Source: Flavicella sediminum
GTDB taxonomy: Bacteria > Bacteroidota > Bacteroidia > Flavobacteriales > Flavobacteriaceae
Direction: 5' to 3'
Assembly (NCBI RefSeq): GCF_006381105.1
Contig: NZ_VDET01000018.1
Coordinates: forward strand, 62,001 to 126,000
DNA: 64,000 bases
The position numbers and the translations under genes are program-made. The notes under the pieces were generated by a model. That model did not search any database, was not told the origin of the DNA, and saw only the letters and a program-made list of their open reading frames with translations. Of the stretch, positions 1 through 64,000 are shown one piece after another (the stretch's first letter is position 1; the number at the start of each line of letters is the position of its first letter).

Positions 1-154
1 GATATGATTGCTTGATTTTCAACTTTCCATTGAGTCGGATATACGGAGAATAAAAAGTATCAATTCCACCAAAATAATGTTGAAAAGCATTGCGAAATCT
101 GAAATCGGTAAAACCTTGTAAGGGTGATGAAAGGAGAGTAGTTGCCATCTTCAT
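1..154 (-). CDS. tRNA-dihydrouridine synthase, N-terminal part (cut by window edge)
   Basis: Reading the minus strand from an ATG at 154 gives about 51 open codons running off the left edge. The start of the protein contains SSPLQGFTDFRFRN and then YSPYIRLNG, which matches the opening of the Dus TIM barrel (FMN-binding start and the first conserved blocks). Dus enzymes reduce specific uridines in tRNA using FMN and NADPH. A second ATG two codons in (148) could also be the start. A TATCTTTG box lies just upstream. Only the N-terminus is visible, so the Dus subfamily cannot be told. Confidence 0.75.
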   Translation of the reverse strand, partial: MKMATTLLSSPLQGFTDFRFRNAFQHYFGGIDTFYSPYIRLNGKLKIKQSY

Positions 155-165
155 AATTAATAAGA

Positions 166-173
166 CAAAGATA
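166..173 (-). promoter_or_regulatory. -7 promoter box for the Dus gene
   Basis: The minus strand reads TATCTTTG, a perfect fit to the Flavobacterium -7 consensus TAnnTTTG, 11 bp before the ATG at 154. No convincing TTG -33 element was seen at the usual spacing, so the 5' leader would be very short. Confidence 0.5.
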
Positions 174-203
174 GGTCAATTGAAGGTATGTTTATATATT
201 GTT

Positions 204-269
204 GTTGGTATTTGATTTTTCGTAAAGCAAATTAGCACTTAAATATTACTTTTTATCCCAAATACCAAC
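204..269. repeat. 11-bp perfect inverted repeat in intergenic region
   Basis: GTTGGTATTTG at 204-214 and its exact reverse complement CAAATACCAAC at 259-269 enclose 44 bp of AT-rich DNA. It lies between the end of the secreted hydrolase-like gene and the Dus promoter, both on the minus strand. It lacks a U-tract typical of a terminator. It may be a repeat-element boundary or a large RNA stem. Confidence 0.5.
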
Positions 270-302
270 GTTTTATTTTTAGAAACTTTTAATTAAAAGC
301 TG

Positions 303-1172
303 TTAAATTTTGTTACCTAAAAACTTTTGAAACTTTTTAGGATTGCAATCTTCATCGCCAATAAGCAAATAATAGATCATTCCAGCATCTGAAATGTCTG
401 CTCTTTTTTCATTGTGTTTTTTCATACAAGTCCATATCCAAGCTATGTCTTTATTTTTATGATTTTTTAGCCAATTCCATACACTCCAATCCTGATTAGA
501 ACTTAAACCTTCGTTTGGATTGTTTTTATTGTTTTGGTCTTTTATGCGTTTGAATATCAGTCGATTTTCACTTAATTCGAGAACATCGTCTATAGTGTGA
601 TGCTCAGGTCTTCTTAAATGATGATCGTTATAATGGCTATGTGAAATGACATATACGTTCAACAGAGCAGTTTCATTACCTTCTTCAATAACCAGCTGTA
701 TTGCTTGGTATAAGAATTCGGAAGGTCCCATATTGATAAAATATAATGGGTCCATTGGTGTGGATTTTTCTATTTCGTGCTTGAGGTGTTTTATGGCTTC
801 TTTTTTATGAGTTCCTACATCGAAGAAATTATTCTTATCAAAATTCCATCTTTTAATGGATCCATCAACTCCTTCTTTCATGTAATTTCTTACTGTAGTG
901 TGAGGAGGAGATGGCGTGAAATTATTGTACGAAAAGTGAACTAATTTTTCTTGAAGCTTTTGTTTAGCTAAAATAGCCAAAGCTGCAGGAGTAGCTCCCC
1001 AGTCATCAGGGTCAGCGTAGTTATATCTTCCCTTGTATTCTAAGTCCGGTTGTGCATTCCCATCTGCGCTACAAGCAATTCTATGATTGTTGTATTTCAA
1101 GGCTTGTGCATTTGATAGTTTTGGAATAATCATCAAAAGTACAATGATGAATTGACAGCTTATTTTGTTCAT
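303..1172 (-). CDS. secreted protein, nucleoside-hydrolase-like (tentative)
   Basis: A 289-residue protein with a clear signal peptide (residues 1-22, ending SNAQA). Soon after, the mature part has an acidic stretch with ADPDDWGATPAALAIL, which resembles the metal-binding N-terminal DxDxxxDD loop of nucleoside hydrolase and DUF1593-type proteins. A later block, FINMGPSEFLYQAI, fits the core strand/loop of that fold. Substrate is unknown. It lies 12 bp after a carbohydrate-binding-like lipoprotein gene on the same strand, so the two are probably co-transcribed and may act on a polysaccharide or nucleoside outside the cytoplasm. Assignment rests on motif resemblance only. Confidence 0.55.
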   Translation of the reverse strand: MNKISCQFIIVLLMIIPKLSNAQALKYNNHRIACSADGNAQPDLEYKGRYNYADPDDWGATPAALAILAKQKLQEKLVHFSYNNFTPSPPHTTVRNYMKEGVDGSIKRWNFDKNNFFDVGTHKKEAIKHLKHEIEKSTPMDPLYFINMGPSEFLYQAIQLVIEEGNETALLNVYVISHSHYNDHHLRRPEHHTIDDVLELSENRLIFKRIKDQNNKNNPNEGLSSNQDWSVWNWLKNHKNKDIAWIWTCMKKHNEKRADISDAGMIYYLLIGDEDCNPKKFQKFLGNKI

Positions 1173-1184
1173 GTTTTTGTTTTT

Positions 1185-1919
1185 TTATTCGCAGCTAATG
1201 GTTTCTGTTCGGGATTTAGATTTTTCCATGGCTACCTCATTGGTCATGCCTTTTGATAAGACAATTTTATCTAACTGGAAAAACTCTGATCTCGCACAAA
1301 TTTTTAATGAATACTCTCCTGCAGCAGGAAATTCAACATTGTACCACGAACTCGCTTTTGGATTGTGTAAATCTAAAACACCTCCATAGGCAAAGTCACC
1401 TTTTCCTCGGCTGACAAACTTTTCATACTGTTCTAATACTACCGATTGGTCATTTACCCAGGCCCTACCATAGTTGTTAGGAAAATAAATCCAAACATCA
1501 TTAGATTTATCACCTTCTGCCTCATCGGGTTGTCTCATATACCATTTTACAAGATATTTCGAAGCTCCGTTAATTGTGAATTTTATGGAAATTTCATGCG
1601 TAAGATTTTGACTGTTGTAACTATTGCTTCCGTAGTATTCAATATATTTTCCTCCAGAAGCTTTTTCATCTTCAACAACGCGCCATTTTCCTTTTAAATC
1701 GAAACTTTCAGCTTCTAATATTAGTAAGCCGTCTTTTTCAACGATTTTACAAACTTCAGCTTCTTCGCTTTGTGTTTCTTCTTCATTTTCTGTTTCCTCT
1801 ATGTTTTCCATTTCAATTTTTGATTGTTCTTTGGAACAAGAATTAAATAAAAAAGCAGTTATGACAAATAAAGATAAAATAGAAGCGTGGAACCGATTCG
1901 TAGAAATTGTGTTTTTCAT
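1185..1919 (-). CDS. lipoprotein with carbohydrate-binding-module-like domain
   Basis: About 244 residues if translation starts at MKNTIS (1919), which puts the lipobox (FLFNSC) at normal distance; a start at 1949 would add ten polar residues. After the lipid-attachment Cys comes an acidic Glu-rich linker, then a domain opening LLILEAESFDLKG with later YLVKWYMRQPDE and FQLDKIVLSKG. This layout (LEAESF at the start, LDKIVL at the end) is usual for beta-sandwich sugar-binding domains of CBM6-like type found with flavobacterial polysaccharide-degrading enzymes. No catalytic domain is present. It is probably a surface lipoprotein that binds glycans for its downstream neighbour. Confidence 0.6.
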   Translation of the reverse strand: MKNTISTNRFHASILSLFVITAFLFNSCSKEQSKIEMENIEETENEEETQSEEAEVCKIVEKDGLLILEAESFDLKGKWRVVEDEKASGGKYIEYYGSNSYNSQNLTHEISIKFTINGASKYLVKWYMRQPDEAEGDKSNDVWIYFPNNYGRAWVNDQSVVLEQYEKFVSRGKGDFAYGGVLDLHNPKASSWYNVEFPAAGEYSLKICARSEFFQLDKIVLSKGMTNEVAMEKSKSRTETISCE

Positions 1920-2099
1920 GTGTTTAGTTTTTTTATAAAATTTGAACAATTTAAATACCGCTGTTCTGAACAGATATTAAATTGTGTACTTGTTTTTTCA
2001 AAATTGCATTTTTAAAGACGAAATAAGGCGGTTTACGACTTTACAATAACTTTACAATTGCCGTAAATGCCCTTGTTTTGCTTAGCAGTAAGATGGTAA

Positions 2100-3707
2100 A
2101 TGAATTTAAAGATGTACATTTCCAATATGAAACGGATTTTTTATTTAGTAGTTTTTTCAATTTTGTTTTTAGGGCCATTTTATGGTATTTCAAAAAACAT
2201 TTCATTCAAAAATCACTCCTTATTTGTAGCCGATTTATTGAAAATAGAAGGTGTACAGTCAAGTTTTTTCAAAGAAAAATCAAAGGACACGCTTATATTA
2301 ATTAAAGAACATTTAGAAAATGCTGATCAACATAAGAATAATAGTTTGTATGCTGTGGCCTACGAGCATTTATGGAAAGCAATGCTGTTAGCAAATACAA
2401 TAAACGCTACTGATAAATTGGTTGCTATACATAGTGAGTTAGGAATGCTATATGGTATTTATGGTCAAGAAAAGGAAGCGATTGAACACAAAAAAAAATC
2501 TTTGTTTTATGCTAAATTAAGTGAACAGCCTATTAAAAAAAGAGAGAATGGCTTGTTAAAAGCGTATTACAATTTAGCCGTGCAATATCGCAAAGCTAAA
2601 AATTACGATCAGGCATTGGTTTATTTAGATTCTTGCTCCTATACCGAAAACAAAAACAGAGCAATATTTAGAGAGAATGCCTATGTACAAGCAGAGAAAG
2701 GAAATATAGCTTTACAAAAAATGGAGTTGGCCAAGGCTGAAATTCTTTTGTTAAGTTCAAAAAAGTTGTTAGAGCATAAAAACAAACATTATTTGGTTGT
2801 GGTTTATTCTTTTTTAGGTGACTTGTATATCGCTAAAAAAGATTTGGAAAAAGCTATTTATTATTATGAAAAAAGCTTGACGAGTATGTTTGACTTTAAA
2901 TCGCATACGGATTTAAAATCGGATGTTTTTAAAAAAATATCAATGGCCTATAAGGAACAAAAACAACTAGACAAGGCTTATCAGTATTTAGAGGCTTCTA
3001 CAAAAATTGCGGATAGTTTGTTCAGCATGCGAAGTCAAAACAACAGTAGGTTATTCGAAATTAAAAACAGCTATAAAGAGGCTGTAGTTGAAAAGGATAA
3101 AAAAATACGACAACAGGAGAATGTACTTGTCAATAAAAAGAAAATTCAAACACGATTAATTTTTGGGATTATCATTATTTTTTGCGTGTTTTTTCTATGG
3201 ATATTTGTTTCTTCTTACAAAGAAAAACTTCGTAAGCTAAAGACTGAACAAGAGAAATCGGCACTGAAGATAAAACACAATCAGGAAAAATTAGCCATCG
3301 TTTTGGAAACAAAAAGTAAAGAACTTACGGTGTCGGCATTGCAATTAATAGATAAAGATAAAAACATAGATAAGTTGTTAAAAGCTTTAAAACTTAGTGC
3401 CCCAAAAACGTATGGAAAGGTAAAGCGAGAAATTGTAAATGGAAATAAAGGTTTGTGGGAAACTTTTAATTTGCGGTTTACAGAAGTAAACAGCGATTTT
3501 TACGTGCGTTTAAGAGCGCGACACGCAACACTTACCCCAACGGAACAAAAACATTGCGCCTTAATGAAACTAAAATTTGATAGCAAAGAAATGGCTAGAT
3601 TGTTACATATATCCATAAGCAGTGTGCATATGTCTAGGCATCGTATTAGAAAAAAAATAGGCCTACAAAGAAATGAAGATTTAAGTAATTATATTGATAC
3701 GATTTAG
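2100..3707 (+). CDS. TPR-transmembrane-HTH transcriptional regulator
   Basis: A 535-residue protein with the three-part plan common in Bacteroidota: a membrane/signal segment near the N-terminus, TPR-like helical repeats (about 70-330; pairs such as YAVAYEHLWKAM and AIYYYEKSL), one strong transmembrane helix (about 352-370, LIFGIIIIFCVFFLWIF), a coiled coil, and a LuxR-like helix-turn-helix at the end (LTPTEQKHCALMKL, then SSVHMSRHRIRKKIG). The TPR part would be periplasmic and the HTH cytoplasmic. Starts at 2100 or 2127 (MKRIFYL) are both possible. No neighbouring target is obvious; the flanking genes run the other way. Confidence 0.75.
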   Translation: MNLKMYISNMKRIFYLVVFSILFLGPFYGISKNISFKNHSLFVADLLKIEGVQSSFFKEKSKDTLILIKEHLENADQHKNNSLYAVAYEHLWKAMLLANTINATDKLVAIHSELGMLYGIYGQEKEAIEHKKKSLFYAKLSEQPIKKRENGLLKAYYNLAVQYRKAKNYDQALVYLDSCSYTENKNRAIFRENAYVQAEKGNIALQKMELAKAEILLLSSKKLLEHKNKHYLVVVYSFLGDLYIAKKDLEKAIYYYEKSLTSMFDFKSHTDLKSDVFKKISMAYKEQKQLDKAYQYLEASTKIADSLFSMRSQNNSRLFEIKNSYKEAVVEKDKKIRQQENVLVNKKKIQTRLIFGIIIIFCVFFLWIFVSSYKEKLRKLKTEQEKSALKIKHNQEKLAIVLETKSKELTVSALQLIDKDKNIDKLLKALKLSAPKTYGKVKREIVNGNKGLWETFNLRFTEVNSDFYVRLRARHATLTPTEQKHCALMKLKFDSKEMARLLHISISSVHMSRHRIRKKIGLQRNEDLSNYIDTI

Positions 3708-3740
3708 TGTGTTCTCTATGAAATTTAATGAATGTTTTTT

Positions 3741-3754
3741 ATCCAACATCCAAC
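3741..3754. repeat. 7-bp tandem repeat, two copies
   Basis: ATCCAAC occurs twice in a row between two convergent genes. On its own it is unremarkable; it is listed because three longer heptamer tandems occur at the 3' ends of other genes in this window. Confidence 0.4.
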
Positions 3755-3761
3755 ATTTTAC

Positions 3762-4628
3762 TTATTCTTTGGCTCCATGACTTTTAGCCGTTTCAATCCA
3801 GTGTTCAGAAATAGCTTTTGGATCTGCTCCCAAGGCCTTTGATAAATGCAAAGCCAAGCCTATTAGAAGTATTGAAGCCTCTCTGACTTCTTGAAAAGTA
3901 GCCACAGCTCCAAATTTTTCTTGGGCTTTTGCTAGAAGTAATTCATTGTGTTTATGAGCAAATAAAACAGGATCTTCAATGGTTGAATCTATATTAGGTA
4001 GCATCAACGTGTCTATCCATTCATTACCTATTCTTTCGGCTAATACTTCAGGAAGTTCATTCCCCATTGCTCTCCACTGACTAAGGGTTTCTGTGTCGCC
4101 AGATTCTGACAAACCGGATTCTAATAACAATTCGAAACCGATATCTGCTATGTTTTGCATGATCGTTAAATAGGCATCTTGTGCTTTTTCAAAAGGTTCG
4201 GCACCCTGGCCTTTAAGATAAGCACCGACCGTTAATTTGGGTAATTCTAAAACTTCAGCGCAGTCGGTTAAACAAGGAAATTTGGCTCCTTGGTAAATGT
4301 ATTGTGCTTTTTCAAATTGTATTTGCCGACCTAAAGGATACAAACGGCAAGCTAAAGGGCGACCGAGATGCACACTACACCCCATATGGTCTATATATTG
4401 ACTGCAAGCATTTTGTCCTTTGTTGTCTTGTTTTCCATCAAAGCGTAAACGTATACCTCCAAACTCGCAATATTGATCGCGAAATTCTCTGGCAGTAATT
4501 TTTTTCTCTTTGCTAAAACTTAACAATTCCCATGGGTTTAACATTACTGCTTTACCAAAACAACAAGTTCCAGCACGAGAGCAGGTTAGTGGTAATATAC
4601 TGTCAGAATTTAGTTGGGTTGTTTGCAT
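3762..4628 (-). CDS. YkgJ-type cysteine cluster protein
   Basis: A 288-residue protein with the cysteine pattern of the YkgJ/CxxCxxCC family: CSRAGTCCFGKAV near residues 16-28, then C75, C84 (MGCSVHLGRPLACRLYPLG) and a later Cys pair. Families of this type bind zinc or an iron-sulfur cluster; their reactions are mostly unknown. The C-terminal half is helical and unrelated to any domain I recognise. It is a single gene with its own upstream gap of about 90 bp. Confidence 0.7.
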   Translation of the reverse strand: MQTTQLNSDSILPLTCSRAGTCCFGKAVMLNPWELLSFSKEKKITAREFRDQYCEFGGIRLRFDGKQDNKGQNACSQYIDHMGCSVHLGRPLACRLYPLGRQIQFEKAQYIYQGAKFPCLTDCAEVLELPKLTVGAYLKGQGAEPFEKAQDAYLTIMQNIADIGFELLLESGLSESGDTETLSQWRAMGNELPEVLAERIGNEWIDTLMLPNIDSTIEDPVLFAHKHNELLLAKAQEKFGAVATFQEVREASILLIGLALHLSKALGADPKAISEHWIETAKSHGAKE

Positions 4629-4721
4629 GTGTTACTTGATTTAGGGAATGTAATTTTATACTAGAACCCTAAGTTCGTCGAAGGGAGGAAGTAAAAATAG
4701 GAATTATTTACAGGTGAAGGT

Positions 4722-5090
4722 TTAGGAATTTTCCTTTTCTGCTATCTCATCAAGCATTTCCAAATAAATGTCTTCTACATGTTCTCTTGCCCAAGTCATT
4801 CTTCTTAAAAAGCCAAGACTCGATTTCATGGTTGGATTGTTTTTAAAACAGCGAATGTTTACGCGCTCTCCTAAATATTCCCAACCATAATACGCTACAA
4901 GTCGCTCTAATACCTGTACTAGTTTTACTCCGTGAAAAGGATTGTTTAATTCTTCTTCCGTAGCCTGTCTTCTTTTTTTTCTTGTTGGGTTGGCAGCATT
5001 CAAGGCATCATTACTCAGTGGTTCAAGTGCAGATTTAGAAACTTGTTCAGATGCGTTCTGATGATCAGTCGACTCGTTTTTTATATCCAT
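4722..5090 (-). CDS. VF530-type (DUF2132) DNA-binding family protein
   Basis: The start at MDIKN (5090) is preferred over an upstream ATG at 5141; it gives 122 residues. A polar N-terminal tail is followed by a compact domain beginning NPFHGVKLVQVLERLVAYYGW and containing FKNNPTMKSSLGFLRRM, the signature of the VF530/DUF2132 family (SLKFLRKTPWAR-like end). VF530 was described as a small DNA-binding fold. It is the last gene of the alginate operon strand order, 125 bp beyond the SDR gene, so co-transcription is possible but its role there is unclear. Confidence 0.75.
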   Translation of the reverse strand: MDIKNESTDHQNASEQVSKSALEPLSNDALNAANPTRKKRRQATEEELNNPFHGVKLVQVLERLVAYYGWEYLGERVNIRCFKNNPTMKSSLGFLRRMTWAREHVEDIYLEMLDEIAEKENS

Positions 5091-5214
5091 TTTGATATGT
5101 TTTATAGCGTGTTCAAATGTACTAAAATTTGCAGGAAGCAATTGCTTTGAACGAGCCGACTGATTTTAATTCAATACCGATGATTTACTATGCTTTATAA
5201 TTCAGTAAAAGAAA

Positions 5215-5982
5215 TTACATATTGTATACTCCACCATTAATATCAAGCGTAGCACCGGTAATAAATCCGTCATATTCTGAAGCCAGATATAAAACGGCTC
5301 TGGCCACGTCATCAGCATTTCCTGCTCTTTGTATAGGAATACCGGCCGTAGTAGCTGCTGCGGATTCTTTAGTAGTGTGTGTATTGTGAAACGAGGTTCC
5401 TAAGATCAGACCAGGAGCAACCGCATTGACTCGTGTTCCTTGTGGACCTAATTCAGCAGATAAAGCTCTTGTAAAAGTTAAAATGGCTCCTTTACTGGTA
5501 GAATAAACTAACGATCCTGGATGTCCGCCTTTTCGCCCTGCAAGCGATGCCAAATTAACAATACTACTGTTTTTATTTTTGGCTAGGTGAGGAGCTGCCG
5601 TACGTGTTACAAACATCATGGATGTCATGTTTATATCCATTACTTTGTGCCAAAATTCTGCGTCCATTTCGCTTAGCATTCTTCTTGCTACAAGAGAACC
5701 TGCATTGTTGATGAGTATATCCAGTCCTCCTAAGGCTTCTATTGTTTTTTCAACCAGAGTAGTTGCATCGGCTTCTTTGGTTAAATCACCAGCGATAGCA
5801 AGTGCTTTTTGTCCTTTAGAAATTGCGTAGGCTACCAATTGATTTGCCGTATCTGCACTCGAAAAATAATGAATGGCAACATGGGCGCCACGATCAATAA
5901 AGTGTTTGGTAATGGCTTCTCCAATTCCTTGAGCTCCTGCGGTTATAAGAACATTTTTTCCTGTTAGTTTATTTGAATTCAT
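5215..5982 (-). CDS. short-chain dehydrogenase/reductase, probable uronate (DEH) reductase
   Basis: A 255-residue classical SDR: NAD(P)-binding ITAGAQGIGEAI (residues 13-24), NNAG motif (LDILINNAGS), catalytic Ser in IVNLASLAG and YSTSKGA, ending with the typical GATLDINGG. It lies 21 bp after a PL7 alginate lyase gene and in the same operon as a FadR-type regulator. From that context it may reduce 4-deoxy-L-erythro-5-hexoseulose uronate, the final product of alginate cleavage, to 2-keto-3-deoxygluconate, as known alginate-pathway SDRs do. The substrate itself cannot be read from the sequence. Confidence 0.75.
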   Translation of the reverse strand: MNSNKLTGKNVLITAGAQGIGEAITKHFIDRGAHVAIHYFSSADTANQLVAYAISKGQKALAIAGDLTKEADATTLVEKTIEALGGLDILINNAGSLVARRMLSEMDAEFWHKVMDINMTSMMFVTRTAAPHLAKNKNSSIVNLASLAGRKGGHPGSLVYSTSKGAILTFTRALSAELGPQGTRVNAVAPGLILGTSFHNTHTTKESAAATTAGIPIQRAGNADDVARAVLYLASEYDGFITGATLDINGGVYNM

Positions 5983-6003
5983 AAGTATTGTAAATTAATT
6001 TAT

Positions 6004-7119
6004 TTAATCGTTTTTTTCGAAATAACCTTTGTTTGACACGGCAGCATTACTTACCGAGATACTTGCGGTTTTAAACCATACTTCGGCATAATTTCCATCT
6101 TCGTATTGCTTTGGAATATCACCTCCATGGGTTTCAGCTCCAGAGCACCAGTTTTTATTTACTTCAGGAGATTTTCCATTTGTTTGGTTGTAAGCACCTA
6201 GTTTAAAGAAAAGACCTTCACCTGTATAAGCATTTTTACGCTCTACACCATCTTGGCCAATAGGAACAAACAATTTTTGTGTTTGCATTGGAATGTCGGC
6301 TTTGCTTGCGTACTCCGATACAATTAAGTTTTTTGTAAATGTTTTGGTTTCATGACCTTTACTAGAAAAGGTTAAATGCATTAGACCTTCTTTGACTTCA
6401 ATTTTATAACTGAATTCTTCGCCCAACTCAATTCCTTCTGTAGGTTCTTTAGGATAGGTGTTGGCCTCAGTTCCAACAAAAGAAAAATCGTTCCCCCAAA
6501 CAGCAGTTGAATAATCCCATCTAAAAGAATTGTCAGCACCAGCAGTATTAATTTCATAATGCCAAAAGACAGAACCCTTTGTGTGTCCTGGGAATTTCTT
6601 GTAGAATATTTTTAAAGGCTCGTTTTCATGGGCGTCAGCACTATGAATTTGACCTACAACAACGGCATGTGAAGCGGCAACACGAGCATCACCTGTAGCG
6701 GAAACGTTCATGACTTTTAAGGTAGCTGTCAGTTGATCATTGGCCGTTTTGGGATACCATTTTTTCGACTGGGCCAATTCAGTTCTTGTATTGTTAGAGG
6801 TTCCATGGGTGTCACCAGCATTTGGCGCTTTAAAAACAACCCAATTAGTTTTACCGTCATTTTCAGTGTAAAAGAACTTTTTATCTTCAAAATTAGTGGC
6901 AATCCCAGCGTTTGATCCATCTCCTAAAATTAATTTCCAATGATCGAAAAAAGGAATAACATCGCTAGCGTATACCTTTTCCTTCGCTTTCGTTGTATTT
7001 GTCTCCGTTGAAGGCTTGTTTTTTTTATTCTTACAGCTAGTTAAAACAAATAGGAGGCTTAGAATTAGCATGCTATTGGTAATAATTTTTTTAGAATTTA
7101 ATGTACATAGTTTTTTCAT
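6004..7119 (-). CDS. PL7 alginate lyase, lipoprotein
   Basis: A 371-residue protein with a lipoprotein signal (LLFVLTSC at about residue 29) and a PL7 beta-jelly-roll. The three PL7 hallmark blocks are visible in order: RTELAQ (arginine and glutamate of the cleft), VVVGQIHS (catalytic QIH) and, near the C-terminus, FFKLGAYNQ (catalytic tyrosine). It cleaves alginate by beta-elimination, probably at the cell surface. Its start lies 1 bp after the regulator's stop codon, and an SDR follows, so a regulator-lyase-reductase operon is clear. Endo or exo mode and M/G preference cannot be read here, although QIH is often linked to polyguluronate activity. Confidence 0.88.
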   Translation of the reverse strand: MKKLCTLNSKKIITNSMLILSLLFVLTSCKNKKNKPSTETNTTKAKEKVYASDVIPFFDHWKLILGDGSNAGIATNFEDKKFFYTENDGKTNWVVFKAPNAGDTHGTSNNTRTELAQSKKWYPKTANDQLTATLKVMNVSATGDARVAASHAVVVGQIHSADAHENEPLKIFYKKFPGHTKGSVFWHYEINTAGADNSFRWDYSTAVWGNDFSFVGTEANTYPKEPTEGIELGEEFSYKIEVKEGLMHLTFSSKGHETKTFTKNLIVSEYASKADIPMQTQKLFVPIGQDGVERKNAYTGEGLFFKLGAYNQTNGKSPEVNKNWCSGAETHGGDIPKQYEDGNYAEVWFKTASISVSNAAVSNKGYFEKND

Positions 7120-7120
7120 T

Positions 7121-7822
7121 TTAATTGATTGTTTTAATATAGTTTGATAATTTAAAGAAGTGTTGCTTCATCATTTTTGTGGCAAGTTCAGGGTCTTGCG
7201 CTTCTATGGCTAATAAAATAGCTTCGTGTTTTTTTATCTCGATATGTACTAGGTCACCTTCACAAACGGTAGCTCTTTCGTAAGTTTTTAAAATAGGAGG
7301 TATTAATAAAAGCATTAAGGAAACCATGGTGTTATTTTTACTCGCTTTAGCAATGGCTAAATGAAATAATAAATCTTCTTCTAAATAATCAGTTCCGAGC
7401 GTGATTTTATCTTTGAATGCATGCAAAGCACTTTTTATTTGTTGCAAATCACTTGCTGTTCTTCTTAAGGAAGCCAATCGAACCATCTCCAATTCTAAAG
7501 AAATTCTAGTTTCTACCAACTGATTAAAGGAAGGAGCTTCTAAGGCAATTAATTCATCAATAATTCCGTTAAAGGCATGTAAGCCAACAGACAAAAGTGT
7601 ACCACTTTGCGATATGGATTTTAAGACACCATAAAATTCTAATTTTCGTATGGCTTCACGAATATGATTTCTCTTGACATTAAATTTTTCTGACATTATT
7701 CTTTCTGAGGGGAGTTTATCACCACATTCCAAATTTTTAGCATTGATCAAATCTCTAATATTACAAATGATTGCATTTTGTAGGGTTCTATTGGAATTTT
7801 CATCTATTAAACTTATTTTCAT
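7121..7822 (-). CDS. GntR-family (FadR/FCD type) transcriptional regulator
   Basis: A 233-residue regulator. The N-terminal winged helix carries the GntR signature (GDKLPSERIMSEKFNVKRNH then IREAIRKLE, residues about 38-63). The all-helical C-terminal FCD ligand domain (about 95-225) shows the metal/ligand pattern EEDLLFHLAIAKASKN and HIEIKKHEAILLAIE. It is first in an operon with alginate lyase and an SDR and so probably senses an alginate breakdown product and controls its own operon. A -7 box and an inverted repeat lie upstream. Confidence 0.85.
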   Translation of the reverse strand: MKISLIDENSNRTLQNAIICNIRDLINAKNLECGDKLPSERIMSEKFNVKRNHIREAIRKLEFYGVLKSISQSGTLLSVGLHAFNGIIDELIALEAPSFNQLVETRISLELEMVRLASLRRTASDLQQIKSALHAFKDKITLGTDYLEEDLLFHLAIAKASKNNTMVSLMLLLIPPILKTYERATVCEGDLVHIEIKKHEAILLAIEAQDPELATKMMKQHFFKLSNYIKTIN

Positions 7823-7842
7823 GAGTATTCACAGTTTTCTAT

Positions 7843-7877
7843 TGGTTATTCTGTTTAGTGTTTTAATTGGATAACCA
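7843..7877. promoter_or_regulatory. candidate operator: inverted TGGTTAT/ATAACCA
   Basis: TGGTTAT at 7843-7849 and ATAACCA at 7871-7877 are exact reverse complements, lying between the -7 box and the start of the FadR-type regulator. The second half-site sits in TTGGATAACCAG, loosely like the TGGTnnnACCA sites of FCD-type GntR proteins. The position suits autorepression. This is inference from position and symmetry. Confidence 0.35.
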
Positions 7878-7888
7878 GATTGGGCACC

Positions 7889-7896
7889 CAAATATA
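7889..7896 (-). promoter_or_regulatory. -7 promoter box of the alginate operon
   Basis: The minus strand reads TATATTTG, a perfect TAnnTTTG box 66 bp before the regulator start at 7822. No TTG at the expected -33 spacing was found, so the promoter may depend on an activator or use a weak -33. Confidence 0.5.
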
Positions 7897-8118
7897 AGTG
7901 TTTTATTTTTAATAATAATTTGAAAATGCGGTAATTATGGTTTTTTGTTGAAAACAACTATTCAAAATAAAAAGAGGAAGTAGGTATAAAAGTACTATTG
8001 GATAGGGCAAATACACGGGTTTCGATGCGTGAAAAATCAGACATAAGAAAGCCCAATGATTCTTGAAAAAGTTCATTGAGCTCGTAGTGTTAAGTACTAC
8101 TTATTTTAGATAATTGTG

Positions 8119-8904
8119 CTATTCAAATTTTATAGGTAAGCTATAAAAGGCTTCCACAATTTTTCCGTTTTTTTCTGCGGGTTTCCAATTGGGCATATTT
8201 TCAAAGGCTTTGCTTATTTCTTTGCTGATAGAAGCGTCTAGTTTGCCACTTAATTTGAGATTTTTTATTCTTCCCGTTTTGTCCACAACAAAATAACAAT
8301 GCGAGGTTCCTTTTTGTTTGTGGGCTGAAATATTTTTTTCGAGATAGGATTTTAGCTTTTGTCTTCCTCCTATAAATTCTGGTTGTTTGTCAACATAATG
8401 ATAAGGTTCTTTAAAGTCTGTATCGGTGACAATGACTCCCATGGTAATGGTCAGCATTTCTTCGTCGATTATGTCATCAGTAGTTTCGCATTCAATTTTA
8501 TCTAAGTCAGGTATTGAATCTTGATGCGGAGAAATCAGCGCTTCAACACCATTTTCAAAGTAAGCACTATCAGAATCATAACAGCTACTCAAAACCAAGG
8601 TTGCTGCAATTGTGCAGATATACAAAGGTGTGTTTTGGAATAAATTTGCTGTGCCTCTATTGTAATTTAATATTATTTCTTCAGGAGTTAATTCAAAATC
8701 TAGTTGATTAGAACAAACTCTACCACAAATGGAACCTGCTTGTTTTTTGTCTAAAATTTCGAAAATTTCCTTTTTGCTTTTCTTGGTAAAGTCTACAACA
8801 GACTTGTTGCAGCTACTACAATGTCGTGAGTTGATACCTAATTTCATGACACCCCAGGTTTCAGAGCAAGGATTGTTTATTCTAAGTTTTGTGTTCTTTT
8901 CCAT
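8119..8904 (-). CDS. TonB-C-terminal-like protein with N-terminal Cys motif
   Basis: A 261-residue protein. Residues 1-45 hold a flavobacterial Cys motif (NPCSETW, then HCSSCNKSVVDF), possibly metal-binding. A hydrophobic segment follows (about 92-107, LYICTIAATLVLSSC), then an acidic stretch. The C-terminal 80 residues resemble the TonB/energy-transducer fold (FIGGRQKLKSYLEKNI, VVDKTGRIKNLKL, NWKPAEKNGKIV). In flavobacteria proteins with this layout are annotated as energy transducers, but the lack of a Pro-rich spacer leaves the role open. It is a single gene with about 210 bp before the divergent lyase-like gene. Confidence 0.65.
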   Translation of the reverse strand: MEKNTKLRINNPCSETWGVMKLGINSRHCSSCNKSVVDFTKKSKKEIFEILDKKQAGSICGRVCSNQLDFELTPEEIILNYNRGTANLFQNTPLYICTIAATLVLSSCYDSDSAYFENGVEALISPHQDSIPDLDKIECETTDDIIDEEMLTITMGVIVTDTDFKEPYHYVDKQPEFIGGRQKLKSYLEKNISAHKQKGTSHCYFVVDKTGRIKNLKLSGKLDASISKEISKAFENMPNWKPAEKNGKIVEAFYSLPIKFE

Positions 8905-9117
8905 ACATCAATTTTTGTATGAATAACCAAATATTGCTCCAAAGTCATGTAAGTTTAATTTTTTGTAAAAATTAGATGGGCAAATACGGATGCTATCTGA
9001 TCTGGATTTTTAGGCTTGAAAAAATGCATATAGAATTTATACGATAAAAACAGGACAAATCAGGACAGTTGTATAGTGTTAAAAAATTAATTTTACGAAA
9101 ATGATAGTTTAATACGT

Positions 9118-10101
9118 ATGAAGAAAATGAATTTAAAACTTACTTTAATTGCTGCATTATTTGTTTCTGGAGCTTTTCTTTCCTGTCAAACAAATGAAGA
9201 ACCTATTGATAAAGAAGAGGAAGAGGTAGTCGTGGATCCTGAAGAAGAAAAGGAAGAAGAGAAAGAAGAAGAAGAAGAGGAGGAACAAGAAGAAGTGGGG
9301 CCATATTCTGTATATATTGCCGATGAATTAACAGGAAGTTATGCGACTTGTACAGAGGGGAAAAATAACTCAGATAGAAGTACTGCCGATATTCCAAATG
9401 CTGTTAACCATGGTACAATTGACGATAGGAGTTGTTATTCCGACTATTCTGAAGTTGATGCCAATGGCGTTGTTTATGGTGTTTATAATATTACAGATGG
9501 TTCCAACCATTTAGATGCGCCTAATACTTTGCAACCACGTATAGAACGTTCTTTGTCGAGGTCGCAAAAAACAGGTATAGGAAGCTATGTTAAATTTAGT
9601 GGTAGGGTAAGGATTCTTGAGGTAGGAAAAACAAGTAGTGATGGAAGTGATGGAACTTACATTATGCAAGCAAAAGGAAAACACACTGGAGAAGGTGGTT
9701 CGGCAGATCCAGCAATTTGTTTGTATTTGGCAAAGCCTATATATGGAAAGGATAGCAATGGGAATACGACGCAAGTTTCTTTTAATTTGTATCGTGAACA
9801 AATAAAAGTAAGAGGAGGATCTGGTGCTTCTGGAAGGGATGTTGTGTTTTTAACGAATATCAAAAAAGGAAAACCTACAGATATCGTTTTAGAAGTTGGA
9901 TTTAGACAAGACCCTAATGATGCCTCAAAAAAGATACATTATGCAGACGCCTTGATTGGAGGACTTGCATTTAATTTTAATATCCCAGAACCGGAACGTG
10001 GAACACAATCAGGTATTCGATATGGTGCATACAGAGTTAAAGGTGGTAGAGCACAAATTAGATGGGCAAATACAAGTTTTGAGAAAGTAGAAAAAGACTA
10101 A
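9118..10101 (+). CDS. lipoprotein resembling PL28 ulvan lyase
   Basis: A 327-residue lipoprotein (FLSCQ, Cys23). Residues 28-59 form an extreme acidic linker, mostly Glu, then comes a single beta-rich domain. Blocks [61 protein letters not shown] and [18 protein letters not shown] recall secreted jelly-roll lyases of marine flavobacteria, and from memory fit family PL28 ulvan lyases best. Lys186 and Tyr305 are 119 residues apart, the same spacing I recall for the reported catalytic Lys and Tyr of the Nonlabens PL28 enzyme. The domain is certain to be real; the substrate is inference. Confidence 0.55.
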
Positions 10102-10145
10102 TAAAGAATTTTTATTAATGTGATAATTTAGTTTTAAGTAGCAAT

Positions 10146-10174
10146 GAGGCTGTCTGAAAAGACAGTCTTTTTTG
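10146..10174 (+). terminator. intrinsic terminator of the lyase-like gene
   Basis: An 8-bp stem GGCTGTCT/AGACAGTC (one G-U pair) with a GAAA loop is followed by seven T residues, 46 bp after the stop codon at 10101. This is a textbook Rho-independent terminator. Confidence 0.8.
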
Positions 10175-10208
10175 TGTGAATTAAAACGCTGTATTGCTTT
10201 TTACAGTT

Positions 10209-10667
10209 TTAATTTGGTTTTAGATCCAACTTCATAATCGGTAAAAAACGATATGGAATAGTTGTTTTTAGCTTGCCTATGACATGAAAACCGAAGGCAA
10301 TATAAAATTTTTTAGCATTAGGGTCGGCATTTAGGGTGACTTTTACAAAACCTGATTTTTTAATTCGTTTTAAAAAATCAGTCATCAGTTTTTTACCATA
10401 GCCTTTGCCAATAAATTTTGGATCTACAAATAGGAAATTGAGTTTTATGTCAGTTTTAGTCTCGGCTTGGTAGGCATAAAAACCAATCAGTAAATCATCA
10501 ATAACTAGTTTATAGACTTGGTTTTCGGAAATGTACTTTTCTGTAATTGTTAATTCCGGTCGCCATGCTTCAATTTGCTCTTGGCCATATTCCCAATACG
10601 ATTTTGAACGAATGGTTAATTCCGTTAAAATACTTGCATCAGGTTTTTTGGCTTTTGTGATGGGCAT
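10209..10667 (-). CDS. GNAT-family N-acetyltransferase
   Basis: With a start at MPITKA (10667) the product is about 152 residues. The acetyl-CoA loop is clear (FLFVDPKFIGKGYGKKLMTDFL, the RxxGxG/A-like pattern as KGYGKK), followed by VKVTLNADPNAKKFYIAFGF, typical of GNAT strand 5 and helix 4. The substrate is unknown. It stands alone between two terminators. Confidence 0.8.
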   Translation of the reverse strand: MPITKAKKPDASILTELTIRSKSYWEYGQEQIEAWRPELTITEKYISENQVYKLVIDDLLIGFYAYQAETKTDIKLNFLFVDPKFIGKGYGKKLMTDFLKRIKKSGFVKVTLNADPNAKKFYIAFGFHVIGKLKTTIPYRFLPIMKLDLKPN

Positions 10668-10736
10668 AATTAAAAATAGTGCTATTTGAAATAATAGCAA
10701 AGTTTTATATTTATCAAATTTTTTTAAAAATTTTCA

Positions 10737-10778
10737 CGAAAAAAGCTTACAAAATCAATTACTTCGATTTGTAAGCTT
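10737..10778 (-). terminator. intrinsic terminator of the 10854-11888 gene
   Basis: AAGCTTACAAA (10743-10753) pairs with TTTGTAAGCTT (10768-10778). On the minus strand the stem is followed by a run of T, 76 bp after the stop of the upstream minus-strand gene. Confidence 0.65.
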
Positions 10779-10853
10779 AATGTAATAATGCTAATTTTTT
10801 TGGAGAAAAGAGTTGCTTTTTACTTCTGATCTTTGTTTGCAACTGAACGATTT

Positions 10854-11888
10854 CTAATTTTCTTCCCGTTTAAATATATCAAGCTTGTAGCCTAATCCGA
10901 CCCCTAGCCATAATTTATTATCAAAATTCCATTTATTTCCAATACTTCCTAATGCATTGTCAAAGCCTAAAAAGAATCCTAATTCAAATTTTCTGATATC
11001 ACCAACTATACCTATCCCATATGAAAATGACGCAACATTTACTTCAATATCTTTTTTAAGGTGTTGTAAGTTCGTTGAAGTCGATATTGAATCGAGTTTC
11101 TGAGAACTTAGGCCTATAAAAGCACCAATAGTGATACCTGATGTTTTTTCTTCCATACCATCATATTTATCATAGATATATTTTGCTCTTCCTAATTTGT
11201 AACCGACAAATACATTTGCATTAATATCCTTCTCAATTGATGAATTACTAGTTATTCCATTATTTTTCACACTTGGATGATATTTAAATGGAATTGTAAG
11301 AGCTGAAAGAACTCCACTATTCTTGCGAAAACTCACGGATTCTCGGTTTCGTAACTTGATGAAATATTTCTCATCAGGTACAAAGGTATATTCGTTTTTC
11401 TTTATGAGTTTTTTGTTTTTATCAAGATCATAATAGGTTTTATTTTTAATTTCTTCTAACCAAAAATTAATAAGAAGACTATCTTTAGATACGGAGATAT
11501 TTGCTTTATAGAAACAGTCCTTTTTTTCTTTAGAGTATAAAGGTTCTATTTTGTTTTTATTTACGTAGATTATTTTAAAATTATTTTCTTTTATTATTGA
11601 ATCTTTATTGAATGAATATTTTATCCCGCTATGAATTAATTCGTTTGATTTAGAAAGTTTATAATCTTTTGTAAAAAAGATAGTATCTTTTTTTTTCACT
11701 TCGATAACTTTATAAACTTGATAAGAAACATTATTATATTGCTCATTCTCTATTAGTTTATTGTCTTTATCAGTTTTTGGCTTTTTTAATAATTTTATTT
11801 TGGCATACTTTTTAAATTCTTCTTGAGAATTCATATTATTCACAGAAAAAAAGATTATCCCAAGTGTTATCAATATTAGTTTTTTCAT
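10854..11888 (-). CDS. secreted protein of unknown function, possible C-terminal outer-membrane barrel
   Basis: Start at MKKLIL (11888) leaves 344 residues with a signal peptide ending NMNSQ; an upstream ATG at 11945 only adds a polar leader. The N-terminal two thirds are Lys-rich beta-strand-like sequence with many YxxxK motifs. The last 110 residues alternate polar and hydrophobic residues with glycine (VFVGYKLGRAKY, TIGAFIGLSS, SYGIGIVGD, LGFFLGFDNALG, LGVGLGYKLDIF), like beta-barrel strands. It is richer in AT and Lys/Asn than its neighbours, which hints at recent acquisition. I recognise no family. Confidence 0.55.
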   Translation of the reverse strand: MKKLILITLGIIFFSVNNMNSQEEFKKYAKIKLLKKPKTDKDNKLIENEQYNNVSYQVYKVIEVKKKDTIFFTKDYKLSKSNELIHSGIKYSFNKDSIIKENNFKIIYVNKNKIEPLYSKEKKDCFYKANISVSKDSLLINFWLEEIKNKTYYDLDKNKKLIKKNEYTFVPDEKYFIKLRNRESVSFRKNSGVLSALTIPFKYHPSVKNNGITSNSSIEKDINANVFVGYKLGRAKYIYDKYDGMEEKTSGITIGAFIGLSSQKLDSISTSTNLQHLKKDIEVNVASFSYGIGIVGDIRKFELGFFLGFDNALGSIGNKWNFDNKLWLGVGLGYKLDIFKREEN

Positions 11889-12050
11889 AGTTGATATTTT
11901 TAAATTAGTTTTGTTGTCAACGGTTTGTATATTAAGAGTATGCAATTTAGAAGTACAAAATTTTTGAGTAAGTGCAAAGTTTGATACGGTATATAGACCT
12001 TGGGTTTAGAACAATTTGGATTATTTTTCATATACATTGTTGTAATTCGT

Positions 12051-12587
12051 TTATCCTACTTCACCAGGAGAGTTTGGTTGGCAAGTATTATCAGAGCAGC
12101 CTCCACTTGGGTCGGCAGGATCATTAAAAGCACCATAAGGATTTAATACATTAGGCCATATTGAAATATGAGGTGTCATTTGAAATACATCCTCATAGTC
12201 ACGAAGTAAATTACTATAATCATTGTTAAAGGTGTTATTTATTTGAGTCCTTAAGTCATTATTATTTTTAGCTTCTTTTAAAAGGAGTGTATCCATAGGA
12301 GAATGATGTACAAATCCTCCTAATTCTTTACAAAAATTATTATAATCTTTAGTAAACATTAAAAATGTGTGCCATATTTTATCAATATTTCCAGTTAATT
12401 TATAACTCTTTTTAGTCGCATTTACTTTAGCTATGACTAACCATTTTTTTAATTCTATGGCTCTTAATTCAGCTGTTTTAGTATCGACTTTTTCATCTTT
12501 TTTATGCCTCTCAATGATTTTTGATAAATCATAGTCCTTTATTTTTTCAAATAAGTCACGTGATTCTTGAATCTCTAATTTTTTCAT
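12051..12587 (-). CDS. GRDP-like (DUF1399-type) small protein
   Basis: A 178-residue cytoplasmic protein. The middle contains IDKIWHTFLMFTKDYNNFCK followed by GFVHHSP, the WHTxxxxxxxYxxFC...HH pattern of plant-like glycine-rich-domain (GRDP) proteins and their bacterial relatives. The C-terminus is a short Gly/Pro/Cys tail (two Cys five residues apart). Function in bacteria is unknown. Start is followed by a helical N-terminal region. It lies beside another AT-rich orphan gene with about 160 bp between. Confidence 0.6.
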   Translation of the reverse strand: MKKLEIQESRDLFEKIKDYDLSKIIERHKKDEKVDTKTAELRAIELKKWLVIAKVNATKKSYKLTGNIDKIWHTFLMFTKDYNNFCKELGGFVHHSPMDTLLLKEAKNNNDLRTQINNTFNNDYSNLLRDYEDVFQMTPHISIWPNVLNPYGAFNDPADPSGGCSDNTCQPNSPGEVG

Positions 12588-12966
12588 GTTTTTTGTTTTA
12601 AAATTTCAATTGATTGCAACAATTGTTCACGATTATCGACAAATTTTGTTAATAAAAAAGAATAAAATCACACTTCCAATAACATTTTTACAAATACTTA
12701 AAATAGGAGTGGTGTAAGGCGGTCATAGCAATTTTAAATCTGTTTAACTTCTAGTTGCTTCAACATTTTTGTATTTCGAATACTCCAAATATAGCCTCAT
12801 CAACAGCTCCATAAAATACCCAACAATGGGTAAATTTTGATTTTCCTTCAATGCATTCAAAAATTAGATACTATAATCACACGATTGTTTTTAGGAGGAT
12901 GCCTTAGTAGTTTCCTTTTCAATATTTATTTTTACTTTAGCCATTCAAATTTTCAAAAGGCAAACA
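12588..12966. other. intergenic region with a possible short ORF
   Basis: About 380 bp between divergent genes. On the minus strand 12744-12860 is open for 38 codons from a TTG and ends with a helix-like stretch (GYFMELLMRLYLEYSKYKN). It could be a gene remnant or chance, since it has no ATG and no ribosome-binding sequence. No other structure was seen. Confidence 0.25.
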
Positions 12967-13941
12967 ATGGCAAAGCAATACAAATGGGGAATTATAGGTT
13001 GTGGTAATGTAACAGAATTAAAAAGCGGTCCTGCTTATAAAAAAACAGAAAATTTTGAGTTGCATGCTGTTATGCGTAGAAATTTGGACAAAGCAGAGGA
13101 TTATGCCAAAAGACATAAGGTACCTAAGTTTTACAACGACGCATCTGCTCTAATCAATGATCCAGAAATTAATGCGGTTTATATTGCAACCCCGCCAGAT
13201 TCTCATAAAGAATATGCATTACAGGTAGCAGCCGCAGGTAAAATTTGCTGTATAGAAAAACCCATGGCGCCAAGTTTTGAAGAATGCCAAGAAATTAATG
13301 AAGCTTTTCAAGAAAAAAATATTCCGCTTTTTGTAGCTTATTACCGTAGGTCGTTGCCAAGGTTTGAGCAAATAAAATCGTGGTTGCAAGAATCTAAAAT
13401 AGGAGCTGTCCGCCATGTCAATTGGATGTATACCCGTACACCAAGTCCGGTAGATTTGTCGGAAGCATACAATTGGCGTACCGATGAAAAAATTGCCCCT
13501 GGTGGTTATTTTGACGATTTAGCCAGTCATGGTATGGATTTGTTTGTGCACTTTTTTGGAGAAATTACCACAGCGAATGGAATTGCTGTGAGTCAACAAA
13601 ATTTATACACGGCCAAAGACGCCATCGTTGGAAACTGGTTACATAGCAATGGAGCCACAGGTTCTGGGACATGGAATTTTGGTGCGGATGCTAGAGTGGA
13701 CAAAGTAGAAATTATTGGAACAAAAGGAAAAATCACCTTTTCTGTGTTTGATGAAGCGCCAATTTGCTTGCAAACGGAAACCGAAAATATCTCTTTAACA
13801 ATTGAGCATCCAGAAAATGTACAGTTGTACCATGTAAATAATATGGAAGCCCATTTGTCAGGAAAAGCAATTCATCCGTCTACAGGTAAATCGGCAATGC
13901 ATACTTCTTGGGTTTTAGATAAACTATTAGGGAAATACTAA
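12967..13941 (+). CDS. Gfo/Idh/MocA-family oxidoreductase
   Basis: A 324-residue NAD(P)-dependent sugar-type dehydrogenase. The N-terminal Rossmann fold opens [17 protein letters not shown], continues with [14 protein letters not shown] and the conserved catalytic-lysine motif [11 protein letters not shown] (EKP, about residue 97). The C-terminal domain has the expected [20 protein letters not shown] with the active-site His. Substrate is unknown, often a cyclic sugar or inositol. It runs just ahead of metH with about 95 bp between. Confidence 0.85.
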
Positions 13942-13994
13942 GAAACAGCGATTTAAATTGTGGAGTTTCCTGTTAAAATTAATAGGGAATTCTG

Positions 13995-14002
13995 TATCTT
14001 TG
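13995..14002 (+). promoter_or_regulatory. -7 promoter box for metH part 1
   Basis: TATCTTTG matches TAnnTTTG, 33 bp before the ATG at 14036. It supports that ATG over an upstream in-frame ATG at 13958, which lies ahead of the promoter. Confidence 0.55.
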
Positions 14003-14035
14003 CCGACTAATTTAACCGAAGTTATTTTTACAGAT

Positions 14036-15028
14036 ATGGCAAATATTAGAGAGGTGTTAAAAGAAAAAATTCTTGTACTCGATGGAGCTATGGGAACCAT
14101 GTTACAAGCGTATAATTTTTCAGAGGAAGATTTTCGTGGTGAGCAGTTTAAAGACTGGAAATTGTCTGTAAAAGGAAACAACGATATGTTGTCTATTACA
14201 CAACCCGACGCCATCAAAGCCGTCCACAGAAAATATTTTGAAGCTGGTGCAGATATAGTGGAAACGAATACGTTTTCTAGTACAACCATTGCCATGGCAG
14301 ATTATGAAATGGAGGCTGAGGTATATCAGTTAAATTTTGAATCAGCAAAAATTGCTAAGGAAGTGGCCGATGAGTTTACAGCAGCCAATCCAGATAAACC
14401 GAGATTTGTGGCGGGTTCTATCGGACCTACAAACAAAACAGGTTCTATGTCGCCAGATGTAAATGATCCTGGGTTTAGAGCTATTACTTTTGACGAATTA
14501 CGTGTTGCCTACAAGCAACAAGCAGAAGCTTTGCTAGATGGTGGAGCAGATATTTTATTGGTAGAAACTGTTTTTGATACGTTGAATGCAAAGGCAGCTT
14601 TGTTTGCTATTGAGGAAGTAAAAGAAGAAAGAGGAATCGATATTCCCGTAATGCTAAGTGGAACTATTACCGATGCCAGTGGTAGAACTTTATCAGGACA
14701 AACAGCTGAAGCTTTTTTAATTTCTGTTTCGCATGTGCCTTTGTTAAGTGTCGGATTGAACTGTGCCTTAGGGGCTAGTGCTTTGGTTCCGCATTTAGAA
14801 GCTATTTCGAGCAATACAAACTTTGGTGTATCGGCACATCCAAATGCTGGTTTGCCCAACGCTTTTGGTGAATATGATGAAACACCTGAAGAAATGGCGG
14901 CTCAGATTAAAGAATATTTAGAGAAAAATTTAGTAAATATTGTTGGAGGTTGTTGTGGTACTACTCCAGGACATATCAAAGCAATTGCAGAGGTGGCTAG
15001 TCAATACAAACCACGTAAAGTAGCTTAA
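14036..15028 (+). CDS. metH: methionine synthase, homocysteine-binding part (split MetH)
   Basis: With a start at [11 protein letters not shown] the protein is 330 residues and equals the first barrel of MetH. It contains [18 protein letters not shown], and the zinc ligands: a cysteine in VGLNCALGA (about 243) and the pair in [11 protein letters not shown] (about 304-305). It binds homocysteine through zinc. The folate, cobalamin and reactivation domains are in the next gene, 83 bp on. Splitting at this point is common in flavobacteria, so this is not a broken gene. Confidence 0.9.
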
Positions 15029-15035
15029 AATCATA

Positions 15036-15103
15036 GCTTTTGGCCATTGGCCTTTAGTAAGATGTGTAAAATAGAGAATAGCCAAAGGCGAATAGCTAAA
15101 AGC
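15036..15103. repeat. imperfect inverted repeat between the two metH parts
   Basis: GCTTTTGGCCATTGGCCTTT (15036-15055) pairs imperfectly with 15081-15103 (GCCAAAGGCGAATAGCTAAAAGC), with 25 bp between. It fills the whole gap between the two metH genes. It lacks a T-run, so it is more likely an RNA stabiliser, attenuating stem or a repeat element than a terminator. Confidence 0.5.
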
Positions 15104-15111
15104 AAAAACAA

Positions 15112-17799
15112 ATGATCAAACAAACGAAATACATGAAGTTGTCTGGATTAGAACCATTGGTTTTAAGTCCTGATATGAACTTTATAAATGTAGGAGAAAG
15201 AACCAATGTAGCCGGATCACGTAAATTTTTACGTCTAATCAAAAATGAGGAATTTGATGAGGCTTTGGCAATTGCCAGAGACCAAGTTGAAGGAGGAGCT
15301 CAAATCATCGATATCAATATGGATGATGGAATGATCGACGGAAAAGAATCGATGGTTCGTTTTTTACATTTGATCATGGCAGAACCAGATATTTCACGTG
15401 TACCTATCATGATTGACAGTTCTAAATGGGATATTATTGAAGCTGGTTTGCAAGTTGTGCAAGGAAAATGTGTGGTAAATTCAATTTCTTTAAAAGAAGG
15501 AGAAGCTGTTTTTCGTGAGCATGTACGTAAATTAAAAATGTATGGTGCCGCTGTTATTGTCATGGCTTTTGATGAAGTGGGACAAGCAGATAATTATGAG
15601 CGTCGTTGCGAAATTGCAAAACGTTCTTATGATATTATGGTCAACGAAATGAATTTCCCGTCAGAGGATATTATTTTCGATTTAAATATATTTCCTGTCG
15701 CAACAGGAATGGATGAACACCGTCGAAATGCTATTGATTTTATTGAAGCGACGCATTGGGTTCGTACCAATTTAACAAACGCAAGTGTAAGTGGGGGAGT
15801 AAGTAATGTTTCTTTTTCTTTTAGAGGAAACAACGTGGTTCGTGAAGCCATGCACTCTGTGTTTTTGTACCATGCCATTCAAAAAGGAATGAACATGGGG
15901 ATTGTAAATCCGGCCATGTTAGAGGTGTATGATGACATTCCTAAAGATTTATTAGAGCATGTTGAAGATGTTATTTTAGATAGAAGAGAAGATGCCACAG
16001 AACGTTTGTTAGATTTAGCAGAGTCTTTTAAAGGAGGTGCAGGTAAAGTACAAGTGCAAAATTTAGAATGGCGTGAAAAACCATTGCAAGAAAGAATAAC
16101 CCACGCCTTGGTAAAAGGTTTGGATACTTATATTGTTGAAGATGTAGAGGAAGCTCGTTTGTTAGCTGCAAAACCATTAGAGGTCATTGAAGGGAATTTG
16201 ATGATTGGAATGGGGGTTGTTGGCGATTTGTTTGGAGAAGGAAAAATGTTCTTGCCTCAGGTAGTAAAGTCGGCACGTGTAATGAAAAAAGCCGTGGCCC
16301 ATTTAATGCCATTTATTGAAGCAGAAAAGGACGAAAATTCTAGAGCACAAGGAAAAGTTTTATTGGCAACTGTAAAAGGTGATGTTCACGATATTGGAAA
16401 AAATATTGTGGGGGTTGTATTGGCCTGTAACAACTATGAAATTGTTGATTTAGGCGTAATGGTTCCGCCAGAAAAAATATTAGAAGCAGCTATTGAACAT
16501 AAAGTAGATGTGATTGGACTGAGTGGTTTGATTACGCCTTCTTTAGATGAAATGGTTCATATAGCGAAAGAAATGAAGCGTTTGGATTTTAAAATTCCAT
16601 TGCTAATTGGTGGAGCAACGACTTCTAGAGCGCATACAGCAGTGAAAATTGCACAGCAGTACGATCATGGAGTGATTCATGTTTTGGATGCATCACGTTC
16701 TGTACCAGTTGTGAGTACTTTAATTAATGAAGACACAAGTCAGGAGTTTTTAGACAAGACGTATGCAGAATATGATGTTTTACGCGATGGCTATTTGAAT
16801 CGAGCTCGTAAAAAAGTGTATTTGCCTTTAGACGATGCGCGAAATAATAAATTCCGTATCGATTGGAAAGCGGAAGATGTATACAAGCCAAATAAACTAG
16901 GAGTACAGGTCATTGATAATTTAGATTTGAATGAATTGGTCCCTTATTTAGATTGGACACCTTTCTTTCAGTCATGGGAATTACACGGAAAATATCCTGC
17001 CATTTTAACCGATGAGGTTGTGGGTACACAAGCAACAGAATTGTTTCAAGATGCCAAAGAAATGTTGCAAAAAGTATTGGATGAAAAATGGTTTACTGCA
17101 AAAGCAGTTTATGGATTATTCCCTGCAAATACTATAGAAAACAATGATGATATTGCGGTGTACACCGATGAAACAAGAACGGAAGTTTTAGAAACTATTT
17201 TAAGTTTGCGTCAGCAATCTAAAAAAGGATCCGGAAAACCAAATATTGCCTTGGCCGATTTTATTGCGCCTAAGAAAACAGGACTAGAAGATTATATTGG
17301 AGGTTTCTGTGTTACTACAGGATTTGGGGTAGAAGAAATTGCAGAAAAATACAGAGCCGATTTAGACGATTACAATAGTATTATGGTCAAAGCTTTGGGA
17401 GATCGTTTTGCAGAAGCTTTTGCGGAATATTTACATGATAAAGTTCGTAAAGAATTTTGGGGCTATGCTTCTGATGAAAACTTATCTAATGAAGATATGA
17501 TTCGTGAAGAATACCAAGGAATTCGTCCGGCGCCAGGGTATCCTGCTTGTCCAGACCATACCGAAAAAACAACACTTTGGCGTTTGTTAAACGTAAAAGA
17601 AAATATAGGTGTAGAGCTGACAGATAGTTTGGCTATGTTCCCAACTGCTGCCGTTTCTGGATTGTATTTTGCACATCCTAGAGCAAGGTATTTTGGATTG
17701 GGTAAAATTACCAAAGAACAAGTACACGATTTCGCTGAAAGAAGAGGGTATACCCATGAAGTGATGGAACGCTGGTTGGCACCGAACTTGAATGAGTAG
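15112..17799 (+). CDS. metH: methionine synthase, folate/cobalamin/activation part (split MetH)
   Basis: An 895-residue protein with the last three MetH modules: methyltetrahydrofolate-binding barrel (about 10-290; [26 protein letters not shown]), cobalamin-binding cap and Rossmann domain (about 330-560) with the base-on histidine in DVHDIGKN (His426), and the SAM-binding reactivation domain (about 570-895; [15 protein letters not shown] near 806). Together with the preceding gene it transfers a methyl group from methyl-folate through methylcobalamin to homocysteine. metF downstream supplies the methyl-folate. Confidence 0.93.
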
Positions 17800-17810
17800 T
17801 TTGAATTAAG

Positions 17811-17834
17811 TATCAGGTATCAGGTATCAGGTAT
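17811..17834. repeat. 7-bp tandem repeat TATCAGG, 3.4 copies
   Basis: TATCAGG occurs three times in a row followed by TAT, 11 bp after the stop codon of the second metH gene. One of four heptamer tandems in the window, each at the 3' side of a gene. Confidence 0.8.
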
Positions 17835-17903
17835 TTTGTAGAGGTGCTTAAAAAAATCAGAAGTTAAATAGGTAGATTGGGCCTATTGAAGTATAAAGAA
17901 TTC

Positions 17904-17940
17904 AAACCTAACAGGTTTTCAAAACCTGTTAGGTTTTTTT
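17904..17940 (+). terminator. strong intrinsic terminator after metH
   Basis: AAACCTAACAGGTTTT and its exact reverse complement, one base apart, followed by a run of T. Realistic folding gives an 11-bp stem (AACCTAACAGG) with a TTTTCAAAA loop. It ends the metH transcript about 110 bp after the stop codon. Near-identical hairpins are frequent terminators in flavobacteria. Confidence 0.85.
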
Positions 17941-18095
17941 TTGTGCTTGTTTTAAGCAAGAGAACCCCAAAAAAAAATAAAAAGATGATAAAACCTGTCA
18001 ACTTAAAAGCGATTGGTAATTGAGGCTCTAAACTTTTGTTAAATATTTTTCGAGAACTGCTAAATCTTTTCTTGTGAATTGTTTAATTTCGCCAT

Positions 18096-18195
18096 CGCGT
18101 TAGGGATTGCAGCGATATCCTTTTTGGTGCTTGCGAGAAAAACGAAGCAATCTCAAAAAGATTTAGCGGAAAGCCCGACCTGTAAGGTAACGCCC
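18096..18195. repeat. ~100-bp dyad-symmetric element upstream of metF
   Basis: Nested symmetry: GCGTTA (18097-18102) pairs with TAACGC (18188-18193); GGGATTGCAGCGATATCC plus TTTTTG (18103-18126) pairs imperfectly with 18154-18175 (CAAAAAGATTTAGCGGAAAGCCC read in reverse complement); an inner hairpin has TGCTT/AAGCA arms around 18128-18149. It reads like a repeat known from many flavobacterial intergenic regions. Whether it acts as a leader RNA for metF, 14 bp downstream, or is a mobile repeat is not decided by the sequence. Confidence 0.6.
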
Positions 18196-18208
18196 AAATT
18201 ATGAAGAC

Positions 18209-19165
18209 ATGAAAATAACAGAGCATATAAAACAAGCAGAAGGAAAAACCTTATTTTCTTTTGAGATTGTACCGCCGGTAAAAGGCCAGAACATTCAAAA
18301 ATTATACGATAATATTGATCCTTTGATGGAGTTTAAACCTCCTTTTATTGATGTTACTACTTCTAGAGAGGAGTATGTGTATTTAGACAAAGGAAATGGT
18401 TTGTTGGAAAGAAAAGTTACAAGAATGCGTCCTGGAACGGTGGGTATTTGTGCTTCTTTAAAACATAAATACAATGTAGATACTGTGCCGCATGTATTGT
18501 GTGGTGGTTTTACTCGTGAAGAAACGGAGTATGTTTTGGTAGATTTACATTATTTAGGAATTGACAATATTGTGGCGCTAAGAGGGGATGCTATGAAACA
18601 TGAACCTCAATTTACTCCGGTTAAAGGAGGTAATAATTATGCCGTGGAGTTGGTAGATCAAATTGCCAAAATGAACGACGGAAAGTTTTTGAATGATTCA
18701 GAAGAAATGCAATACAAACCCGATTTTTGTATTGGTGTGGCGGGGTACCCTGAAAAGCATTTTGAATCGCCAAGCATGAAAAGTGACTTGCAACGTTTAA
18801 AAGAAAAAGTGGATGCAGGTGCGGATTATGTGGTCACTCAAATGTTTTTTGACAACCAAAAATATTTTGATTTTGTTGCGGCAGCCAAAGCTATTGGGAT
18901 AAACGTGCCTATTATTCCAGGAATTAAACCGGTGGCCGTTGAAAGACACTTGCAAATTTTACCAAAAGTTTTTAGTTTGGACTTGCCAGATGCTTTGGTT
19001 AAAGAAGTAGAAAAATGTAAAACGAAAGAAGCTATTCGCCAAGTTGGAATTGAATGGGCAATTCAGCAAAGTAAAGAATTGATTGATTTTGGTGTGCCAA
19101 CCGTACATTATTACTCAATGGGGAAATCTGATAATATTGTGAAAATTGCCAAGGAGATTTTCTAA
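18209..19165 (+). CDS. metF: methylenetetrahydrofolate reductase
   Basis: A 318-residue FAD enzyme that reduces 5,10-methylene- to 5-methyl-tetrahydrofolate for MetH. Visible family blocks: FSFEIVPPVKG (N-terminal catalytic Glu), DVTTSREE, NIVALRGDAMKH, FCIGVAGYPEKH, GADYVVTQMFFDN and PIIPGIKPV. Length matches bacterial MetF. Start at 18209; an ATG eight bases upstream leads straight to a stop. Slightly over 400 bp separate it from metH, with a terminator between, so it is likely transcribed separately. Confidence 0.93.
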   Translation: MKITEHIKQAEGKTLFSFEIVPPVKGQNIQKLYDNIDPLMEFKPPFIDVTTSREEYVYLDKGNGLLERKVTRMRPGTVGICASLKHKYNVDTVPHVLCGGFTREETEYVLVDLHYLGIDNIVALRGDAMKHEPQFTPVKGGNNYAVELVDQIAKMNDGKFLNDSEEMQYKPDFCIGVAGYPEKHFESPSMKSDLQRLKEKVDAGADYVVTQMFFDNQKYFDFVAAAKAIGINVPIIPGIKPVAVERHLQILPKVFSLDLPDALVKEVEKCKTKEAIRQVGIEWAIQQSKELIDFGVPTVHYYSMGKSDNIVKIAKEIF

Positions 19166-19235
19166 GTTTTTCTAAGAATAATAAAAGCAAATAGAGATAT
19201 AAAAAAAAGTGATTTTATCTGAAAGTTTTTAGTCT

Positions 19236-19253
19236 TATATTTGACTACATTTG
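19236..19253 (+). promoter_or_regulatory. two -7 boxes for trxA
   Basis: TATATTTG (19236-19243) and TACATTTG (19246-19253) both match TAnnTTTG, ten bases apart, 40-57 bp before the trxA ATG. Two start sites or one flexible promoter may serve this housekeeping gene. Confidence 0.5.
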
Positions 19254-19292
19254 TAGAGTAATAAAGAATAAAAATTTTAAAAATATAAAGAT

Positions 19293-19610
19293 ATGGCATT
19301 AGAAATTACAGATGCAACTTTTGAGGAAGTAGTATTAAAATCGACACAACCAGTTTTGGTTGACTTTTGGGCAACTTGGTGTGGACCTTGTAGAATGGTT
19401 GGACCAATTATTGAAGAATTAAGCAATGATTACGACGGAAAAGCTGTTGTTGGTAAAGTGGATGTAGATAGCAACCAAGAATTTGCTGCAAAATACGGAG
19501 TTCGTAACATTCCTACCGTTTTGTTATTTAAAAATGGTGAAGTGATAGACAAACAAGTTGGTGTAGCGCCTAAAGCTACTTATGCAGCTAAAATTGATGC
19601 AGCACTTTAA
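19293..19610 (+). CDS. trxA: thioredoxin
   Basis: A 105-residue thioredoxin with the active site WCGPC (Cys30, Cys33) in VDFWATWCGPCRM, the buried Asp24, and the cis-proline loop RNIPTVLLFKNGE. It is a cytoplasmic dithiol reductant. It stands alone with its own promoter and terminator. Nothing unusual. Confidence 0.97.
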   Translation: MALEITDATFEEVVLKSTQPVLVDFWATWCGPCRMVGPIIEELSNDYDGKAVVGKVDVDSNQEFAAKYGVRNIPTVLLFKNGEVIDKQVGVAPKATYAAKIDAAL

Positions 19611-19630
19611 AAAGTACTGTTACTTATATA

Positions 19631-19668
19631 AAAAAAGCGGAGAACCAAGTTCTCCGCTTTTTTTATAC
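19631..19668. terminator. bidirectional terminator between trxA and the giant protein gene
   Basis: AAAAAAGCGGAGAAC pairs perfectly with GTTCTCCGCTTTTTT around a three-base loop. T-runs on both strands make it work for trxA and for the convergent 8.1-kb gene that ends at 19683. Confidence 0.9.
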
Positions 19669-19682
19669 TTTTTTATTTCTGC

Positions 19683-22600
19683 TTAGTACAACAAACTGAA
19701 GTGCCCTGTTTTTACCGTAGTTTTTCCTAGCTTATCTGTCAGCTCTAAACTATACCAATAATCTGTTGCGGGCATTTTACGACCTAGAAAAGTTCCATCC
19801 CACTTTTCGTCTGCTAACGGATTTAGTGTTTTTAGTAATCGACCTGTTTTATCAAATATTTTAATCAAACCATTGCTGTAATTGATGGCTTCAATACTGA
19901 TTCCCCAAGTAGGGTTTTCTCCGTCGTTATCTGGTGTGAAAAATTTAGGAAAATTCAATACTGTAATGTTTTCCAAAATATTAGAGTCTCCACAACTAGC
20001 ATGACTTACCATCGCGGTATAAGTTCCAGAAGGAACATCCACAAAAGTATTGTTGTTCAGTTGCTCCATTGAATAAGAGCTGCCTTCTAAACGATAAGTA
20101 TAATCTCCTGTTCCTTTTGTAAGGATCACTACTGTGTTTTCTGAATTTCCGTCTTCTATTTTAAAATTAACAATAACGGGCTTGTTCGCTGACTGTGTTA
20201 CAATTACTTTTTCAACCGGACATTCAGGCGATGTTGGAATACTTGCCGAAACGGTATAATTCCCAGATTTAGTAACTAAAATAGAAGGGCCTGTTCCTAC
20301 AATTTTATTAGAAGAATTTCGCCAAGTATACGCATAAGTACCTGCTGGATTTTCAATGAGCAATTCTGTTTCTTCACGATCACAAATAAATACGATCTCG
20401 TCCGTTACATCAAATTCCGGCAACTGATTTACAATTAGATCAAAACCTAAACCAGCTACAAAACATTGTGTACTTGTGTTTTCTACACGAACATAAATAG
20501 TTTGCTGATGGGCTTGTGTATTTGTGTAAGGAGAAGTTAAAGCATTTGTTGCTGTTTCTGCGTCATTTAAAGAAGTGTGATAGGTTACTTTAAATGTTGC
20601 TGAAGATTGGCTTCCTAAAATTTGACTAGATTGACTTTCCAAATTGAAAGTAGAAACAATTCCATCTACAGTCGCATCTTCACAACGTTCAAGGTTGTCA
20701 GCGGCATCTATTGTTGGCAATGGATGTACCAAAAGCTTAAAGTTGCCATGTGGGTTGAAACAACCGGTGTTTTTATCTAACAATCGAATGTAAATAAGTT
20801 GGTCATTAGGGAATGCTTCAGCCGTACCAATAATTGGATTGCTGCCATTCAAGGAATCGTCAAAATTTCTATGGTAGCTTACTTCAAAATCACTTGCAGC
20901 TCTAGCTCCTAAAACAGTTGGGGTCTGACTTTCTAGGTCGAAACCACTTACCAATCCGTCTGTATCATCATCACATAATTCTAAGTCTGCCACTGCATTT
21001 AAGGCAGGAATAGGAGTTACGTCTAATTTTATATGTGGACCAAAACCGTAACATGCATTGTTAATATCACTATCTACACGTAGCCAAATTTCTTGACTTG
21101 TAGGATAGCCAATATTTCTATAATTGGCAATGTTGGATATCGGATTCAATTCAGCCAAACCGTCTGCTTGATTTCTATAATATTTAATGGTGTACGATTG
21201 TCCCGGAGGTAACATTGCTTCTACTTCAGGAGTAACACTGCTAAAATCAAAAGTAGCAATACCGTCAGCATCATTGTTATTTTCCGTATCGTTTCCGTCT
21301 TCATCCAAATAATCATCACAGCTTTCAAAAGATCGTAAAAAAGAACTGTCAATATTTGTTGTGGTAACCACCAAATCTACTTGCGCTACACTGATACAAG
21401 CAGCAGAATTTTCAACACGAGCCCAAACGGTATAGTTGTGAATTTCATGATTTTCAAAAGCGGTTGGTTCAATAATTATTTTTGAAGGATCGTTTGTTAG
21501 GGCGCCTTCTTTGCTGTCAAAATAAACAAAAGTTTCATTTCTATAATTGGCAGAAATTTCATTTTCTTTTTCTCGCAGGTTGAAATAGGTGAACCCATCA
21601 GCATCGTCGTCACATTGAACGAGTGTAACATCAGAAATAGTTGGCAATGGAATGATGGTTAAAATAAGTTCTTTAAAATCTGTTTCACAAGAAGTGCTAT
21701 TACTTTTTGCAATAACAAAATAAGAAGTCGTAATAGTTGGACTTACATTGGTATTTGTGATCCGTGTTGTTTTGTCAGCTTCATAAAATTCATATTGAAT
21801 GCCTGAGTCTGTAGTCGAAACCATAGTATTTAAATCGATGGAATCATAGATACATATTTCTTTATCTGTAATTGTAATATTAGGTAAAGGAGTTACGTTA
21901 ACCTGTAAATCAATAGAATTAGAACAAAGGTTGGCATCGGTGTATGTATACGTAATGGTATGCGTACCAACACCTGCAGTTGATGGTGTAAAGGTCCCTG
22001 TGGTATTGACTCCAGTTCCACTGAAATCTCCTCCAGAAGGAGTTGCTATTAATTGCACAGCACTGGCATCAACACATAAATTATCTTGCGGTGTAAAAGT
22101 CAATGTAGGAGTGCTATTGACAGTAATAGTTGTGCTGTCGGTATTTTCACAGCCATTGCTATCGACATAGGTATACCTAATGTTGTGCGAACCAACTCCA
22201 GCAGTTGTAGGATTGAATTCTCCTGTATTGCTTACGCCCGTTCCACTAAATGTTCCGTTGATTGGATTTCCTGTTAATTGCACTGCATTCGCATCAACAC
22301 ATAATTCTGATTGTGCAGCAATACTTACAACAGGTAACGGGTTTACAACAACGTCTATAGATGCTGAATTTTGACAACCCTTGCTGTCTGTATAGTCGTA
22401 GGTAATGGTATGGGTACCCGCAGCAGCATCCGATGGAGTAAATAATCCCGTTGCATTGACACCTATTCCGCTAAAAGTACCTCCAGAAGGAGTTGCTATT
22501 AATTGAACGGCAGCAGCATCAATACATAAATCAGGTATGCTGGTAAAGTTGATGACAGGCAAAGGGTTTACTGTAATGTCAATAGTTGTACTTGCGTCGC

Positions 22601-25600
22601 AGCCATTGGCATCGGTGTAGTCGTAGCTAATAGTAAACGTACCCGCTAAGGAAATGCTAGGGTCAAATATTCCCGTTGCATTCACACCTGTTCCGCTAAA
22701 TACACCCCCTGTTGGATTGGCCATTAACTGAACTGCTGCTGCATCGATGCATAAATCGGCTTGTGGTGTGATGCTTACATCTACAGATTTATTAACTGTA
22801 ACACTAATAGAATCACTATTGGTACAAGAATTTCCATCAGTATATTCATAGGTAATTGTATGCGTACCAACACCCGCTGTTTGTGGATTGAAAAGTCCTG
22901 AAGTGCTAACACCTGTACCCGAAAAAGTTCCACCAGCTGGACTTGCTGTTAACTGTTCGCTAGGTGCTTCTATACAGAGTGCCGATTGTGGAGTCATCGA
23001 AATTACGGGTAAAGGGTTTACAGTAATTGTGATGTCTTTAGATTCTGTACAACCATTTGTATTTGTAAAGGTATAGTTGATGGTATTGTTTCCTAGCATG
23101 GCATCTGAAGCAGTAAAGATACCTGAAGCGGTCACTCCATTTCCTGAAAATGTTCCTCCAGCTGGCGTTACATCTATTTGAAAAGGCATAGCATCAATAC
23201 ACAAAGGACTGATACTGCTGAAGATAATTTCTGGAGCGGCATAGACAGTAATATCTGTGTTTGCAGAATTTTCACAGCCTTTCGGATCTGTAAAAGTATA
23301 GCTAATGGTATGTGTTCCTGGTCCTGCCGTACTAGGAGAAAAAACACCTGTTATGGGGTTGACGCCTGTTCCAGAAAAAGTTCCACCAGCTGGACTGGCC
23401 GTTAGTGTTACGTCTGTGGTGTTTTCACAAAGCGCACTTTGAGTATCTAAAGTGACAATAGGTAATGGATTTACGGTTAAGGTAAATTCATCTGTACAAA
23501 CAATTCCATTGGTGGTAATTTTAATAAAATAAGTAGTTGTTTCTGTAGGTGAAACATCTAGTGTGCTCGTTTTATCTGGAAATAGTACTTCGGTAGCACC
23601 TTTGTAATAGCCCCATTCCACATCTGTAGTCCCCGTAAATTCAAACAAAGGCCATGAGTTTCTGTCAACGCTACTGTTTATTGCGTCGTTCCATTTAATA
23701 CCGTTGCTACCAAATTCGAACTGTGCATAATCTTCTTCATTGCTAACACTGTTATTAGGAAAATCGTTTGGTTCATTGGTCGCCCAATTGCTATAAGATA
23801 GCGGAGTCCCGTCAATCCAATACCAGCCGCCGGCAGGTTCAGAAAAATCTGAAGCTGTTGCAATTTGTTTTAATCCTATCCATATGGAAATATTGTCATT
23901 TCCAACATGTCCTAAGCTTTGCAAAGCGTTGTATACATGCTGTTCTTCTGCTGTAGAGTTGATGATATACATGGAAGCACCTGCAAAAGTATCGCCCAAT
24001 GCGTTTGCGGTTTCCCAAGGCATGGATTCTTTTTTAACAAAATAATGCGAATCTCCGAATGTTGTGATCAAGGTCAATTCCGGATTCTCATTCATAAAAT
24101 CTTCGGCAGTTTTTGGAACCCCGTCTGTAGTCAGGGTAATAGTTTCGCCTTCACAAATTTCAGAAACACTAGATTGAATTTCAGGAGCAGATAAGAATAC
24201 AGTTGTTTCAGTTCTAACATCCGTAACACAATTATTGGCATTTCTCAATTCAGCAAAATAAACCTGATTGTGGATTAGATTTTCAGTTGGAGCCAATTCT
24301 GTCCCGCCAGCATCACTTGTAAACCAGTGCAAGCTGTTTGCTCCTTGATTTTTTATTTTTAAATCGGCTATGGTAGGTATCGCTCCATCTGTAGCACAAA
24401 AAGTTTGAATAATATCTAAGATAGCTGGATTTGGAATTGCATAGACTTCGATATCAATGTCTATGGTGTTTTCACAACTAGCAGAGGTGCTATAGGTATA
24501 CGTGATGGTATGAATTCCGGCCGTTGCGGTAACAGGCGTAAATAATCCTGTATTCGAAACACCAGCACCACTAAATATACCTCCTGCAGGACTTGCAGTT
24601 AATTGTACAGGTGTGTTATTTAGGCATAAAGGATCTTGAGGATTAAACGTTAAATCGGCAAAGGTGTTAACTGTTAATACGGCTGTGTCTGAAATAAGTC
24701 CACATGCATTTCCAACTTTGTTTAGTACAGCTCTATAATTAGCTTTAGACAGACTAGAATTTGTGTTAGAAAGAATCAATTCCTTCGTTGTTGTTCCTGA
24801 ATAAGTAGCGTCATTTGTTAAATCATTCCATGAAATACCATCGGTACTAATTTGCCATTGAATGTCTGTTGTATTTGTGGTAATTGTAAATGTGGCGCGT
24901 TCAAATTCACAGATACTTTCGTCAATAGGTTGTGCTGTAATTTCTATAGGTGCGGCAATAATATAGGCATCATTAGGAGCAGTATAGCCATCTGAACCCG
25001 AAGTAACTTTTCCTTGAGAATTTACAATAGGACTGGCATTTCCTAAATAACCATTGTCGTTCACATCGGTAAAACCAGCTTCAATAACATCATTACAAGC
25101 GTCATCATCAGCATCGGTTTCAACAGCATTGGGTAGCAAGTCAGCATCTGTATCTGCAATGGTATAGTTTAAGATTCCATTATCTGCAACCGTTTCAAGG
25201 GCATTATGCAGTCCGTTGGCACCAAAATCTCCAACCACACCATCCACAATTCCATCGTTGTTTGCATCGGTTGCATTGGAGTTCGCTTCTTTTAAGTCAT
25301 AAATTCCATCATTGTCGGAATCTAGGTCTAGATAGTCGTATAAAGTATCTGCATCTGTATCTACAATATTCTGTGATGATAGGGCAAAAATATCATACAC
25401 ACCATCACCATTAAGGTCAGCAGTATCAATAGAGCTTAGAATTTTTCCTGTTGCTTCGGTAATATCTGGAATTCCATCATTGTCCGAATCTGCGTCAAAA
25501 TGATCTACGATACCATCGCCATCAGAATCCAATCCGATACAGTTTACGGTCATTTTAAACTTCGCTTTGTTACTTGTTGTGTCGGAGTTATTTCGGTAAT

Positions 25601-27791
25601 TTATTTGAAATCCTTCTACCTGACTTGCACTAATGGCAAATGTACCCGAACCAAAATTCAGTGCGTTTTGGTTCATAACAAAACGTACTTCAAAAGCAGA
25701 AAAATGGGTAACACCACTTTCGTAAATTCCATCATAATTGGTGTCGACTAATAACTGGTTGTCTGGGTTGTAAATGGAAACCGTACTTTCATAGGGAACG
25801 GAAATAATAAAATTTTCGTCATTGGTGAGTCGTTCATCAGAATTTCCAGTAACAGCATATTCAAGTTTGATGTTTATAGGATTGTTAAAAGTCGTTTTGT
25901 AGGTGACTTCATTGGTAACTCCTGCTGGAGTGCTCATTACAAACGTACCTGTATTTGTTCCAGAAAATGGAGTTGTAGCAGCTGTGTTTTCGGTACTCAC
26001 TTCTCCGGTAAAGGTATAGCCGCCTGTAAAACTTCCATTGGTTTCGTTGGATAAATCAAAATCATAAGAGCCTAAGGATTCGGTACAATTTAAAATACCA
26101 TCGTTGTCATTGTCCAAATCAATTGCGTTCACAATACCATCGTTGTCAGAATCTTCGGGGCAATTGCTAACAGGAATATTGTCGGACCTTAAGGAGAAGG
26201 CACTACAAATGATTCTTCCTTCTACCTGATAATTTCCAGGTTCTGTAGGCACATAGCTAATACTTTTTGCACCAACAATTTCAACACCATCTTTGTACCA
26301 TTGAAACTCATCATAAGAAGTCAGGGCATTCATAGAGAGGGTAACGTTTGGCAGACAGTTGGTTGTAACTCCGGCAGAAATGTCATAAAAAACTTCAGGC
26401 TTTATAGAGAAACCAGAATAGTAGCCACCAAAAGCAGCAGATCCATTGGTTCCAAAGGCAGCTACATAAACTTCTTCATCAGATAGCACACTTACATTTC
26501 CAGATAATCCTTCAATTAAATAAGTTACATAGTCTGTTTTTCCATTGACATCGGTTGGGCCGGTTACAGTAATTCCTCCACCTAACGCGGTAAAATCAAC
26601 GCCATTTATTTTTAAGCCTTTATTTTTTTTTGCCAATACAGAAATACCTCCTGTAAATGTTTTGGTTCCAATGCTTTGAATCAAAGGAATATTGTCTACC
26701 TCTTTAGGTGTTTCACAATTTATAGGGGGGACAAAGAAAAGGCCGAGGTTTGCAGAGCTGTTTGTACCACCAACTGCTTGGTAGGCAAAAACATCTTTAG
26801 AGGTCCATACATATAAATTAGCCCCTGCGTTGGCACCATTAAATTTGTCACCTTCAATAGAATGGTATTCTCCGGCATTTAAAGTAGCTACCAAAGTACC
26901 TGAAATATTATCTCCATTTATATAGACTTCCGTATTGTCTTCATGGGCAACTATTATTGGATTTTCCATATCGTCCAATCCAAAGGCACGGGTAAAAATA
27001 TATTCGTTACCAATTCTTTCTGTAGGAACAATTTGATCAAAACCATAATCTCTTCCGCCTCCACTTTCTGAGGTAGAGCCATTGGCAGAACCACAAGAAA
27101 CGGCAATATTTTTATTAGAAGTAACGAGTGCTCCAATAAATCCGTCTAGGTTGTCTGCGCTATCTCTCGTTCTAACGGCAAAAACAATACTTTGACCGCT
27201 ATTTAAGCTTAGCAAAGCAGGGGGGATGTTTATAAAACTTATACCTGGAGGTAAATCATCAATGTTTACAATTGTGTTATTTTCAGTTGCCATAATGGAA
27301 ATAAAAGACAAAGAAGATACGGGGTTGTTTGGGTTGTTAAAAGCGCCAGTTCGAAATTCTTTACCGAGTCCTGCAAGACCTTTACTAACCAGTGCACCTG
27401 CTTGGGATCCATTACCCCCATTAACTTTTACGGTAACATAGACCAAATCATCGGCTTCTATTATATAACCTTTGTCTGAAAACCGTCTGAAGGTTTTATT
27501 TTCATCTATAAAAAGTTGTGTGTCTCCTCCGCTCCCAATACTGTGTACATATGGATTGTTTTTAGAGGCTGTTCCAGTAATGGTTGTACCACCAACAGCA
27601 ATAATTCTTATGGGAACATCTGTTGTACTGGGTGTAGAAATATATAGATATTGATCTTGAGGTGTCGCATTAGGTTCAATACTAGTAGTTAAGGGCGGAA
27701 TATAGTGTGTTTTACTAAACTGTGCGCTAACTGGGGTAATGAATGCTGTAAAAAGCAATAGTAAGAAAAACTTGAGTAGGGTATATTTCAT
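19683..27791 (-). CDS. giant secreted modular adhesin-like protein, type IX secretion (type B)
   Basis: 2702 residues. In order: signal peptide (1-24); a region like the IgGFc-binding N-terminal family (about 30-470); Asp-rich thrombospondin type 3 repeats (about 545-570 and 750-915, pattern DSDNDGI); Ig-like part; one 75-residue repeat (about 1042-1115); a C-type lectin domain (about 1240-1390; WIDGTPLSYSNWATNEPN); seven contiguous repeats of ~75 residues (about 1440-1965; LCxxxxxxxLTASPAGGTFSGTGV then HTITYTYTD); four CDDDxDG modules; and a T9SS type B sorting domain (about 2615-2702; FFTPDNDGENPTWGI, ending TGHFSLLY). Probably a surface-exposed or released adhesin, possibly glycan-binding. 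A single transcription unit. Confidence 0.85.
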   Translation of the reverse strand: MKYTLLKFFLLLLFTAFITPVSAQFSKTHYIPPLTTSIEPNATPQDQYLYISTPSTTDVPIRIIAVGGTTITGTASKNNPYVHSIGSGGDTQLFIDENKTFRRFSDKGYIIEADDLVYVTVKVNGGNGSQAGALVSKGLAGLGKEFRTGAFNNPNNPVSSLSFISIMATENNTIVNIDDLPPGISFINIPPALLSLNSGQSIVFAVRTRDSADNLDGFIGALVTSNKNIAVSCGSANGSTSESGGGRDYGFDQIVPTERIGNEYIFTRAFGLDDMENPIIVAHEDNTEVYINGDNISGTLVATLNAGEYHSIEGDKFNGANAGANLYVWTSKDVFAYQAVGGTNSSANLGLFFVPPINCETPKEVDNIPLIQSIGTKTFTGGISVLAKKNKGLKINGVDFTALGGGITVTGPTDVNGKTDYVTYLIEGLSGNVSVLSDEEVYVAAFGTNGSAAFGGYYSGFSIKPEVFYDISAGVTTNCLPNVTLSMNALTSYDEFQWYKDGVEIVGAKSISYVPTEPGNYQVEGRIICSAFSLRSDNIPVSNCPEDSDNDGIVNAIDLDNDNDGILNCTESLGSYDFDLSNETNGSFTGGYTFTGEVSTENTAATTPFSGTNTGTFVMSTPAGVTNEVTYKTTFNNPINIKLEYAVTGNSDERLTNDENFIISVPYESTVSIYNPDNQLLVDTNYDGIYESGVTHFSAFEVRFVMNQNALNFGSGTFAISASQVEGFQINYRNNSDTTSNKAKFKMTVNCIGLDSDGDGIVDHFDADSDNDGIPDITEATGKILSSIDTADLNGDGVYDIFALSSQNIVDTDADTLYDYLDLDSDNDGIYDLKEANSNATDANNDGIVDGVVGDFGANGLHNALETVADNGILNYTIADTDADLLPNAVETDADDDACNDVIEAGFTDVNDNGYLGNASPIVNSQGKVTSGSDGYTAPNDAYIIAAPIEITAQPIDESICEFERATFTITTNTTDIQWQISTDGISWNDLTNDATYSGTTTKELILSNTNSSLSKANYRAVLNKVGNACGLISDTAVLTVNTFADLTFNPQDPLCLNNTPVQLTASPAGGIFSGAGVSNTGLFTPVTATAGIHTITYTYSTSASCENTIDIDIEVYAIPNPAILDIIQTFCATDGAIPTIADLKIKNQGANSLHWFTSDAGGTELAPTENLIHNQVYFAELRNANNCVTDVRTETTVFLSAPEIQSSVSEICEGETITLTTDGVPKTAEDFMNENPELTLITTFGDSHYFVKKESMPWETANALGDTFAGASMYIINSTAEEQHVYNALQSLGHVGNDNISIWIGLKQIATASDFSEPAGGWYWIDGTPLSYSNWATNEPNDFPNNSVSNEEDYAQFEFGSNGIKWNDAINSSVDRNSWPLFEFTGTTDVEWGYYKGATEVLFPDKTSTLDVSPTETTTYFIKITTNGIVCTDEFTLTVNPLPIVTLDTQSALCENTTDVTLTASPAGGTFSGTGVNPITGVFSPSTAGPGTHTISYTFTDPKGCENSANTDITVYAAPEIIFSSISPLCIDAMPFQIDVTPAGGTFSGNGVTASGIFTASDAMLGNNTINYTFTNTNGCTESKDITITVNPLPVISMTPQSALCIEAPSEQLTASPAGGTFSGTGVSTSGLFNPQTAGVGTHTITYEYTDGNSCTNSDSISVTVNKSVDVSITPQADLCIDAAAVQLMANPTGGVFSGTGVNATGIFDPSISLAGTFTISYDYTDANGCDASTTIDITVNPLPVINFTSIPDLCIDAAAVQLIATPSGGTFSGIGVNATGLFTPSDAAAGTHTITYDYTDSKGCQNSASIDVVVNPLPVVSIAAQSELCVDANAVQLTGNPINGTFSGTGVSNTGEFNPTTAGVGSHNIRYTYVDSNGCENTDSTTITVNSTPTLTFTPQDNLCVDASAVQLIATPSGGDFSGTGVNTTGTFTPSTAGVGTHTITYTYTDANLCSNSIDLQVNVTPLPNITITDKEICIYDSIDLNTMVSTTDSGIQYEFYEADKTTRITNTNVSPTITTSYFVIAKSNSTSCETDFKELILTIIPLPTISDVTLVQCDDDADGFTYFNLREKENEISANYRNETFVYFDSKEGALTNDPSKIIIEPTAFENHEIHNYTVWARVENSAACISVAQVDLVVTTTNIDSSFLRSFESCDDYLDEDGNDTENNNDADGIATFDFSSVTPEVEAMLPPGQSYTIKYYRNQADGLAELNPISNIANYRNIGYPTSQEIWLRVDSDINNACYGFGPHIKLDVTPIPALNAVADLELCDDDTDGLVSGFDLESQTPTVLGARAASDFEVSYHRNFDDSLNGSNPIIGTAEAFPNDQLIYIRLLDKNTGCFNPHGNFKLLVHPLPTIDAADNLERCEDATVDGIVSTFNLESQSSQILGSQSSATFKVTYHTSLNDAETATNALTSPYTNTQAHQQTIYVRVENTSTQCFVAGLGFDLIVNQLPEFDVTDEIVFICDREETELLIENPAGTYAYTWRNSSNKIVGTGPSILVTKSGNYTVSASIPTSPECPVEKVIVTQSANKPVIVNFKIEDGNSENTVVILTKGTGDYTYRLEGSSYSMEQLNNNTFVDVPSGTYTAMVSHASCGDSNILENITVLNFPKFFTPDNDGENPTWGISIEAINYSNGLIKIFDKTGRLLKTLNPLADEKWDGTFLGRKMPATDYWYSLELTDKLGKTTVKTGHFSLLY
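21890..23475 (-). repeat. seven tandem ~225-bp coding repeats
   Basis: Within the giant gene seven consecutive units of about 75 codons share the LC...LTASPxGGTFSGTGV...HTITYxYTDxxGC pattern. Several units share nearly identical stretches in DNA, such as those coding CIDAAAVQL, so recombination could change copy number. An eighth, separate copy lies near 24440-24670. Confidence 0.8.
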
Positions 27792-27924
27792 TTTTCGGTA
27801 TGAATCAAGGTTTAAAAATAAACAATTCGCTTTTAATATCTATGAAGATTATTAATTAACTGAAGAGGAAAGCAATTTATTGTTTATTGGACACTAAAAA
27901 AGAGTTTTAGTTTAAAGAATTGTT

Positions 27925-27932
27925 TAAATTTG
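27925..27932 (+). promoter_or_regulatory. -7 promoter box for the 27959 gene
   Basis: TAAATTTG fits TAnnTTTG, 26 bp before the ATG at 27959. The giant gene runs away from this region on the other strand. Confidence 0.5.
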
Positions 27933-27958
27933 AGTTATAAGAAAAGCAGATTTGATTT

Positions 27959-29020
27959 ATGGAGGAAAAATTAATTTCAAGAAAAAAACCTAGTTTTTTA
28001 ATCAGTAAAAAACTGAATAAATACCTGACAAAATATAGTAGAAATGTAGTAATGCCTATTTTTTATGAAGATTTACTTCGGTATTCTGGAGCCATAGAAG
28101 TTTATGATAAGTCGGGAGAGGATACTTTGTGGTTGCGTGTTTTTTACCCGGAGTTTGAACGCGAAGAAATAGAAAGAAGTTTAAAGAAAATTTATACGAT
28201 TTTGCATGCCGATGGAAGTGATAGTTCTATTCCTTTTTTGAATGTTGATGAAATTGATTATTGCACATTTGGAAATTCAAAACCATTTAGAATTAAAATT
28301 AGAAATATTCTGAACGACAATTATATGTACATGTATATCAAAGTAGCGGATGCTTCAAGAGTATATGGCTTAGAATTAGAACATTTATTGTCGCCAGACA
28401 GGATTAATTTTTTGGTGTATAAAAATACTTTGGTAGAAGGACATATTCAAGGGATACCTGGCGATGTGTTTATGAATGAAGGCTATGAACATTTTTCTTC
28501 AAGAGATCAAAAACAATTATCCAAAGAATTTGTGAAATTTAATGAACGAAGCATTATTCGTTTGCTAGGGGATATGCGTTCTTACAATTATGTAATTGTA
28601 CCTACGCACGATTTTGATCAGGTGCAGTATCGTATTAGGGCTATCGACTTTGATCAGCAATCTTATGAAGGGAAGTTCAAAGTGTATATGCCACAATTTT
28701 TAAAAGAGAACAATAGTTTTGTGAGCATGGTTCACGATAATTTGCGCGAAGAATCTATTGAACAATATAAAATAGAGGAAAGATCAGCTATTTCAAAAAG
28801 GATTTTAAGAGTTCAAAATAGAATAAAATCCTTGTTAGAATGTATGGCAGAAGATAAAATTTCTACCGATAAAAAAGTGAAAATGTTGCGTAAGGAATTG
28901 TTTGAATACACCAAAGATGTCAAGTTTAAAAAATGCAATTCTATGGGGAGTATTTTAAAAGTAGCTTTTGAATTTGTGGTTCGTAATTATGAAAATGTCA
29001 ACCATTATGTAGTGCATTAG
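27959..29020 (+). CDS. conserved-looking cytoplasmic protein of unknown function
   Basis: 353 residues, no signal peptide or membrane helix. The middle contains IRAIDFDQQSYEGK, an acidic IDFD motif that recalls the metal-binding end of kinase-like or phosphotransferase folds, but the other kinase motifs (glycine-rich loop, catalytic HxD) are not evident. The C-terminal third is helical and Lys-rich (ERSAISKRILRVQNRIKSLL). I do not recognise the family. It is a single gene between the giant adhesin and a heptamer tandem repeat. Confidence 0.6.
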   Translation: MEEKLISRKKPSFLISKKLNKYLTKYSRNVVMPIFYEDLLRYSGAIEVYDKSGEDTLWLRVFYPEFEREEIERSLKKIYTILHADGSDSSIPFLNVDEIDYCTFGNSKPFRIKIRNILNDNYMYMYIKVADASRVYGLELEHLLSPDRINFLVYKNTLVEGHIQGIPGDVFMNEGYEHFSSRDQKQLSKEFVKFNERSIIRLLGDMRSYNYVIVPTHDFDQVQYRIRAIDFDQQSYEGKFKVYMPQFLKENNSFVSMVHDNLREESIEQYKIEERSAISKRILRVQNRIKSLLECMAEDKISTDKKVKMLRKELFEYTKDVKFKKCNSMGSILKVAFEFVVRNYENVNHYVVH

Positions 29021-29040
29021 TCTGACATATTTTTTATTTT

Positions 29041-29107
29041 ACACTAAACACTAAACACTAAACACTAAACACTAAACACTAAACACTAAACACTAAACAC
29101 TAAACAC
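29041..29107. repeat. 7-bp tandem repeat ACACTAA, 9.6 copies
   Basis: ACACTAA repeats nine times without a mismatch, plus four bases of a tenth, between two convergent genes (stops at 29020 and 29125). The reverse strand reads TTTAGTG. Perfect copies suggest active slippage. Confidence 0.95.
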
Positions 29108-29124
29108 AGTTCCTGTTTAAAATT

Positions 29125-29649
29125 TTAGTAAAAATCTGGATCTATATCATCGATGTTGTCAAACTCATCAAATCCATCAGCGTCACCAAACTCGTTTAAT
29201 CCATAAGGATCGTCGTCATCTGTTTTTCTAGAGGCTTTGAATTCTTTTTCAGGGGCTTTTTCAGGAATGTCTCCAATAGAAAGAATCAGTTTTGGTAGTT
29301 CGTCTTCCGTTGTTTCAGTTACTTCAATAAGCTCAACAAAGAAAGTCCATAGTTCTAAAAAGTCGTATACATAAATTAGCTTTTCACCGCTGTCTTCAAT
29401 ATTCTGATCTATGGTTGTTGTGTCCATAGCCAAAGCACCAGGGGTGTCGTCCATAGAAATCAAAGGTATTTCTTCACCTTGATTCCAGTCATCATCTGTT
29501 CTGTAAAAAGAAGCCATTTGCTGTCCGTTAAAACCAAAAACGTTGGTGATTGTTTTATGTAAATCTTCCAAAGTTTTGCTTCCATCGATAGCAATTGTTC
29601 TAATTACATCTTCTTTTACATCTAAAACAACTCTAATTTTAAAAACCAT
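29125..29649 (-). CDS. plasmid pRiA4b ORF-3-like family protein
   Basis: A 174-residue protein of the PRiA4_ORF3-like family: VFKIRVVLDVKEDVIRTIAI, TLEDLHKTITNVFGFNGQQM, ASFYRTDDDW and LIYVYDFLELWTFFVELIE in the expected order. Such proteins occur on plasmids, IS elements and also as plain chromosomal genes in flavobacteria; function is unknown. The C-terminal 40 residues are an Asp-rich tail (DDDDPYGLNEFGDADGFDEF). A -7 box lies just upstream. No IS ends were seen, so I treat it as a resident gene. Confidence 0.8.
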   Translation of the reverse strand: MVFKIRVVLDVKEDVIRTIAIDGSKTLEDLHKTITNVFGFNGQQMASFYRTDDDWNQGEEIPLISMDDTPGALAMDTTTIDQNIEDSGEKLIYVYDFLELWTFFVELIEVTETTEDELPKLILSIGDIPEKAPEKEFKASRKTDDDDPYGLNEFGDADGFDEFDNIDDIDPDFY

Positions 29650-29672
29650 GATTCCAAGTAAATTATTAGCTG

Positions 29673-29680
29673 CAAAAATA
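29673..29680 (-). promoter_or_regulatory. -7 promoter box of the pRiA4b-like gene
   Basis: The minus strand reads TATTTTTG, matching TAnnTTTG, 24 bp before the ATG at 29649. Confidence 0.4.
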
Positions 29681-29733
29681 AACTTTAGTATTTAATAAAT
29701 ATGTATTTTTATGCTCCAAAGGAGAAAAAAATA

Positions 29734-30153
29734 ATGACAAAATCACAGAAGCTTGATTTAGCGAATGCTATCAATAAAAATACCTTAATGGAAACGTTGG
29801 GTATTGTATATACAGATTTAGGCGAAGATTTTTTAGAAGCAACGATGCCTGTTACATCAAAAGTACACCAACCTATGGGGTTATTGCATGGTGGGGCAAC
29901 TGTAGCTTTGGCAGAAAGTGTGGGGAGTGCAGCCTCTCATTTATTTGTAGATAATAAGAAATTTATTGTAAAAGGAATTGAAATTACTGCGAATCATTTA
30001 AAAAGTAAAAAATCGGGTATTGTGACTGCAAGAGCTTCTTTATTGCACAAAGGAAGAACTACACATCTTTGGAAAATTGAAGTAAAAGACGAAGAAGGAC
30101 AATTGATTTCTTTTTGCAAATTAACCAATATTGTTTTGCCTAAAACAAAATAA
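29734..30153 (+). CDS. menI: hotdog-fold thioesterase, probable DHNA-CoA thioesterase
   Basis: With a start at MTKSQK (29734, preceded by AAAGGAG at 29718-29724, which decides it over the ATG at 29701) the protein is 139 residues. It has the hotdog/PaaI-type core VHQPMGLLHGGATVALAESVGS, where the Glu of the AES motif is catalytic in the YdiI/MenI group. It lies 11 bp before menF and near menD and menB, so it most likely hydrolyses 1,4-dihydroxy-2-naphthoyl-CoA in menaquinone synthesis. Other acyl-CoA substrates remain possible. Confidence 0.75.
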   Translation: MTKSQKLDLANAINKNTLMETLGIVYTDLGEDFLEATMPVTSKVHQPMGLLHGGATVALAESVGSAASHLFVDNKKFIVKGIEITANHLKSKKSGIVTARASLLHKGRTTHLWKIEVKDEEGQLISFCKLTNIVLPKTK

Positions 30154-30164
30154 AATATTTCAGA

Positions 30165-31208
30165 TTGTCAACCATCCTTTCCTTATTTGCTAAGCTGACA
30201 GAGGCCCATACAAACAAGTTGCCTTTTGTCGCTTTTAGAAAACCAAACAGTATAAATGTAGAAGCGTTTTTTCAAAAAGATACTTTGCTACATAAAGTTG
30301 AAACTTTTAAAGAAGAAGGTTTTGTTTTTGCACCTTTTGATGCTAACAAAACGGCTTATGTGTTGCAAGTCGATACAGCTATTTCAGCAACATATGATTT
30401 TACAATAATAACGGATCATTCCTCAACTAACGAAAGTCTTGCAGCGGAAAAAGCACATATAGAATTGGTAAAAGACACCATTTCGTTTTTAAAAGAAAAT
30501 GACATTTCTAAAATTGTGGTTGCTAGGCCAAAAGAAGTTTCCCTAAACTCTAATTTTATAGCTGTTTTTCAACAATTATTGACAAAATATCCAACAGCGT
30601 ATGTGTATGTTTGGTACCATCCAAAGATAGGTTTGTGGTTAGGAGCAACGCCAGAAACTTTGGTGGAAATTAAACAAGGAAACTTTAAAACCATGTCATT
30701 GGCGGGTACACAAAAATTTGAAGGATCTGTGGATGTTCAATGGGGAGAAAAAGAATTAGAGGAGCAACAAATGGTAACGGATTATGTGTTGTCCAATTTA
30801 AAAGAAGTCACCAACAGCTTAGCGCATTCAACGGTTAAAACTGTAAAAGCGGGTTCTTTGTTGCATTTAAAAACAGATATTACCGGTGAATTGAAAAAAG
30901 AATTCTCCTTAGAAAAATTGATAAAAACCTTGCATCCAACTCCTGCAGTATGTGGGTTTCCAAAAGAATTGGCAAAAGACTTTATTTTAAAAAATGAAGG
31001 TTTTGATCGTTCCTATTATACCGGTTATTTAGGTGCGTTTAACAGGAATAATTGCTCTAGCCTTTTTGTGAATTTACGTTGTATGGAAGTTGTAAATACC
31101 CAAACGGTCCGTTTGTATGTTGGGGGCGGAATTACAGCAAAAAGTGATCCTAGAAATGAATGGCTAGAAACTGTTGCCAAAACACGAACCATAGAAAGTA
31201 GTCTTTAA
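30165..31208 (+). CDS. menF: isochorismate synthase
   Basis: 347 residues, the chorismate-binding fold. Motifs: KIVVARPKEV, LGATPETLVEIKQGNFKTMSLAGTQ, HPTPAVCGFPKE and SYYTGYLGAF, all expected in MenF/EntC. It converts chorismate to isochorismate, the first step to menaquinone. The start appears to be TTG (30165), 11 bp after the stop of the thioesterase gene; no ATG gives a full-length product. It is slightly shorter than E. coli MenF, as is common in Bacteroidota. Confidence 0.87.
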   Translation: MSTILSLFAKLTEAHTNKLPFVAFRKPNSINVEAFFQKDTLLHKVETFKEEGFVFAPFDANKTAYVLQVDTAISATYDFTIITDHSSTNESLAAEKAHIELVKDTISFLKENDISKIVVARPKEVSLNSNFIAVFQQLLTKYPTAYVYVWYHPKIGLWLGATPETLVEIKQGNFKTMSLAGTQKFEGSVDVQWGEKELEEQQMVTDYVLSNLKEVTNSLAHSTVKTVKAGSLLHLKTDITGELKKEFSLEKLIKTLHPTPAVCGFPKELAKDFILKNEGFDRSYYTGYLGAFNRNNCSSLFVNLRCMEVVNTQTVRLYVGGGITAKSDPRNEWLETVAKTRTIESSL

Positions 31209-31211
31209 TTT

Positions 31212-31619
31212 TTAGGAATGCTTATCAAGCATGTGTTTTAGAGTGTTTTTGACCAATTTTTCTAAAATTGTAAGGTCAATATCTTCTAGCTTTTTTAGGT
31301 ACAAACAAGATTTTCCGGTTTTATAAGTTCCTAATTGCTGCATCAATTCTTCGTTTGGTTTAAAACCACACATTATATATAAGGTCAAGTTCGTTTTTCT
31401 AGGTGAAAAGCCCACAAGCATCGAATCACCCTCTCTGCCGCTGTCATATTTGTAATGATAGCTGCCAAAACCAATAATACTTGGTCCCCACATAACCGCT
31501 TTGTATTCGGTCCATTTTTCCATGAGTGCTAGTATTTTAAAAGCATCAATTTTTATTTTTTCGTGTTCAATGTTTTCTAAAAAGGCTAGAACATTTAATT
31601 TGTTAGGAATAGTTTTCAT
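31212..31619 (-). CDS. DUF1801 (YdhG-like) protein
   Basis: A 135-residue protein. KAVMWGPSIIGFGSYHYKY and SMLVGFSPRKTNLTLYI, then GTYKTGKSCLYLKKLEDID, match the DUF1801 family. Function is unknown. It sits convergently inside the menaquinone cluster, its stop codon 4 bp from the stop of menF, and interrupts an otherwise plus-strand run. Confidence 0.85.
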   Translation of the reverse strand: MKTIPNKLNVLAFLENIEHEKIKIDAFKILALMEKWTEYKAVMWGPSIIGFGSYHYKYDSGREGDSMLVGFSPRKTNLTLYIMCGFKPNEELMQQLGTYKTGKSCLYLKKLEDIDLTILEKLVKNTLKHMLDKHS

Positions 31620-31732
31620 GGTTTACACAGAAGTTAGAGTCTATAAAAAGTAAAATATGCAAGCGCAGGTTTACCCAAATATACACGATTTATTCGTAGT
31701 TTTACAACTTGAAATTTGACAGGTTTGTCTTT

Positions 31733-33406
31733 ATGAAATATCCAAAAAATGAATTAGCACAGTTGGTCATTGCCTCATGCATTGCCAATGGTGTTAAAGA
31801 TGTTGTAATATCTCCCGGATCCAGGAATGCCCCATTAACAATAGGTTTTACCCAGCACCCCGACATACAAACATTTAGTATTGTAGACGAGCGTTGTGCT
31901 GCTTTTGTGGCACTAGGAATGGCACAACAAAAGAAAAAACTGGTGGCCTTAGTTTGTACTTCGGGTTCGGCATTGTTAAATTATTATCCAGCCGTGGCAG
32001 AAGCTTTTTATAGTGATCTACCCTTGCTTGTGATTTCTGCCGATAGGCCGGCACATTTAATTGATATAGGAGATGGGCAAACCATTCGCCAAAAAAATGT
32101 ATTTGAAAACCATTCGTTGTGCAATGCCAATTTAACAACAGGCGATTTTGAGGAAAATAAACAAAAGTTAGAAGACGCGATTACAATTTGTACAAAGCAA
32201 AAAGGTCCTGTTCATATCAATGTGCCTTTTGATGAGCCTTTGTATGAAACGGTACCAGAAATACTCACAGTTGCTAAGAAAGAAAAAAGAGAAAAACCTT
32301 TGTCTTTTTTAGACGAAAAACCTTTGGATGTTGAGGAGTTGCAAGGTTATGCGGATATTTGGAATGCAGCCAAAAAGAAAATAGTATTGGTAGGGTCTCA
32401 TTTTCCTGATGATTTATTGCAAACACAGATGAATCATTTGATGAAAGATCCATCGGTGTTACTTTTTACCGAAACCATCTCAAATCTTTCAAATAGCAAG
32501 GTCATTAATAATATAGATCAATTGTTATTTCCCTTGTCGGATAAAGAATTAGAAGATTTACAACCCGATATTTTAATTACTTTAGGAGGTTTGGTTGTTT
32601 CAAAAAAAATAAAACAATTTTTACGAAAATACCAACCAGCGGCACATTGGCATATTTCGGCTAAAACAAGTTTGAATTCATTTCACTGTTTGACCCGTCA
32701 TTTTGAAATTTCAGCACAGTTATTTTTTAGTCAGTTTTTCTTTTTGACTAAGCCGAAGACTAGTACCTATCAAGAAAAATGGTTGGAGGTGAAAAAGCAG
32801 CGCAAGTTAGCACATGCTGAATATGTAAAAAACGCACCCTATTCAGATTTTAAAGTTTTTGATGCAATTCTAGAATCTCTTCCAAAAAAAAATATGCTGC
32901 AGTTAAGCAATAGTTCAGTTATTCGATATGCCCAATTATTTGATGTAGCTCCTAGTTTGGAGGTTTTTTGCAACAGAGGAACAAGTGGCATTGACGGAAG
33001 TACTTCCACAGCAATTGGTGCAGCTATGAGTAGAAATAAACAGACTGTTTTTGTAACAGGAGATGTCAGTTTTTTTTATGATAGCAATGCATTGTGGAAC
33101 CAATATATTCCGAAAAATTTTAGAATAATTTTATTGAATAATAGTGGCGGTGGAATTTTTAAATTTATTCCAGGTCCACAAAAATCAGGTTCATTAGATT
33201 ATTTTGAAACGCCGCATGAATTAAATGCAAGTCATTTATGTGCCATGTATGGAATTGGGTATGATTTGGCTGTAACAGAGGAAGAATTAACTGTATCTTT
33301 GCAAAACTTTTATGCAGATACAAACAGTGCAAAACTGTTGGAGATAAAGACTCCAAGTCAAATTAACGATGTTGTATTGAAAGAATATTTTAAAAGTTTA
33401 AGTTGA
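31733..33406 (+). CDS. menD: SEPHCHC synthase (menaquinone)
   Basis: 557 residues from the ATG at 31733 (31709 would add eight). A thiamine-diphosphate enzyme joining isochorismate and 2-oxoglutarate. The N-terminal Pyr domain has VVISPGSRNAPLTIGF (about 24-39) and a catalytic-Glu block DERCAAFVALGMA. The central domain is present (LLFTETISNLSNSK), and the C-terminal PP domain has GIDGSTSTAIGAAM, the metal site GDVSFFYDSNAL and LNNSGGGIFKF. Length and motifs are complete. A small S1 gene follows after 4 bp. Confidence 0.94.
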   Translation: MKYPKNELAQLVIASCIANGVKDVVISPGSRNAPLTIGFTQHPDIQTFSIVDERCAAFVALGMAQQKKKLVALVCTSGSALLNYYPAVAEAFYSDLPLLVISADRPAHLIDIGDGQTIRQKNVFENHSLCNANLTTGDFEENKQKLEDAITICTKQKGPVHINVPFDEPLYETVPEILTVAKKEKREKPLSFLDEKPLDVEELQGYADIWNAAKKKIVLVGSHFPDDLLQTQMNHLMKDPSVLLFTETISNLSNSKVINNIDQLLFPLSDKELEDLQPDILITLGGLVVSKKIKQFLRKYQPAAHWHISAKTSLNSFHCLTRHFEISAQLFFSQFFFLTKPKTSTYQEKWLEVKKQRKLAHAEYVKNAPYSDFKVFDAILESLPKKNMLQLSNSSVIRYAQLFDVAPSLEVFCNRGTSGIDGSTSTAIGAAMSRNKQTVFVTGDVSFFYDSNALWNQYIPKNFRIILLNNSGGGIFKFIPGPQKSGSLDYFETPHELNASHLCAMYGIGYDLAVTEEELTVSLQNFYADTNSAKLLEIKTPSQINDVVLKEYFKSLS

Positions 33407-33410
33407 AATT

Positions 33411-33839
33411 ATGGATTTAGAAATTGGAGAACAAGTTGATTTAGTAATAGGAAGATTTACAAACGTAGGTATTAGCGTTTTGGTAAATGGCGAATATGAA
33501 GGTATGTTGTATAAAAACGAAGTTTTTAAACGAGTACGTGAAGATCAAAAAATAACTGGTTTTGTGAAATTTATTCGTGAAGATGGGAAACTTGATATTT
33601 CCCTGCAACCTATCGGATTCCTTAATAAAATTGGAGAAAACGAAAATGCGATTTTGGAAAAATTAAAATCGTTGGACGGTGGGTTTATTGGTTTAAACGA
33701 TAAAAGTAGCCCCGATGATATTAAGTATCATTTTAAAATGAGTAAAAAATCTTTTAAAAGTGCAATTGGCGGACTTTACAAAGCAAAGTTAATTGTCATT
33801 TCTAGCAAAGGAATTCATTTAACAGAAGACGGCGAATAA
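33411..33839 (+). CDS. CvfB-like protein with a single S1 domain and winged helix
   Basis: 142 residues. The first 65 form an S1 RNA-binding domain (GEQVDLVIGRFTNVGISVLV, GMLYKNEVFKRV, KLDISLQPIG), and the rest is a winged-helix-like segment (DIKYHFKMSKKSFKSAIGGLYKA). This is the C-terminal architecture of CvfB/YitL proteins, which usually have two or three S1 domains and about 280 residues, so this is a short form. Four bp after menD, so cotranscribed; the two genes are also neighbours in other flavobacteria as I recall. Confidence 0.7.
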   Translation: MDLEIGEQVDLVIGRFTNVGISVLVNGEYEGMLYKNEVFKRVREDQKITGFVKFIREDGKLDISLQPIGFLNKIGENENAILEKLKSLDGGFIGLNDKSSPDDIKYHFKMSKKSFKSAIGGLYKAKLIVISSKGIHLTEDGE

Positions 33840-33852
33840 TTTCGTTGTCTTC
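33825..33852. terminator. possible bidirectional hairpin between convergent genes
   Basis: GAAGACGGCGAA pairs with TTCGTTGTCTTC (two G-U pairs) around TAAT and overlaps the stop codons of both convergent genes. T-runs are weak, so terminator function is uncertain. Confidence 0.35.
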
Positions 33853-35160
33853 TTAGTTTTCAGTTTCATTGCTGCTTTCATCTCCTGTGTTTTCAGTTGC
33901 TGAAGAAGTTTCATCTGTGTCTTCACTTTCTGTAGCATCTATACTTTCATCCAAATTTTCATCGGATTGTTCCGAAGCAGCTTTTGCTTCTTGCTGCAAT
34001 TGCAATTGCTTGTCGGCAATACGTTTGATGTTTTTAAAGAATCCTAAAGAATAAGGAGAATCTTCAGGTATTTTTCGGTATCCTTTTTTATATGCCAAAA
34101 GTGCTTCTCTATAATCTTCTTTCTTTTCATAATACATTCCTAAATAATAATCACCTAATTCATCTTTTGGAAAATATTTTAAAGCCAAGTCGCTTAGCTT
34201 TTTTAGGTAGGTACCATTTTCTTTTTCCATGACCAAAGATTCAATGGCAATAAAATCATCTTTTCTGATGGGAACTTTTTTACCAAAAAGGTATTCTATA
34301 TACTCATATTTGTAAAGTAAATATTCAATGGCAGCTTGTGGTGTCAAATATTCAATATTTTCTTTGAATTCTTCTTCAGAAATAGGAGAGTAGGTGGTAA
34401 AAATAAAATCGATAGCACTGGCAATACTCTGTGGAATAGCGACAATTTTTGATGAATTTTCAAAAGCTTCAAGTTTGTATTTAAAGTAATTGTTTTTCAA
34501 TTGACTTAAACCCAAATCCACATCAAGTATGGTTTCCTTTACTTTTTCTTTGGTATGTTTTCCTAATGAAAGGTAATAGTAAAAATCTCTACCACCTAAG
34601 CCTTCTGCATAGGTTTTTATATAGTCAGGCATGTCTGGCGCATAGTAGGGATTAATGTTTATATAAGCATTGAATAAAGGTCTTTTTTCAAGTAGGAAAT
34701 AGTTGTTAAAATTGGCCGTAATTTCGTTTCCGATGATCGTATAAAAATTTGAAATTCGGTAGTATTTTTCAATAAATGGAACAAGTTCAGCACCAATATA
34801 TTTAAAAACATTCATACTAGAATTTGTCGGGTAGCTATTCATCATATTGTACCCGTAATCACGTTCTTTAAATTCTTCAATATCTTGAGAAACTCCCACA
34901 ATTATTTGTTCAGGAATCAAACCTTTTTTTGCATATAATTTTGAAATTCCTACATAAGAATCAAATAAATCACCTTCATCCAAAACAATGGTAAGTGGGT
35001 ATTTAAATTTGTCGTTTTCAAAGTAATTTTCAGGAATGTATAATTTAACTTCTTTGATCTCATTTAAAATGGCTGAATTCACATCTCTTTTTATAATGTC
35101 TTGCGCAAAACTAAAGCTGAAAACAAAGAAAGAATAGAGGAAAAGAAGTGGGTTTTTCAT
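33853..35160 (-). CDS. secreted esterase-like protein with altered nucleophile and acidic tail
   Basis: 435 residues with a signal peptide (ends FSFAQ). Residues about 30-260 have the esterase-D/enterochelin-esterase-type fold (VKLYIPENYF, YPLTIVLDEGDLFDSY, ELVPFIEKYYRI). Where the GxSxG nucleophile elbow is expected the sequence reads IIGNEITANF, so the catalytic Ser is missing and the protein may be inactive. A helical TPR-like stretch follows (about 330-385, LGDYYLGMYYEKKEDYREAL), then about 40 residues rich in Ser, Glu and Asp. It runs against the men cluster. Confidence 0.65.
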   Translation of the reverse strand: MKNPLLFLYSFFVFSFSFAQDIIKRDVNSAILNEIKEVKLYIPENYFENDKFKYPLTIVLDEGDLFDSYVGISKLYAKKGLIPEQIIVGVSQDIEEFKERDYGYNMMNSYPTNSSMNVFKYIGAELVPFIEKYYRISNFYTIIGNEITANFNNYFLLEKRPLFNAYININPYYAPDMPDYIKTYAEGLGGRDFYYYLSLGKHTKEKVKETILDVDLGLSQLKNNYFKYKLEAFENSSKIVAIPQSIASAIDFIFTTYSPISEEEFKENIEYLTPQAAIEYLLYKYEYIEYLFGKKVPIRKDDFIAIESLVMEKENGTYLKKLSDLALKYFPKDELGDYYLGMYYEKKEDYREALLAYKKGYRKIPEDSPYSLGFFKNIKRIADKQLQLQQEAKAASEQSDENLDESIDATESEDTDETSSATENTGDESSNETEN

Positions 35161-35248
35161 TATGGGGTATTAAATAATTTATTCGAATGTACTAATTTTT
35201 TTAGTTTTTTCAATAGTTATATATTTACATCGAATTAAAAATAACAAT

Positions 35249-36109
35249 ATGGAGCAAGCAAAATGGGTATCTGTAAAACCTTCTCAACATTTAGGAGAAG
35301 AGTATCAGGATATTACCTATAAAAAATCAGGGAATACCGCTAGAATTGCATTTAACCGACCAAACGTAAGAAATGCATTTAGGCCAAGAACAACCTCTGA
35401 ATTATACGACGCTTTTTACGATGCTCAGGAAGATAACGACATTGGCGTGGTATTATTGTCTGCTGAAGGACCGTCAACAAAAGATGGCGTTTATTCTTTT
35501 TGTTCAGGAGGAGATCAAAATGCAAGAGGCCATAAAGGATATGTAGGAGAAGACGGAAGTCACCGATTAAATATATTAGAAGTACAACGTTTGATTCGCT
35601 TTATGCCAAAAGTTGTCATTGCTGTAGTGCCAGGATGGGCTGTTGGTGGTGGACATAGTTTGCATGTGGTTTGTGATTTGACTTTGGCAAGTAAAGAACA
35701 TGCTATTTTTAAACAAACAGATGCCGATGTAACCAGTTTTGATGGTGGTTATGGTTCTGCCTATTTGGCCAAAATGGTAGGGCAGAAAAAGGCACGTGAA
35801 ATTTTCTTTTTAGGAAGAAATTATTCAGCTCAAGAAGCGTTTGAAATGGGAATGGTAAATGCTGTAATTCCTCATGAAGAATTAGAAGCTACAGCTTACC
35901 AATGGGCACAAGAGATTTTAGAAAAATCGCCTACCTCTATTAAAATGTTGAAATTTGCTATGAATTTAACCGATGACGGTATGGTAGGACAACAAGTTTT
36001 TGCCGGAGAAGCTACGCGTTTGGCATATATGACCGATGAGGCCAAAGAAGGTAGAAATGCTTTTTTGGAAAAAAGAAAACCGAATTTCGATAAAAAATAC
36101 ATCGTATAA
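35249..36109 (+). CDS. menB: 1,4-dihydroxy-2-naphthoyl-CoA synthase
   Basis: A crotonase-fold enzyme of 286 residues that cyclises O-succinylbenzoyl-CoA. Visible: FCSGGDQNARG (oxyanion hole), VPGWAVGGGHSLHVVCDL, and TSFDGGYGSAYLAKMVG with the MenB-type catalytic Asp. The C-terminus ends PNFDKK as in other MenB. It belongs to the interrupted menaquinone cluster but has its own upstream gap after the divergent esterase-like gene; a near-perfect -7 (TATATTTA) lies about 30 bp upstream. menA, menC and menE are not in the window. Confidence 0.94.
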   Translation: MEQAKWVSVKPSQHLGEEYQDITYKKSGNTARIAFNRPNVRNAFRPRTTSELYDAFYDAQEDNDIGVVLLSAEGPSTKDGVYSFCSGGDQNARGHKGYVGEDGSHRLNILEVQRLIRFMPKVVIAVVPGWAVGGGHSLHVVCDLTLASKEHAIFKQTDADVTSFDGGYGSAYLAKMVGQKKAREIFFLGRNYSAQEAFEMGMVNAVIPHEELEATAYQWAQEILEKSPTSIKMLKFAMNLTDDGMVGQQVFAGEATRLAYMTDEAKEGRNAFLEKRKPNFDKKYIV

Positions 36110-36162
36110 TCAATGCTTAAAGAGAAAGTAAGAAATATTTTTTTTGCTTTTAACACATATAT

Positions 36163-37035
36163 ATGAAACCACAAATAGTTACATTTTTAATAAAGTGTCC
36201 CGATCAAAAAGGGATTATTGCAAAACTGACACATTTTTTCTTTCAAGAAGGCTTTAATATCATAAGCTCTCAACAGTATACAAACTCAGAATCGAAAAAG
36301 TTTTTTATGCGAATTCGCTGTGCTTCTGATGCTACAGTGTTGTTAAGTAAAGAACAATTGCACGAACGTTTTTCTAGATTGGCCCAAGCGTATCAAATAA
36401 CTTGGAGTGTAGATTTTGGTAGAAAAAAACAAAAAGTAGCCATATTGGTTTCACATACCAGCCATAATTTATACGATTTGTTGCATAGGAACAAAGAGGG
36501 GAAATTGAACTGTGAGGTAGCTATGGTTGTGAGTAATCATGAGAAATTAAAACCTATTGCAGATATGTTTGGAATTCCTTTTTATTACCGACCGGTAACC
36601 AAAGAAACAAAGGAAACACAAGAAGCAGAACTGATTCGTTTATTTGATGAGCAAGGAATTGATTTGTTAGTGATGGCGCGTTATATGCAAATATTATCGT
36701 CTGGTTTTATCAAACATTTTGAAAATAGAATTATCAATATACATCATTCTTTTTTACCGGCATTTCAAGGAGCCAACCCTTATAAGAGAGCTTATGAAAG
36801 AGGTGTGAAATTAATTGGAGCTACGGCACATTATGCTACAGAAGATTTGGATGAAGGGCCAATTATTGAACAAGGAGTAGAACGTGTTACGCATGAAAGC
36901 ACCCCAAATTCGTTGAAGAAAATTGGAGCAGATATAGAGACGCTAGTTTTGGCAAGAGCGGTGAACAGTCATTTAAACAATCAAATTATTGTGGATGGAA
37001 ACAAGGCGATTGTTTTTCCTGAAACAGGAGAATAA
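36163..37035 (+). CDS. purU: formyltetrahydrofolate deformylase
   Basis: 290 residues: an N-terminal ACT domain (TFLIKCPDQKGIIAKLTHFF) and a formyl-transferase-type hydrolase domain. The catalytic set Asn-His-Asp is visible in IINIHHSFLPAFQGANPYK and LIGATAHYATEDLDEGPIIEQ. It releases formate from 10-formyl-THF, linking the folate pool to purine synthesis. It is 53 bp after menB and 8 bp before the next gene. Confidence 0.92.
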   Translation: MKPQIVTFLIKCPDQKGIIAKLTHFFFQEGFNIISSQQYTNSESKKFFMRIRCASDATVLLSKEQLHERFSRLAQAYQITWSVDFGRKKQKVAILVSHTSHNLYDLLHRNKEGKLNCEVAMVVSNHEKLKPIADMFGIPFYYRPVTKETKETQEAELIRLFDEQGIDLLVMARYMQILSSGFIKHFENRIINIHHSFLPAFQGANPYKRAYERGVKLIGATAHYATEDLDEGPIIEQGVERVTHESTPNSLKKIGADIETLVLARAVNSHLNNQIIVDGNKAIVFPETGE

Positions 37036-37043
37036 TAGGAGCT

Positions 37044-37655
37044 ATGAAAATAATTTGTATCGGGCGTAATTATGCCAAACATATTGAAGAATTGGAAAAT
37101 GAAAGACCGGATGAACCGGTGATTTTTTTAAAACCAGATTCCGCTATATTGCCAAAGAAAATGCCTTTTTTTATTCCAACCTTTACAGAGGATGTGCATT
37201 ATGAAGTTGAGGTTTTGGTGAAAATTAACAAAGTAGGAAAACATATCAGTACTAAATTTGCTCATAAATATTACGATGAAGTCGGTTTGGGAATTGATTT
37301 TACCGCTAGAGATATTCAAGCAAAATGCAAAGAGAAAGGTTTGCCTTGGGAAAAAGCAAAATCTTTTGATGGAAGTGCCGTGATTGGAAATTTTTATCCA
37401 AAGGAAAAGTTTACGTCTATGGAAGATATGTCTTTCAGTCTACGTAAAAATGGGGAGTTCGTTCAGCAAGGAAATACCAATAGTATGTTGTGGAAAATTG
37501 ATGAACTGGTGGCCTATGTTTCACAATACTTCACCTTAAAAAAAGGAGATGTTATTTTCACAGGAACTCCTGCAGGCGTTGGTGCTGTAAAAGAAAATGA
37601 TGTGTTGTTGGGGGTGTTAGAAAATGAAACAGCATTTGAAATAAAGGTAAAATAA
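37044..37655 (+). CDS. fumarylacetoacetate hydrolase family protein
   Basis: 203 residues, the short form of the FAH fold. Metal ligands are visible in VHYEVEVLVKI (first Glu pair) and in GLGIDFTARDIQ; KAKSFDGSAVIG and DVIFTGTPAGVG are the usual later blocks. Family members are acylpyruvases or oxaloacetate decarboxylases/tautomerases. The substrate is not told by the sequence. It lies 8 bp after purU and ends before a strong terminator. Confidence 0.85.
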   Translation: MKIICIGRNYAKHIEELENERPDEPVIFLKPDSAILPKKMPFFIPTFTEDVHYEVEVLVKINKVGKHISTKFAHKYYDEVGLGIDFTARDIQAKCKEKGLPWEKAKSFDGSAVIGNFYPKEKFTSMEDMSFSLRKNGEFVQQGNTNSMLWKIDELVAYVSQYFTLKKGDVIFTGTPAGVGAVKENDVLLGVLENETAFEIKVK

Positions 37656-37675
37656 GAACAGAATATCAATAAAAT

Positions 37676-37709
37676 AAGGCAGCCATCTGATGAGATGGCT
37701 GCCTTTTTA
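37676..37709. terminator. terminator after the FAH-family gene
   Basis: AAGGCAGCCATCT and its exact reverse complement enclose GATG, then TTTTT. A 13-bp perfect stem 20 bp after the stop codon; the reverse strand also has a short T-run, so it may serve the convergent Sel1 gene. Confidence 0.9.
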
Positions 37710-37730
37710 TGTACTAGGGGGAATGTTTCT

Positions 37731-38201
37731 CTATGAATTGTATTTGTTTTCAAGTGTGTCCCATTTTTCTGAAGCTTTGGCATAACCTTGGTTTTTAGAT
37801 TTTAACAACCATTGCAATCCTTTTTGTTTGTTCTTTTTAGTTCCTTTTCCTTCTAAGTATAGCGTAGCTAAATAATATTGTGCTTCTGATATATTTTGTG
37901 CTGCCGCTTTTTTAGCCCAATAAAAGGCTTTGCTATTATTTTTTTTGACTTTGTAGCCCCTTAAATAAATTCTTACCAAATTTAGTTGTGCCTTGGCATA
38001 GCCATTTTCACCTGCTGCTTCCATAAATGAAATGGCTTTTGACATATTTTGTGCTACCGTACGTCCGTGAAAATAATTTTCTCCAATGTTGTATTGGTTT
38101 ACTGCCATGTTTAGATCGGTTGTGTCTGTTTTCGAATTTTGTGCAAAACCACTCATCGAAATAATTGTCATAAAAATTGCTAAGGTTTTTGATAGATACA
38201 T
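37731..38201 (-). CDS. secreted Sel1-repeat protein
   Basis: 156 residues with a signal peptide (MSGFAQ). About three Sel1-like repeats (36 residues each): YFHGRTVAQNMSKAISFMEAA, YAKAQLNLVRIYLRGYKVKK and SEAQYYLATLYLEGKGTKKN. Such solenoids bind proteins, often in the periplasm. No partner is nearby. Two hairpins lie upstream. Confidence 0.8.
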   Translation of the reverse strand: MYLSKTLAIFMTIISMSGFAQNSKTDTTDLNMAVNQYNIGENYFHGRTVAQNMSKAISFMEAAGENGYAKAQLNLVRIYLRGYKVKKNNSKAFYWAKKAAAQNISEAQYYLATLYLEGKGTKKNKQKGLQWLLKSKNQGYAKASEKWDTLENKYNS

Positions 38202-38243
38202 GTCTGTTGTTTTTTAAGATTGATACGGCAAATATAGCAACTT

Positions 38244-38277
38244 AAAATAGTACTATGCAAAAACATAGTACTATTTT
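38244..38277. repeat. 14-bp perfect inverted repeat upstream of the Sel1 gene
   Basis: AAAATAGTACTATG and its exact reverse complement enclose six bases, 43 bp before the Sel1 start. The arm itself contains the smaller palindrome ATAGTACTAT. It is AT-rich, so it could be an operator as well as a terminator for the upstream ligase gene. Confidence 0.5.
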
Positions 38278-38340
38278 GTTTGTTTTTTAACATAATATTA
38301 AGATTTGTGAATTTTGTTGTTTAGCAATTTTATATAACAA

Positions 38341-38375
38341 AAACACCCCATTAACCTAGTGTTAATGGGGTGTTT
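38341..38375. terminator. terminator of the acyl-CoA ligase gene
   Basis: AAACACCCCATTAAC pairs perfectly with GTTAATGGGGTGTTT around CTAGT, 26 bp beyond the ligase stop codon (38401) on the minus strand, followed by a T-rich stretch. Confidence 0.75.
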
Positions 38376-38400
38376 TATAAGATTTCTCTGAGGGTACTAT

Positions 38401-40173
38401 TTATTTTTCATAAATAGCGTTGTACAAGTCTTTGTAAATTTCTTTGATTACTTTCCTTTTCATTTTTAAAGTAGGGGTCAGGTGACCGCCATCAATACTC
38501 CATTCATCTGGGGTTAATTTAAATCGTTTGATTTGTTCCCATTTCCCGAAATTTTTATTGCAAGCATCAATTTCTTGTTGAATGCGTTCAATCACTTTTG
38601 GATTGTTGCAAATACTTTCATTGTCATTATCTATGGATAGATTTTTTATGTCCTCCCAGTCTCTGATAAAGTCAAAATTAGGTTGAATCAGTGCCGCTGG
38701 CATTTTTTCGCCTTCGCCAATGACCATAATTTGTTCTATAAATCGAGATTGTTTTAATTCGTTTTCTAATAAAGCTGGAGCCACATATTTTCCTCCAGAA
38801 GTTTTAAACATTTCTTTTTTTCGATCGGTTATTTTCAAAAATCCATCTTCTGAAACCTCACCTATATCTCCCGTATGGAAATAGTCGCCTGACATGACGG
38901 AGTCTGTTTTTTCTTGATCTTTGTAATAACCTAACATTACATTGGGCCCTTTGACAAGAATTTCCCCGTCTTCGGCTATTTTTACTTCAACATTGTCAAT
39001 CATTCTTCCAACGGTTCCTACTCTAATTCCATAATTAAAAGGACAGTTTACAGAGATGACAGGAGAAGTTTCTGTCAATCCGTACCCTTCTAGTATAGGC
39101 ATTCCGGCTGCTGAAAATACACGGATCAAACGATGTTGAAGCGCGGCAGAACCAGAAACTAAAGTACTTATATTTCCTCCCAAGGCTTCTTTCCATTTGC
39201 TGAAAATTAATTTTCTGGCAATTCGAAGTTTAAATTCATACCACCATCCATTTTGGCTATACGGCTCAAATTTTAATCCTAGGTCTACCGCCCAAAAGAA
39301 GATCATTTTTTTAATACCAGTTAATTCAGTCCCCTTGGCTACAATTTTATCATAAACCTTTTCGTACAACCTAGGCACGGCCGTCATAATATCAGGCTTA
39401 ATTTCTTTTAAATTATCACTTATTTTATCGGAGGATTCTGCAAAATAAATTTCGATTCCACAATATTGGTAGAGGTATAAAATAATTCTTTCAAATACAT
39501 GACATACAGGTAAAAAGCTCAAGGCTTTTGCTTCTCCTTTTCTTAACGGTACTCGCGGTGTACTGTCAATTACGTTGGATACAAGATTTTTGTGCGACAA
39601 CATAACACCTTTTGGTTTTCCGGTAGTTCCCGAAGTGTAAATAATGGTGGCTAGGTCGTTTGGTTTTACTGCTTTTTTTCGTGTTTCAACTTCTGTTTGT
39701 AAACTTTCGTCTTCGCCAAGTGTCAAAACTTCTTTCCAATTCAATTCTCCAGGAATCTCATCAAAAGTATACACTGCTTTTAATTGAGTGTTTCCTTTTA
39801 TTTGATTTAATTTTTCTAGGATAGAACTATCGGAAACAAAACAGTAAGTAGCTTCGGAATGATTTAAAATATATTCATAATCTTCTTTACAAATTGTAGG
39901 GTAAATAGGGACATTTTGTGCACCTACTTGTAAAACACCCATATCCATTACATTCCATTCCGTTCGATTTGTGGTAGAAATAACGGCAATTTTATCGTTG
40001 GGTTGAATGCCTAGTTTTAATAAGCCACGGCTAATTTTGTTAAACTGTGCAATATATTCTTCAGAAGAAACACTGATCCACTCATTTCCATATTTGGTGG
40101 TAAAGGCTTTTTGAAGATTGAATTTTTCCAATTGGTAGTAGGGAAAATCAAATAATAAGGATATATCTTTCAT
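38401..40173 (-). CDS. long-chain acyl-CoA synthetase (AMP-forming)
   Basis: 590 residues of the ANL superfamily. Adenylation motifs IIYTSGTTGKPKGVMLSHKN (about 180), GYGLTETSPVISVN (about 370), DYFHTGDIG and DRKKEMFKTSGGKYVAP (hinge and catalytic Lys region) are complete. The FAA1/FadD15 group usually handles long-chain fatty acids. The insertion VLFFWAVDLGLKFEPYS-like segment near 285-300 is typical of this group. Single gene. Confidence 0.9.
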   Translation of the reverse strand: MKDISLLFDFPYYQLEKFNLQKAFTTKYGNEWISVSSEEYIAQFNKISRGLLKLGIQPNDKIAVISTTNRTEWNVMDMGVLQVGAQNVPIYPTICKEDYEYILNHSEATYCFVSDSSILEKLNQIKGNTQLKAVYTFDEIPGELNWKEVLTLGEDESLQTEVETRKKAVKPNDLATIIYTSGTTGKPKGVMLSHKNLVSNVIDSTPRVPLRKGEAKALSFLPVCHVFERIILYLYQYCGIEIYFAESSDKISDNLKEIKPDIMTAVPRLYEKVYDKIVAKGTELTGIKKMIFFWAVDLGLKFEPYSQNGWWYEFKLRIARKLIFSKWKEALGGNISTLVSGSAALQHRLIRVFSAAGMPILEGYGLTETSPVISVNCPFNYGIRVGTVGRMIDNVEVKIAEDGEILVKGPNVMLGYYKDQEKTDSVMSGDYFHTGDIGEVSEDGFLKITDRKKEMFKTSGGKYVAPALLENELKQSRFIEQIMVIGEGEKMPAALIQPNFDFIRDWEDIKNLSIDNDNESICNNPKVIERIQQEIDACNKNFGKWEQIKRFKLTPDEWSIDGGHLTPTLKMKRKVIKEIYKDLYNAIYEK

Positions 40174-40431
40174 AAGTAATAAGTCAGTTTACGACCATTT
40201 TTAATTAACATAGGTTAATGCAAAATAGCGAATAAAATAAGAAATAACAATATAGGAAAAATTATTTGTAGATCGTTGTTAAAAATAAGGACTCAAAAGC
40301 ATTCATTTTTCCTTAATACATAGTCTTTAGAAATAACAAACCTTACAAAAGATAAAGGGGAGTTGCACTTGCAATAGTACTTTTTTTAGGGAAATAAAAC
40401 AGACAAATCTTCTTGTTAAAAGGAATTACAA

Positions 40432-40439
40432 TATCTTTG
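40432..40439 (+). promoter_or_regulatory. promoter of the ABC exporter gene
   Basis: TATCTTTG matches TAnnTTTG, 19 bp before the ATG at 40459. A TTG at 40413-40415 lies 16 bp upstream of it, close to the usual 17-23 bp spacing. Confidence 0.5.
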
Positions 40440-40458
40440 TTTGCTAAATAATTTAGGT

Positions 40459-42231
40459 ATGCAATCTTATAAAAAATCAGAACCAGGTACAAAAAACAAA
40501 AAAACAAAAGTCACGATGGTTTCTGCTTTTAAAAATATTATTTGGCCACGTAGAAATTTGGTTTTTATTGGATTGGTCTTAATTGTATTCAGTCGCTTGT
40601 CAAGTTTGGTTTTACCATGGAAAACAAAAGTTTTATTGGATGAGGTTATTCCTAACAAGAATTTTGATGAATTGTACAACTTATTGTTTTTAGTGGCAGG
40701 TGCTATATTGATCCAAGCGGTGACTTCTTTTTTATTGACAAAAATTTTAAGTGTTCAAGCACAATTTTTAATTTCAGAATTACGTGCGCAGGTACAAAAG
40801 AAAGTGTTGTCTTTGCCAATTAGTTTTTTCGATAATGCGAAATCAGGTGCTTTGGTTTCTAGAATTATGAATGATGTGGAAGGGGTTCGAAATTTAATAG
40901 GTACGGGTTTGGTACAGCTAGTTGGTGGAACTATAACCGCAGTTATTTCTTTGATCCTTTTGATAAAAATTAGCTTGTCAATGACGCTTTTTGTCTTAGT
41001 TCCTGTAGGAATTTTTGGTGTAGTAGCATTAAAAGCTTTTGCTTATATACGCCCCATTTTTAAAGTCCGTGGAAAAATTAATGCGGAAGTAAATGGAAGG
41101 TTGACAGAAACTTTGGCAGGTGTTAGAGTAATCAAAGCATTTAATGCAGAAGCCCAAGAAAATTTGGTTTTTGAAAAAGGTGTCGATTTGTTGTTTCAGA
41201 ATGTGAAAAAGAGTTTAACAGCTACTTCATTAATGACCAGTACCTCTACTTTTTTATTGGGAATTGCTTCTACTGGAATTATGGGAATTGGGGGGTATAA
41301 AATTATGATTGGCGAATTAACTACCGGAGATTTTTTATCATTTACCTTGTTGTTAGGATTTATGATTGCACCAATTGTACAAATGAGTAATATTGGAAGT
41401 CAGTTAACAGAAGCTTTGGCAGGTTTAGATAGAACTGAAGAATTGATGAACATGCAAGCGGAGGATGAAGATGAAAATAGAGATATTGCCCTAGAAAGCC
41501 TGAAAGGTGATTTGGAGTTCAAAGACGTTTCTTTTGCTTATGAAGAAGACAAAGATGTATTACATAATATTAGCTTTACGGCGCCTTCTGGTTCTGTAGT
41601 GGCTTTGGTAGGAAGTTCAGGTTCTGGGAAATCGACCATTGCGGGTTTGTCGGCAACCTTTTTAAATCCGAAATCGGGATGTATTACTATAGACAAACAA
41701 GATTTGTCAAAAGTGCAGTTGAGTAGTTTTAGAAAACATTTGGGTGTGGTTTTACAAGATGAATTTTTGTTTGAAGGAAGCATTCGAGAAAATATTTTAT
41801 TTCCAAGACCCAATGCCACGGAAACGCAATTGAAAGAAGCTGTAGCAGCGGCGTATGTCAATGAATTTACAGATCGTTTTGAAAATGGTTTGGATACGAT
41901 GATTGGTGAAAGAGGCGTGAAATTGTCTGGGGGACAAAGACAGCGTATTGCCATTGCAAGAGCTATTTTGGCAGATCCTAAAATTATTATTTTAGATGAA
42001 GCGACTTCTAATCTAGATACGGAAAGTGAAGTGTTGATTCAAAAAAGTTTGGCACAACTAACCAAAAATAGAACCACCATTGTTATTGCCCATCGATTGA
42101 GTACCATTCGAAAAGCAGATCAAATATTAGTAATTGAAGGTGGCCAAATTGCCGAACGTGGAACGCATGACGAATTGATTGCTGCTGAAGGACGCTATTT
42201 CGACTTGTACACCTATCAAGGAAAAATTTAA
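40459..42231 (+). CDS. ABC exporter, fused membrane and ATPase domains
   Basis: 590 residues from the ATG at 40459. Six transmembrane helices (about 30-310; e.g. LVFIGLVLIVFSRLSSLVLP) are followed by an ATPase domain with Walker A VGSSGSGKST (about 393), signature LSGGQRQRIAIARA, Walker B IIILDEATSNLD and switch His AHRLS. This is the MsbA-like half-transporter plan, which works as a homodimer. The substrate could be lipid, peptide or drug. It is a single gene with its own promoter. Confidence 0.9.
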   Translation: MQSYKKSEPGTKNKKTKVTMVSAFKNIIWPRRNLVFIGLVLIVFSRLSSLVLPWKTKVLLDEVIPNKNFDELYNLLFLVAGAILIQAVTSFLLTKILSVQAQFLISELRAQVQKKVLSLPISFFDNAKSGALVSRIMNDVEGVRNLIGTGLVQLVGGTITAVISLILLIKISLSMTLFVLVPVGIFGVVALKAFAYIRPIFKVRGKINAEVNGRLTETLAGVRVIKAFNAEAQENLVFEKGVDLLFQNVKKSLTATSLMTSTSTFLLGIASTGIMGIGGYKIMIGELTTGDFLSFTLLLGFMIAPIVQMSNIGSQLTEALAGLDRTEELMNMQAEDEDENRDIALESLKGDLEFKDVSFAYEEDKDVLHNISFTAPSGSVVALVGSSGSGKSTIAGLSATFLNPKSGCITIDKQDLSKVQLSSFRKHLGVVLQDEFLFEGSIRENILFPRPNATETQLKEAVAAAYVNEFTDRFENGLDTMIGERGVKLSGGQRQRIAIARAILADPKIIILDEATSNLDTESEVLIQKSLAQLTKNRTTIVIAHRLSTIRKADQILVIEGGQIAERGTHDELIAAEGRYFDLYTYQGKI

Positions 42232-42332
42232 ACTTATTTTCTGTAGGAATAGCAGAGCGATCGGCTTTGTATTCCTATAAAAAAGGATGCTGTTTTATTC
42301 TTAAAATGACAATTCAAGATTTTTTCAATAAA

Positions 42333-43730
42333 TTAATTTTTAATAATTCGTAAAGAAATGGTCTTTTCTTTTCCTGGAATTTTTAAGATATACAAACCTG
42401 TACCTAGTTCTGAAATATTTAGTTGAACACCTTGCGCTGTTCCCTTTTGCACCAATTTTGCATCGAAAGCATAGATCTCATATTCAAAATTTTGGACATC
42501 GTAATTTAAAATTTCAATAAAATCTACTGCCGGATTAGGATAGACAAGTGGTAGGGTTGAATTGAGGTTAAAAACTACTTTCGATTCTTCACTACAGGCT
42601 AAATCTAAATATTCTTGTAAATCTTCTTTTCTATGTTTGCTCTCGTAATACAAAGACTTTGATTTGTTCAGCAATTCACAGGCCTGCGCATATTTTTCAG
42701 TTTCATAAAAAACAACCCCCAAGTTGCGCATGGCAAAAGAATTTTCTTTATTGATACTTAGGGCATCTTGTAAATCTTGAATCCCTTTTTCAGTTTCTCC
42801 TAATTTATGGTACAGCAATCCTCGGGTAGTTCTTAAATCTCTTTCAGGCTGTCCAATTCCAAGTCGGTACAAACTTTTTTCATTTTTAAAAGCAATTTGA
42901 GTGTGTTCCATGGCCTCTTCATACTTCCCTAAATCGGAATAGGTAATTCCTAAAACCCAATGAGCAAAAGAATGATTGGGGACCATTTCAACAGCTTTGT
43001 TTAAATAGGCAATTCCCAAATCGTAGGAACCATTCATGGCTAAATAGGAGCCAAGGTTGTGAAATAAACGGCTTTGTTTTGGCGACGCTTTAATAGCCTT
43101 ATGCTTGTATTGAATGGCATGATTTTCCATATCATACAAACCATAAATTCCCCCAAGTCGGTCGTAAATGGCAGCGACTACCTTATGGTATTTTTTATTT
43201 TTTTCTGGTGAATATTTTGCAACAATTCGTTCCAATATTTTTAGTTCATGAAGTGCTAAAGAATTATTTCCTAATTTATTTCGAAGACTTGTTCTAGTAA
43301 AAATGAGACCAAAGTTTTTTTCGCCGTTGGTTATTCTTTTATTTATTGACTTTAAAGATGCTAAGGCCTTTTTGTTTCTTTCTTCGGTTTTGGTAGAAAA
43401 GGCCAAAATATGATCGGTTCTTTCTACTAATTTTCCTTGGCTAAAAATCCATTCGGTGGTTAAATTTCCTTTGTCGTTGTATTGTTTAAAATGACCGTCA
43501 AATCTTCCCTCTTTATAATAAAGGATTTCATTTAAATTCCCCGATTTATGATAGGTTTTTAGACTGTCTATGAGTTGATCATCACCATACCACTTAATCC
43601 TTGCAGCTTTGCCATCTTTGTAAAAATTTGTTTTGATTAAATCTTTAGGAATTGCATCATCGCTGAAATTTTGTGCAAGTAGTGTGCTAGTTAGTAAAAG
43701 AGTGAAAAGAATACAATAGGGTTTAAACAT
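42333..43730 (-). CDS. secreted TPR protein with T9SS type A sorting domain
   Basis: 465 residues: signal peptide (LLTSTLLAQ), an N-terminal MORN/YwqK-like repeat zone (KTYHKSGNLNEILYYKEGR, FKQYNDKGNLTTEW), then TPR helices about 130-370 (QYKHKAIKASPKQSRLFHNL, SFAHWVLGITYSDLGKYEEA), and a C-terminal domain about 390-465 with PLVYPNPAVDFIEI and GLYILKI, the hallmark of type IX secretion sorting domains (type A). So it is exported and anchored at the surface or released. Function is probably protein binding. Confidence 0.8.
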   Translation of the reverse strand: MFKPYCILFTLLLTSTLLAQNFSDDAIPKDLIKTNFYKDGKAARIKWYGDDQLIDSLKTYHKSGNLNEILYYKEGRFDGHFKQYNDKGNLTTEWIFSQGKLVERTDHILAFSTKTEERNKKALASLKSINKRITNGEKNFGLIFTRTSLRNKLGNNSLALHELKILERIVAKYSPEKNKKYHKVVAAIYDRLGGIYGLYDMENHAIQYKHKAIKASPKQSRLFHNLGSYLAMNGSYDLGIAYLNKAVEMVPNHSFAHWVLGITYSDLGKYEEAMEHTQIAFKNEKSLYRLGIGQPERDLRTTRGLLYHKLGETEKGIQDLQDALSINKENSFAMRNLGVVFYETEKYAQACELLNKSKSLYYESKHRKEDLQEYLDLACSEESKVVFNLNSTLPLVYPNPAVDFIEILNYDVQNFEYEIYAFDAKLVQKGTAQGVQLNISELGTGLYILKIPGKEKTISLRIIKN

Positions 43731-43805
43731 CGCTTTTTTTTTGTCAAGATACTTCTTTTTAACCTAGTACAATAGGTATTTGTTTTTGAAACAGTTGTTT
43801 CAGTC

Positions 43806-44201
43806 TCAATTGTTTTCGATATCACTAATATGATGCTCTAATGCTTTTACGGATATTTGAATTTCAACAATTAATACAGAAAGCGAAACAATTAATAAAA
43901 GCAGTGCCAATCCAAAAGTCCAGTTGGCCAAGGTGTTTAGTTCAATATAAATTAAAAACATGGTAACCACGCAAAGTAACAAACTGCTAATACCAAATAT
44001 TTGCATGGCTCTGGTAAGGTACAAGCGTTGTTTGATGTTTTTTATTTGTTTGATTAAAACAGAATCTTTGTTTTGCAAATATTTGTCGTGCAAACTCCTA
44101 ACCACAGTGGCATAAGCTAAAAACCGATTGGTGTAGGCCAACATAATTAAAGAGATGGCTGAGAATAATAAAGCAGGGGTTGTTAATGTAAGTTCTTTCA
44201 T
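43806..44201 (-). CDS. DUF2721 membrane protein
   Basis: 131 residues with three hydrophobic segments (LLFSAISLIMLAYTNRFLAY; ISSLLLCVVTMFLIYI; FGLALLLLIVSLSVLIV). The order membrane helix, cytoplasmic helix-loop with RLYLTRAMQIFG, two more helices matches the DUF2721 family of small inner-membrane proteins. Function unknown. Single gene. Confidence 0.8.
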   Translation of the reverse strand: MKELTLTTPALLFSAISLIMLAYTNRFLAYATVVRSLHDKYLQNKDSVLIKQIKNIKQRLYLTRAMQIFGISSLLLCVVTMFLIYIELNTLANWTFGLALLLLIVSLSVLIVEIQISVKALEHHISDIENN

Positions 44202-44287
44202 AAAAAATAAGCATGTATTGTTTTACGAATGTAGTAAATCTAGTTGATGTTACTTTTACTTATCGGAGCAAGTGTTCTTTCAGTTTT

Positions 44288-45394
44288 TTATTTTTGAAGA
44301 ACAGCATTTAGTTTTTCCCATATTTTATTATGAAATTCTACCGGTACTAAGGTCGTACTCGGATCTTCACCCATACGGATTACAACTAAATTTTGACTAG
44401 GAACGATGGCTACAAACTGCCCATTTTTACCCATTCCTGCAAATAAATCATCAGGGGCATTTGTTGCTAAACTCGTAGGAAATGTTTTTGAGATTCCAGG
44501 AAGCGCAATTTTATTTTTTCCATTCAACCACCACAAATAGCCATAGGAAGGATTTAAGTTTTGTGAACTTGCGGTCATTTCAAAGAAAAAGTCATTTTTA
44601 TACAAGGCTTCGGTATTTTTCCAAACCCCTTTGTTTAATGTAAGTAAACCAAATCTTGCCATGGCTCTAGCAGTACTCCAATAAACGGTATTAGATCCTG
44701 TGGTGATCCATTTTCCATCCATACCAATAACACTTTTTATTTTTTGGTTCGTATACAAATTGTAATCCATGCCAGTTGCCTTTTGTAAAACTTGATGAAG
44801 TAGTGTGTAGGGAGCGTTGTGATAGTACCATTGATCACCGGCATCAGTTCCATAGGCTAAACAATCAGGCTCTTGACAATCCAAATCGGATACATTGTAG
44901 TTTAGACCGGTAGTCATTGATAACTGATGTTTAATTGTAATTAAATCTTCTTTTTCTAAGGCTGTGGAAGTCCAAGCATTTCCTAGATAATCCGAAGTTT
45001 TATCATGTAAGTCAAGCTTTCCTTCTTTTTGTGCAATACCTACCAATGTTGCGGTAAGTGCTTTAGATGCAGAAGCCCAATACCACTGACTATTTGCATT
45101 GAATTCGGATTTGTTTAGTATAGTGTTCCCCCAATATTTTTCAATAGCAATTTTACCCTCTTTTAAAACAATAAATGCTCTGGTGTCATTTGTTAGTAGG
45201 TAATTGTAAAGATTTTCTAGTTCGCTTGTATTCCAATTAAGGCTGTTTATATCAATGGTTTCCCACTGGGTATCGTTCGTTGGTGGAAAATAGAGGCTTG
45301 TTTCTGCAGGTGTTGTTTGATCTGGAAGATTTTCAGATTTGCTACAAGCAAAAAATACGCTTAGAAATAGGAGGAGTGCTATTCGGTTTTTCAT
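44288..45394 (-). CDS. serine hydrolase, class C beta-lactamase-like lipoprotein
   Basis: 368 residues with a lipoprotein signal (SVFFACSKS). Penicillin-binding-protein fold: SxxK motif in WYWASASKALTATLVG, tyrosine motif in WYYHNAPYTLLHQVLQKATG, and a late GMGKNGQ block in place of KTG. Members are esterases, D-aminopeptidases or lactamases. It is in the same orientation as two other genes of this kind of locus, but a 77-bp gap separates it from the upstream monooxygenase. Confidence 0.8.
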   Translation of the reverse strand: MKNRIALLLFLSVFFACSKSENLPDQTTPAETSLYFPPTNDTQWETIDINSLNWNTSELENLYNYLLTNDTRAFIVLKEGKIAIEKYWGNTILNKSEFNANSQWYWASASKALTATLVGIAQKEGKLDLHDKTSDYLGNAWTSTALEKEDLITIKHQLSMTTGLNYNVSDLDCQEPDCLAYGTDAGDQWYYHNAPYTLLHQVLQKATGMDYNLYTNQKIKSVIGMDGKWITTGSNTVYWSTARAMARFGLLTLNKGVWKNTEALYKNDFFFEMTASSQNLNPSYGYLWWLNGKNKIALPGISKTFPTSLATNAPDDLFAGMGKNGQFVAIVPSQNLVVIRMGEDPSTTLVPVEFHNKIWEKLNAVLQK

Positions 45395-45471
45395 GAGTTA
45401 ACGGATCTTTTTTTTAGACCTTTTGACGTGTGTTTGGTTTAATTAATGACAATAAATTGTGTTGGTCATTT

Positions 45472-46911
45472 TTAGCTTGGCATTTTTCTTCTCGGTTCAT
45501 TGGCCTCATGAAGAACGAATTCTGAATGTAAAAAAGCTGCGGCTTCTGCAGAGTCTTTTACTTTGCGAGCACTTCGCTTTAGCATTTCAGTTTCAAATGC
45601 TGTTAACACCGTTTTTCGTATTCCTTTAGATTGCCAATTAGCTAATGGGCTGCTTTGTTTTGTGATTTCTCTAGCCAAAGACAAAGCGTCTAATAAAGCC
45701 TGATTTGCTCCTTGTCCTTTAAACGGACTCATAGGGTGTGCTGCATCTCCAAGAAGTGTTATTGGACCGCAAGTGTTTAACTGATCAGGGGTTAATAATT
45801 CTCGATCGTAAACAGGATAACCTGATATTTGTGCTTCCGCTGTGGCGGCAATAATTTCTGGAATTGGGCTGTGCCACTGGGTTCTTTTACAGGCTTCTTT
45901 TTTTAGAGCTATTGCTCCTTCTGAACTTAATTCCTTCGCTTCCTTTTCTGACATCGGAAAACTCAATTGCCACATAATAGCTGCTTGATCATAAGGCATC
46001 ATATAAATTCGCTCATTGCCATTGGCGGTTTGAAACACCGTTGCAGAATCTAATAAAGGATGGTCAATACCTTCTAAATTTTGTAAAGGACAAATTCCTA
46101 AAATGACGATACAGTCTAAATAGCGTAAGGGAGTATTGTTATTTGCAAACACCAAATTTCGAACGGAACTTCGGATACCATCGGCACCCACAACAAGATC
46201 GGCTTTGGCCTTTTTTATTTCTCCGTTGACTTCAAAATTTATGTTTATTGTTTGGTCTTCTCTTTTTGTTAAATTCACCAATTGGTGATTCCATTGAACG
46301 CTAGCATGTTCTTCCAGTTGCTTTAGCAAAGCTAAGCGTAAGGATTGTCGTGCAATATGTATGTTTGTTCGTTTTGATGCTTTTTTTTCGTCCGATTGCA
46401 TCCATTTACGCATACCCCATTCGCCAATTATTTTTCCATCGGTATTATGTACCACATGCCTTGTAGAAACGACGCCTTCTTCTAAAGCTAAAATACCGAA
46501 ACCTTCAATGGCTTTACTGGCTTGTTGTAAAGTCAACCCGTAGCCTTGTGACCTAGAATCAAAACTTGGATCTCGTTCATAAAGCGTAAAAGGAATTCCG
46601 CGATGCAAGCAGGCAACCGCCAAAGCGGTACCACCAATACCACCACCAATAATGGCAATATGTGGGTAGTTTTCTGTGTTTGGAACTGGAGGAGAACTAG
46701 CTGCAAGTAGTCCAGACCCTGAACAGTCCACACACGCATATAAATCACCTTGCGGGCGAATGGGAGTTGTGCCTGTACAATTTTCTTGTTCAAATAGTGC
46801 GACTGCTTTTTGGTAGCGAAGTTTTGTTTTTTTACGCAATTTCCTGCGTTTCTTACCTCGTCCACCGCAGGCTTCGCACATCGTCCAACTGTTCTTTTTC
46901 TCTTCTGTCAT
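45472..46911 (-). CDS. FAD-dependent monooxygenase with N-terminal DnaJ-like zinc finger
   Basis: 479 residues. The first 70 hold two CxxCxGxG motifs, CEACGGRG (Cys12, Cys15) and CVDCSGSG (Cys60, Cys63), spaced like one zinc site of the DnaJ Cys-rich domain. Then a class A flavoprotein monooxygenase: IAIIGGGIGGTALAVACLHR (about 80), VVGADGIRSSVRNLV and TLLGDAAHPMSPFKGQGANQ. It hydroxylates an aromatic or polyketide-type substrate, unknown here. The finger may help bind a partner protein. It lies 28 bp after a serine hydrolase gene, so the two are cotranscribed. Confidence 0.8.
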   Translation of the reverse strand: MTEEKKNSWTMCEACGGRGKKRRKLRKKTKLRYQKAVALFEQENCTGTTPIRPQGDLYACVDCSGSGLLAASSPPVPNTENYPHIAIIGGGIGGTALAVACLHRGIPFTLYERDPSFDSRSQGYGLTLQQASKAIEGFGILALEEGVVSTRHVVHNTDGKIIGEWGMRKWMQSDEKKASKRTNIHIARQSLRLALLKQLEEHASVQWNHQLVNLTKREDQTININFEVNGEIKKAKADLVVGADGIRSSVRNLVFANNNTPLRYLDCIVILGICPLQNLEGIDHPLLDSATVFQTANGNERIYMMPYDQAAIMWQLSFPMSEKEAKELSSEGAIALKKEACKRTQWHSPIPEIIAATAEAQISGYPVYDRELLTPDQLNTCGPITLLGDAAHPMSPFKGQGANQALLDALSLAREITKQSSPLANWQSKGIRKTVLTAFETEMLKRSARKVKDSAEAAAFLHSEFVLHEANEPRRKMPS

Positions 46912-46939
46912 TTTTGTGTTTACAAGCTAGGGCCGTTTT

Positions 46940-47971
46940 CTATTTCTTATTTTGGATTCTTAGAATTTTCACAATTCGATTGTACGTAATTTGTGATAAA
47001 TTCCAGAGATAATCATCAAAATTAGTGGTATTTAAAAATTGAACAACAACGAGGTCTAAATCTTTGTGGTATTTGGCAAGACTTTGATAGCCGGGAACCA
47101 AGCCACCATGTTCGTATTCATAAATAGTAGCGTAAATTTCTTGTTCCCCTTCTTTAAAAGCAGAACCATCATTTAAGGCACGAATGAATTTTCCAACATC
47201 TTCTGCGGTTGCCAACATTCCTTTTTCTTGGTATTTAAAATCTTCCTCAACTCCTACATAATAGCCACTCATTACTTCATCCATAGGTACTTCACTAAGC
47301 GATCCAAATGTGTTTTTCAGTCCAAGCGGAATTAAAATTTCTTCTTTTACAAATTGATGGCGGCTATACCCAACAATTTTTTCAATGATACGAGAAAGCA
47401 ATAAATAATTGGTATTGGAATAACCATAAGCTTCACCAGGTTCAAAATTGGCAGGTAGGTTTAAGGCATAGCCAAGCGTTTCATCAAAGTTTTTTGGCGG
47501 TTTTTCCCAAAACCCAGGATTGTCTGTATAATTAGGAATTCCACTTTTGTGTTGAACCATGAGGCGTAGGGTGATTTTTTCCGCATTTTCAATTTTTTCA
47601 ACCAATTCGGGAAAATAGTAAGCCAGTGTATGGTCTAAAGACAAACGTTTGCTTTTGGCCAATTTGGTAATGGCAACCGCTACATAAAGTTTGCTGATAC
47701 TGGCAATTTTAAATAAGGCTTGTGGTTTGGCGGGAATTTTCTTTTTCTTGTCGTGCCAACCACCCGTATAAAATTGGGGGCCTTTTCCTGCCTGATCCAC
47801 ATAAACGATGATACCTTCAAATCCATGCCCAAGTGTTTCTTGTACTTGTTCGGGCACTGTTTCAGGAAGTGGTAAAATCCAAGCCTTTACCAAAATCCAA
47901 GGTACAAATGCCAATGAGGCAATGCTTACCATAATAAAAAGAATTCTGAGGATGTCTTTTATTCGTTTCAT
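46940..47971 (-). CDS. membrane-anchored serine hydrolase (beta-lactamase family)
   Basis: 343 residues. An N-terminal membrane anchor (LRILFIMVSIASLAFVPWILV), then the class C beta-lactamase fold with SxxK in FKIASISKLYVAVAI, the Tyr motif in GYSNTNYLLLSRIIEKI and a C-terminal HGGLVPGYQS (HxG in place of KTG). It is first of a pair with the zinc-finger monooxygenase. Substrate unknown. Confidence 0.85.
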   Translation of the reverse strand: MKRIKDILRILFIMVSIASLAFVPWILVKAWILPLPETVPEQVQETLGHGFEGIIVYVDQAGKGPQFYTGGWHDKKKKIPAKPQALFKIASISKLYVAVAITKLAKSKRLSLDHTLAYYFPELVEKIENAEKITLRLMVQHKSGIPNYTDNPGFWEKPPKNFDETLGYALNLPANFEPGEAYGYSNTNYLLLSRIIEKIVGYSRHQFVKEEILIPLGLKNTFGSLSEVPMDEVMSGYYVGVEEDFKYQEKGMLATAEDVGKFIRALNDGSAFKEGEQEIYATIYEYEHGGLVPGYQSLAKYHKDLDLVVVQFLNTTNFDDYLWNLSQITYNRIVKILRIQNKK

Positions 47972-48365
47972 GCGTTTCTTCCTTTATAAGCCTTTATTTA
48001 GATAACAATTTTGCCAACGGGGTGTTATGGTGAAGTGAATGATTCAATATTATGGGTGTTTTTTTTGAATAGCCCCCTAAGGGGCGACAGTAAAATAATT
48101 TAGGCAATTTTTGAGAAGTAAAGATAACAAATGTGAGGAAAGGGAAATAAGGACTCGTTTTTAATTTTTCTCTGTCGGATTGTTTGTGTAGTTCCAAAGG
48201 AAAACGAGCTTACTCGAAAATACATTTTTTGTAAGGGAAGACTTCTGCTAGATTTTATTTCACCTAAATTCTATGTAAACCAAACAATAAACAAAAATTC
48301 CCTCAAGAAGTACTTGAGGGAATTTAGATAGGTGTTATAAAATGTGTGCTGTATAAACTTTATAC
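47972..48365. other. 394-bp intergenic region
   Basis: Contains a small hairpin GCCCC-CTAA-GGGGC (48072-48085) and the terminator at 48295-48325. A 67-codon minus-strand reading frame here has no recognisable protein features. I see no gene. Confidence 0.5.
48295..48325. terminator. terminator of the SDR operon
   Basis: AAATTCCCTCAAG pairs perfectly with CTTGAGGGAATTT around AAGTA, 41 bp past the SDR stop codon on the minus strand, with a T-run. Its core is nearly the same as the hairpin at 58206. Confidence 0.8.
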
Positions 48366-49085
48366 TTACGGGTTTGTAGACCATAAGGCGGCACCTTTTA
48401 ACATCGCTCTTCTAGGAAGTTTTAACCCAGCCAATACTAATTCTGCAAAATCTTCGGGTTGCAGTACATTTTCTTCAGAGCCTTTGTTTAGCATCCCCAA
48501 TTCCACTGTCATTTCAGTTTCTATGGTACTTGGCGTTAAGGTACATACTCGAATATTATTTTTACGCACCTCTTTCATCAAAGATTCTGACATACCGATA
48601 ACGGCAAATTTGGACGCCGAATAAGCCGAGATATTTGCGTTGCCATTTAAACCGGCAGTTGAAGAAATATTGACAATATCTCCTTCGTTTTTTTCAAGTA
48701 AATAAGGAAGCACTTCTTTGGTTACATAATACATACCCATAACATTGGTTTGAATAATTTGTTGCCATTGCGCCACTTCCATGCTTTCAAAAGAACCGAT
48801 AGCCGCAATACCAGCGTTGTTGACTAATATATCTACGGTTCCTAAAGTTTTTACGATCGTTTTGATACTGCTTTTTACTTCTTCGTAATTGCTTATATCG
48901 AAAACAGAATAGCAAGCTTGCACCCCATAGCTTTGCAGTTCAGCAACAGTTTCTTTCAAGGCTTTTTCATTTCTTCCTGTGATAGCCACAGCTATTCCTT
49001 CTTTGGCGAAGGCTAGGGCAGTAGCTTTTCCAAGTCCCCTTGAGCCACCAGTAATGATGGCTTTTTTATTTTTTAAATTTTCCAT
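48366..49085 (-). CDS. short-chain dehydrogenase/reductase (FabG-like)
   Basis: 239 residues. TGxxxGxG motif in AIITGGSRGLGKATALAF, NNAG in DILVNNAGIAAIG, catalytic Ser in IVNISSTAG, YxxxK in YSASKFAVIGM. It is probably a 3-oxoacyl reductase or sugar/alcohol reductase; substrate unknown. It lies 27 bp after the propeller-Dabb gene and is the last gene of that operon. Confidence 0.85.
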   Translation of the reverse strand: MENLKNKKAIITGGSRGLGKATALAFAKEGIAVAITGRNEKALKETVAELQSYGVQACYSVFDISNYEEVKSSIKTIVKTLGTVDILVNNAGIAAIGSFESMEVAQWQQIIQTNVMGMYYVTKEVLPYLLEKNEGDIVNISSTAGLNGNANISAYSASKFAVIGMSESLMKEVRKNNIRVCTLTPSTIETEMTVELGMLNKGSEENVLQPEDFAELVLAGLKLPRRAMLKGAALWSTNP

Positions 49086-49112
49086 TTTATCTTTTTTTAG
49101 AAGGAACTGTTG

Positions 49113-50624
49113 TTATTTTGTCCAATAATCTAAGACCAATACATCGGCAATAATGGGCCCAATTTTACCCACCATGGCTAAATGTGCTTTGTGAAATAAA
49201 TAAATTTCGCGGGCATGTTCATTTTTAAAAGTTAAAGTAAAACAATGTGTTAAACCTTTTGAATGACCTTCGGTACTGTCGTTAACTCCCCATTCAAGAT
49301 TTGCAATTTCAGGAATTTCATTTTTAAGATTTGCAAAAGCTTTAACAGCTGCATCAACTTGTTCTTTGGTAGCCGTTTTTTTATAGGTCAAGTTCACCAT
49401 ATGTCTTAGCACTTTTCCTTCTCTATTAATTTTTGGTGCAATTTTATAGGTAGCAATTTTTCCTAAATCAAATCGGAAAGAACCTGCAATTAGGAAATTA
49501 GTATTGCCAATTTTATGCGATTTTAAACCATAATAAATAGAAAATCCAGTTTCTAAATAATGCAAAGGCGTTAAAATTCCTTCTTCGTTTAGTTTGCACA
49601 ATTGAATGCTGGCATCGTCTCTAGTACCCACAGCAATAACAGCTTCGTTATTTTGAACAGAAACAATTTCAATTCTTGTTTGCCCTTGCAATTTTGTGGT
49701 TTCATCATCTTTTAAAATAGAATGTGGAATAAGTGCTCCTTTTTTATTCACTTTAAAAATACTTACAGCATCGCCATGGTAAACAAAATCAGGTCTTTTA
49801 ATAAAGCCACCTCTTTTGTAGTATTTATGGTGTCTGTGTCCCACAATTACATACTTGTTTTCACCCAAAGTAACCCCCGTAACCGGATAAGCACCTGTTA
49901 AATATCTGTCTTTCGTATTGTCGCTAATATTATTGACATTTTTGAATTTTCCACTTTCGTAAACTCTAAAACTGCTCACACCATTGTCTTGAAAACCACT
50001 TGTATATAAAAATGTTTTTCCTTTAATTACATGAGTAAACATTCCTATAATCCCATCAGTATGAATGCTTTCATCATCTTTCATAGATTGTACATGGGTC
50101 AATTTTCCATCGTTCTGTATTTTGAAAGAACTCAATCCTGGAGTTTCTTCTAAACCTCCTACAAACAGATACGAAGCTTTTTTCATATGAATTACCTGTA
50201 GCGTAATTGCGGTTCCTAAATGTGTTTCTTCGGTGTCTTCCATTAAAGCAACACGTTCTAAAGCACCATTGTCTAAAATTTTAAAACTTTCAATAACATT
50301 TCCATGTTTGTTGGCAACAAATAAAAAGTCGGTTCCGTTAATATTGTCGGCAACCATACCTCTGGCAGGTCCTTTTTTCATGTGTAATTCGTGGTTGCTA
50401 ATAGGTGTAAGTATGCCTTCCTGATCTAAGCTATAGACATCTACATTTCCTACACCACCGGCATACACAAAGTGCAATCCGTTTTTTTCGTAGCTGGTTA
50501 CCGAAACGGTATTTTTCCCAGTTATGTTTTTAAAATCTTGTCTGTATAGCATTGGCTCTTGTGCGAAACCAATTTGTGCTAAAATGAAGAAGAGAACGAT
50601 CAGTCCTTTTTTGATATGATTCAT
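49113..50624 (-). CDS. secreted beta-propeller protein with C-terminal Dabb domain
   Basis: 503 residues, signal peptide (ends GFAQ). Residues about 25-395 are repeated blade-like strands with conserved turns (YVIVGHRHHKYYKRGG, GVSSFRVYESGKFK, FLIAGSFRF), a lactonase/LVIVD-like propeller. Residues about 400-503 are a stress-responsive A/B-barrel (Dabb) domain: RHMVNLTYKKTATKEQVD and NLEWGVNDSTEG, ending VLVLDYW. Dabb domains usually are small cytoplasmic proteins or fusions in polyketide or stress enzymes; pairing with a secreted propeller is unusual. 24 bp after the GlcG gene. Confidence 0.75.
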   Translation of the reverse strand: MNHIKKGLIVLFFILAQIGFAQEPMLYRQDFKNITGKNTVSVTSYEKNGLHFVYAGGVGNVDVYSLDQEGILTPISNHELHMKKGPARGMVADNINGTDFLFVANKHGNVIESFKILDNGALERVALMEDTEETHLGTAITLQVIHMKKASYLFVGGLEETPGLSSFKIQNDGKLTHVQSMKDDESIHTDGIIGMFTHVIKGKTFLYTSGFQDNGVSSFRVYESGKFKNVNNISDNTKDRYLTGAYPVTGVTLGENKYVIVGHRHHKYYKRGGFIKRPDFVYHGDAVSIFKVNKKGALIPHSILKDDETTKLQGQTRIEIVSVQNNEAVIAVGTRDDASIQLCKLNEEGILTPLHYLETGFSIYYGLKSHKIGNTNFLIAGSFRFDLGKIATYKIAPKINREGKVLRHMVNLTYKKTATKEQVDAAVKAFANLKNEIPEIANLEWGVNDSTEGHSKGLTHCFTLTFKNEHAREIYLFHKAHLAMVGKIGPIIADVLVLDYWTK

Positions 50625-50648
50625 AATTTTTGTTTTTTTCGTTTTTAC

Positions 50649-51134
50649 TTATAAAATAGCTTGTGCTCCGGTTGTAGCAATTTCTCTGTCTTGGTCTATG
50701 GTTCCACCACTAACGCCAATAGCGCCTATAATTTTACCCTTTTTATTTTTAATAGGAAGTCCACCCGGAAAAGTAATCAATCCACCGTTGGAATGTTCAA
50801 TATTGTAAATGATACCTCCAGGTTGGGTTAGCTCTCCTAATTTACCCGTGTCAATATCGAAATATCTAGCGGTTTTGGCTTTTTTAATGGCCACGTCAAT
50901 ACTTCCTAGAAAAGAATCATCCATTCTAATAAAAGCCTTTAAATTTCCACCAGCGTCTACTACGGCAATATTGACAAGGACTTTTGTGGCTTCTGCTTTT
51001 TTCTTTGCAACTAATAATATTTTTAAGGCTTGCTCATGCGAAATATCGTTTGTTTGGGCAAATGCCAAATTAGATAGCATTAGTAGTGTCCCTAAAAAGA
51101 CACAAATTTTGAAATGTTTACGTAAGTTCATCAT
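50649..51134 (-). CDS. secreted GlcG/HbpS-family protein
   Basis: 161 residues with a signal peptide (SNLAFAQ). The GlcG/HbpS fold: VNIAVVDAGGNLKAFIRMDD, AIKKAKTARYF, GGLPIKNKKGKIIGAIGVSGGT, with a characteristic end QDREIATTGAQAI. HbpS binds haem and senses redox stress; GlcG has an unclear role in glycolate use. It is the first gene of an operon with the propeller-Dabb protein and an SDR, downstream of a Crp/Fnr gene, with an FNR-like palindrome ahead of its start. Confidence 0.82.
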   Translation of the reverse strand: MMNLRKHFKICVFLGTLLMLSNLAFAQTNDISHEQALKILLVAKKKAEATKVLVNIAVVDAGGNLKAFIRMDDSFLGSIDVAIKKAKTARYFDIDTGKLGELTQPGGIIYNIEHSNGGLITFPGGLPIKNKKGKIIGAIGVSGGTIDQDREIATTGAQAIL

Positions 51135-51184
51135 TCTCTTCTAAATTTTATATGGCAAAAATTAGAAATCCTTCTGAGAAAAAA

Positions 51185-51200
51185 GTTGAACTTGTTCAAC
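51185..51200. promoter_or_regulatory. FNR-box-like palindrome GTTGAAC-TT-GTTCAAC
   Basis: A perfect 7-bp inverted repeat with a two-base spacer, 51 bp before the start of the GlcG gene and 20 bp after the Crp/Fnr stop codon. Its core TTGA-N6-TCAA has the same spacing as the FNR box TTGAT-N4-ATCAA. It is a good candidate operator for the adjacent Crp/Fnr protein. No T-run follows, so a terminator is less likely. Confidence 0.5.
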
Positions 51201-51219
51201 ACTCTTAAAAAAGCTTGGC

Positions 51220-51795
51220 TTATTTCTTTTGTTTTTTCAGTTTGCTAAGAAACTCATGGGTGATACCCAAATAACTGGCAATTTGCCTATCAGAGACTTT
51301 AGAGGAAATATCAGGATAGGTAGTTAAAAATTTATGGTAACGTTCCTTAGCCGTAAGTGAATTGCTGCTAATAAGACGCCTTTGCCAAGCAATAAGGGCT
51401 TTTTGCGACATCACTCTAAATAATTTTTCTACAGCAGGTTGGGTTTCGTAAAGGGCAAGCTTGTCTTTTCTATCAATTAAAAGTACTTGGCTGTCTTCAA
51501 GGGCTTGAATATTTAATACGGAAGGTGATTGATTCATAAAACTATCAATATCCATTAACCACCAATCTTTGGTCGCAAAATACAAGGTGTTTTCATTTCC
51601 TTTTTTATCGATTGAAAATATGCGAAAACAACCACTTAATACAAAACCTTCAAATTTACAGACTTCGCCTTGTACTAAAACGAAAGCTTTTTTGTGGATG
51701 GACTTTTCATAAAAATAGCTACAAAATTCTTCAAGGGCTGATTTAGAAAATGGAACGTTTTTAAGTATGTTTTTTTTTAGTAAATCCTTGGTCAT
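51220..51795 (-). CDS. Crp/Fnr-family transcriptional regulator
   Basis: 191 residues. The N-terminal cyclic-nucleotide-binding-type beta roll (VLVQGEVCKFEGFVLSGCFRI, STKDWWLMDIDSF-like block) is followed by an HTH (VSDRQIASYLGITHEFLSKL). It has no FNR iron-sulfur Cys cluster and no clear cAMP-contact pattern, like many flavobacterial members with unknown ligands. It lies just ahead of the GlcG operon in the same orientation and may control it through the palindrome at 51185. Confidence 0.82.
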   Translation of the reverse strand: MTKDLLKKNILKNVPFSKSALEEFCSYFYEKSIHKKAFVLVQGEVCKFEGFVLSGCFRIFSIDKKGNENTLYFATKDWWLMDIDSFMNQSPSVLNIQALEDSQVLLIDRKDKLALYETQPAVEKLFRVMSQKALIAWQRRLISSNSLTAKERYHKFLTTYPDISSKVSDRQIASYLGITHEFLSKLKKQKK

Positions 51796-51911
51796 TGCTT
51801 TCTTAAATAAATGGCACTTCTTTTTTACTTGTTTTAGAAGGCCTTAAACTAAGACTTTTTTTATAGATAGAAAGGATGAATTGCAAATTTACAGTATAGC
51901 AGAAATACATT

Positions 51912-52652
51912 TTAGGCTTGCAAAACATAATTTTGAATGACAAACAGTTCTGTAAAGCCCAATTTCAGGTATATATTTTTTCCCATGGCCGAAGCTTGTA
52001 AACTTACGTATTCCATTTGCTGACTAAGTGCCAAATTTATAAGTTGTTTCATCAATTGCTCGGCATAGCCTCTTCGTCTCATTTCTGGTGGTATGCCTAC
52101 AGAATGAATTCCCATGCTATTGTTACTTGCGTAGGCTATGGCTGTGCCAACAGGCGTGTCTTTATCATAAGCTATATAATACGGAATGTCTTGAAGTGTT
52201 TTTTCAATAGTTTCAATACTTATGACATACTTAAAAGCTTGGAAAAATAAATCGGCCCAAATTTTAATTTGTGTGCTATTGGTGACACGTTGAATTTTAA
52301 AATCTGTTGCTATAGCAAAAGCTTCGTCTATTTTTAAGGACATACCGACTTGTTCAAACCGCAGCTTAAAACCATTTTCTTTTAAAAGTGTTTCTTGTTT
52401 TTTATTGGGAAGTTGCCAAATTGGGAGGGTGATATAAGAACTTGCAGTGGTTAGTTTTTGTTGAATGATAGGCAGATTTTCTTCGGTAATGGGTTTTTGA
52501 AACCAAATTCTATTAGGCCAAGCAGAACCTTTAATTTCACAGAAATCAAAATTTGAAGTTTTTTCATAAGCGTTAAAAGCCCTACCCGCTGTTTTCCATA
52601 GATCCGTCAGATTTTGCAGGTTGTCGTTTATAAGTTCAGTTGTTGTTTTCAT
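51912..52652 (-). CDS. GNAT-family acetyltransferase with N-terminal extra domain
   Basis: Start at MKTTTEL (52652), because this ATG overlaps the stop codon of the transporter gene in the four-base ATGA form, a sign of translational coupling. About 246 residues: an N-terminal half without recognisable motifs (WFQKPITEENLPIIQ, typical of two-domain GNATs) and a C-terminal GNAT with MGIHSVGIPPEMRRRGYAEQLMKQLI (acetyl-CoA loop RRRGYA) and YVSLQASAMGKNIYLKLGF. Substrate unknown. Confidence 0.82.
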   Translation of the reverse strand: MKTTTELINDNLQNLTDLWKTAGRAFNAYEKTSNFDFCEIKGSAWPNRIWFQKPITEENLPIIQQKLTTASSYITLPIWQLPNKKQETLLKENGFKLRFEQVGMSLKIDEAFAIATDFKIQRVTNSTQIKIWADLFFQAFKYVISIETIEKTLQDIPYYIAYDKDTPVGTAIAYASNNSMGIHSVGIPPEMRRRGYAEQLMKQLINLALSQQMEYVSLQASAMGKNIYLKLGFTELFVIQNYVLQA

Positions 52653-53104
52653 TTTATATTGATTAAAAGAATTCCGAAAATCATTGCAATAAGGCCTAGT
52701 CCTCTTTTTAAACTGATGGGTTCCAAAGGTAAATTTAGCCAACCAAAATGTCCTGCAAAAACAGAAAAGGCCAATTGCCCAAACAAACCGAAAGAGATCA
52801 TGGTAGAAATACCCAATTTAGGAATGGTGTAATAATACAAACTAATTCCTAAAACACTAAACAAGCCCCCTGTAAACCATAAATAAATAGGAATTTGTTT
52901 GAGCGTGATTGCCATAGGGAAATTTTTGCCGCTAAGAAAAACTAAAGCGATTGCAAAAATGCTACTGCTACAAAAAGCAACAACCGATGCCAACAAGGGA
53001 TTTTTTAGCAATACGCCTAAATGTGCATTGAGTCCGCCTTGCATGGCCAAAAAAACGCCACCTACTATGGCCAGTATAGCTAAGGATACTTGGTTCATAA
53101 GCAT
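52649..53104 (-). CDS. YdcZ-family (DMT superfamily) transporter
   Basis: 151 residues with five hydrophobic segments; the N-terminus MLMNQVSLAILAIVGG (a start at 53098, MNQVSL, is also possible) and FLAMQGGLNAHLGVLLKNPLLAS are typical of YdcZ. Proteins of this kind are inner-membrane transporters or regulators with unknown substrate. It is coupled with the GNAT gene (overlap of 4 bases), so the two may act on the same compound. Confidence 0.82.
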   Translation of the reverse strand: MLMNQVSLAILAIVGGVFLAMQGGLNAHLGVLLKNPLLASVVAFCSSSIFAIALVFLSGKNFPMAITLKQIPIYLWFTGGLFSVLGISLYYYTIPKLGISTMISFGLFGQLAFSVFAGHFGWLNLPLEPISLKRGLGLIAMIFGILLINIK

Positions 53105-53239
53105 TGAGTTTTTTTAGCCGATTTTTCGGAGTCCGGATTTATTGAAGAATTGTATTTGTTGTAGCGCATGCTGTTTTGTTTTGTCATGAAAAGACAAAAG
53201 TAGCAGAAGTGAACATCAGGCGCATTTACATATGTTGAT

Positions 53240-53839
53240 TCAAGGACTTTTTTTTAAATCTTTACGGATGCGACTTAGCTGTGTGGGGGTAATTCCTAAA
53301 TGAGAAGCAATGTGCAATTGCTGTATGCGTTGGTCAATATTGGGGTGTTTTAAAAGTAAGTCTCGATATCTTTCTGTGGCATTTTCCATAACCAGTGACA
53401 CTTCTCGTTGTTCTTTTTCTAGGATCCAATTTTTTTCCAAATAGGCAATATAGAAATTTTTTAAGTCGAGGTGGGTATCGATAAGCTGTCTGTATTTTTT
53501 ATAATCCAGATGAATAAGTGTGGTGTTTTCCAAAGCTTCTAAGCTAAAATTGGAAGGCTTTTGCAAAAGATAGGAAACGGTAGAACCCGCAAAATCATTT
53601 TCAAGAAAAATATTTTTATTGTAGCTGTTGCCAGCCGCATCGGTTATATAGGCCCGAAGTGCACCTTTGCAAACAAAATGGATGTTTTTGGCAATTTGAC
53701 CATTTCTAAGCAAAAGTGCATTTTTCTCTAAATCTTGAAATTGAATCAGCGCGGCTATTTTTAACCAAGATGCCTCTGAAATTGCATGGTAACTTTCAAT
53801 TTTTAGTCTTAATTCGGAAATATATTTTTCTTTAGTCAA
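53240..53839 (-). CDS. Crp/Fnr-family regulator
   Basis: 199 residues. N-terminal ligand domain (NALLLRNGQIAKNIHFVCKG, FAGSTVSYLL) and C-terminal helix-turn-helix with LHIASHLGITPTQLSRIRK. It is 135 bp upstream of the transporter-acetyltransferase pair in the same orientation and is the obvious candidate to control them. No FNR-type Cys cluster is seen. Confidence 0.82.
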   Translation of the reverse strand: MTKEKYISELRLKIESYHAISEASWLKIAALIQFQDLEKNALLLRNGQIAKNIHFVCKGALRAYITDAAGNSYNKNIFLENDFAGSTVSYLLQKPSNFSLEALENTTLIHLDYKKYRQLIDTHLDLKNFYIAYLEKNWILEKEQREVSLVMENATERYRDLLLKHPNIDQRIQQLHIASHLGITPTQLSRIRKDLKKSP

Positions 53840-53868
53840 GCTACTTTTGTTTTCTGTAATAAAGAATG

Positions 53869-54489
53869 TTAATTGGTTGGAAAGCCTTCTTCTGCCAACT
53901 CTGTAATTTCCATGATATCGAAATGTTCTAGGATCTCATTCATTTTATCTTGATTCCATTTTCGAATATACACCCAATCGTAAAGATTGCCCATGATTGT
54001 TCTGACTCCAAGCCATTTACCATCTGGATTTATGGTTTTATTGTAACGGTATTCTTTCCATCTTGCAATTTTACCCAATGGGGTTTCTGGTATTGTCCAT
54101 TTTCTTACAACTCTAAATTTGTCTTCCCAAACGCGGTTCAATTTAGCGACGGGTCTCTTTTTTAGGATGTCCTTTTTTGGCAAAATATACGAATTGAATC
54201 GAGTGATGTATTGCTGTTTGTTTGGGTTTTCGTCTTCGGAAAGTTGTAAAATATATTTATCTAAATAATCGTGTGGACTTTTACTGTGCATTTTGTAATT
54301 AAATCCTAGCGCTTCTATTTTTTTAACACGTTCTACATTCTTTTTACTTTTTGCTGAAGTTAAAAAAGTTCCAAGGTTTTTACCTTTGTATTTAAAACGA
54401 TGGTTTACTTGAAGTTCTGCACCTTCATCTATAGCGCTTTTCAATAGGTTTAGCCATTCTTGTTCTGTATGTCTTTTTTTTGTTTTCAT
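53869..54489 (-). CDS. helicase-associated-domain-like protein of unknown function
   Basis: 206 residues, cytoplasmic, Lys-rich. Two segments look like the helicase-associated (HA) repeat: EWLNLLKSAIDEGAELQVNH then KGKNLGTFLTSAK and VERVKKIEALGFNYK, and a second, weaker one. HA domains usually occur next to or within helicases or as stand-alone repeats, and bind nucleic acid. No helicase is nearby, so this might be a free DNA-binding protein. The match is only motif-based. Confidence 0.5.
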   Translation of the reverse strand: MKTKKRHTEQEWLNLLKSAIDEGAELQVNHRFKYKGKNLGTFLTSAKSKKNVERVKKIEALGFNYKMHSKSPHDYLDKYILQLSEDENPNKQQYITRFNSYILPKKDILKKRPVAKLNRVWEDKFRVVRKWTIPETPLGKIARWKEYRYNKTINPDGKWLGVRTIMGNLYDWVYIRKWNQDKMNEILEHFDIMEITELAEEGFPTN

Positions 54490-54759
54490 TTAGGGGGAGC
54501 TAAAATATTAGATATTGAATTTCAAAACTTTACATAAGATGCTGTTTCTAAAAAAAGTATGCTAAGAAATAGCAAGGTATGTAAGCTTGAAGGCTTAAAG
54601 GTACTAATTATTTATATAGGATGTTGTTTTAATTTTGGTCTGTTTTTAAATCCTTTTATAGGTGTTTTTTGGTATGTAAAGAAACTAGGTTTTATGTTGG
54701 CAATCTGTTTCTATCTAAGGATCTGTAAATTTATTTTACGAGTTTGTAGCAATAAGTTT

Positions 54760-55005
54760 TTATGACTCGTTTTGTTGTTTTTTTAGCCAAGCTCTAATTT
54801 CTTTTCTTAAAGAAACTTCCGGTTTGGGTAAGGGAATGGTTTGTCCAAATTGTTTACTTCTGTTAAATTTAGAAAACGCAATTTTATGTTTTTTCCAAAC
54901 GTCTGGAAACAATTCTAAGAACTTGTTAAAAAAAGTTTGTTCATTAAGGGTTCCTTCTATTTGAGAAAGGACTTCTTTAAATTTTTGCTCTTGTTCTATA
55001 ATCAT
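54760..55005 (-). CDS. small unknown protein
   Basis: 81 residues, charged and helical, no signal or membrane segment; Phe/Lys-rich core (FFNKFLELFPDVWKKHKIAF). I do not recognise it. Five bp after the truncated desaturase gene; start ATG at 55005. It may be part of the disturbed segment. Confidence 0.5.
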   Translation of the reverse strand: MIIEQEQKFKEVLSQIEGTLNEQTFFNKFLELFPDVWKKHKIAFSKFNRSKQFGQTIPLPKPEVSLRKEIRAWLKKQQNES

Positions 55006-55010
55006 TTTTG

Positions 55011-55391
55011 CTAAGGGTGTGTTTGTTTAAGTTTTTTGTTGTGGGCTTTTTTGTTTCCTAAATTTTTCAAATATTTAAAATGTGTTATTGCATTAAGTTT
55101 CTTATTGGTGAATAAGGATTCGTGAACAGCATCATGGGAAGCATTAAAAGCAAGTAAAATTCCAGAAAGTCCAAGTAATGTATAAGTTAATATTACTAAA
55201 GGAAAATTTTTTGAAATTAAATTGGTAAATAACATACTATATAGACCAATAAACATGAAAAAATAGAAGAAGAATTTTGCTCTCAAAATACGTTTGCTTT
55301 TCTCTAGTACTTGATCAGTCAGAATAGTTGAAACTTTTAAGTTTAACTCCTTCTGAAAATTCGAATTTGAAGGTTTAAATTTAATTTTCAT
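55011..55391 (-). pseudogene. truncated fatty acid desaturase
   Basis: 126 codons. The N-terminus resembles membrane desaturases: two hydrophobic segments (FFFYFFMFIGLYSMLFT; LVILTYTLLGLSGILLAF) and the first histidine box in NASHDAVHESLFTNKKLN. A complete enzyme has about 350 residues with two more His boxes; here the frame leaves the family after about residue 104 and ends with an unrelated basic tail (NKKAHNKKLKQTHP). Without the later boxes no di-iron site can form. So this is a 5' fragment, joined to foreign DNA at about 55080. Its upstream region is occupied by a large stem-loop. Confidence 0.65.
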
Positions 55392-55400
55392 CTTTATTTT

Positions 55401-55545
55401 TTAATTACCCAACGGTTAGTATATGAAAAGTAGGCGATTACGAAGTACCAAACTTTCCGTTAAGAACTTAGTTTGATAAGAGCTTAAACTTCTTAATTTA
55501 ATGATATTTCGCCTATTTTTTATATACATTGTTACCTGCTGGCTT
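55401..55545. repeat. large (~135-nt) imperfect stem-loop
   Basis: AACGGTTAGTATATGAAAAG-TAGGCGA (55411-55437) pairs imperfectly with 55509-55533 (reverse complement AACAATGTATATAAAAAATAGGCGA), and the interior holds further complementarity around AAGAACTTAGTTT and AAACTTCTT. It fills the space between the desaturase fragment and the 55548 gene. It looks like the long hairpin repeats I recall from other flavobacterial intergenic regions, and like folded recombination sites of gene cassettes. No integrase was seen. Confidence 0.55.
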
Positions 55546-55547
55546 TT

Positions 55548-56027
55548 TTATTTTCTTCTCAATCGTTCTTCACGATACATAAATCCTAAATCTCTTCTTA
55601 ATTGCTTTCTAAAAGATTTATTAGCATTGAATATTTTTTCAATTTGTTCTTTAGAGAATGATTCTTGATGAGCAGGATTTTTCATAAGAACATCTCTTAA
55701 AACATAATAACTATCTCTAGATTCAACTGAAATAATTAAATTCACAATTCCTTTTTTCCATTCTATTAATTTTTCAAGTACTTCTTTAATTTGATTTACA
55801 TCATAATTACCACCCTTTTTCTTGTGAATCAAATCTGTTATTTCGTAAGCTGCGGGATAATGTTCAAGCCTTAAATCATACAGCTTGTTCGTAAGAGTTC
55901 GATTTAAATTTTTGTCAAATTGTTTTTGTTGAAATCTTTGATTTTTAAAGAATTGAAATAAAGTAATAAATGAAACGCAAAGAGCTGTAATAGAAGCTAT
56001 AATTGACGGTGTGAAAAAATCAGACAT
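55548..56027 (-). CDS. small membrane protein next to an OLD-type ATPase
   Basis: 159 residues with one N-terminal transmembrane helix (IIASITALCVSFITLFQFF), then a cytoplasmic, charged helical part (RFQQKQFDKNLNRTLTNKL, YPAAYEITDLIHKK, ending in an Arg-rich stretch). It starts 2 bp after the ATPase stop codon, so the two are translated together. Its family is unknown to me. Small membrane proteins paired with nuclease-ATPases are frequent in phage defence, so it may be an effector or anchor; this is inference from position only. Confidence 0.65.
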   Translation of the reverse strand: MSDFFTPSIIASITALCVSFITLFQFFKNQRFQQKQFDKNLNRTLTNKLYDLRLEHYPAAYEITDLIHKKKGGNYDVNQIKEVLEKLIEWKKGIVNLIISVESRDSYYVLRDVLMKNPAHQESFSKEQIEKIFNANKSFRKQLRRDLGFMYREERLRRK

Positions 56028-56029
56028 AG

Positions 56030-58048
56030 TTATTTTAAAACTTTATTGATAGTAACAATTAGTTTTTTCCAATTAGTAAGTTCTAATGAGTTAAGGTCTT
56101 TAGCTTCGTGTTCCCTAGTCCATTTAATGTATTTTTTTGCTAAATGATATTTTGAGAAATCTTTAACTTCTTTAGCGAAAATATCAATAATAGGTCTGTT
56201 TGGTTGTTCATCAGATATTTTTTTGCAATCTGTATTGTATTCAGTTTTTACAATTTCAATAAGTGTTTCACGAAGAAGGTCTTCTATTTCTGCTTTCTGT
56301 ACATTTTCAACATAATCTTTTGTTCTAAGAATATTTTTATTTCCTAAAGTGTGGACTAAATTCTCTTGTTGTGCAGCTTGGTCACCAGCTGAATCAGAAT
56401 CTAATAATGCAGCTACTTTTAAGTTATGAGCAAATAAAATGGTTGCATAATAGACAACTTTACCTGCTGAATTTGCAAAAACTAATGCAATTTTATCATT
56501 AAGTTTTTCGTATTTAGACTCTCTTAGTAATTGAGATGTAGCATCTAAGTACCAATAATCAGTAATTCCTTCAAGAATTAAATTTCGTTGTTGAGAAAAA
56601 AGACTTTGTGCTAGGTCATAACCTAGAGCTTCTTGCAATGGTAATAGCCCCGCAGGGTCACTTGAAGAAATAGTGGTATGAACTTTTGTTCCTTCTTTTC
56701 TATTTTTCATTTCAACTACCTTAACAATATCTAGTTCGTCTGGACCGACTAAAAATGGAGAATGAGTTGAGTATATTGTTTGGTTATTTTCTGCAAGTCT
56801 AGAAATAGTATCACGAAAATCTCTTTGCTTTAACCCGTGTAGACTCATTCCTGGCTCATCAAGAAGAAGAATTGCATTTTTATGTTTATCCATTGCTTCA
56901 GCAAAGAAGACTACAAAAAAAGAAACAAGCCATTGAAATCCTTCAGAACGTTGATCTAATTCTATATCAACACCAATATCATCCTCTACGACAACTTTTA
57001 AATATTGACCATCAGCTGTTACTTTTAATTTGTCAGCTTCTGGTCTGTCAGGATTAGGCATCCAAACTGTTCGGATTTCTTCTGTAAGTCTTACACTTGC
57101 TGCATTTAATTGATAACTTCTACTATCAAGTTTATCTTTGTATTCTTTTAAAGCTTCAGTATCATTAATGTTTGGACTTAGCGTATTTCCTAAGTCAGAT
57201 AGTTCTCTCGCAGTAAAACCTAACAGCTTTAAAAGGCATAGATTCCCGTAATCGTAATAATCATCATCTAATAAATTTTGTTCTGTTCTTTTTGCTAAAT
57301 GCTCTAAGTGAACAGAAGGTTTAACTTTAAAATAATTATTAAATAAGATAAATACAGGTTTTCTAGCGGCAAGAGTTTTTAAAACTTTATCAATTTCTCC
57401 ATTAAATTCAGCTAATTTTTTTAACTTTTCATATCTTTCTTCTTCTTTAGAATTGTCTTCGTCAATTAAAGCAAAATTACTTTCTAAAAAAGTAATTAGT
57501 TTTGTAGAGTTATCTCCTGAAATGATAGTATAATCACTCCAAGTTTTATTAATACTGTTAATGAGTATGCTAGGCTTTTTTGTTTCTTCGTTTGGATTTT
57601 CAATAGAATATTGTTTATCCAAATGTGCAATTAACCTTGTTAAGTCATTTCTAACGTCTTTGAAATAAATTTTAGAAGGAGCATTTTCAAGAGAGTGATA
57701 AATTTAATTATCAATATTTTTATATCGTTTATAAATGCAATCTTGAAATTCTTTAGGTATTAATTTTATATCATCTTCGTCCAATTTAAACCAACCTGTT
57801 ACTACTGTAACATCCTCGACAGAAACTTTCTTAGAAGTAATATCATTATACTTTGAACGAGGATAATCTCTTAAAGCATCAAATCCAGCAACATCATCAG
57901 GTTTACTTAACTGTTGAAGTGCTTTTAAAATTACAGTTTTTCCTGCTTCATTCGGACCTACCATAATTGTTTTTAAGTCTTCAACTTCAAATTCTCCAGT
58001 ATCAATTATACTTCGATAATTTTGGATTCTTGCTTTGATTAATTTCAT
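56030..58048 (-). pseudogene. OLD-family ATPase/TOPRIM nuclease interrupted by one in-frame stop
   Basis: The reading frame starting at 58048 continues in the same frame to 56030 except for a TAA at 57704-57706. Residues 1-114 have the P-loop GPNEAGKT (31-38). After the stop the same frame is open for 27 codons before a TTG at 57622 (IYHSLENAPSKIYFKDVRN and on) and then 530 more. That part contains Walker B (ILLLDEPGMSLHG, about 394 in the combined numbering), H-loop (YSTHSPFLV), and TOPRIM motifs LILEGITDYWY (about 491) and ALLDSDSAGD (about 549). The combined 672 codons equal a normal OLD nuclease. Reason: nonsense mutation, sequencing error or readthrough. Confidence 0.8.
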
Positions 58049-58205
58049 ATTCTCTATTTTTTTTGAGCTTGCAGGTAACTTCCGGATAACGATACCTTAT
58101 TAAGATAAACGAGGAAGCAAATTTTTTATAAAGGTAACTATTTTATATATGGATAAAAGGGGTAGTTATGCACAAAAAAGCAAAGTTTTAAACAGTAGCA
58201 ACAAA

Positions 58206-58236
58206 AAAATCCCTCAAGAAATTCTTGAGGGATTTT
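58206..58236. terminator. terminator after purL
   Basis: AAAATCCCTCAAG pairs perfectly with CTTGAGGGATTTT around AAATT, 109 bp beyond the purL stop codon on the minus strand, with A/T runs on both sides. Its CCCTCAAG core is shared with the hairpin at 48295. Confidence 0.75.
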
Positions 58237-58314
58237 ACATATATGTTCTTGATACTATTTTATTCCATTTTCATTTCATAAAATCAATCAAACGGAGATT
58301 AGTTTGGTCATTTG

Positions 58315-58342
58315 ACCAACTACCAACTACCAACTACCAACT
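58315..58342. repeat. 7-bp tandem repeat ACCAACT, four copies
   Basis: ACCAACT occurs four times in a row, two bases beyond the purL stop codon (58345). Fourth heptamer tandem in the window. Confidence 0.9.
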
Positions 58343-58344
58343 TC

Positions 58345-61300
58345 TTACTTCGTCAACCAGTTTTTAGCATTTGTAAAAGCTTCCAACCAAGGAGAAACTT
58401 CGTCTTTACGTCCTACAGGATAATTAGCCCAATTCCATTGGAAAATAGAACGCTCAATATGAGGCATCATTACCAAGTGACGACCGTCTTTTGAAGTCAT
58501 CATGGCTGTGTTATAATCAGAGCCATTAGGATTTGCTGGATAGGCATCGTATCCGTATTTGGCAACAATTCCGTATTGGTCTTCTGCATAAGGTAAACTA
58601 AACTTTCCTTCTCCATGCGAAATCCACACGCCTAATGTAGAACCAGCCAAGCTGTTTAACATCACCGAGTTGTTTTCTTCAATCGTTACAGAGGTAAAGT
58701 TACTTTCGTGTTTGTTAGAATCGTTGTGTAACATTTTAGGTTTGTCTTCATGGTCAGGATTGATCAATCCTAATTCCACAAATAACTGACAACCGTTACA
58801 AATACCAATAGACAAAGTATCGTCTCTTTTAAAGAAATTTTCCAAAGCCGTTTTTGCTTTTTCATTGTATAAGAAAGCACCTGCCCAACCTTTGGCAGAA
58901 CCTAAAACATCAGAATTAGAGAAACCACCAACGGCTCCAATAAATTGAATGTCTTCTAGGTTTTCACGACCAGAAATTAAATCGGTCATATGTACGTCTT
59001 TTACATCAAAACCTGCAAGGTACATGGCATTGGCCATTTCTCTTTCAGAATTCGATCCTTTTTCACGAATAATAGCCGCTTTTGGTCTTGGTTGACTCGC
59101 ATCCAATACAGGAAGTTTTCCTTCAAAACCAGCAGGGAAATTAAATTTTAAGGCTTGTTCTTTGTAATTGTTGAAACGAGCTGTAGCCAATCCGTTTGCT
59201 GTTTGTTTGTTGTCTAATAAATAAGAAGTCCCAAACCAGATATCACGTAAATAAGCAACGTTAAATTCGTGTGTTTCTTCACCGTTGATTACGGTAACCT
59301 CACTACTTCTAACAGCGTTTCCTAATACGGTAAACTTTACATCGTTTGCAATTAATATGGTTTCAATGGCTTCATCAGCAGATTGAATAATAACACCACT
59401 ATTTTCAGCAAACAAAGCTTTGATGGTATCTGCTTCACCTAAAGCAGAAATATCAATTTTTGCCCCCACCATTTCTTGTGAGAAACACATTTCTAATAGG
59501 GTTGTAATCATACCACCCGCAGAAATATCATGCCCGGCTAAAATTCTACCTTCTTTAATTAATTTTTGAATTGTATTAAAGCCCGTTTTAAATTTAGCTG
59601 AATCTGCAATGGTAGGACTTTCGTTTCCGATTCCTGCAACCGCTTGTGCAAATGATGAACCTCCTAATTTGAAAGCATCATTTGATAAATCGATATAATA
59701 TATTTTGTTTTGAGCACTTTTTTGGAAAACAGGCTCAACTACTTTGGTAATGTCGTTGCAATGACCCGCAGCAGAAATAATTACGGTACCCGGAGCAATG
59801 ACATCCTCATTCGGATATTTTTGCTTCATAGATAAAGAATCTTTTCCTGTAGGAATATTGATACCTAATTCAATAGCAAAGTTTGAAACCGCTTCTACCG
59901 CATTGTACAAACGCGCATCTTCACCTTCATTTTTACAAGGCCACATCCAGTTGGCAGATAAAGACACAGAGTCTAAATTATCTTCCAAAGGCGCCCATAC
60001 CAAATTGGTTAAAGATTCTGCAATGGCATTACGAGAACCCGCAACTTCGTCAATTAAACTAGCTACAGGAGCATGTCCAATACTTGTGGCAATACCTTCT
60101 TTTCCTTTAAAGTCTAAAGCCATGACAGCTACATCATTCAAAGGCAATTGCAAAGGTCCGGCAGTTTGTTGTTTGGCAACTTTACCACCCACACAACGGT
60201 CAACTTTATTTGTCAACCAGTCTTTACAAGCAACGGCTTCTAATTGTAAAACGTTTTCAAGGTAATCGTGAATATTTTCAGTTTCGTAGCTTAAAGCTGC
60301 GTAATTTCTTTTGATTGTTTTGTCGGTTAAGATTGTTTTTGGAGAACTTCCAAACATATCATTCATCGACAAGTCCATTGGTTTTTCACCTGTAGTAGCA
60401 GACTGGAAAGTGAATTGATCATCGCCAGTAACTTCACCAACGGTGTACATAGGAGAACGTTCTCTGTCGGCAACACGTTTTAAATAAGCTACATTTTCTT
60501 CATTAATAACCAATCCCATTCTTTCTTGCGATTCGTTACCAATAATTTCCTTAGCCGATAAAGTTGGATCTCCCACAGGTAATTTATCCAAGTCAATTTT
60601 TCCACCTGTATCTTCTACCAATTCAGAAAGACAGTTTAAGTGTCCACCTGCACCATGATCATGAATAGATACAATAGGGTTGATGTCACTTTCTACCATT
60701 CCACGAACCGCATTGGCAGCACGCTTTTGCATTTCTGGATTAGAACGTTGTACCGCATTTAATTCAATTTGGCTGTCCATTCCACCTGTATCCGCAGAGG
60801 ATACCGCAGCACCACCCATACCAATTCTGTAGTTGTCACCACCTAAAATTACAATTTTATCTCCTTTTTGAGGGGTGTCTTTTAAAGCTTGCTCTCTTTT
60901 ACCATACCCGATACCACCGGCTTGCATGATCACTTTGTCAAATCCTAACTTACGTAAAGAGTTAGAGCTTGTTGCAGATTCGTCTGCCTCAAAAGTTAAC
61001 AAAGAACCAGAAATTAAAGGTTGTCCAAATTTATTTCCAAAATCAGAAGCACCGTTAGACGCTTTGATTAAAATATCCATAGGAGTTTGGTACAACCATT
61101 CTCTTTCGTCCATGGTTTCCCAAGGTCTGTTTTGCGACAAACGAGAATAAGAAGTCATGTAAACCGCAGTTCCAGCCAAAGGCAAAGAACCTTTACCACC
61201 AGCCAAACGGTCTCTAATTTCTCCACCTGAACCAGTAGCAGCACCGTTAAAAGGCTCTACAGTTGTTGGGAAATTGTGCGTTTCTGCTTTTAATGAAATT

Positions 61301-62016
61301 ACAGATTCGTATTCTTTTGTTTCGTAAAAATCGGGCTTGTCTGAAGACTTTGGTGCAAATTGCTCTACTTGAGGTCCTTTTACAAAAGCCACATTGTCTT
61401 TGTAAGCAGAAACAATTCCGTTAGGATGTGCTTCTGAAGTTTTACGAATCATTTTGAAAAGAGAGATGTCTTTTTCTTCTCCATCAATAACGAACGTTCC
61501 GTTAAATATTTTATGTCTACAGTGTTCTGAGTTGATTTGTGAAAAACCAAATACTTCAGAATCTGTTAATTTTCTTCCAATTTTTTCAGACATTCCTTCC
61601 AAGTAAGCAACTTCTTCTTCACTTAAAGAAAGTCCTTCTTGTTGGTTGAATGCTTCAATATCTTCAATGGCTAAAACCGCTTGAGGTTTGGTATTGATGG
61701 TGAAAATATCTTGATTTAATCCTGTGTACAATACCTGTAACATTGGGTCAATGGTCGCATCTTCTGAATCTACTTTTGTAAATTCTTCAATACGAATAAT
61801 TCCTTCGACACTCATGTTTTGCGTAATTTCAACCGCATTGGTACTCCATGGAGTAATCATTTCTTTTCTTGGACCCGTGAAAAATCCTTCCAAAGAAGGC
61901 TCGTTAATTTGGTTTGCATTTCCAAAAAGCCACACTAATTTTTGAATGTTTTCTGAAGAAAGTTCTTGTGTTTGTACAGCAAATACAGTGGTATTGCGTT
62001 GAAAGAATAAAATCAT
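58345..62016 (-). CDS. purL: phosphoribosylformylglycinamidine synthase
   Basis: 1223 residues, the large fused form (PurL plus PurQ) that makes FGAM from FGAR and glutamine. From the N-terminus: an N-terminal domain, a linker, two repeated AIR-synthase-type ATP domains (GFSQINSEHCRHKIFNGTF; PTTVEPFNGAATGSGGEIRDR; GAGGHLNCLSEL; PTGKDSLSMKQKYPNED; AGHDISAGGMITTLLEM), and a C-terminal glutaminase with catalytic Cys in IGICNGCQLFVELGLI (about 1090). Motifs are complete. A single gene; -7 box TAAATTTG lies 48 bp upstream. Confidence 0.96.
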   Translation of the reverse strand: MILFFQRNTTVFAVQTQELSSENIQKLVWLFGNANQINEPSLEGFFTGPRKEMITPWSTNAVEITQNMSVEGIIRIEEFTKVDSEDATIDPMLQVLYTGLNQDIFTINTKPQAVLAIEDIEAFNQQEGLSLSEEEVAYLEGMSEKIGRKLTDSEVFGFSQINSEHCRHKIFNGTFVIDGEEKDISLFKMIRKTSEAHPNGIVSAYKDNVAFVKGPQVEQFAPKSSDKPDFYETKEYESVISLKAETHNFPTTVEPFNGAATGSGGEIRDRLAGGKGSLPLAGTAVYMTSYSRLSQNRPWETMDEREWLYQTPMDILIKASNGASDFGNKFGQPLISGSLLTFEADESATSSNSLRKLGFDKVIMQAGGIGYGKREQALKDTPQKGDKIVILGGDNYRIGMGGAAVSSADTGGMDSQIELNAVQRSNPEMQKRAANAVRGMVESDINPIVSIHDHGAGGHLNCLSELVEDTGGKIDLDKLPVGDPTLSAKEIIGNESQERMGLVINEENVAYLKRVADRERSPMYTVGEVTGDDQFTFQSATTGEKPMDLSMNDMFGSSPKTILTDKTIKRNYAALSYETENIHDYLENVLQLEAVACKDWLTNKVDRCVGGKVAKQQTAGPLQLPLNDVAVMALDFKGKEGIATSIGHAPVASLIDEVAGSRNAIAESLTNLVWAPLEDNLDSVSLSANWMWPCKNEGEDARLYNAVEAVSNFAIELGINIPTGKDSLSMKQKYPNEDVIAPGTVIISAAGHCNDITKVVEPVFQKSAQNKIYYIDLSNDAFKLGGSSFAQAVAGIGNESPTIADSAKFKTGFNTIQKLIKEGRILAGHDISAGGMITTLLEMCFSQEMVGAKIDISALGEADTIKALFAENSGVIIQSADEAIETILIANDVKFTVLGNAVRSSEVTVINGEETHEFNVAYLRDIWFGTSYLLDNKQTANGLATARFNNYKEQALKFNFPAGFEGKLPVLDASQPRPKAAIIREKGSNSEREMANAMYLAGFDVKDVHMTDLISGRENLEDIQFIGAVGGFSNSDVLGSAKGWAGAFLYNEKAKTALENFFKRDDTLSIGICNGCQLFVELGLINPDHEDKPKMLHNDSNKHESNFTSVTIEENNSVMLNSLAGSTLGVWISHGEGKFSLPYAEDQYGIVAKYGYDAYPANPNGSDYNTAMMTSKDGRHLVMMPHIERSIFQWNWANYPVGRKDEVSPWLEAFTNAKNWLTK

Positions 62017-62063
62017 CTAGTCTAAAATGTTTTAAGCGTTTATTGCTTAGATTTTTAAAAGCA

Positions 62064-62071
62064 CAAATTTA
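62064..62071 (-). promoter_or_regulatory. -7 promoter box of purL
   Basis: The minus strand reads TAAATTTG, matching TAnnTTTG, 47 bp before the ATG at 62016. No purine riboswitch or PurR-like palindrome was seen in this 123-bp gap. Confidence 0.5.
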
Positions 62072-62139
62072 CATAAAATGAGCCAAATGGCACAGTTTAG
62101 AAAGTCAAAAGTTTTAAACAATGCATTGCTAATAAAAAA

Positions 62140-62982
62140 TTATTTTTTCTGCTGAAAGGAGAGCAAAAAGAAAGCGCTAAATTCTTTTTTTGCCCAATCA
62201 ATTTCTTCTTTAGGAATGGGGTTATTGTCTAAGATCAAACCTTTTAGGCTGTATTTTTTTGTTTCGTAAATTTTAGGAAAGGATTGAATGCGATTGTTGT
62301 TTAGATGTGCCAATATTAAACCAGGCATTTCTATAAAAACTTCAGGAAAGGAATTGAGTTGGTTAAAGCCTGCATGTAAAACACGTAATTTTTTCATGTT
62401 TTTCATTTCTGGAGCCAAAGTGGTGAGGAAATTATTGTCGATATACAAACGAATTATCTGGTCTAATTTTCCAATCGTTTTTGGGACTTCATACAATTCA
62501 TTATGATCTAACCAAAGTTCTGATAAATTTTTTAAAGCTGCCAATCGTGTATAATTTACCTCGTTTTGTAGTTTGTTATAGGCTATATTTAAATCGGTTA
62601 TGCTTTGTAATTTAGCAATGTTTTTAGGCAGTATTTTTAAATCATTTCCTTTTAAGTTTAAGAATTCTAAGGGTAGGTTTTTTAGAAGCTCAAACGCGTT
62701 GTTAAAATCTAAATTTGGATTGTATGCCAAGGAAATGTGTTTTAGGTTTTTAAATAGAACACAGTTTTTAGGCAAGGTTTTTAGCTGTAAACTATCTAAA
62801 AGTAAGATTTCTACTTTTTCAGGATGTGGAATGTTTTGCAGTTCAAATTCTAGGTCTAGTTCTGTTTGCTTGCTAAAATTTACGATTGTCAAGGCTTTGT
62901 CTTTTTTCAAAGAAGAAGTGTTTGCGCAATTTGCAAGCAACAAAAGTAGGAGGCCATATATACTAAATCGAAAGCTATTCAT
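62140..62982 (-). CDS. leucine-rich-repeat lipoprotein
   Basis: 280 residues with a lipoprotein signal (LLLLLANCANTS). Ten or so LRR units of about 23 residues follow (KHISLAYNPNLDFNNAFELL; LEFLNLKGNDLKILPKNIA; LSELWLDHNELYEVPKTIG; ILAHLNNNRIQSFPKIYE), typical of protein-binding solenoids. Probably anchored in the outer membrane or periplasm. Its start overlaps the stop of the preceding gene by 8 bases, so the two are translated together. Confidence 0.85.
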   Translation of the reverse strand: MNSFRFSIYGLLLLLLANCANTSSLKKDKALTIVNFSKQTELDLEFELQNIPHPEKVEILLLDSLQLKTLPKNCVLFKNLKHISLAYNPNLDFNNAFELLKNLPLEFLNLKGNDLKILPKNIAKLQSITDLNIAYNKLQNEVNYTRLAALKNLSELWLDHNELYEVPKTIGKLDQIIRLYIDNNFLTTLAPEMKNMKKLRVLHAGFNQLNSFPEVFIEMPGLILAHLNNNRIQSFPKIYETKKYSLKGLILDNNPIPKEEIDWAKKEFSAFFLLSFQQKK

Positions 62983-63928
62983 TGTGGGTTGTTTTATAAA
63001 ATAGGTCGGCTTGAATTTCTATATACAATTTGTCTTTTTTGTCGGTATGCCAAGGATATCGTGGATTTAGACCAAAACCGTCGTGTAATTTATTTTGGAT
63101 ATAGGCGCCCATTTTTTGACTGTTGCTACCTAGTTTTGTATGTAGCGAATAAAAATCAGTTTGGTAAGTTCCAAAAGCATAGGCATTGGCATAAAAAGTT
63201 TCTGGGTAATCGGTATTTGTAAACCAAACATTTTTACGTCCTTCCTCCGAATTTCTTTTATTTCTTGGTAGTTTTCCATAATTGGCTTGTGGCGTAAATA
63301 AGCTAAGTCCGAACCCAACTTGATACAATTCTGAGAAATTTTGCGCTTTTGAAAATCCTACAAGCAAGGTGCCTGTTTCACCATAATCGGTGCCTTCGCC
63401 ATACATAATTTTACCAGCCTTAAAATCATTTAAAAAAGCCAAATGTAGGTTGAAGTTGTTTTTAGCATAACGCACTAAAAATTTCCCTCTTCGGTTGTTA
63501 TAAATTTTTAAATTCCCCGGTAAAATTTCTTTTTCAAAACCAAAACCAAGGCCTTTAAAAGTTGAGGTTTCTTTGAAATCGTACAGGAACGTAGTGTTGG
63601 TGGTTGCAACAGAAGAACCTATTAAATTGCTATTGTTCCCTGACCCTATAAGTCCGAAAACCTCATAACCATAACTTTTGCCTTTTGTTTTTAAAGTATG
63701 TCTTTTAAGCAGTTGAGAAATAGAAAAAGAAATACCACTTTCAGCAGCCACTCCTTTGTAGTTGGCAGTTCCAAATGCAAAAACACCAAATTTTACGCCT
63801 TGGTTCTGATTGCCTAAAGTAATTTTAGAGCTCAGTAAAATACCGCCATTGACATTTAGTTTTTGTCCGAAACTACTGAAAGTTGCGAGTAAAAATAAAG
63901 AGCTAAAAAAAAGGAATTTGTGGATCAC
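62975..63928 (-). CDS. secreted protein, probably outer-membrane beta-barrel
   Basis: 317 residues, signal peptide (SSFGQ). The mature part has short alternating strands typical of outer-membrane barrels (GVKFGVFAFGTANYKGV, FEKEILPGNLKIYNNRRGKF, YQVGFGLSLFTPQANYG, ANAYAFGTYQTDFYSLH). Start is GTG (63928), overlapping the stop of the upstream gene in the form GTGA. A three-gene coupled unit with the LRR lipoprotein. Function unknown. Confidence 0.65.
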   Translation of the reverse strand: MIHKFLFFSSLFLLATFSSFGQKLNVNGGILLSSKITLGNQNQGVKFGVFAFGTANYKGVAAESGISFSISQLLKRHTLKTKGKSYGYEVFGLIGSGNNSNLIGSSVATTNTTFLYDFKETSTFKGLGFGFEKEILPGNLKIYNNRRGKFLVRYAKNNFNLHLAFLNDFKAGKIMYGEGTDYGETGTLLVGFSKAQNFSELYQVGFGLSLFTPQANYGKLPRNKRNSEEGRKNVWFTNTDYPETFYANAYAFGTYQTDFYSLHTKLGSNSQKMGAYIQNKLHDGFGLNPRYPWHTDKKDKLYIEIQADLFYKTTHNE

Positions 63929-64000
63929 GAGTGGTTTTTATTTTTCTTTTATAAATATTTTTGTATTGAATGCCGTTAGGAACAAAGAGTCCTTTTCTTT
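63925..64000 (-). CDS. C-terminus of an unknown protein (cut by window edge)
   Basis: Minus-strand frame ending at a TGA (63925-63927) that overlaps the GTG start of the next gene; 24 codons (FVPNGIQYKNIYKRKNKNHS) are visible. The overlap suggests a real upstream gene of the same unit. Another frame is also open here, so this is uncertain. Confidence 0.35.

What the first reader, a model, noticed from the sequence alone, without database searches (positions are those of the whole stretch)
48366..51795. Crp/Fnr-GlcG-propeller/Dabb-SDR operon with an FNR-like box
A 16-bp perfect palindrome with FNR spacing sits just upstream of the GlcG gene, next to a Crp/Fnr gene in the same orientation. The operon joins a haem/redox-type sensor fold, a secreted propeller fused to a Dabb domain, and an SDR, and ends in a strong terminator. 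The combination is not one I recognise and might be a stress or aromatic-compound response.
Basis: partly seen in the sequence, partly recalled or inferred. Interest (0 to 1): 0.6.

Follow-up and report, generated by a model that had tools for sequence, protein, structure and literature searches.

The report
Crp-controlled operon in seaweed-degrading bacteria
A small set of bacterial genes sits behind what looks like a precisely placed DNA switch for the regulator encoded next door, and it travels with the enzymes that strip methyl groups from red-seaweed sugar and release formaldehyde, so it may be part of how seaweed-eating bacteria cope with that poison.

Summary
The box 51185-51200 (7-bp arms, 2-nt centre) recurs as TTGAAC-N2-GTTCAA upstream of the operon in 71 of 80 relatives found by protein, with a Bacteroidota -7 element (TTTG 68, TTTA 3) ending exactly 29 nt downstream. 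That predicts -41.5, the class II activator position. The box stays where crp is not adjacent; all 15 such genomes hold a crp orthologue, against 0 of 6 genomes whose operon gene lacks the box. So it is a promoter site for the Crp-type neighbour, not crp's terminator.

The regulator lacks FNR's cysteines. 'GlcG' is a probably exported relative of EfgA, a formaldehyde sensor; it keeps EfgA's three ligand residues and has no invariant histidine. The Dabb protein is a seven-bladed, lactonase-like propeller. In 199 family genomes, the P450 cassette that demethylates 6-O-methyl-galactose and releases formaldehyde occurs in 11 of 11 operon genomes and 4 of 188 others.

Best reading: an activator-controlled envelope module of red-algal galactan degraders, possibly for formaldehyde. 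Formaldehyde itself is unproven.

The parts
51220..51795 (-). Crp/Fnr-family regulator (191 aa); putative activator of the operon; HEFL invariant in the recognition-helix region, Cys56 invariant, no FNR-type cysteine cluster
   Evidence: PF00027; 59 aligned regulators; orthologue co-occurrence
51185..51200 (-). Operator: GTTGAAC-N2-GTTCAAC, centre predicted at -41.5
   Evidence: (71 of 80 loci exact core)
51156..51163 (-). Near-consensus Bacteroidota sigmaA -7 element (AATTTTTG against TAnnTTTG); predicted start of transcription about 51151 (inferred)
   Evidence: TTTG ends 29 nt from the operator in 68 of 71, TTTA in the other 3; -12 to -5 placement from PMC9723704 passages
50649..51134 (-). 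HbpS/GlcG-family protein (161 aa) with a signal-peptide-like N-terminus, EfgA-related; K85, S142, D149 match EfgA K57, S114, D121
49113..50624 (-). Seven-bladed lactonase-type propeller with signal-peptide-like N-terminus, fused to a C-terminal Dabb barrel (503 aa)
49122..49409 (-). Dabb domain (residues 406-501) of the fused protein
   Evidence: PF07876, 3.4e-21; solved relatives incl. olivetolic acid cyclase and SP1
48366..49085 (-). Short-chain dehydrogenase/reductase (239 aa), NCBIfam NF005806 above its cut-off
   Evidence: found in 45 of 80 loci
48295..48325 (-). Intrinsic-terminator-like hairpin after the SDR (13 pairs, T-rich tail)

Best explanation
A Crp/Fnr-family protein (51220-51795), whose signal is unknown, binds GTTGAAC-N2-GTTCAAC centred at -41.5 and activates, class II fashion, a sigmaA promoter with a weak -7 box. 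This switches on glcG, propeller-Dabb and (where present) an OprB porin and the SDR. The first two products are probably exported: an EfgA-related protein that may bind a small aldehyde, and a seven-bladed lactonase-like propeller carrying a Dabb barrel. The SDR stays in the cytosol. The module belongs to red-algal galactan degradation, and its most likely job is to sense or dispose of a reactive product of that pathway, with formaldehyde from P450 demethylation of 6-O-methyl-galactose as the first candidate. Shown by sequence: the operator, its fixed place before the -7 element, the regulator-site co-occurrence, the EfgA kinship with its three residues, and the genome-level link to the P450 cassette. 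Inferred: binding by this regulator, activation rather than repression, export, ligand and chemistry. My split: regulation by the neighbour at the box 0.9; galactan-degradation link 0.75; formaldehyde itself about 0.45.
For: Operator: exact core in 71 of 80 loci; TTTG or TTTA at one fixed distance in 71 of 71, while flanks are 0.37-0.38 identical pairwise (the core's own identity is by selection). With -12 to -5 for the -7 box (PMC9723704) the centre falls at -41.5. Regulator: orthologue elsewhere in 15 of 15 genomes whose operon has the box but no crp beside it, in 0 of 6 without the box at the operon. In 199 family genomes, homologues of at least 65% identity are in exactly the 11 operon genomes. 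Same promoter layout at other genes: an acyltransferase in 7 genomes (6 at the same spacing, 1 one base shorter) and one SusC gene. The 52% homologues in G072 and G075 are followed by the core and a different target. GlcG: EfgA 140 bits against 73.5 for the next; tree groups it with EfgA; K/S/D 71 of 71; the family's EfgA-like paralogues adjoin formaldehyde dehydrogenase fdhA in 3 of 3 genomes whose fdhA passes the cut-off (a fourth, G141, just below the cut-off, is not adjacent). Pathway: P450 best match 6g5o at 668 bits, next 151; ADH best matches 8h2a and 8h2b; five-gene cassette in 11 of 11 operon genomes and 4 of 188 others, Fisher 3.7e-15 without phylogenetic correction; P450 in 41 of 50 further genomes with propeller-Dabb; cassette P450 10.6 kb past the operon's SDR in Zobellia russellii. 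GlcG and propeller-Dabb are one ORF in 3 Saprospiraceae MAG loci.
Against: No binding, expression or enzyme data. EfgA acts in the cytoplasm (PMC8153426, passages), whereas this protein looks exported and the P450 cytosolic. The K/S/D residues are, in that paper's legend, largely conserved across DUF336 homologues, so they are weak evidence for formaldehyde. 5 of 44 box-bearing genomes tested lack the P450 (G214, G222, G250, G257, G258) and 4 P450 genomes of the family sample lack the operon. No operator-like site with 2 or fewer mismatches lies in the 15 cassette stretches examined. The operon lacks glcG in 9 of 80 loci and a close SDR in 35. The 14-nt core also occurs 7 times, away from the operon, in 4 of the 6 genomes counted as lacking the box (reversed control 4), so only its place at the operon is informative. 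In two loci (L099, L111) the box lies about 730 nt before glcG. The -7 element lacks the first T of the consensus in the window. The P450 link could be lifestyle, not mechanism; relatives are not independent.
Confidence: 0.6

Rival explanations
1. The palindrome with its T-run is only the intrinsic terminator of the crp gene; no operator is involved.
For: On the minus strand GTTGAAC-AA-GTTCAAC is followed by TTTTTT, and it lies 10-25 nt after the crp stop in 47 of 55 loci measured. In two Maribacter genomes it follows crp although the operon is elsewhere.
Against: It stays upstream of glcG or propeller-Dabb in loci without adjacent crp, recurs before acyltransferase and SusC genes, and keeps an exact distance to the -7 element. 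Its outermost pair changes without compensation in several loci. At the two Maribacter sites TTTA follows at the same distance, then what looks by eye like a decayed glcG start, as expected of a relic promoter. The scan did not list it, which is weak: that scan demands three G-C pairs.
Confidence: 0.05
2. The module handles a sugar-derived product of red-algal galactan (an anhydrogalactose aldehyde or a galactonolactone), with the propeller as a lactonase and the SDR as a sugar reductase or dehydrogenase; the P450 link is simply shared diet.
For: PF10282 in 43 of 46 relatives; a gene clustering with an OprB carbohydrate porin inside the operon in 9 loci (one scanned by Pfam); sulfatase, fucosidase-like and sugar-acid genes beside it in Zobellia russellii and sulfatases in a Maribacter MAG (names read by eye from sequence starts); operon genomes are also enriched for alginate lyase (9 of 11 against 39 of 188), a general seaweed-diet marker.
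Against: Gives no reason for an EfgA-related protein, fused to the propeller in some loci; lactonase activity cannot be told from the propeller fold.
Confidence: 0.35
3. Haem or redox sensing: the HbpS-like protein binds haem and the Crp/Fnr protein is an oxygen or redox switch.
For: Family name HbpS-like; HbpS and PduOC bind haem (PMC4923194, passages).
Against: PduOC ligand position holds Leu 48, Phe 17, others 6, His 0 of 71; no invariant His in GlcG; one invariant Cys in the regulator. The haem-binding HbpS entries score 30-32 bits against 140 for EfgA. HbpS itself has Thr there and binds weakly, so haem is not excluded.
Confidence: 0.08

Closest known systems
EfgA, formaldehyde sensor of Methylorubrum extorquens (PDB 6bws/6c0z; PMC8153426)
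   Same: Same DUF336 family; window protein 55.9% identical over 127 aligned residues; ligand residues K57, S114, D121 kept
   Different: Operonic protein has a signal-peptide-like N-terminus, EfgA is cytoplasmic; operonic proteins form their own clade (99/99); fixed operon, whereas that paper reports no conserved context for efgA in methylotrophs (passages)
Class II Crp/Fnr promoters (recalled)
   Same: Two-fold site with TTGA-N6-TCAA spacing at a predicted -41.5, weak core promoter, regulator encoded next door
   Different: Own consensus TTGAAC-N2-GTTCAA on a Bacteroidota-type promoter; one to three exact sites per genome rather than a global regulon; no FNR cysteine cluster
6-O-methyl-D-galactose demethylation cassette (P450, ferredoxin, reductase, ADH) of porphyran loci (PMC10033563)
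   Same: Co-occurs with the operon across genomes; releases formaldehyde
   Different: Separate locus, no shared operator found; [quoted passage not shown]
Lactonase (PF10282) propellers and Dabb (PF07876) proteins such as SP1 and olivetolic acid cyclase
   Same: Recognisable propeller and Dabb domains
   Different: No Pfam or NCBIfam model covering the fusion was hit

Membership tests
Crp/Fnr superfamily regulator | Cyclic-nucleotide-binding-type sensor domain (PF00027) | tested here: met
   40 bits against a cut-off of 27.5
FNR (4Fe-4S oxygen sensor) | Four conserved cluster cysteines (recalled) | tested here: not met
   59 regulators: Cys56 59, Cys46 48, Cys25 47, one further column 33
cAMP-CRP | NCBIfam CRP equivalog PRK11753; cAMP phosphate-binding motif (recalled) | tested here: not met
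   17.3 bits against a cut-off of 266; motif not seen by eye; no binding test
Class II activator site | Site centred near -41.5 of the promoter | tested here: met
   the transcription start is predicted, not mapped
Class II activator site | Regulator binds the site and activates | not testable with these tools
   Only co-occurrence
HbpS/GlcG family (PF03928) | Profile match over the cut-off | tested here: met
   123.9 bits against 25
EfgA clade | Groups with EfgA apart from OrfY, PduOC, NahX, HbpS | tested here: met
   95/91 support, but long branches are flagged and only five reference sequences were used; operonic members form a separate subclade
EfgA clade | Formaldehyde-contact residues K57, S114, D121 | tested here: met
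   71 of 71; not diagnostic
EfgA clade | Formaldehyde binding and growth arrest | not testable with these tools
   Needs biochemistry
PduOC-type haem protein | Axial histidine (His18) | tested here: not met
   0 of 71 His at the position extrapolated two residues beyond the end of the alignment
Lactonase propeller PF10282 | Profile match | tested here: inconclusive
   43 of 46 members match at E 0.01, window member does not; fold search gives many seven-bladed propellers
Dabb PF07876 | Profile match | tested here: met
   46 of 46
Intrinsic terminator (for the box) | Tied to the 3' end of a gene | tested here: not met

The most novel reading that the evidence does not exclude
This is the dedicated formaldehyde-response module of porphyran-degrading Bacteroidota: a Crp-type one-component regulator, a private operator at -41.5, an exported EfgA-type formaldehyde receptor and a propeller-Dabb effector, deployed when the P450 demethylates 6-O-methyl-galactose. 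It would be an envelope formaldehyde defence in non-methylotrophs and would fill the gap left when the cassette's own dehydrogenase proved not to detoxify formaldehyde.
Probability: 0.35. Interest if true: 0.78.

Novelty: new variant of a known kind. Interest (0 to 1): 0.6.

Why it matters
Crp/Fnr-type regulators are numerous in Bacteroidota but few have known sites (recalled); here regulator, site, promoter geometry and targets are defined well enough to test in one gel shift. The operon also gives a concrete candidate for an open question: how seaweed degraders survive the formaldehyde they make from methylated algal galactose, since the dehydrogenase beside the P450 was reported not to detoxify it (PMC10033563, passages). 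I found no paper on this operon in the library searched (listings only, plus passages of the papers named); papers outside that library were not searched.

Tried and rejected
Terminator-only reading of the box: rejected (see rivals). FNR and haem readings: not supported by conserved residues. A broad regulon: not seen. The exact 16-mer occurs 13 times in 11 genomes (reversed control 0) and 38 times in 39 genomes (control 3). Of these 51, 39 are at the operon (29 of the 38 checked by coordinates, 10 of the 13), 7 before an acyltransferase, 2 at crp-side relic promoters, 1 before a SusC gene, 1 near dnaN without the -7 element, 1 inside a coding sequence. All these genomes were chosen as operon carriers; one search took 40 of the 80 named loci, one of which was not held.

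Operator in the P450 cassette: none with 2 or fewer mismatches in 15 stretches. FdhA in operon genomes: none over the cut-off (3 of 199 overall). Literature strings for the site gave unrelated papers. Two Zobellia transcriptome papers held no passage on the terms I gave: Crp, P450 and others in PMC5613140; Crp, haem, formaldehyde, lactonase in PMC9296495; main text only. Weak TIGR02819 matches in 122 of 199 genomes are mostly generic dehydrogenases. G173 and G112, which show P450 matches, have no match at E 1e-60 (G112 is 64% complete and its match lies at a contig end). The P450 absence in the other genomes rests on the PF00067 search at E 1e-10. ORF-based gene counts miss one crp and one glcG that tblastn finds. 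Fold searches return generic seven-bladed propellers; the Dabb part was not searched alone. In G127 the 51% regulator homologue is followed only by a 3-mismatch version of the box.

Caveats on counts: one search kept the best 80 of 104 relatives; at least seven named loci are the same genomes as handles of the 199 sample (contig lengths); one search tested 50 of the 80 loci; the 44 box-bearing genomes there include three with one core mismatch; of the 15 loci without adjacent crp, L053 is probably an assembly break (contig ends), L094's orthologue is about 8 kb away on the same contig, and L095's genome has it beside a second operon copy. Fisher tests ignore phylogeny.
Full report
What is there. 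On the minus strand the window encodes crp/fnr (51220-51795), glcG (50649-51134), a propeller-Dabb protein (49113-50624) and an SDR (48366-49085), ending in a 13-pair hairpin with a T-rich tail at 48325-48295. The box GTTGAACTTGTTCAAC lies at 51185-51200, 19 nt past the crp stop and 50 nt before the glcG start; its arms are 7 nt with a non-palindromic two-base centre. The exact 16-mer pattern occurs once in the 4.58-Mb genome. The genome is probably a Flavicella: the same-genus genome G002 has a contig of the same length as the Flavicella marina record of locus L082 (inference).

The unit is conserved. In 199 genomes of the family, 42 match the propeller-Dabb protein: 11 over the full length, 31 over the Dabb part only. 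All 11 have crp, glcG and propeller-Dabb in the same order, and 9 show the SDR within the 1.5-kb flank held. In a named collection 104 relatives were found and the best 80 kept; by their names they are mostly marine Bacteroidota of genera known to me from seaweed (recalled). By tblastn 71 of 80 have glcG and 59 have the crp orthologue (58-77% identity) within the flank. The SDR is found in 45 of 80, and nine loci carry a gene of one cluster, OprB in the copy scanned, between propeller-Dabb and SDR. In three Saprospiraceae MAG loci (L072, L094, L104) GlcG and propeller-Dabb form one reading frame. Three loci (L047, L055, L113) lack glcG and have the box 48-116 nt before propeller-Dabb.

The box is a promoter element. 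TTGAAC-N2-GTTCAA is present in 71 of 80 loci, and three more have one core mismatch. The six without it (L060, L096, L097, L101, L105, L109) also lack glcG and crp in the flank. Where glcG is present the box ends 39-106 nt before it, except about 730 nt in L099 and L111. In all 71 the triplet TTT of a -7 element stands at the same place, followed by G in 68 and A in 3, the fourth base being 29 nt after the box. Flavobacterial sigmaA promoters have TAnnTTTG at -12 to -5 (PMC9723704, passages), which puts the centre of the box at -41.5. In the window the element is AATTTTTG at 51163-51156, one letter off consensus, and the start is predicted at about 51151. Flanking sequence is unrelated between loci (mean pairwise identity 0.38 upstream, 0.37 downstream); the box itself was selected by exact match in that comparison.

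The box belongs to the neighbouring regulator. Fifteen loci have the box but no crp beside it; all 15 genomes hold a crp orthologue (52-73% identity) elsewhere. One of these loci (L053) is probably an assembly break, in L094 the orthologue is about 8 kb away, and L095's genome has it beside a second operon copy. The six genomes without the box at the operon have no orthologue; G221's best hit is a 40% paralogue. Four of those six do hold the 14-nt core elsewhere, 7 places against 4 for the reversed control. In the 199 family genomes, homologues of at least 65% identity are found in exactly the 11 operon genomes; three more genomes (G072, G075, G127) have 51-52% homologues and no full-length propeller-Dabb. 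One of the 11, G061, has an in-frame stop in its regulator. In G072 and G075 the same core follows the regulator gene and precedes a hydrolase-like gene and a small second gene (read by eye), with the -7 TTTG one base further away. In two Maribacter genomes the regulator has been separated from the operon; both places keep box and -7 element. A second target, an acyltransferase (PF01757 in the copy scanned; six copies 80-97% identical to it), has the box before it in seven genomes, six with TTTA at the same spacing and one (G213) a base shorter by eye. A SusC gene has box and TTTA at the same spacing in one genome.

What the proteins are. The regulator has a PF00027 domain, an invariant HEFL in its recognition-helix region and one invariant cysteine; it is not an FNR-type iron-sulphur sensor. 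GlcG's best solved relative is the formaldehyde sensor EfgA (E 6.9e-40, 140 bits; next 73.5 bits). EfgA's ligand residues K57, S114 and D121 (PMC8153426, passages) correspond to K85, S142 and D149, kept in 71 of 71 sequences; I fitted the numbering to the tagged chain, and all three letters agree. That paper calls these residues largely conserved in DUF336 homologues, so they do not prove the ligand. The PduO haem-ligand position is Leu or Phe in 65 of 71 and His in none. A crude test finds a hydrophobic signal-like N-terminus in 70 of 71. A tree with five reference proteins groups the operonic proteins, flavobacterial paralogues (61-71% identical to EfgA) and EfgA (95/91), with long-branch warnings. 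Three of 199 genomes have a formaldehyde dehydrogenase over the TIGR02819 cut-off, and in all three it adjoins such a paralogue; in G141, just below the cut-off, it does not. The Dabb protein was predicted with mean pLDDT 89.6 as a propeller followed by a Dabb domain; 43 of 46 relatives match PF10282. Fold matches are generic propellers, including the lactonase-type 1ri6 and 6nau.

The pathway link. Because EfgA suggested formaldehyde, I looked for formaldehyde sources. A PF00067 search of the 199 genomes gave weak, partial hits in all 11 operon genomes, about 2 kb from a zinc dehydrogenase. In the window's genome this is a five-gene cassette: ferredoxin reductase, ferredoxin, P450, esterase, dehydrogenase (first two and esterase named by eye). 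The P450 matches 6g5o at 668 bits, next 151; the dehydrogenase matches 8h2a and 8h2b, named in PMC10033563 as FoADH and ZoADH of the 6-O-methyl-galactose pathway of porphyran degraders. That 6g5o is the Zobellia enzyme is recalled, not read. The P450 reaction releases formaldehyde (PMC10033563, passages). Homologues of all five genes lie together in 11 of 11 operon genomes and in four others (G011, G119, G134, G177; the P450 of G134 has an in-frame stop), out of 188. Fisher p 3.7e-15 without phylogenetic correction. Of 50 further genomes with propeller-Dabb, 41 have the P450: 39 of 44 with the box and 2 of 6 without.

How it probably works. I conclude that a Crp-type activator turns on an envelope module in bacteria that eat red-algal galactans. 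Which molecule is sensed and what the propeller-Dabb protein does are open. Formaldehyde is the leading candidate because of EfgA kinship and the P450 link; a sugar aldehyde or lactone from the same polysaccharide is the main rival, and my data cannot separate the two. The likely export of GlcG speaks against a copy of EfgA's cytoplasmic action. No paper on this operon was found in the searches named.

Noticed in passing
window 45472-46911 (-): FAD-dependent monooxygenase (PF01494) whose N-terminal part weakly resembles a DnaJ-type CxxCxGxG zinc finger (PF00684 at E 0.034, below its cut-off); an odd fusion if real.
   Followed up: no
window 6055-6945 (-): Alginate lyase (PF08787) in the same window, from G000:C10:68055-68945; the genome has four such matches.
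   Followed up: no
window 53240-53839 (-): A second Crp/Fnr-family gene, upstream of a YdcZ-type exporter gene (52649-53104).
   Followed up: no
L006 / G061:C1:3188907-3189398: The regulator orthologue of G061 carries an in-frame TAA although operon and box are present; decay or sequencing error.
   Followed up: no
L116, near 149: An exact copy of the box near dnaN in G169 without the -7 element at the usual distance; possible relic.
   Followed up: partly
L252: In G175 a Crp/Fnr-like gene (by eye), an EfgA-like gene and an old-yellow-enzyme-type gene lie in a row, a parallel regulator-EfgA pairing.
   Followed up: no
L245, L250, L263: EfgA-like gene beside glutathione-independent formaldehyde dehydrogenase fdhA in three flavobacterial genomes (G013, G039, G049).
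   Followed up: yes
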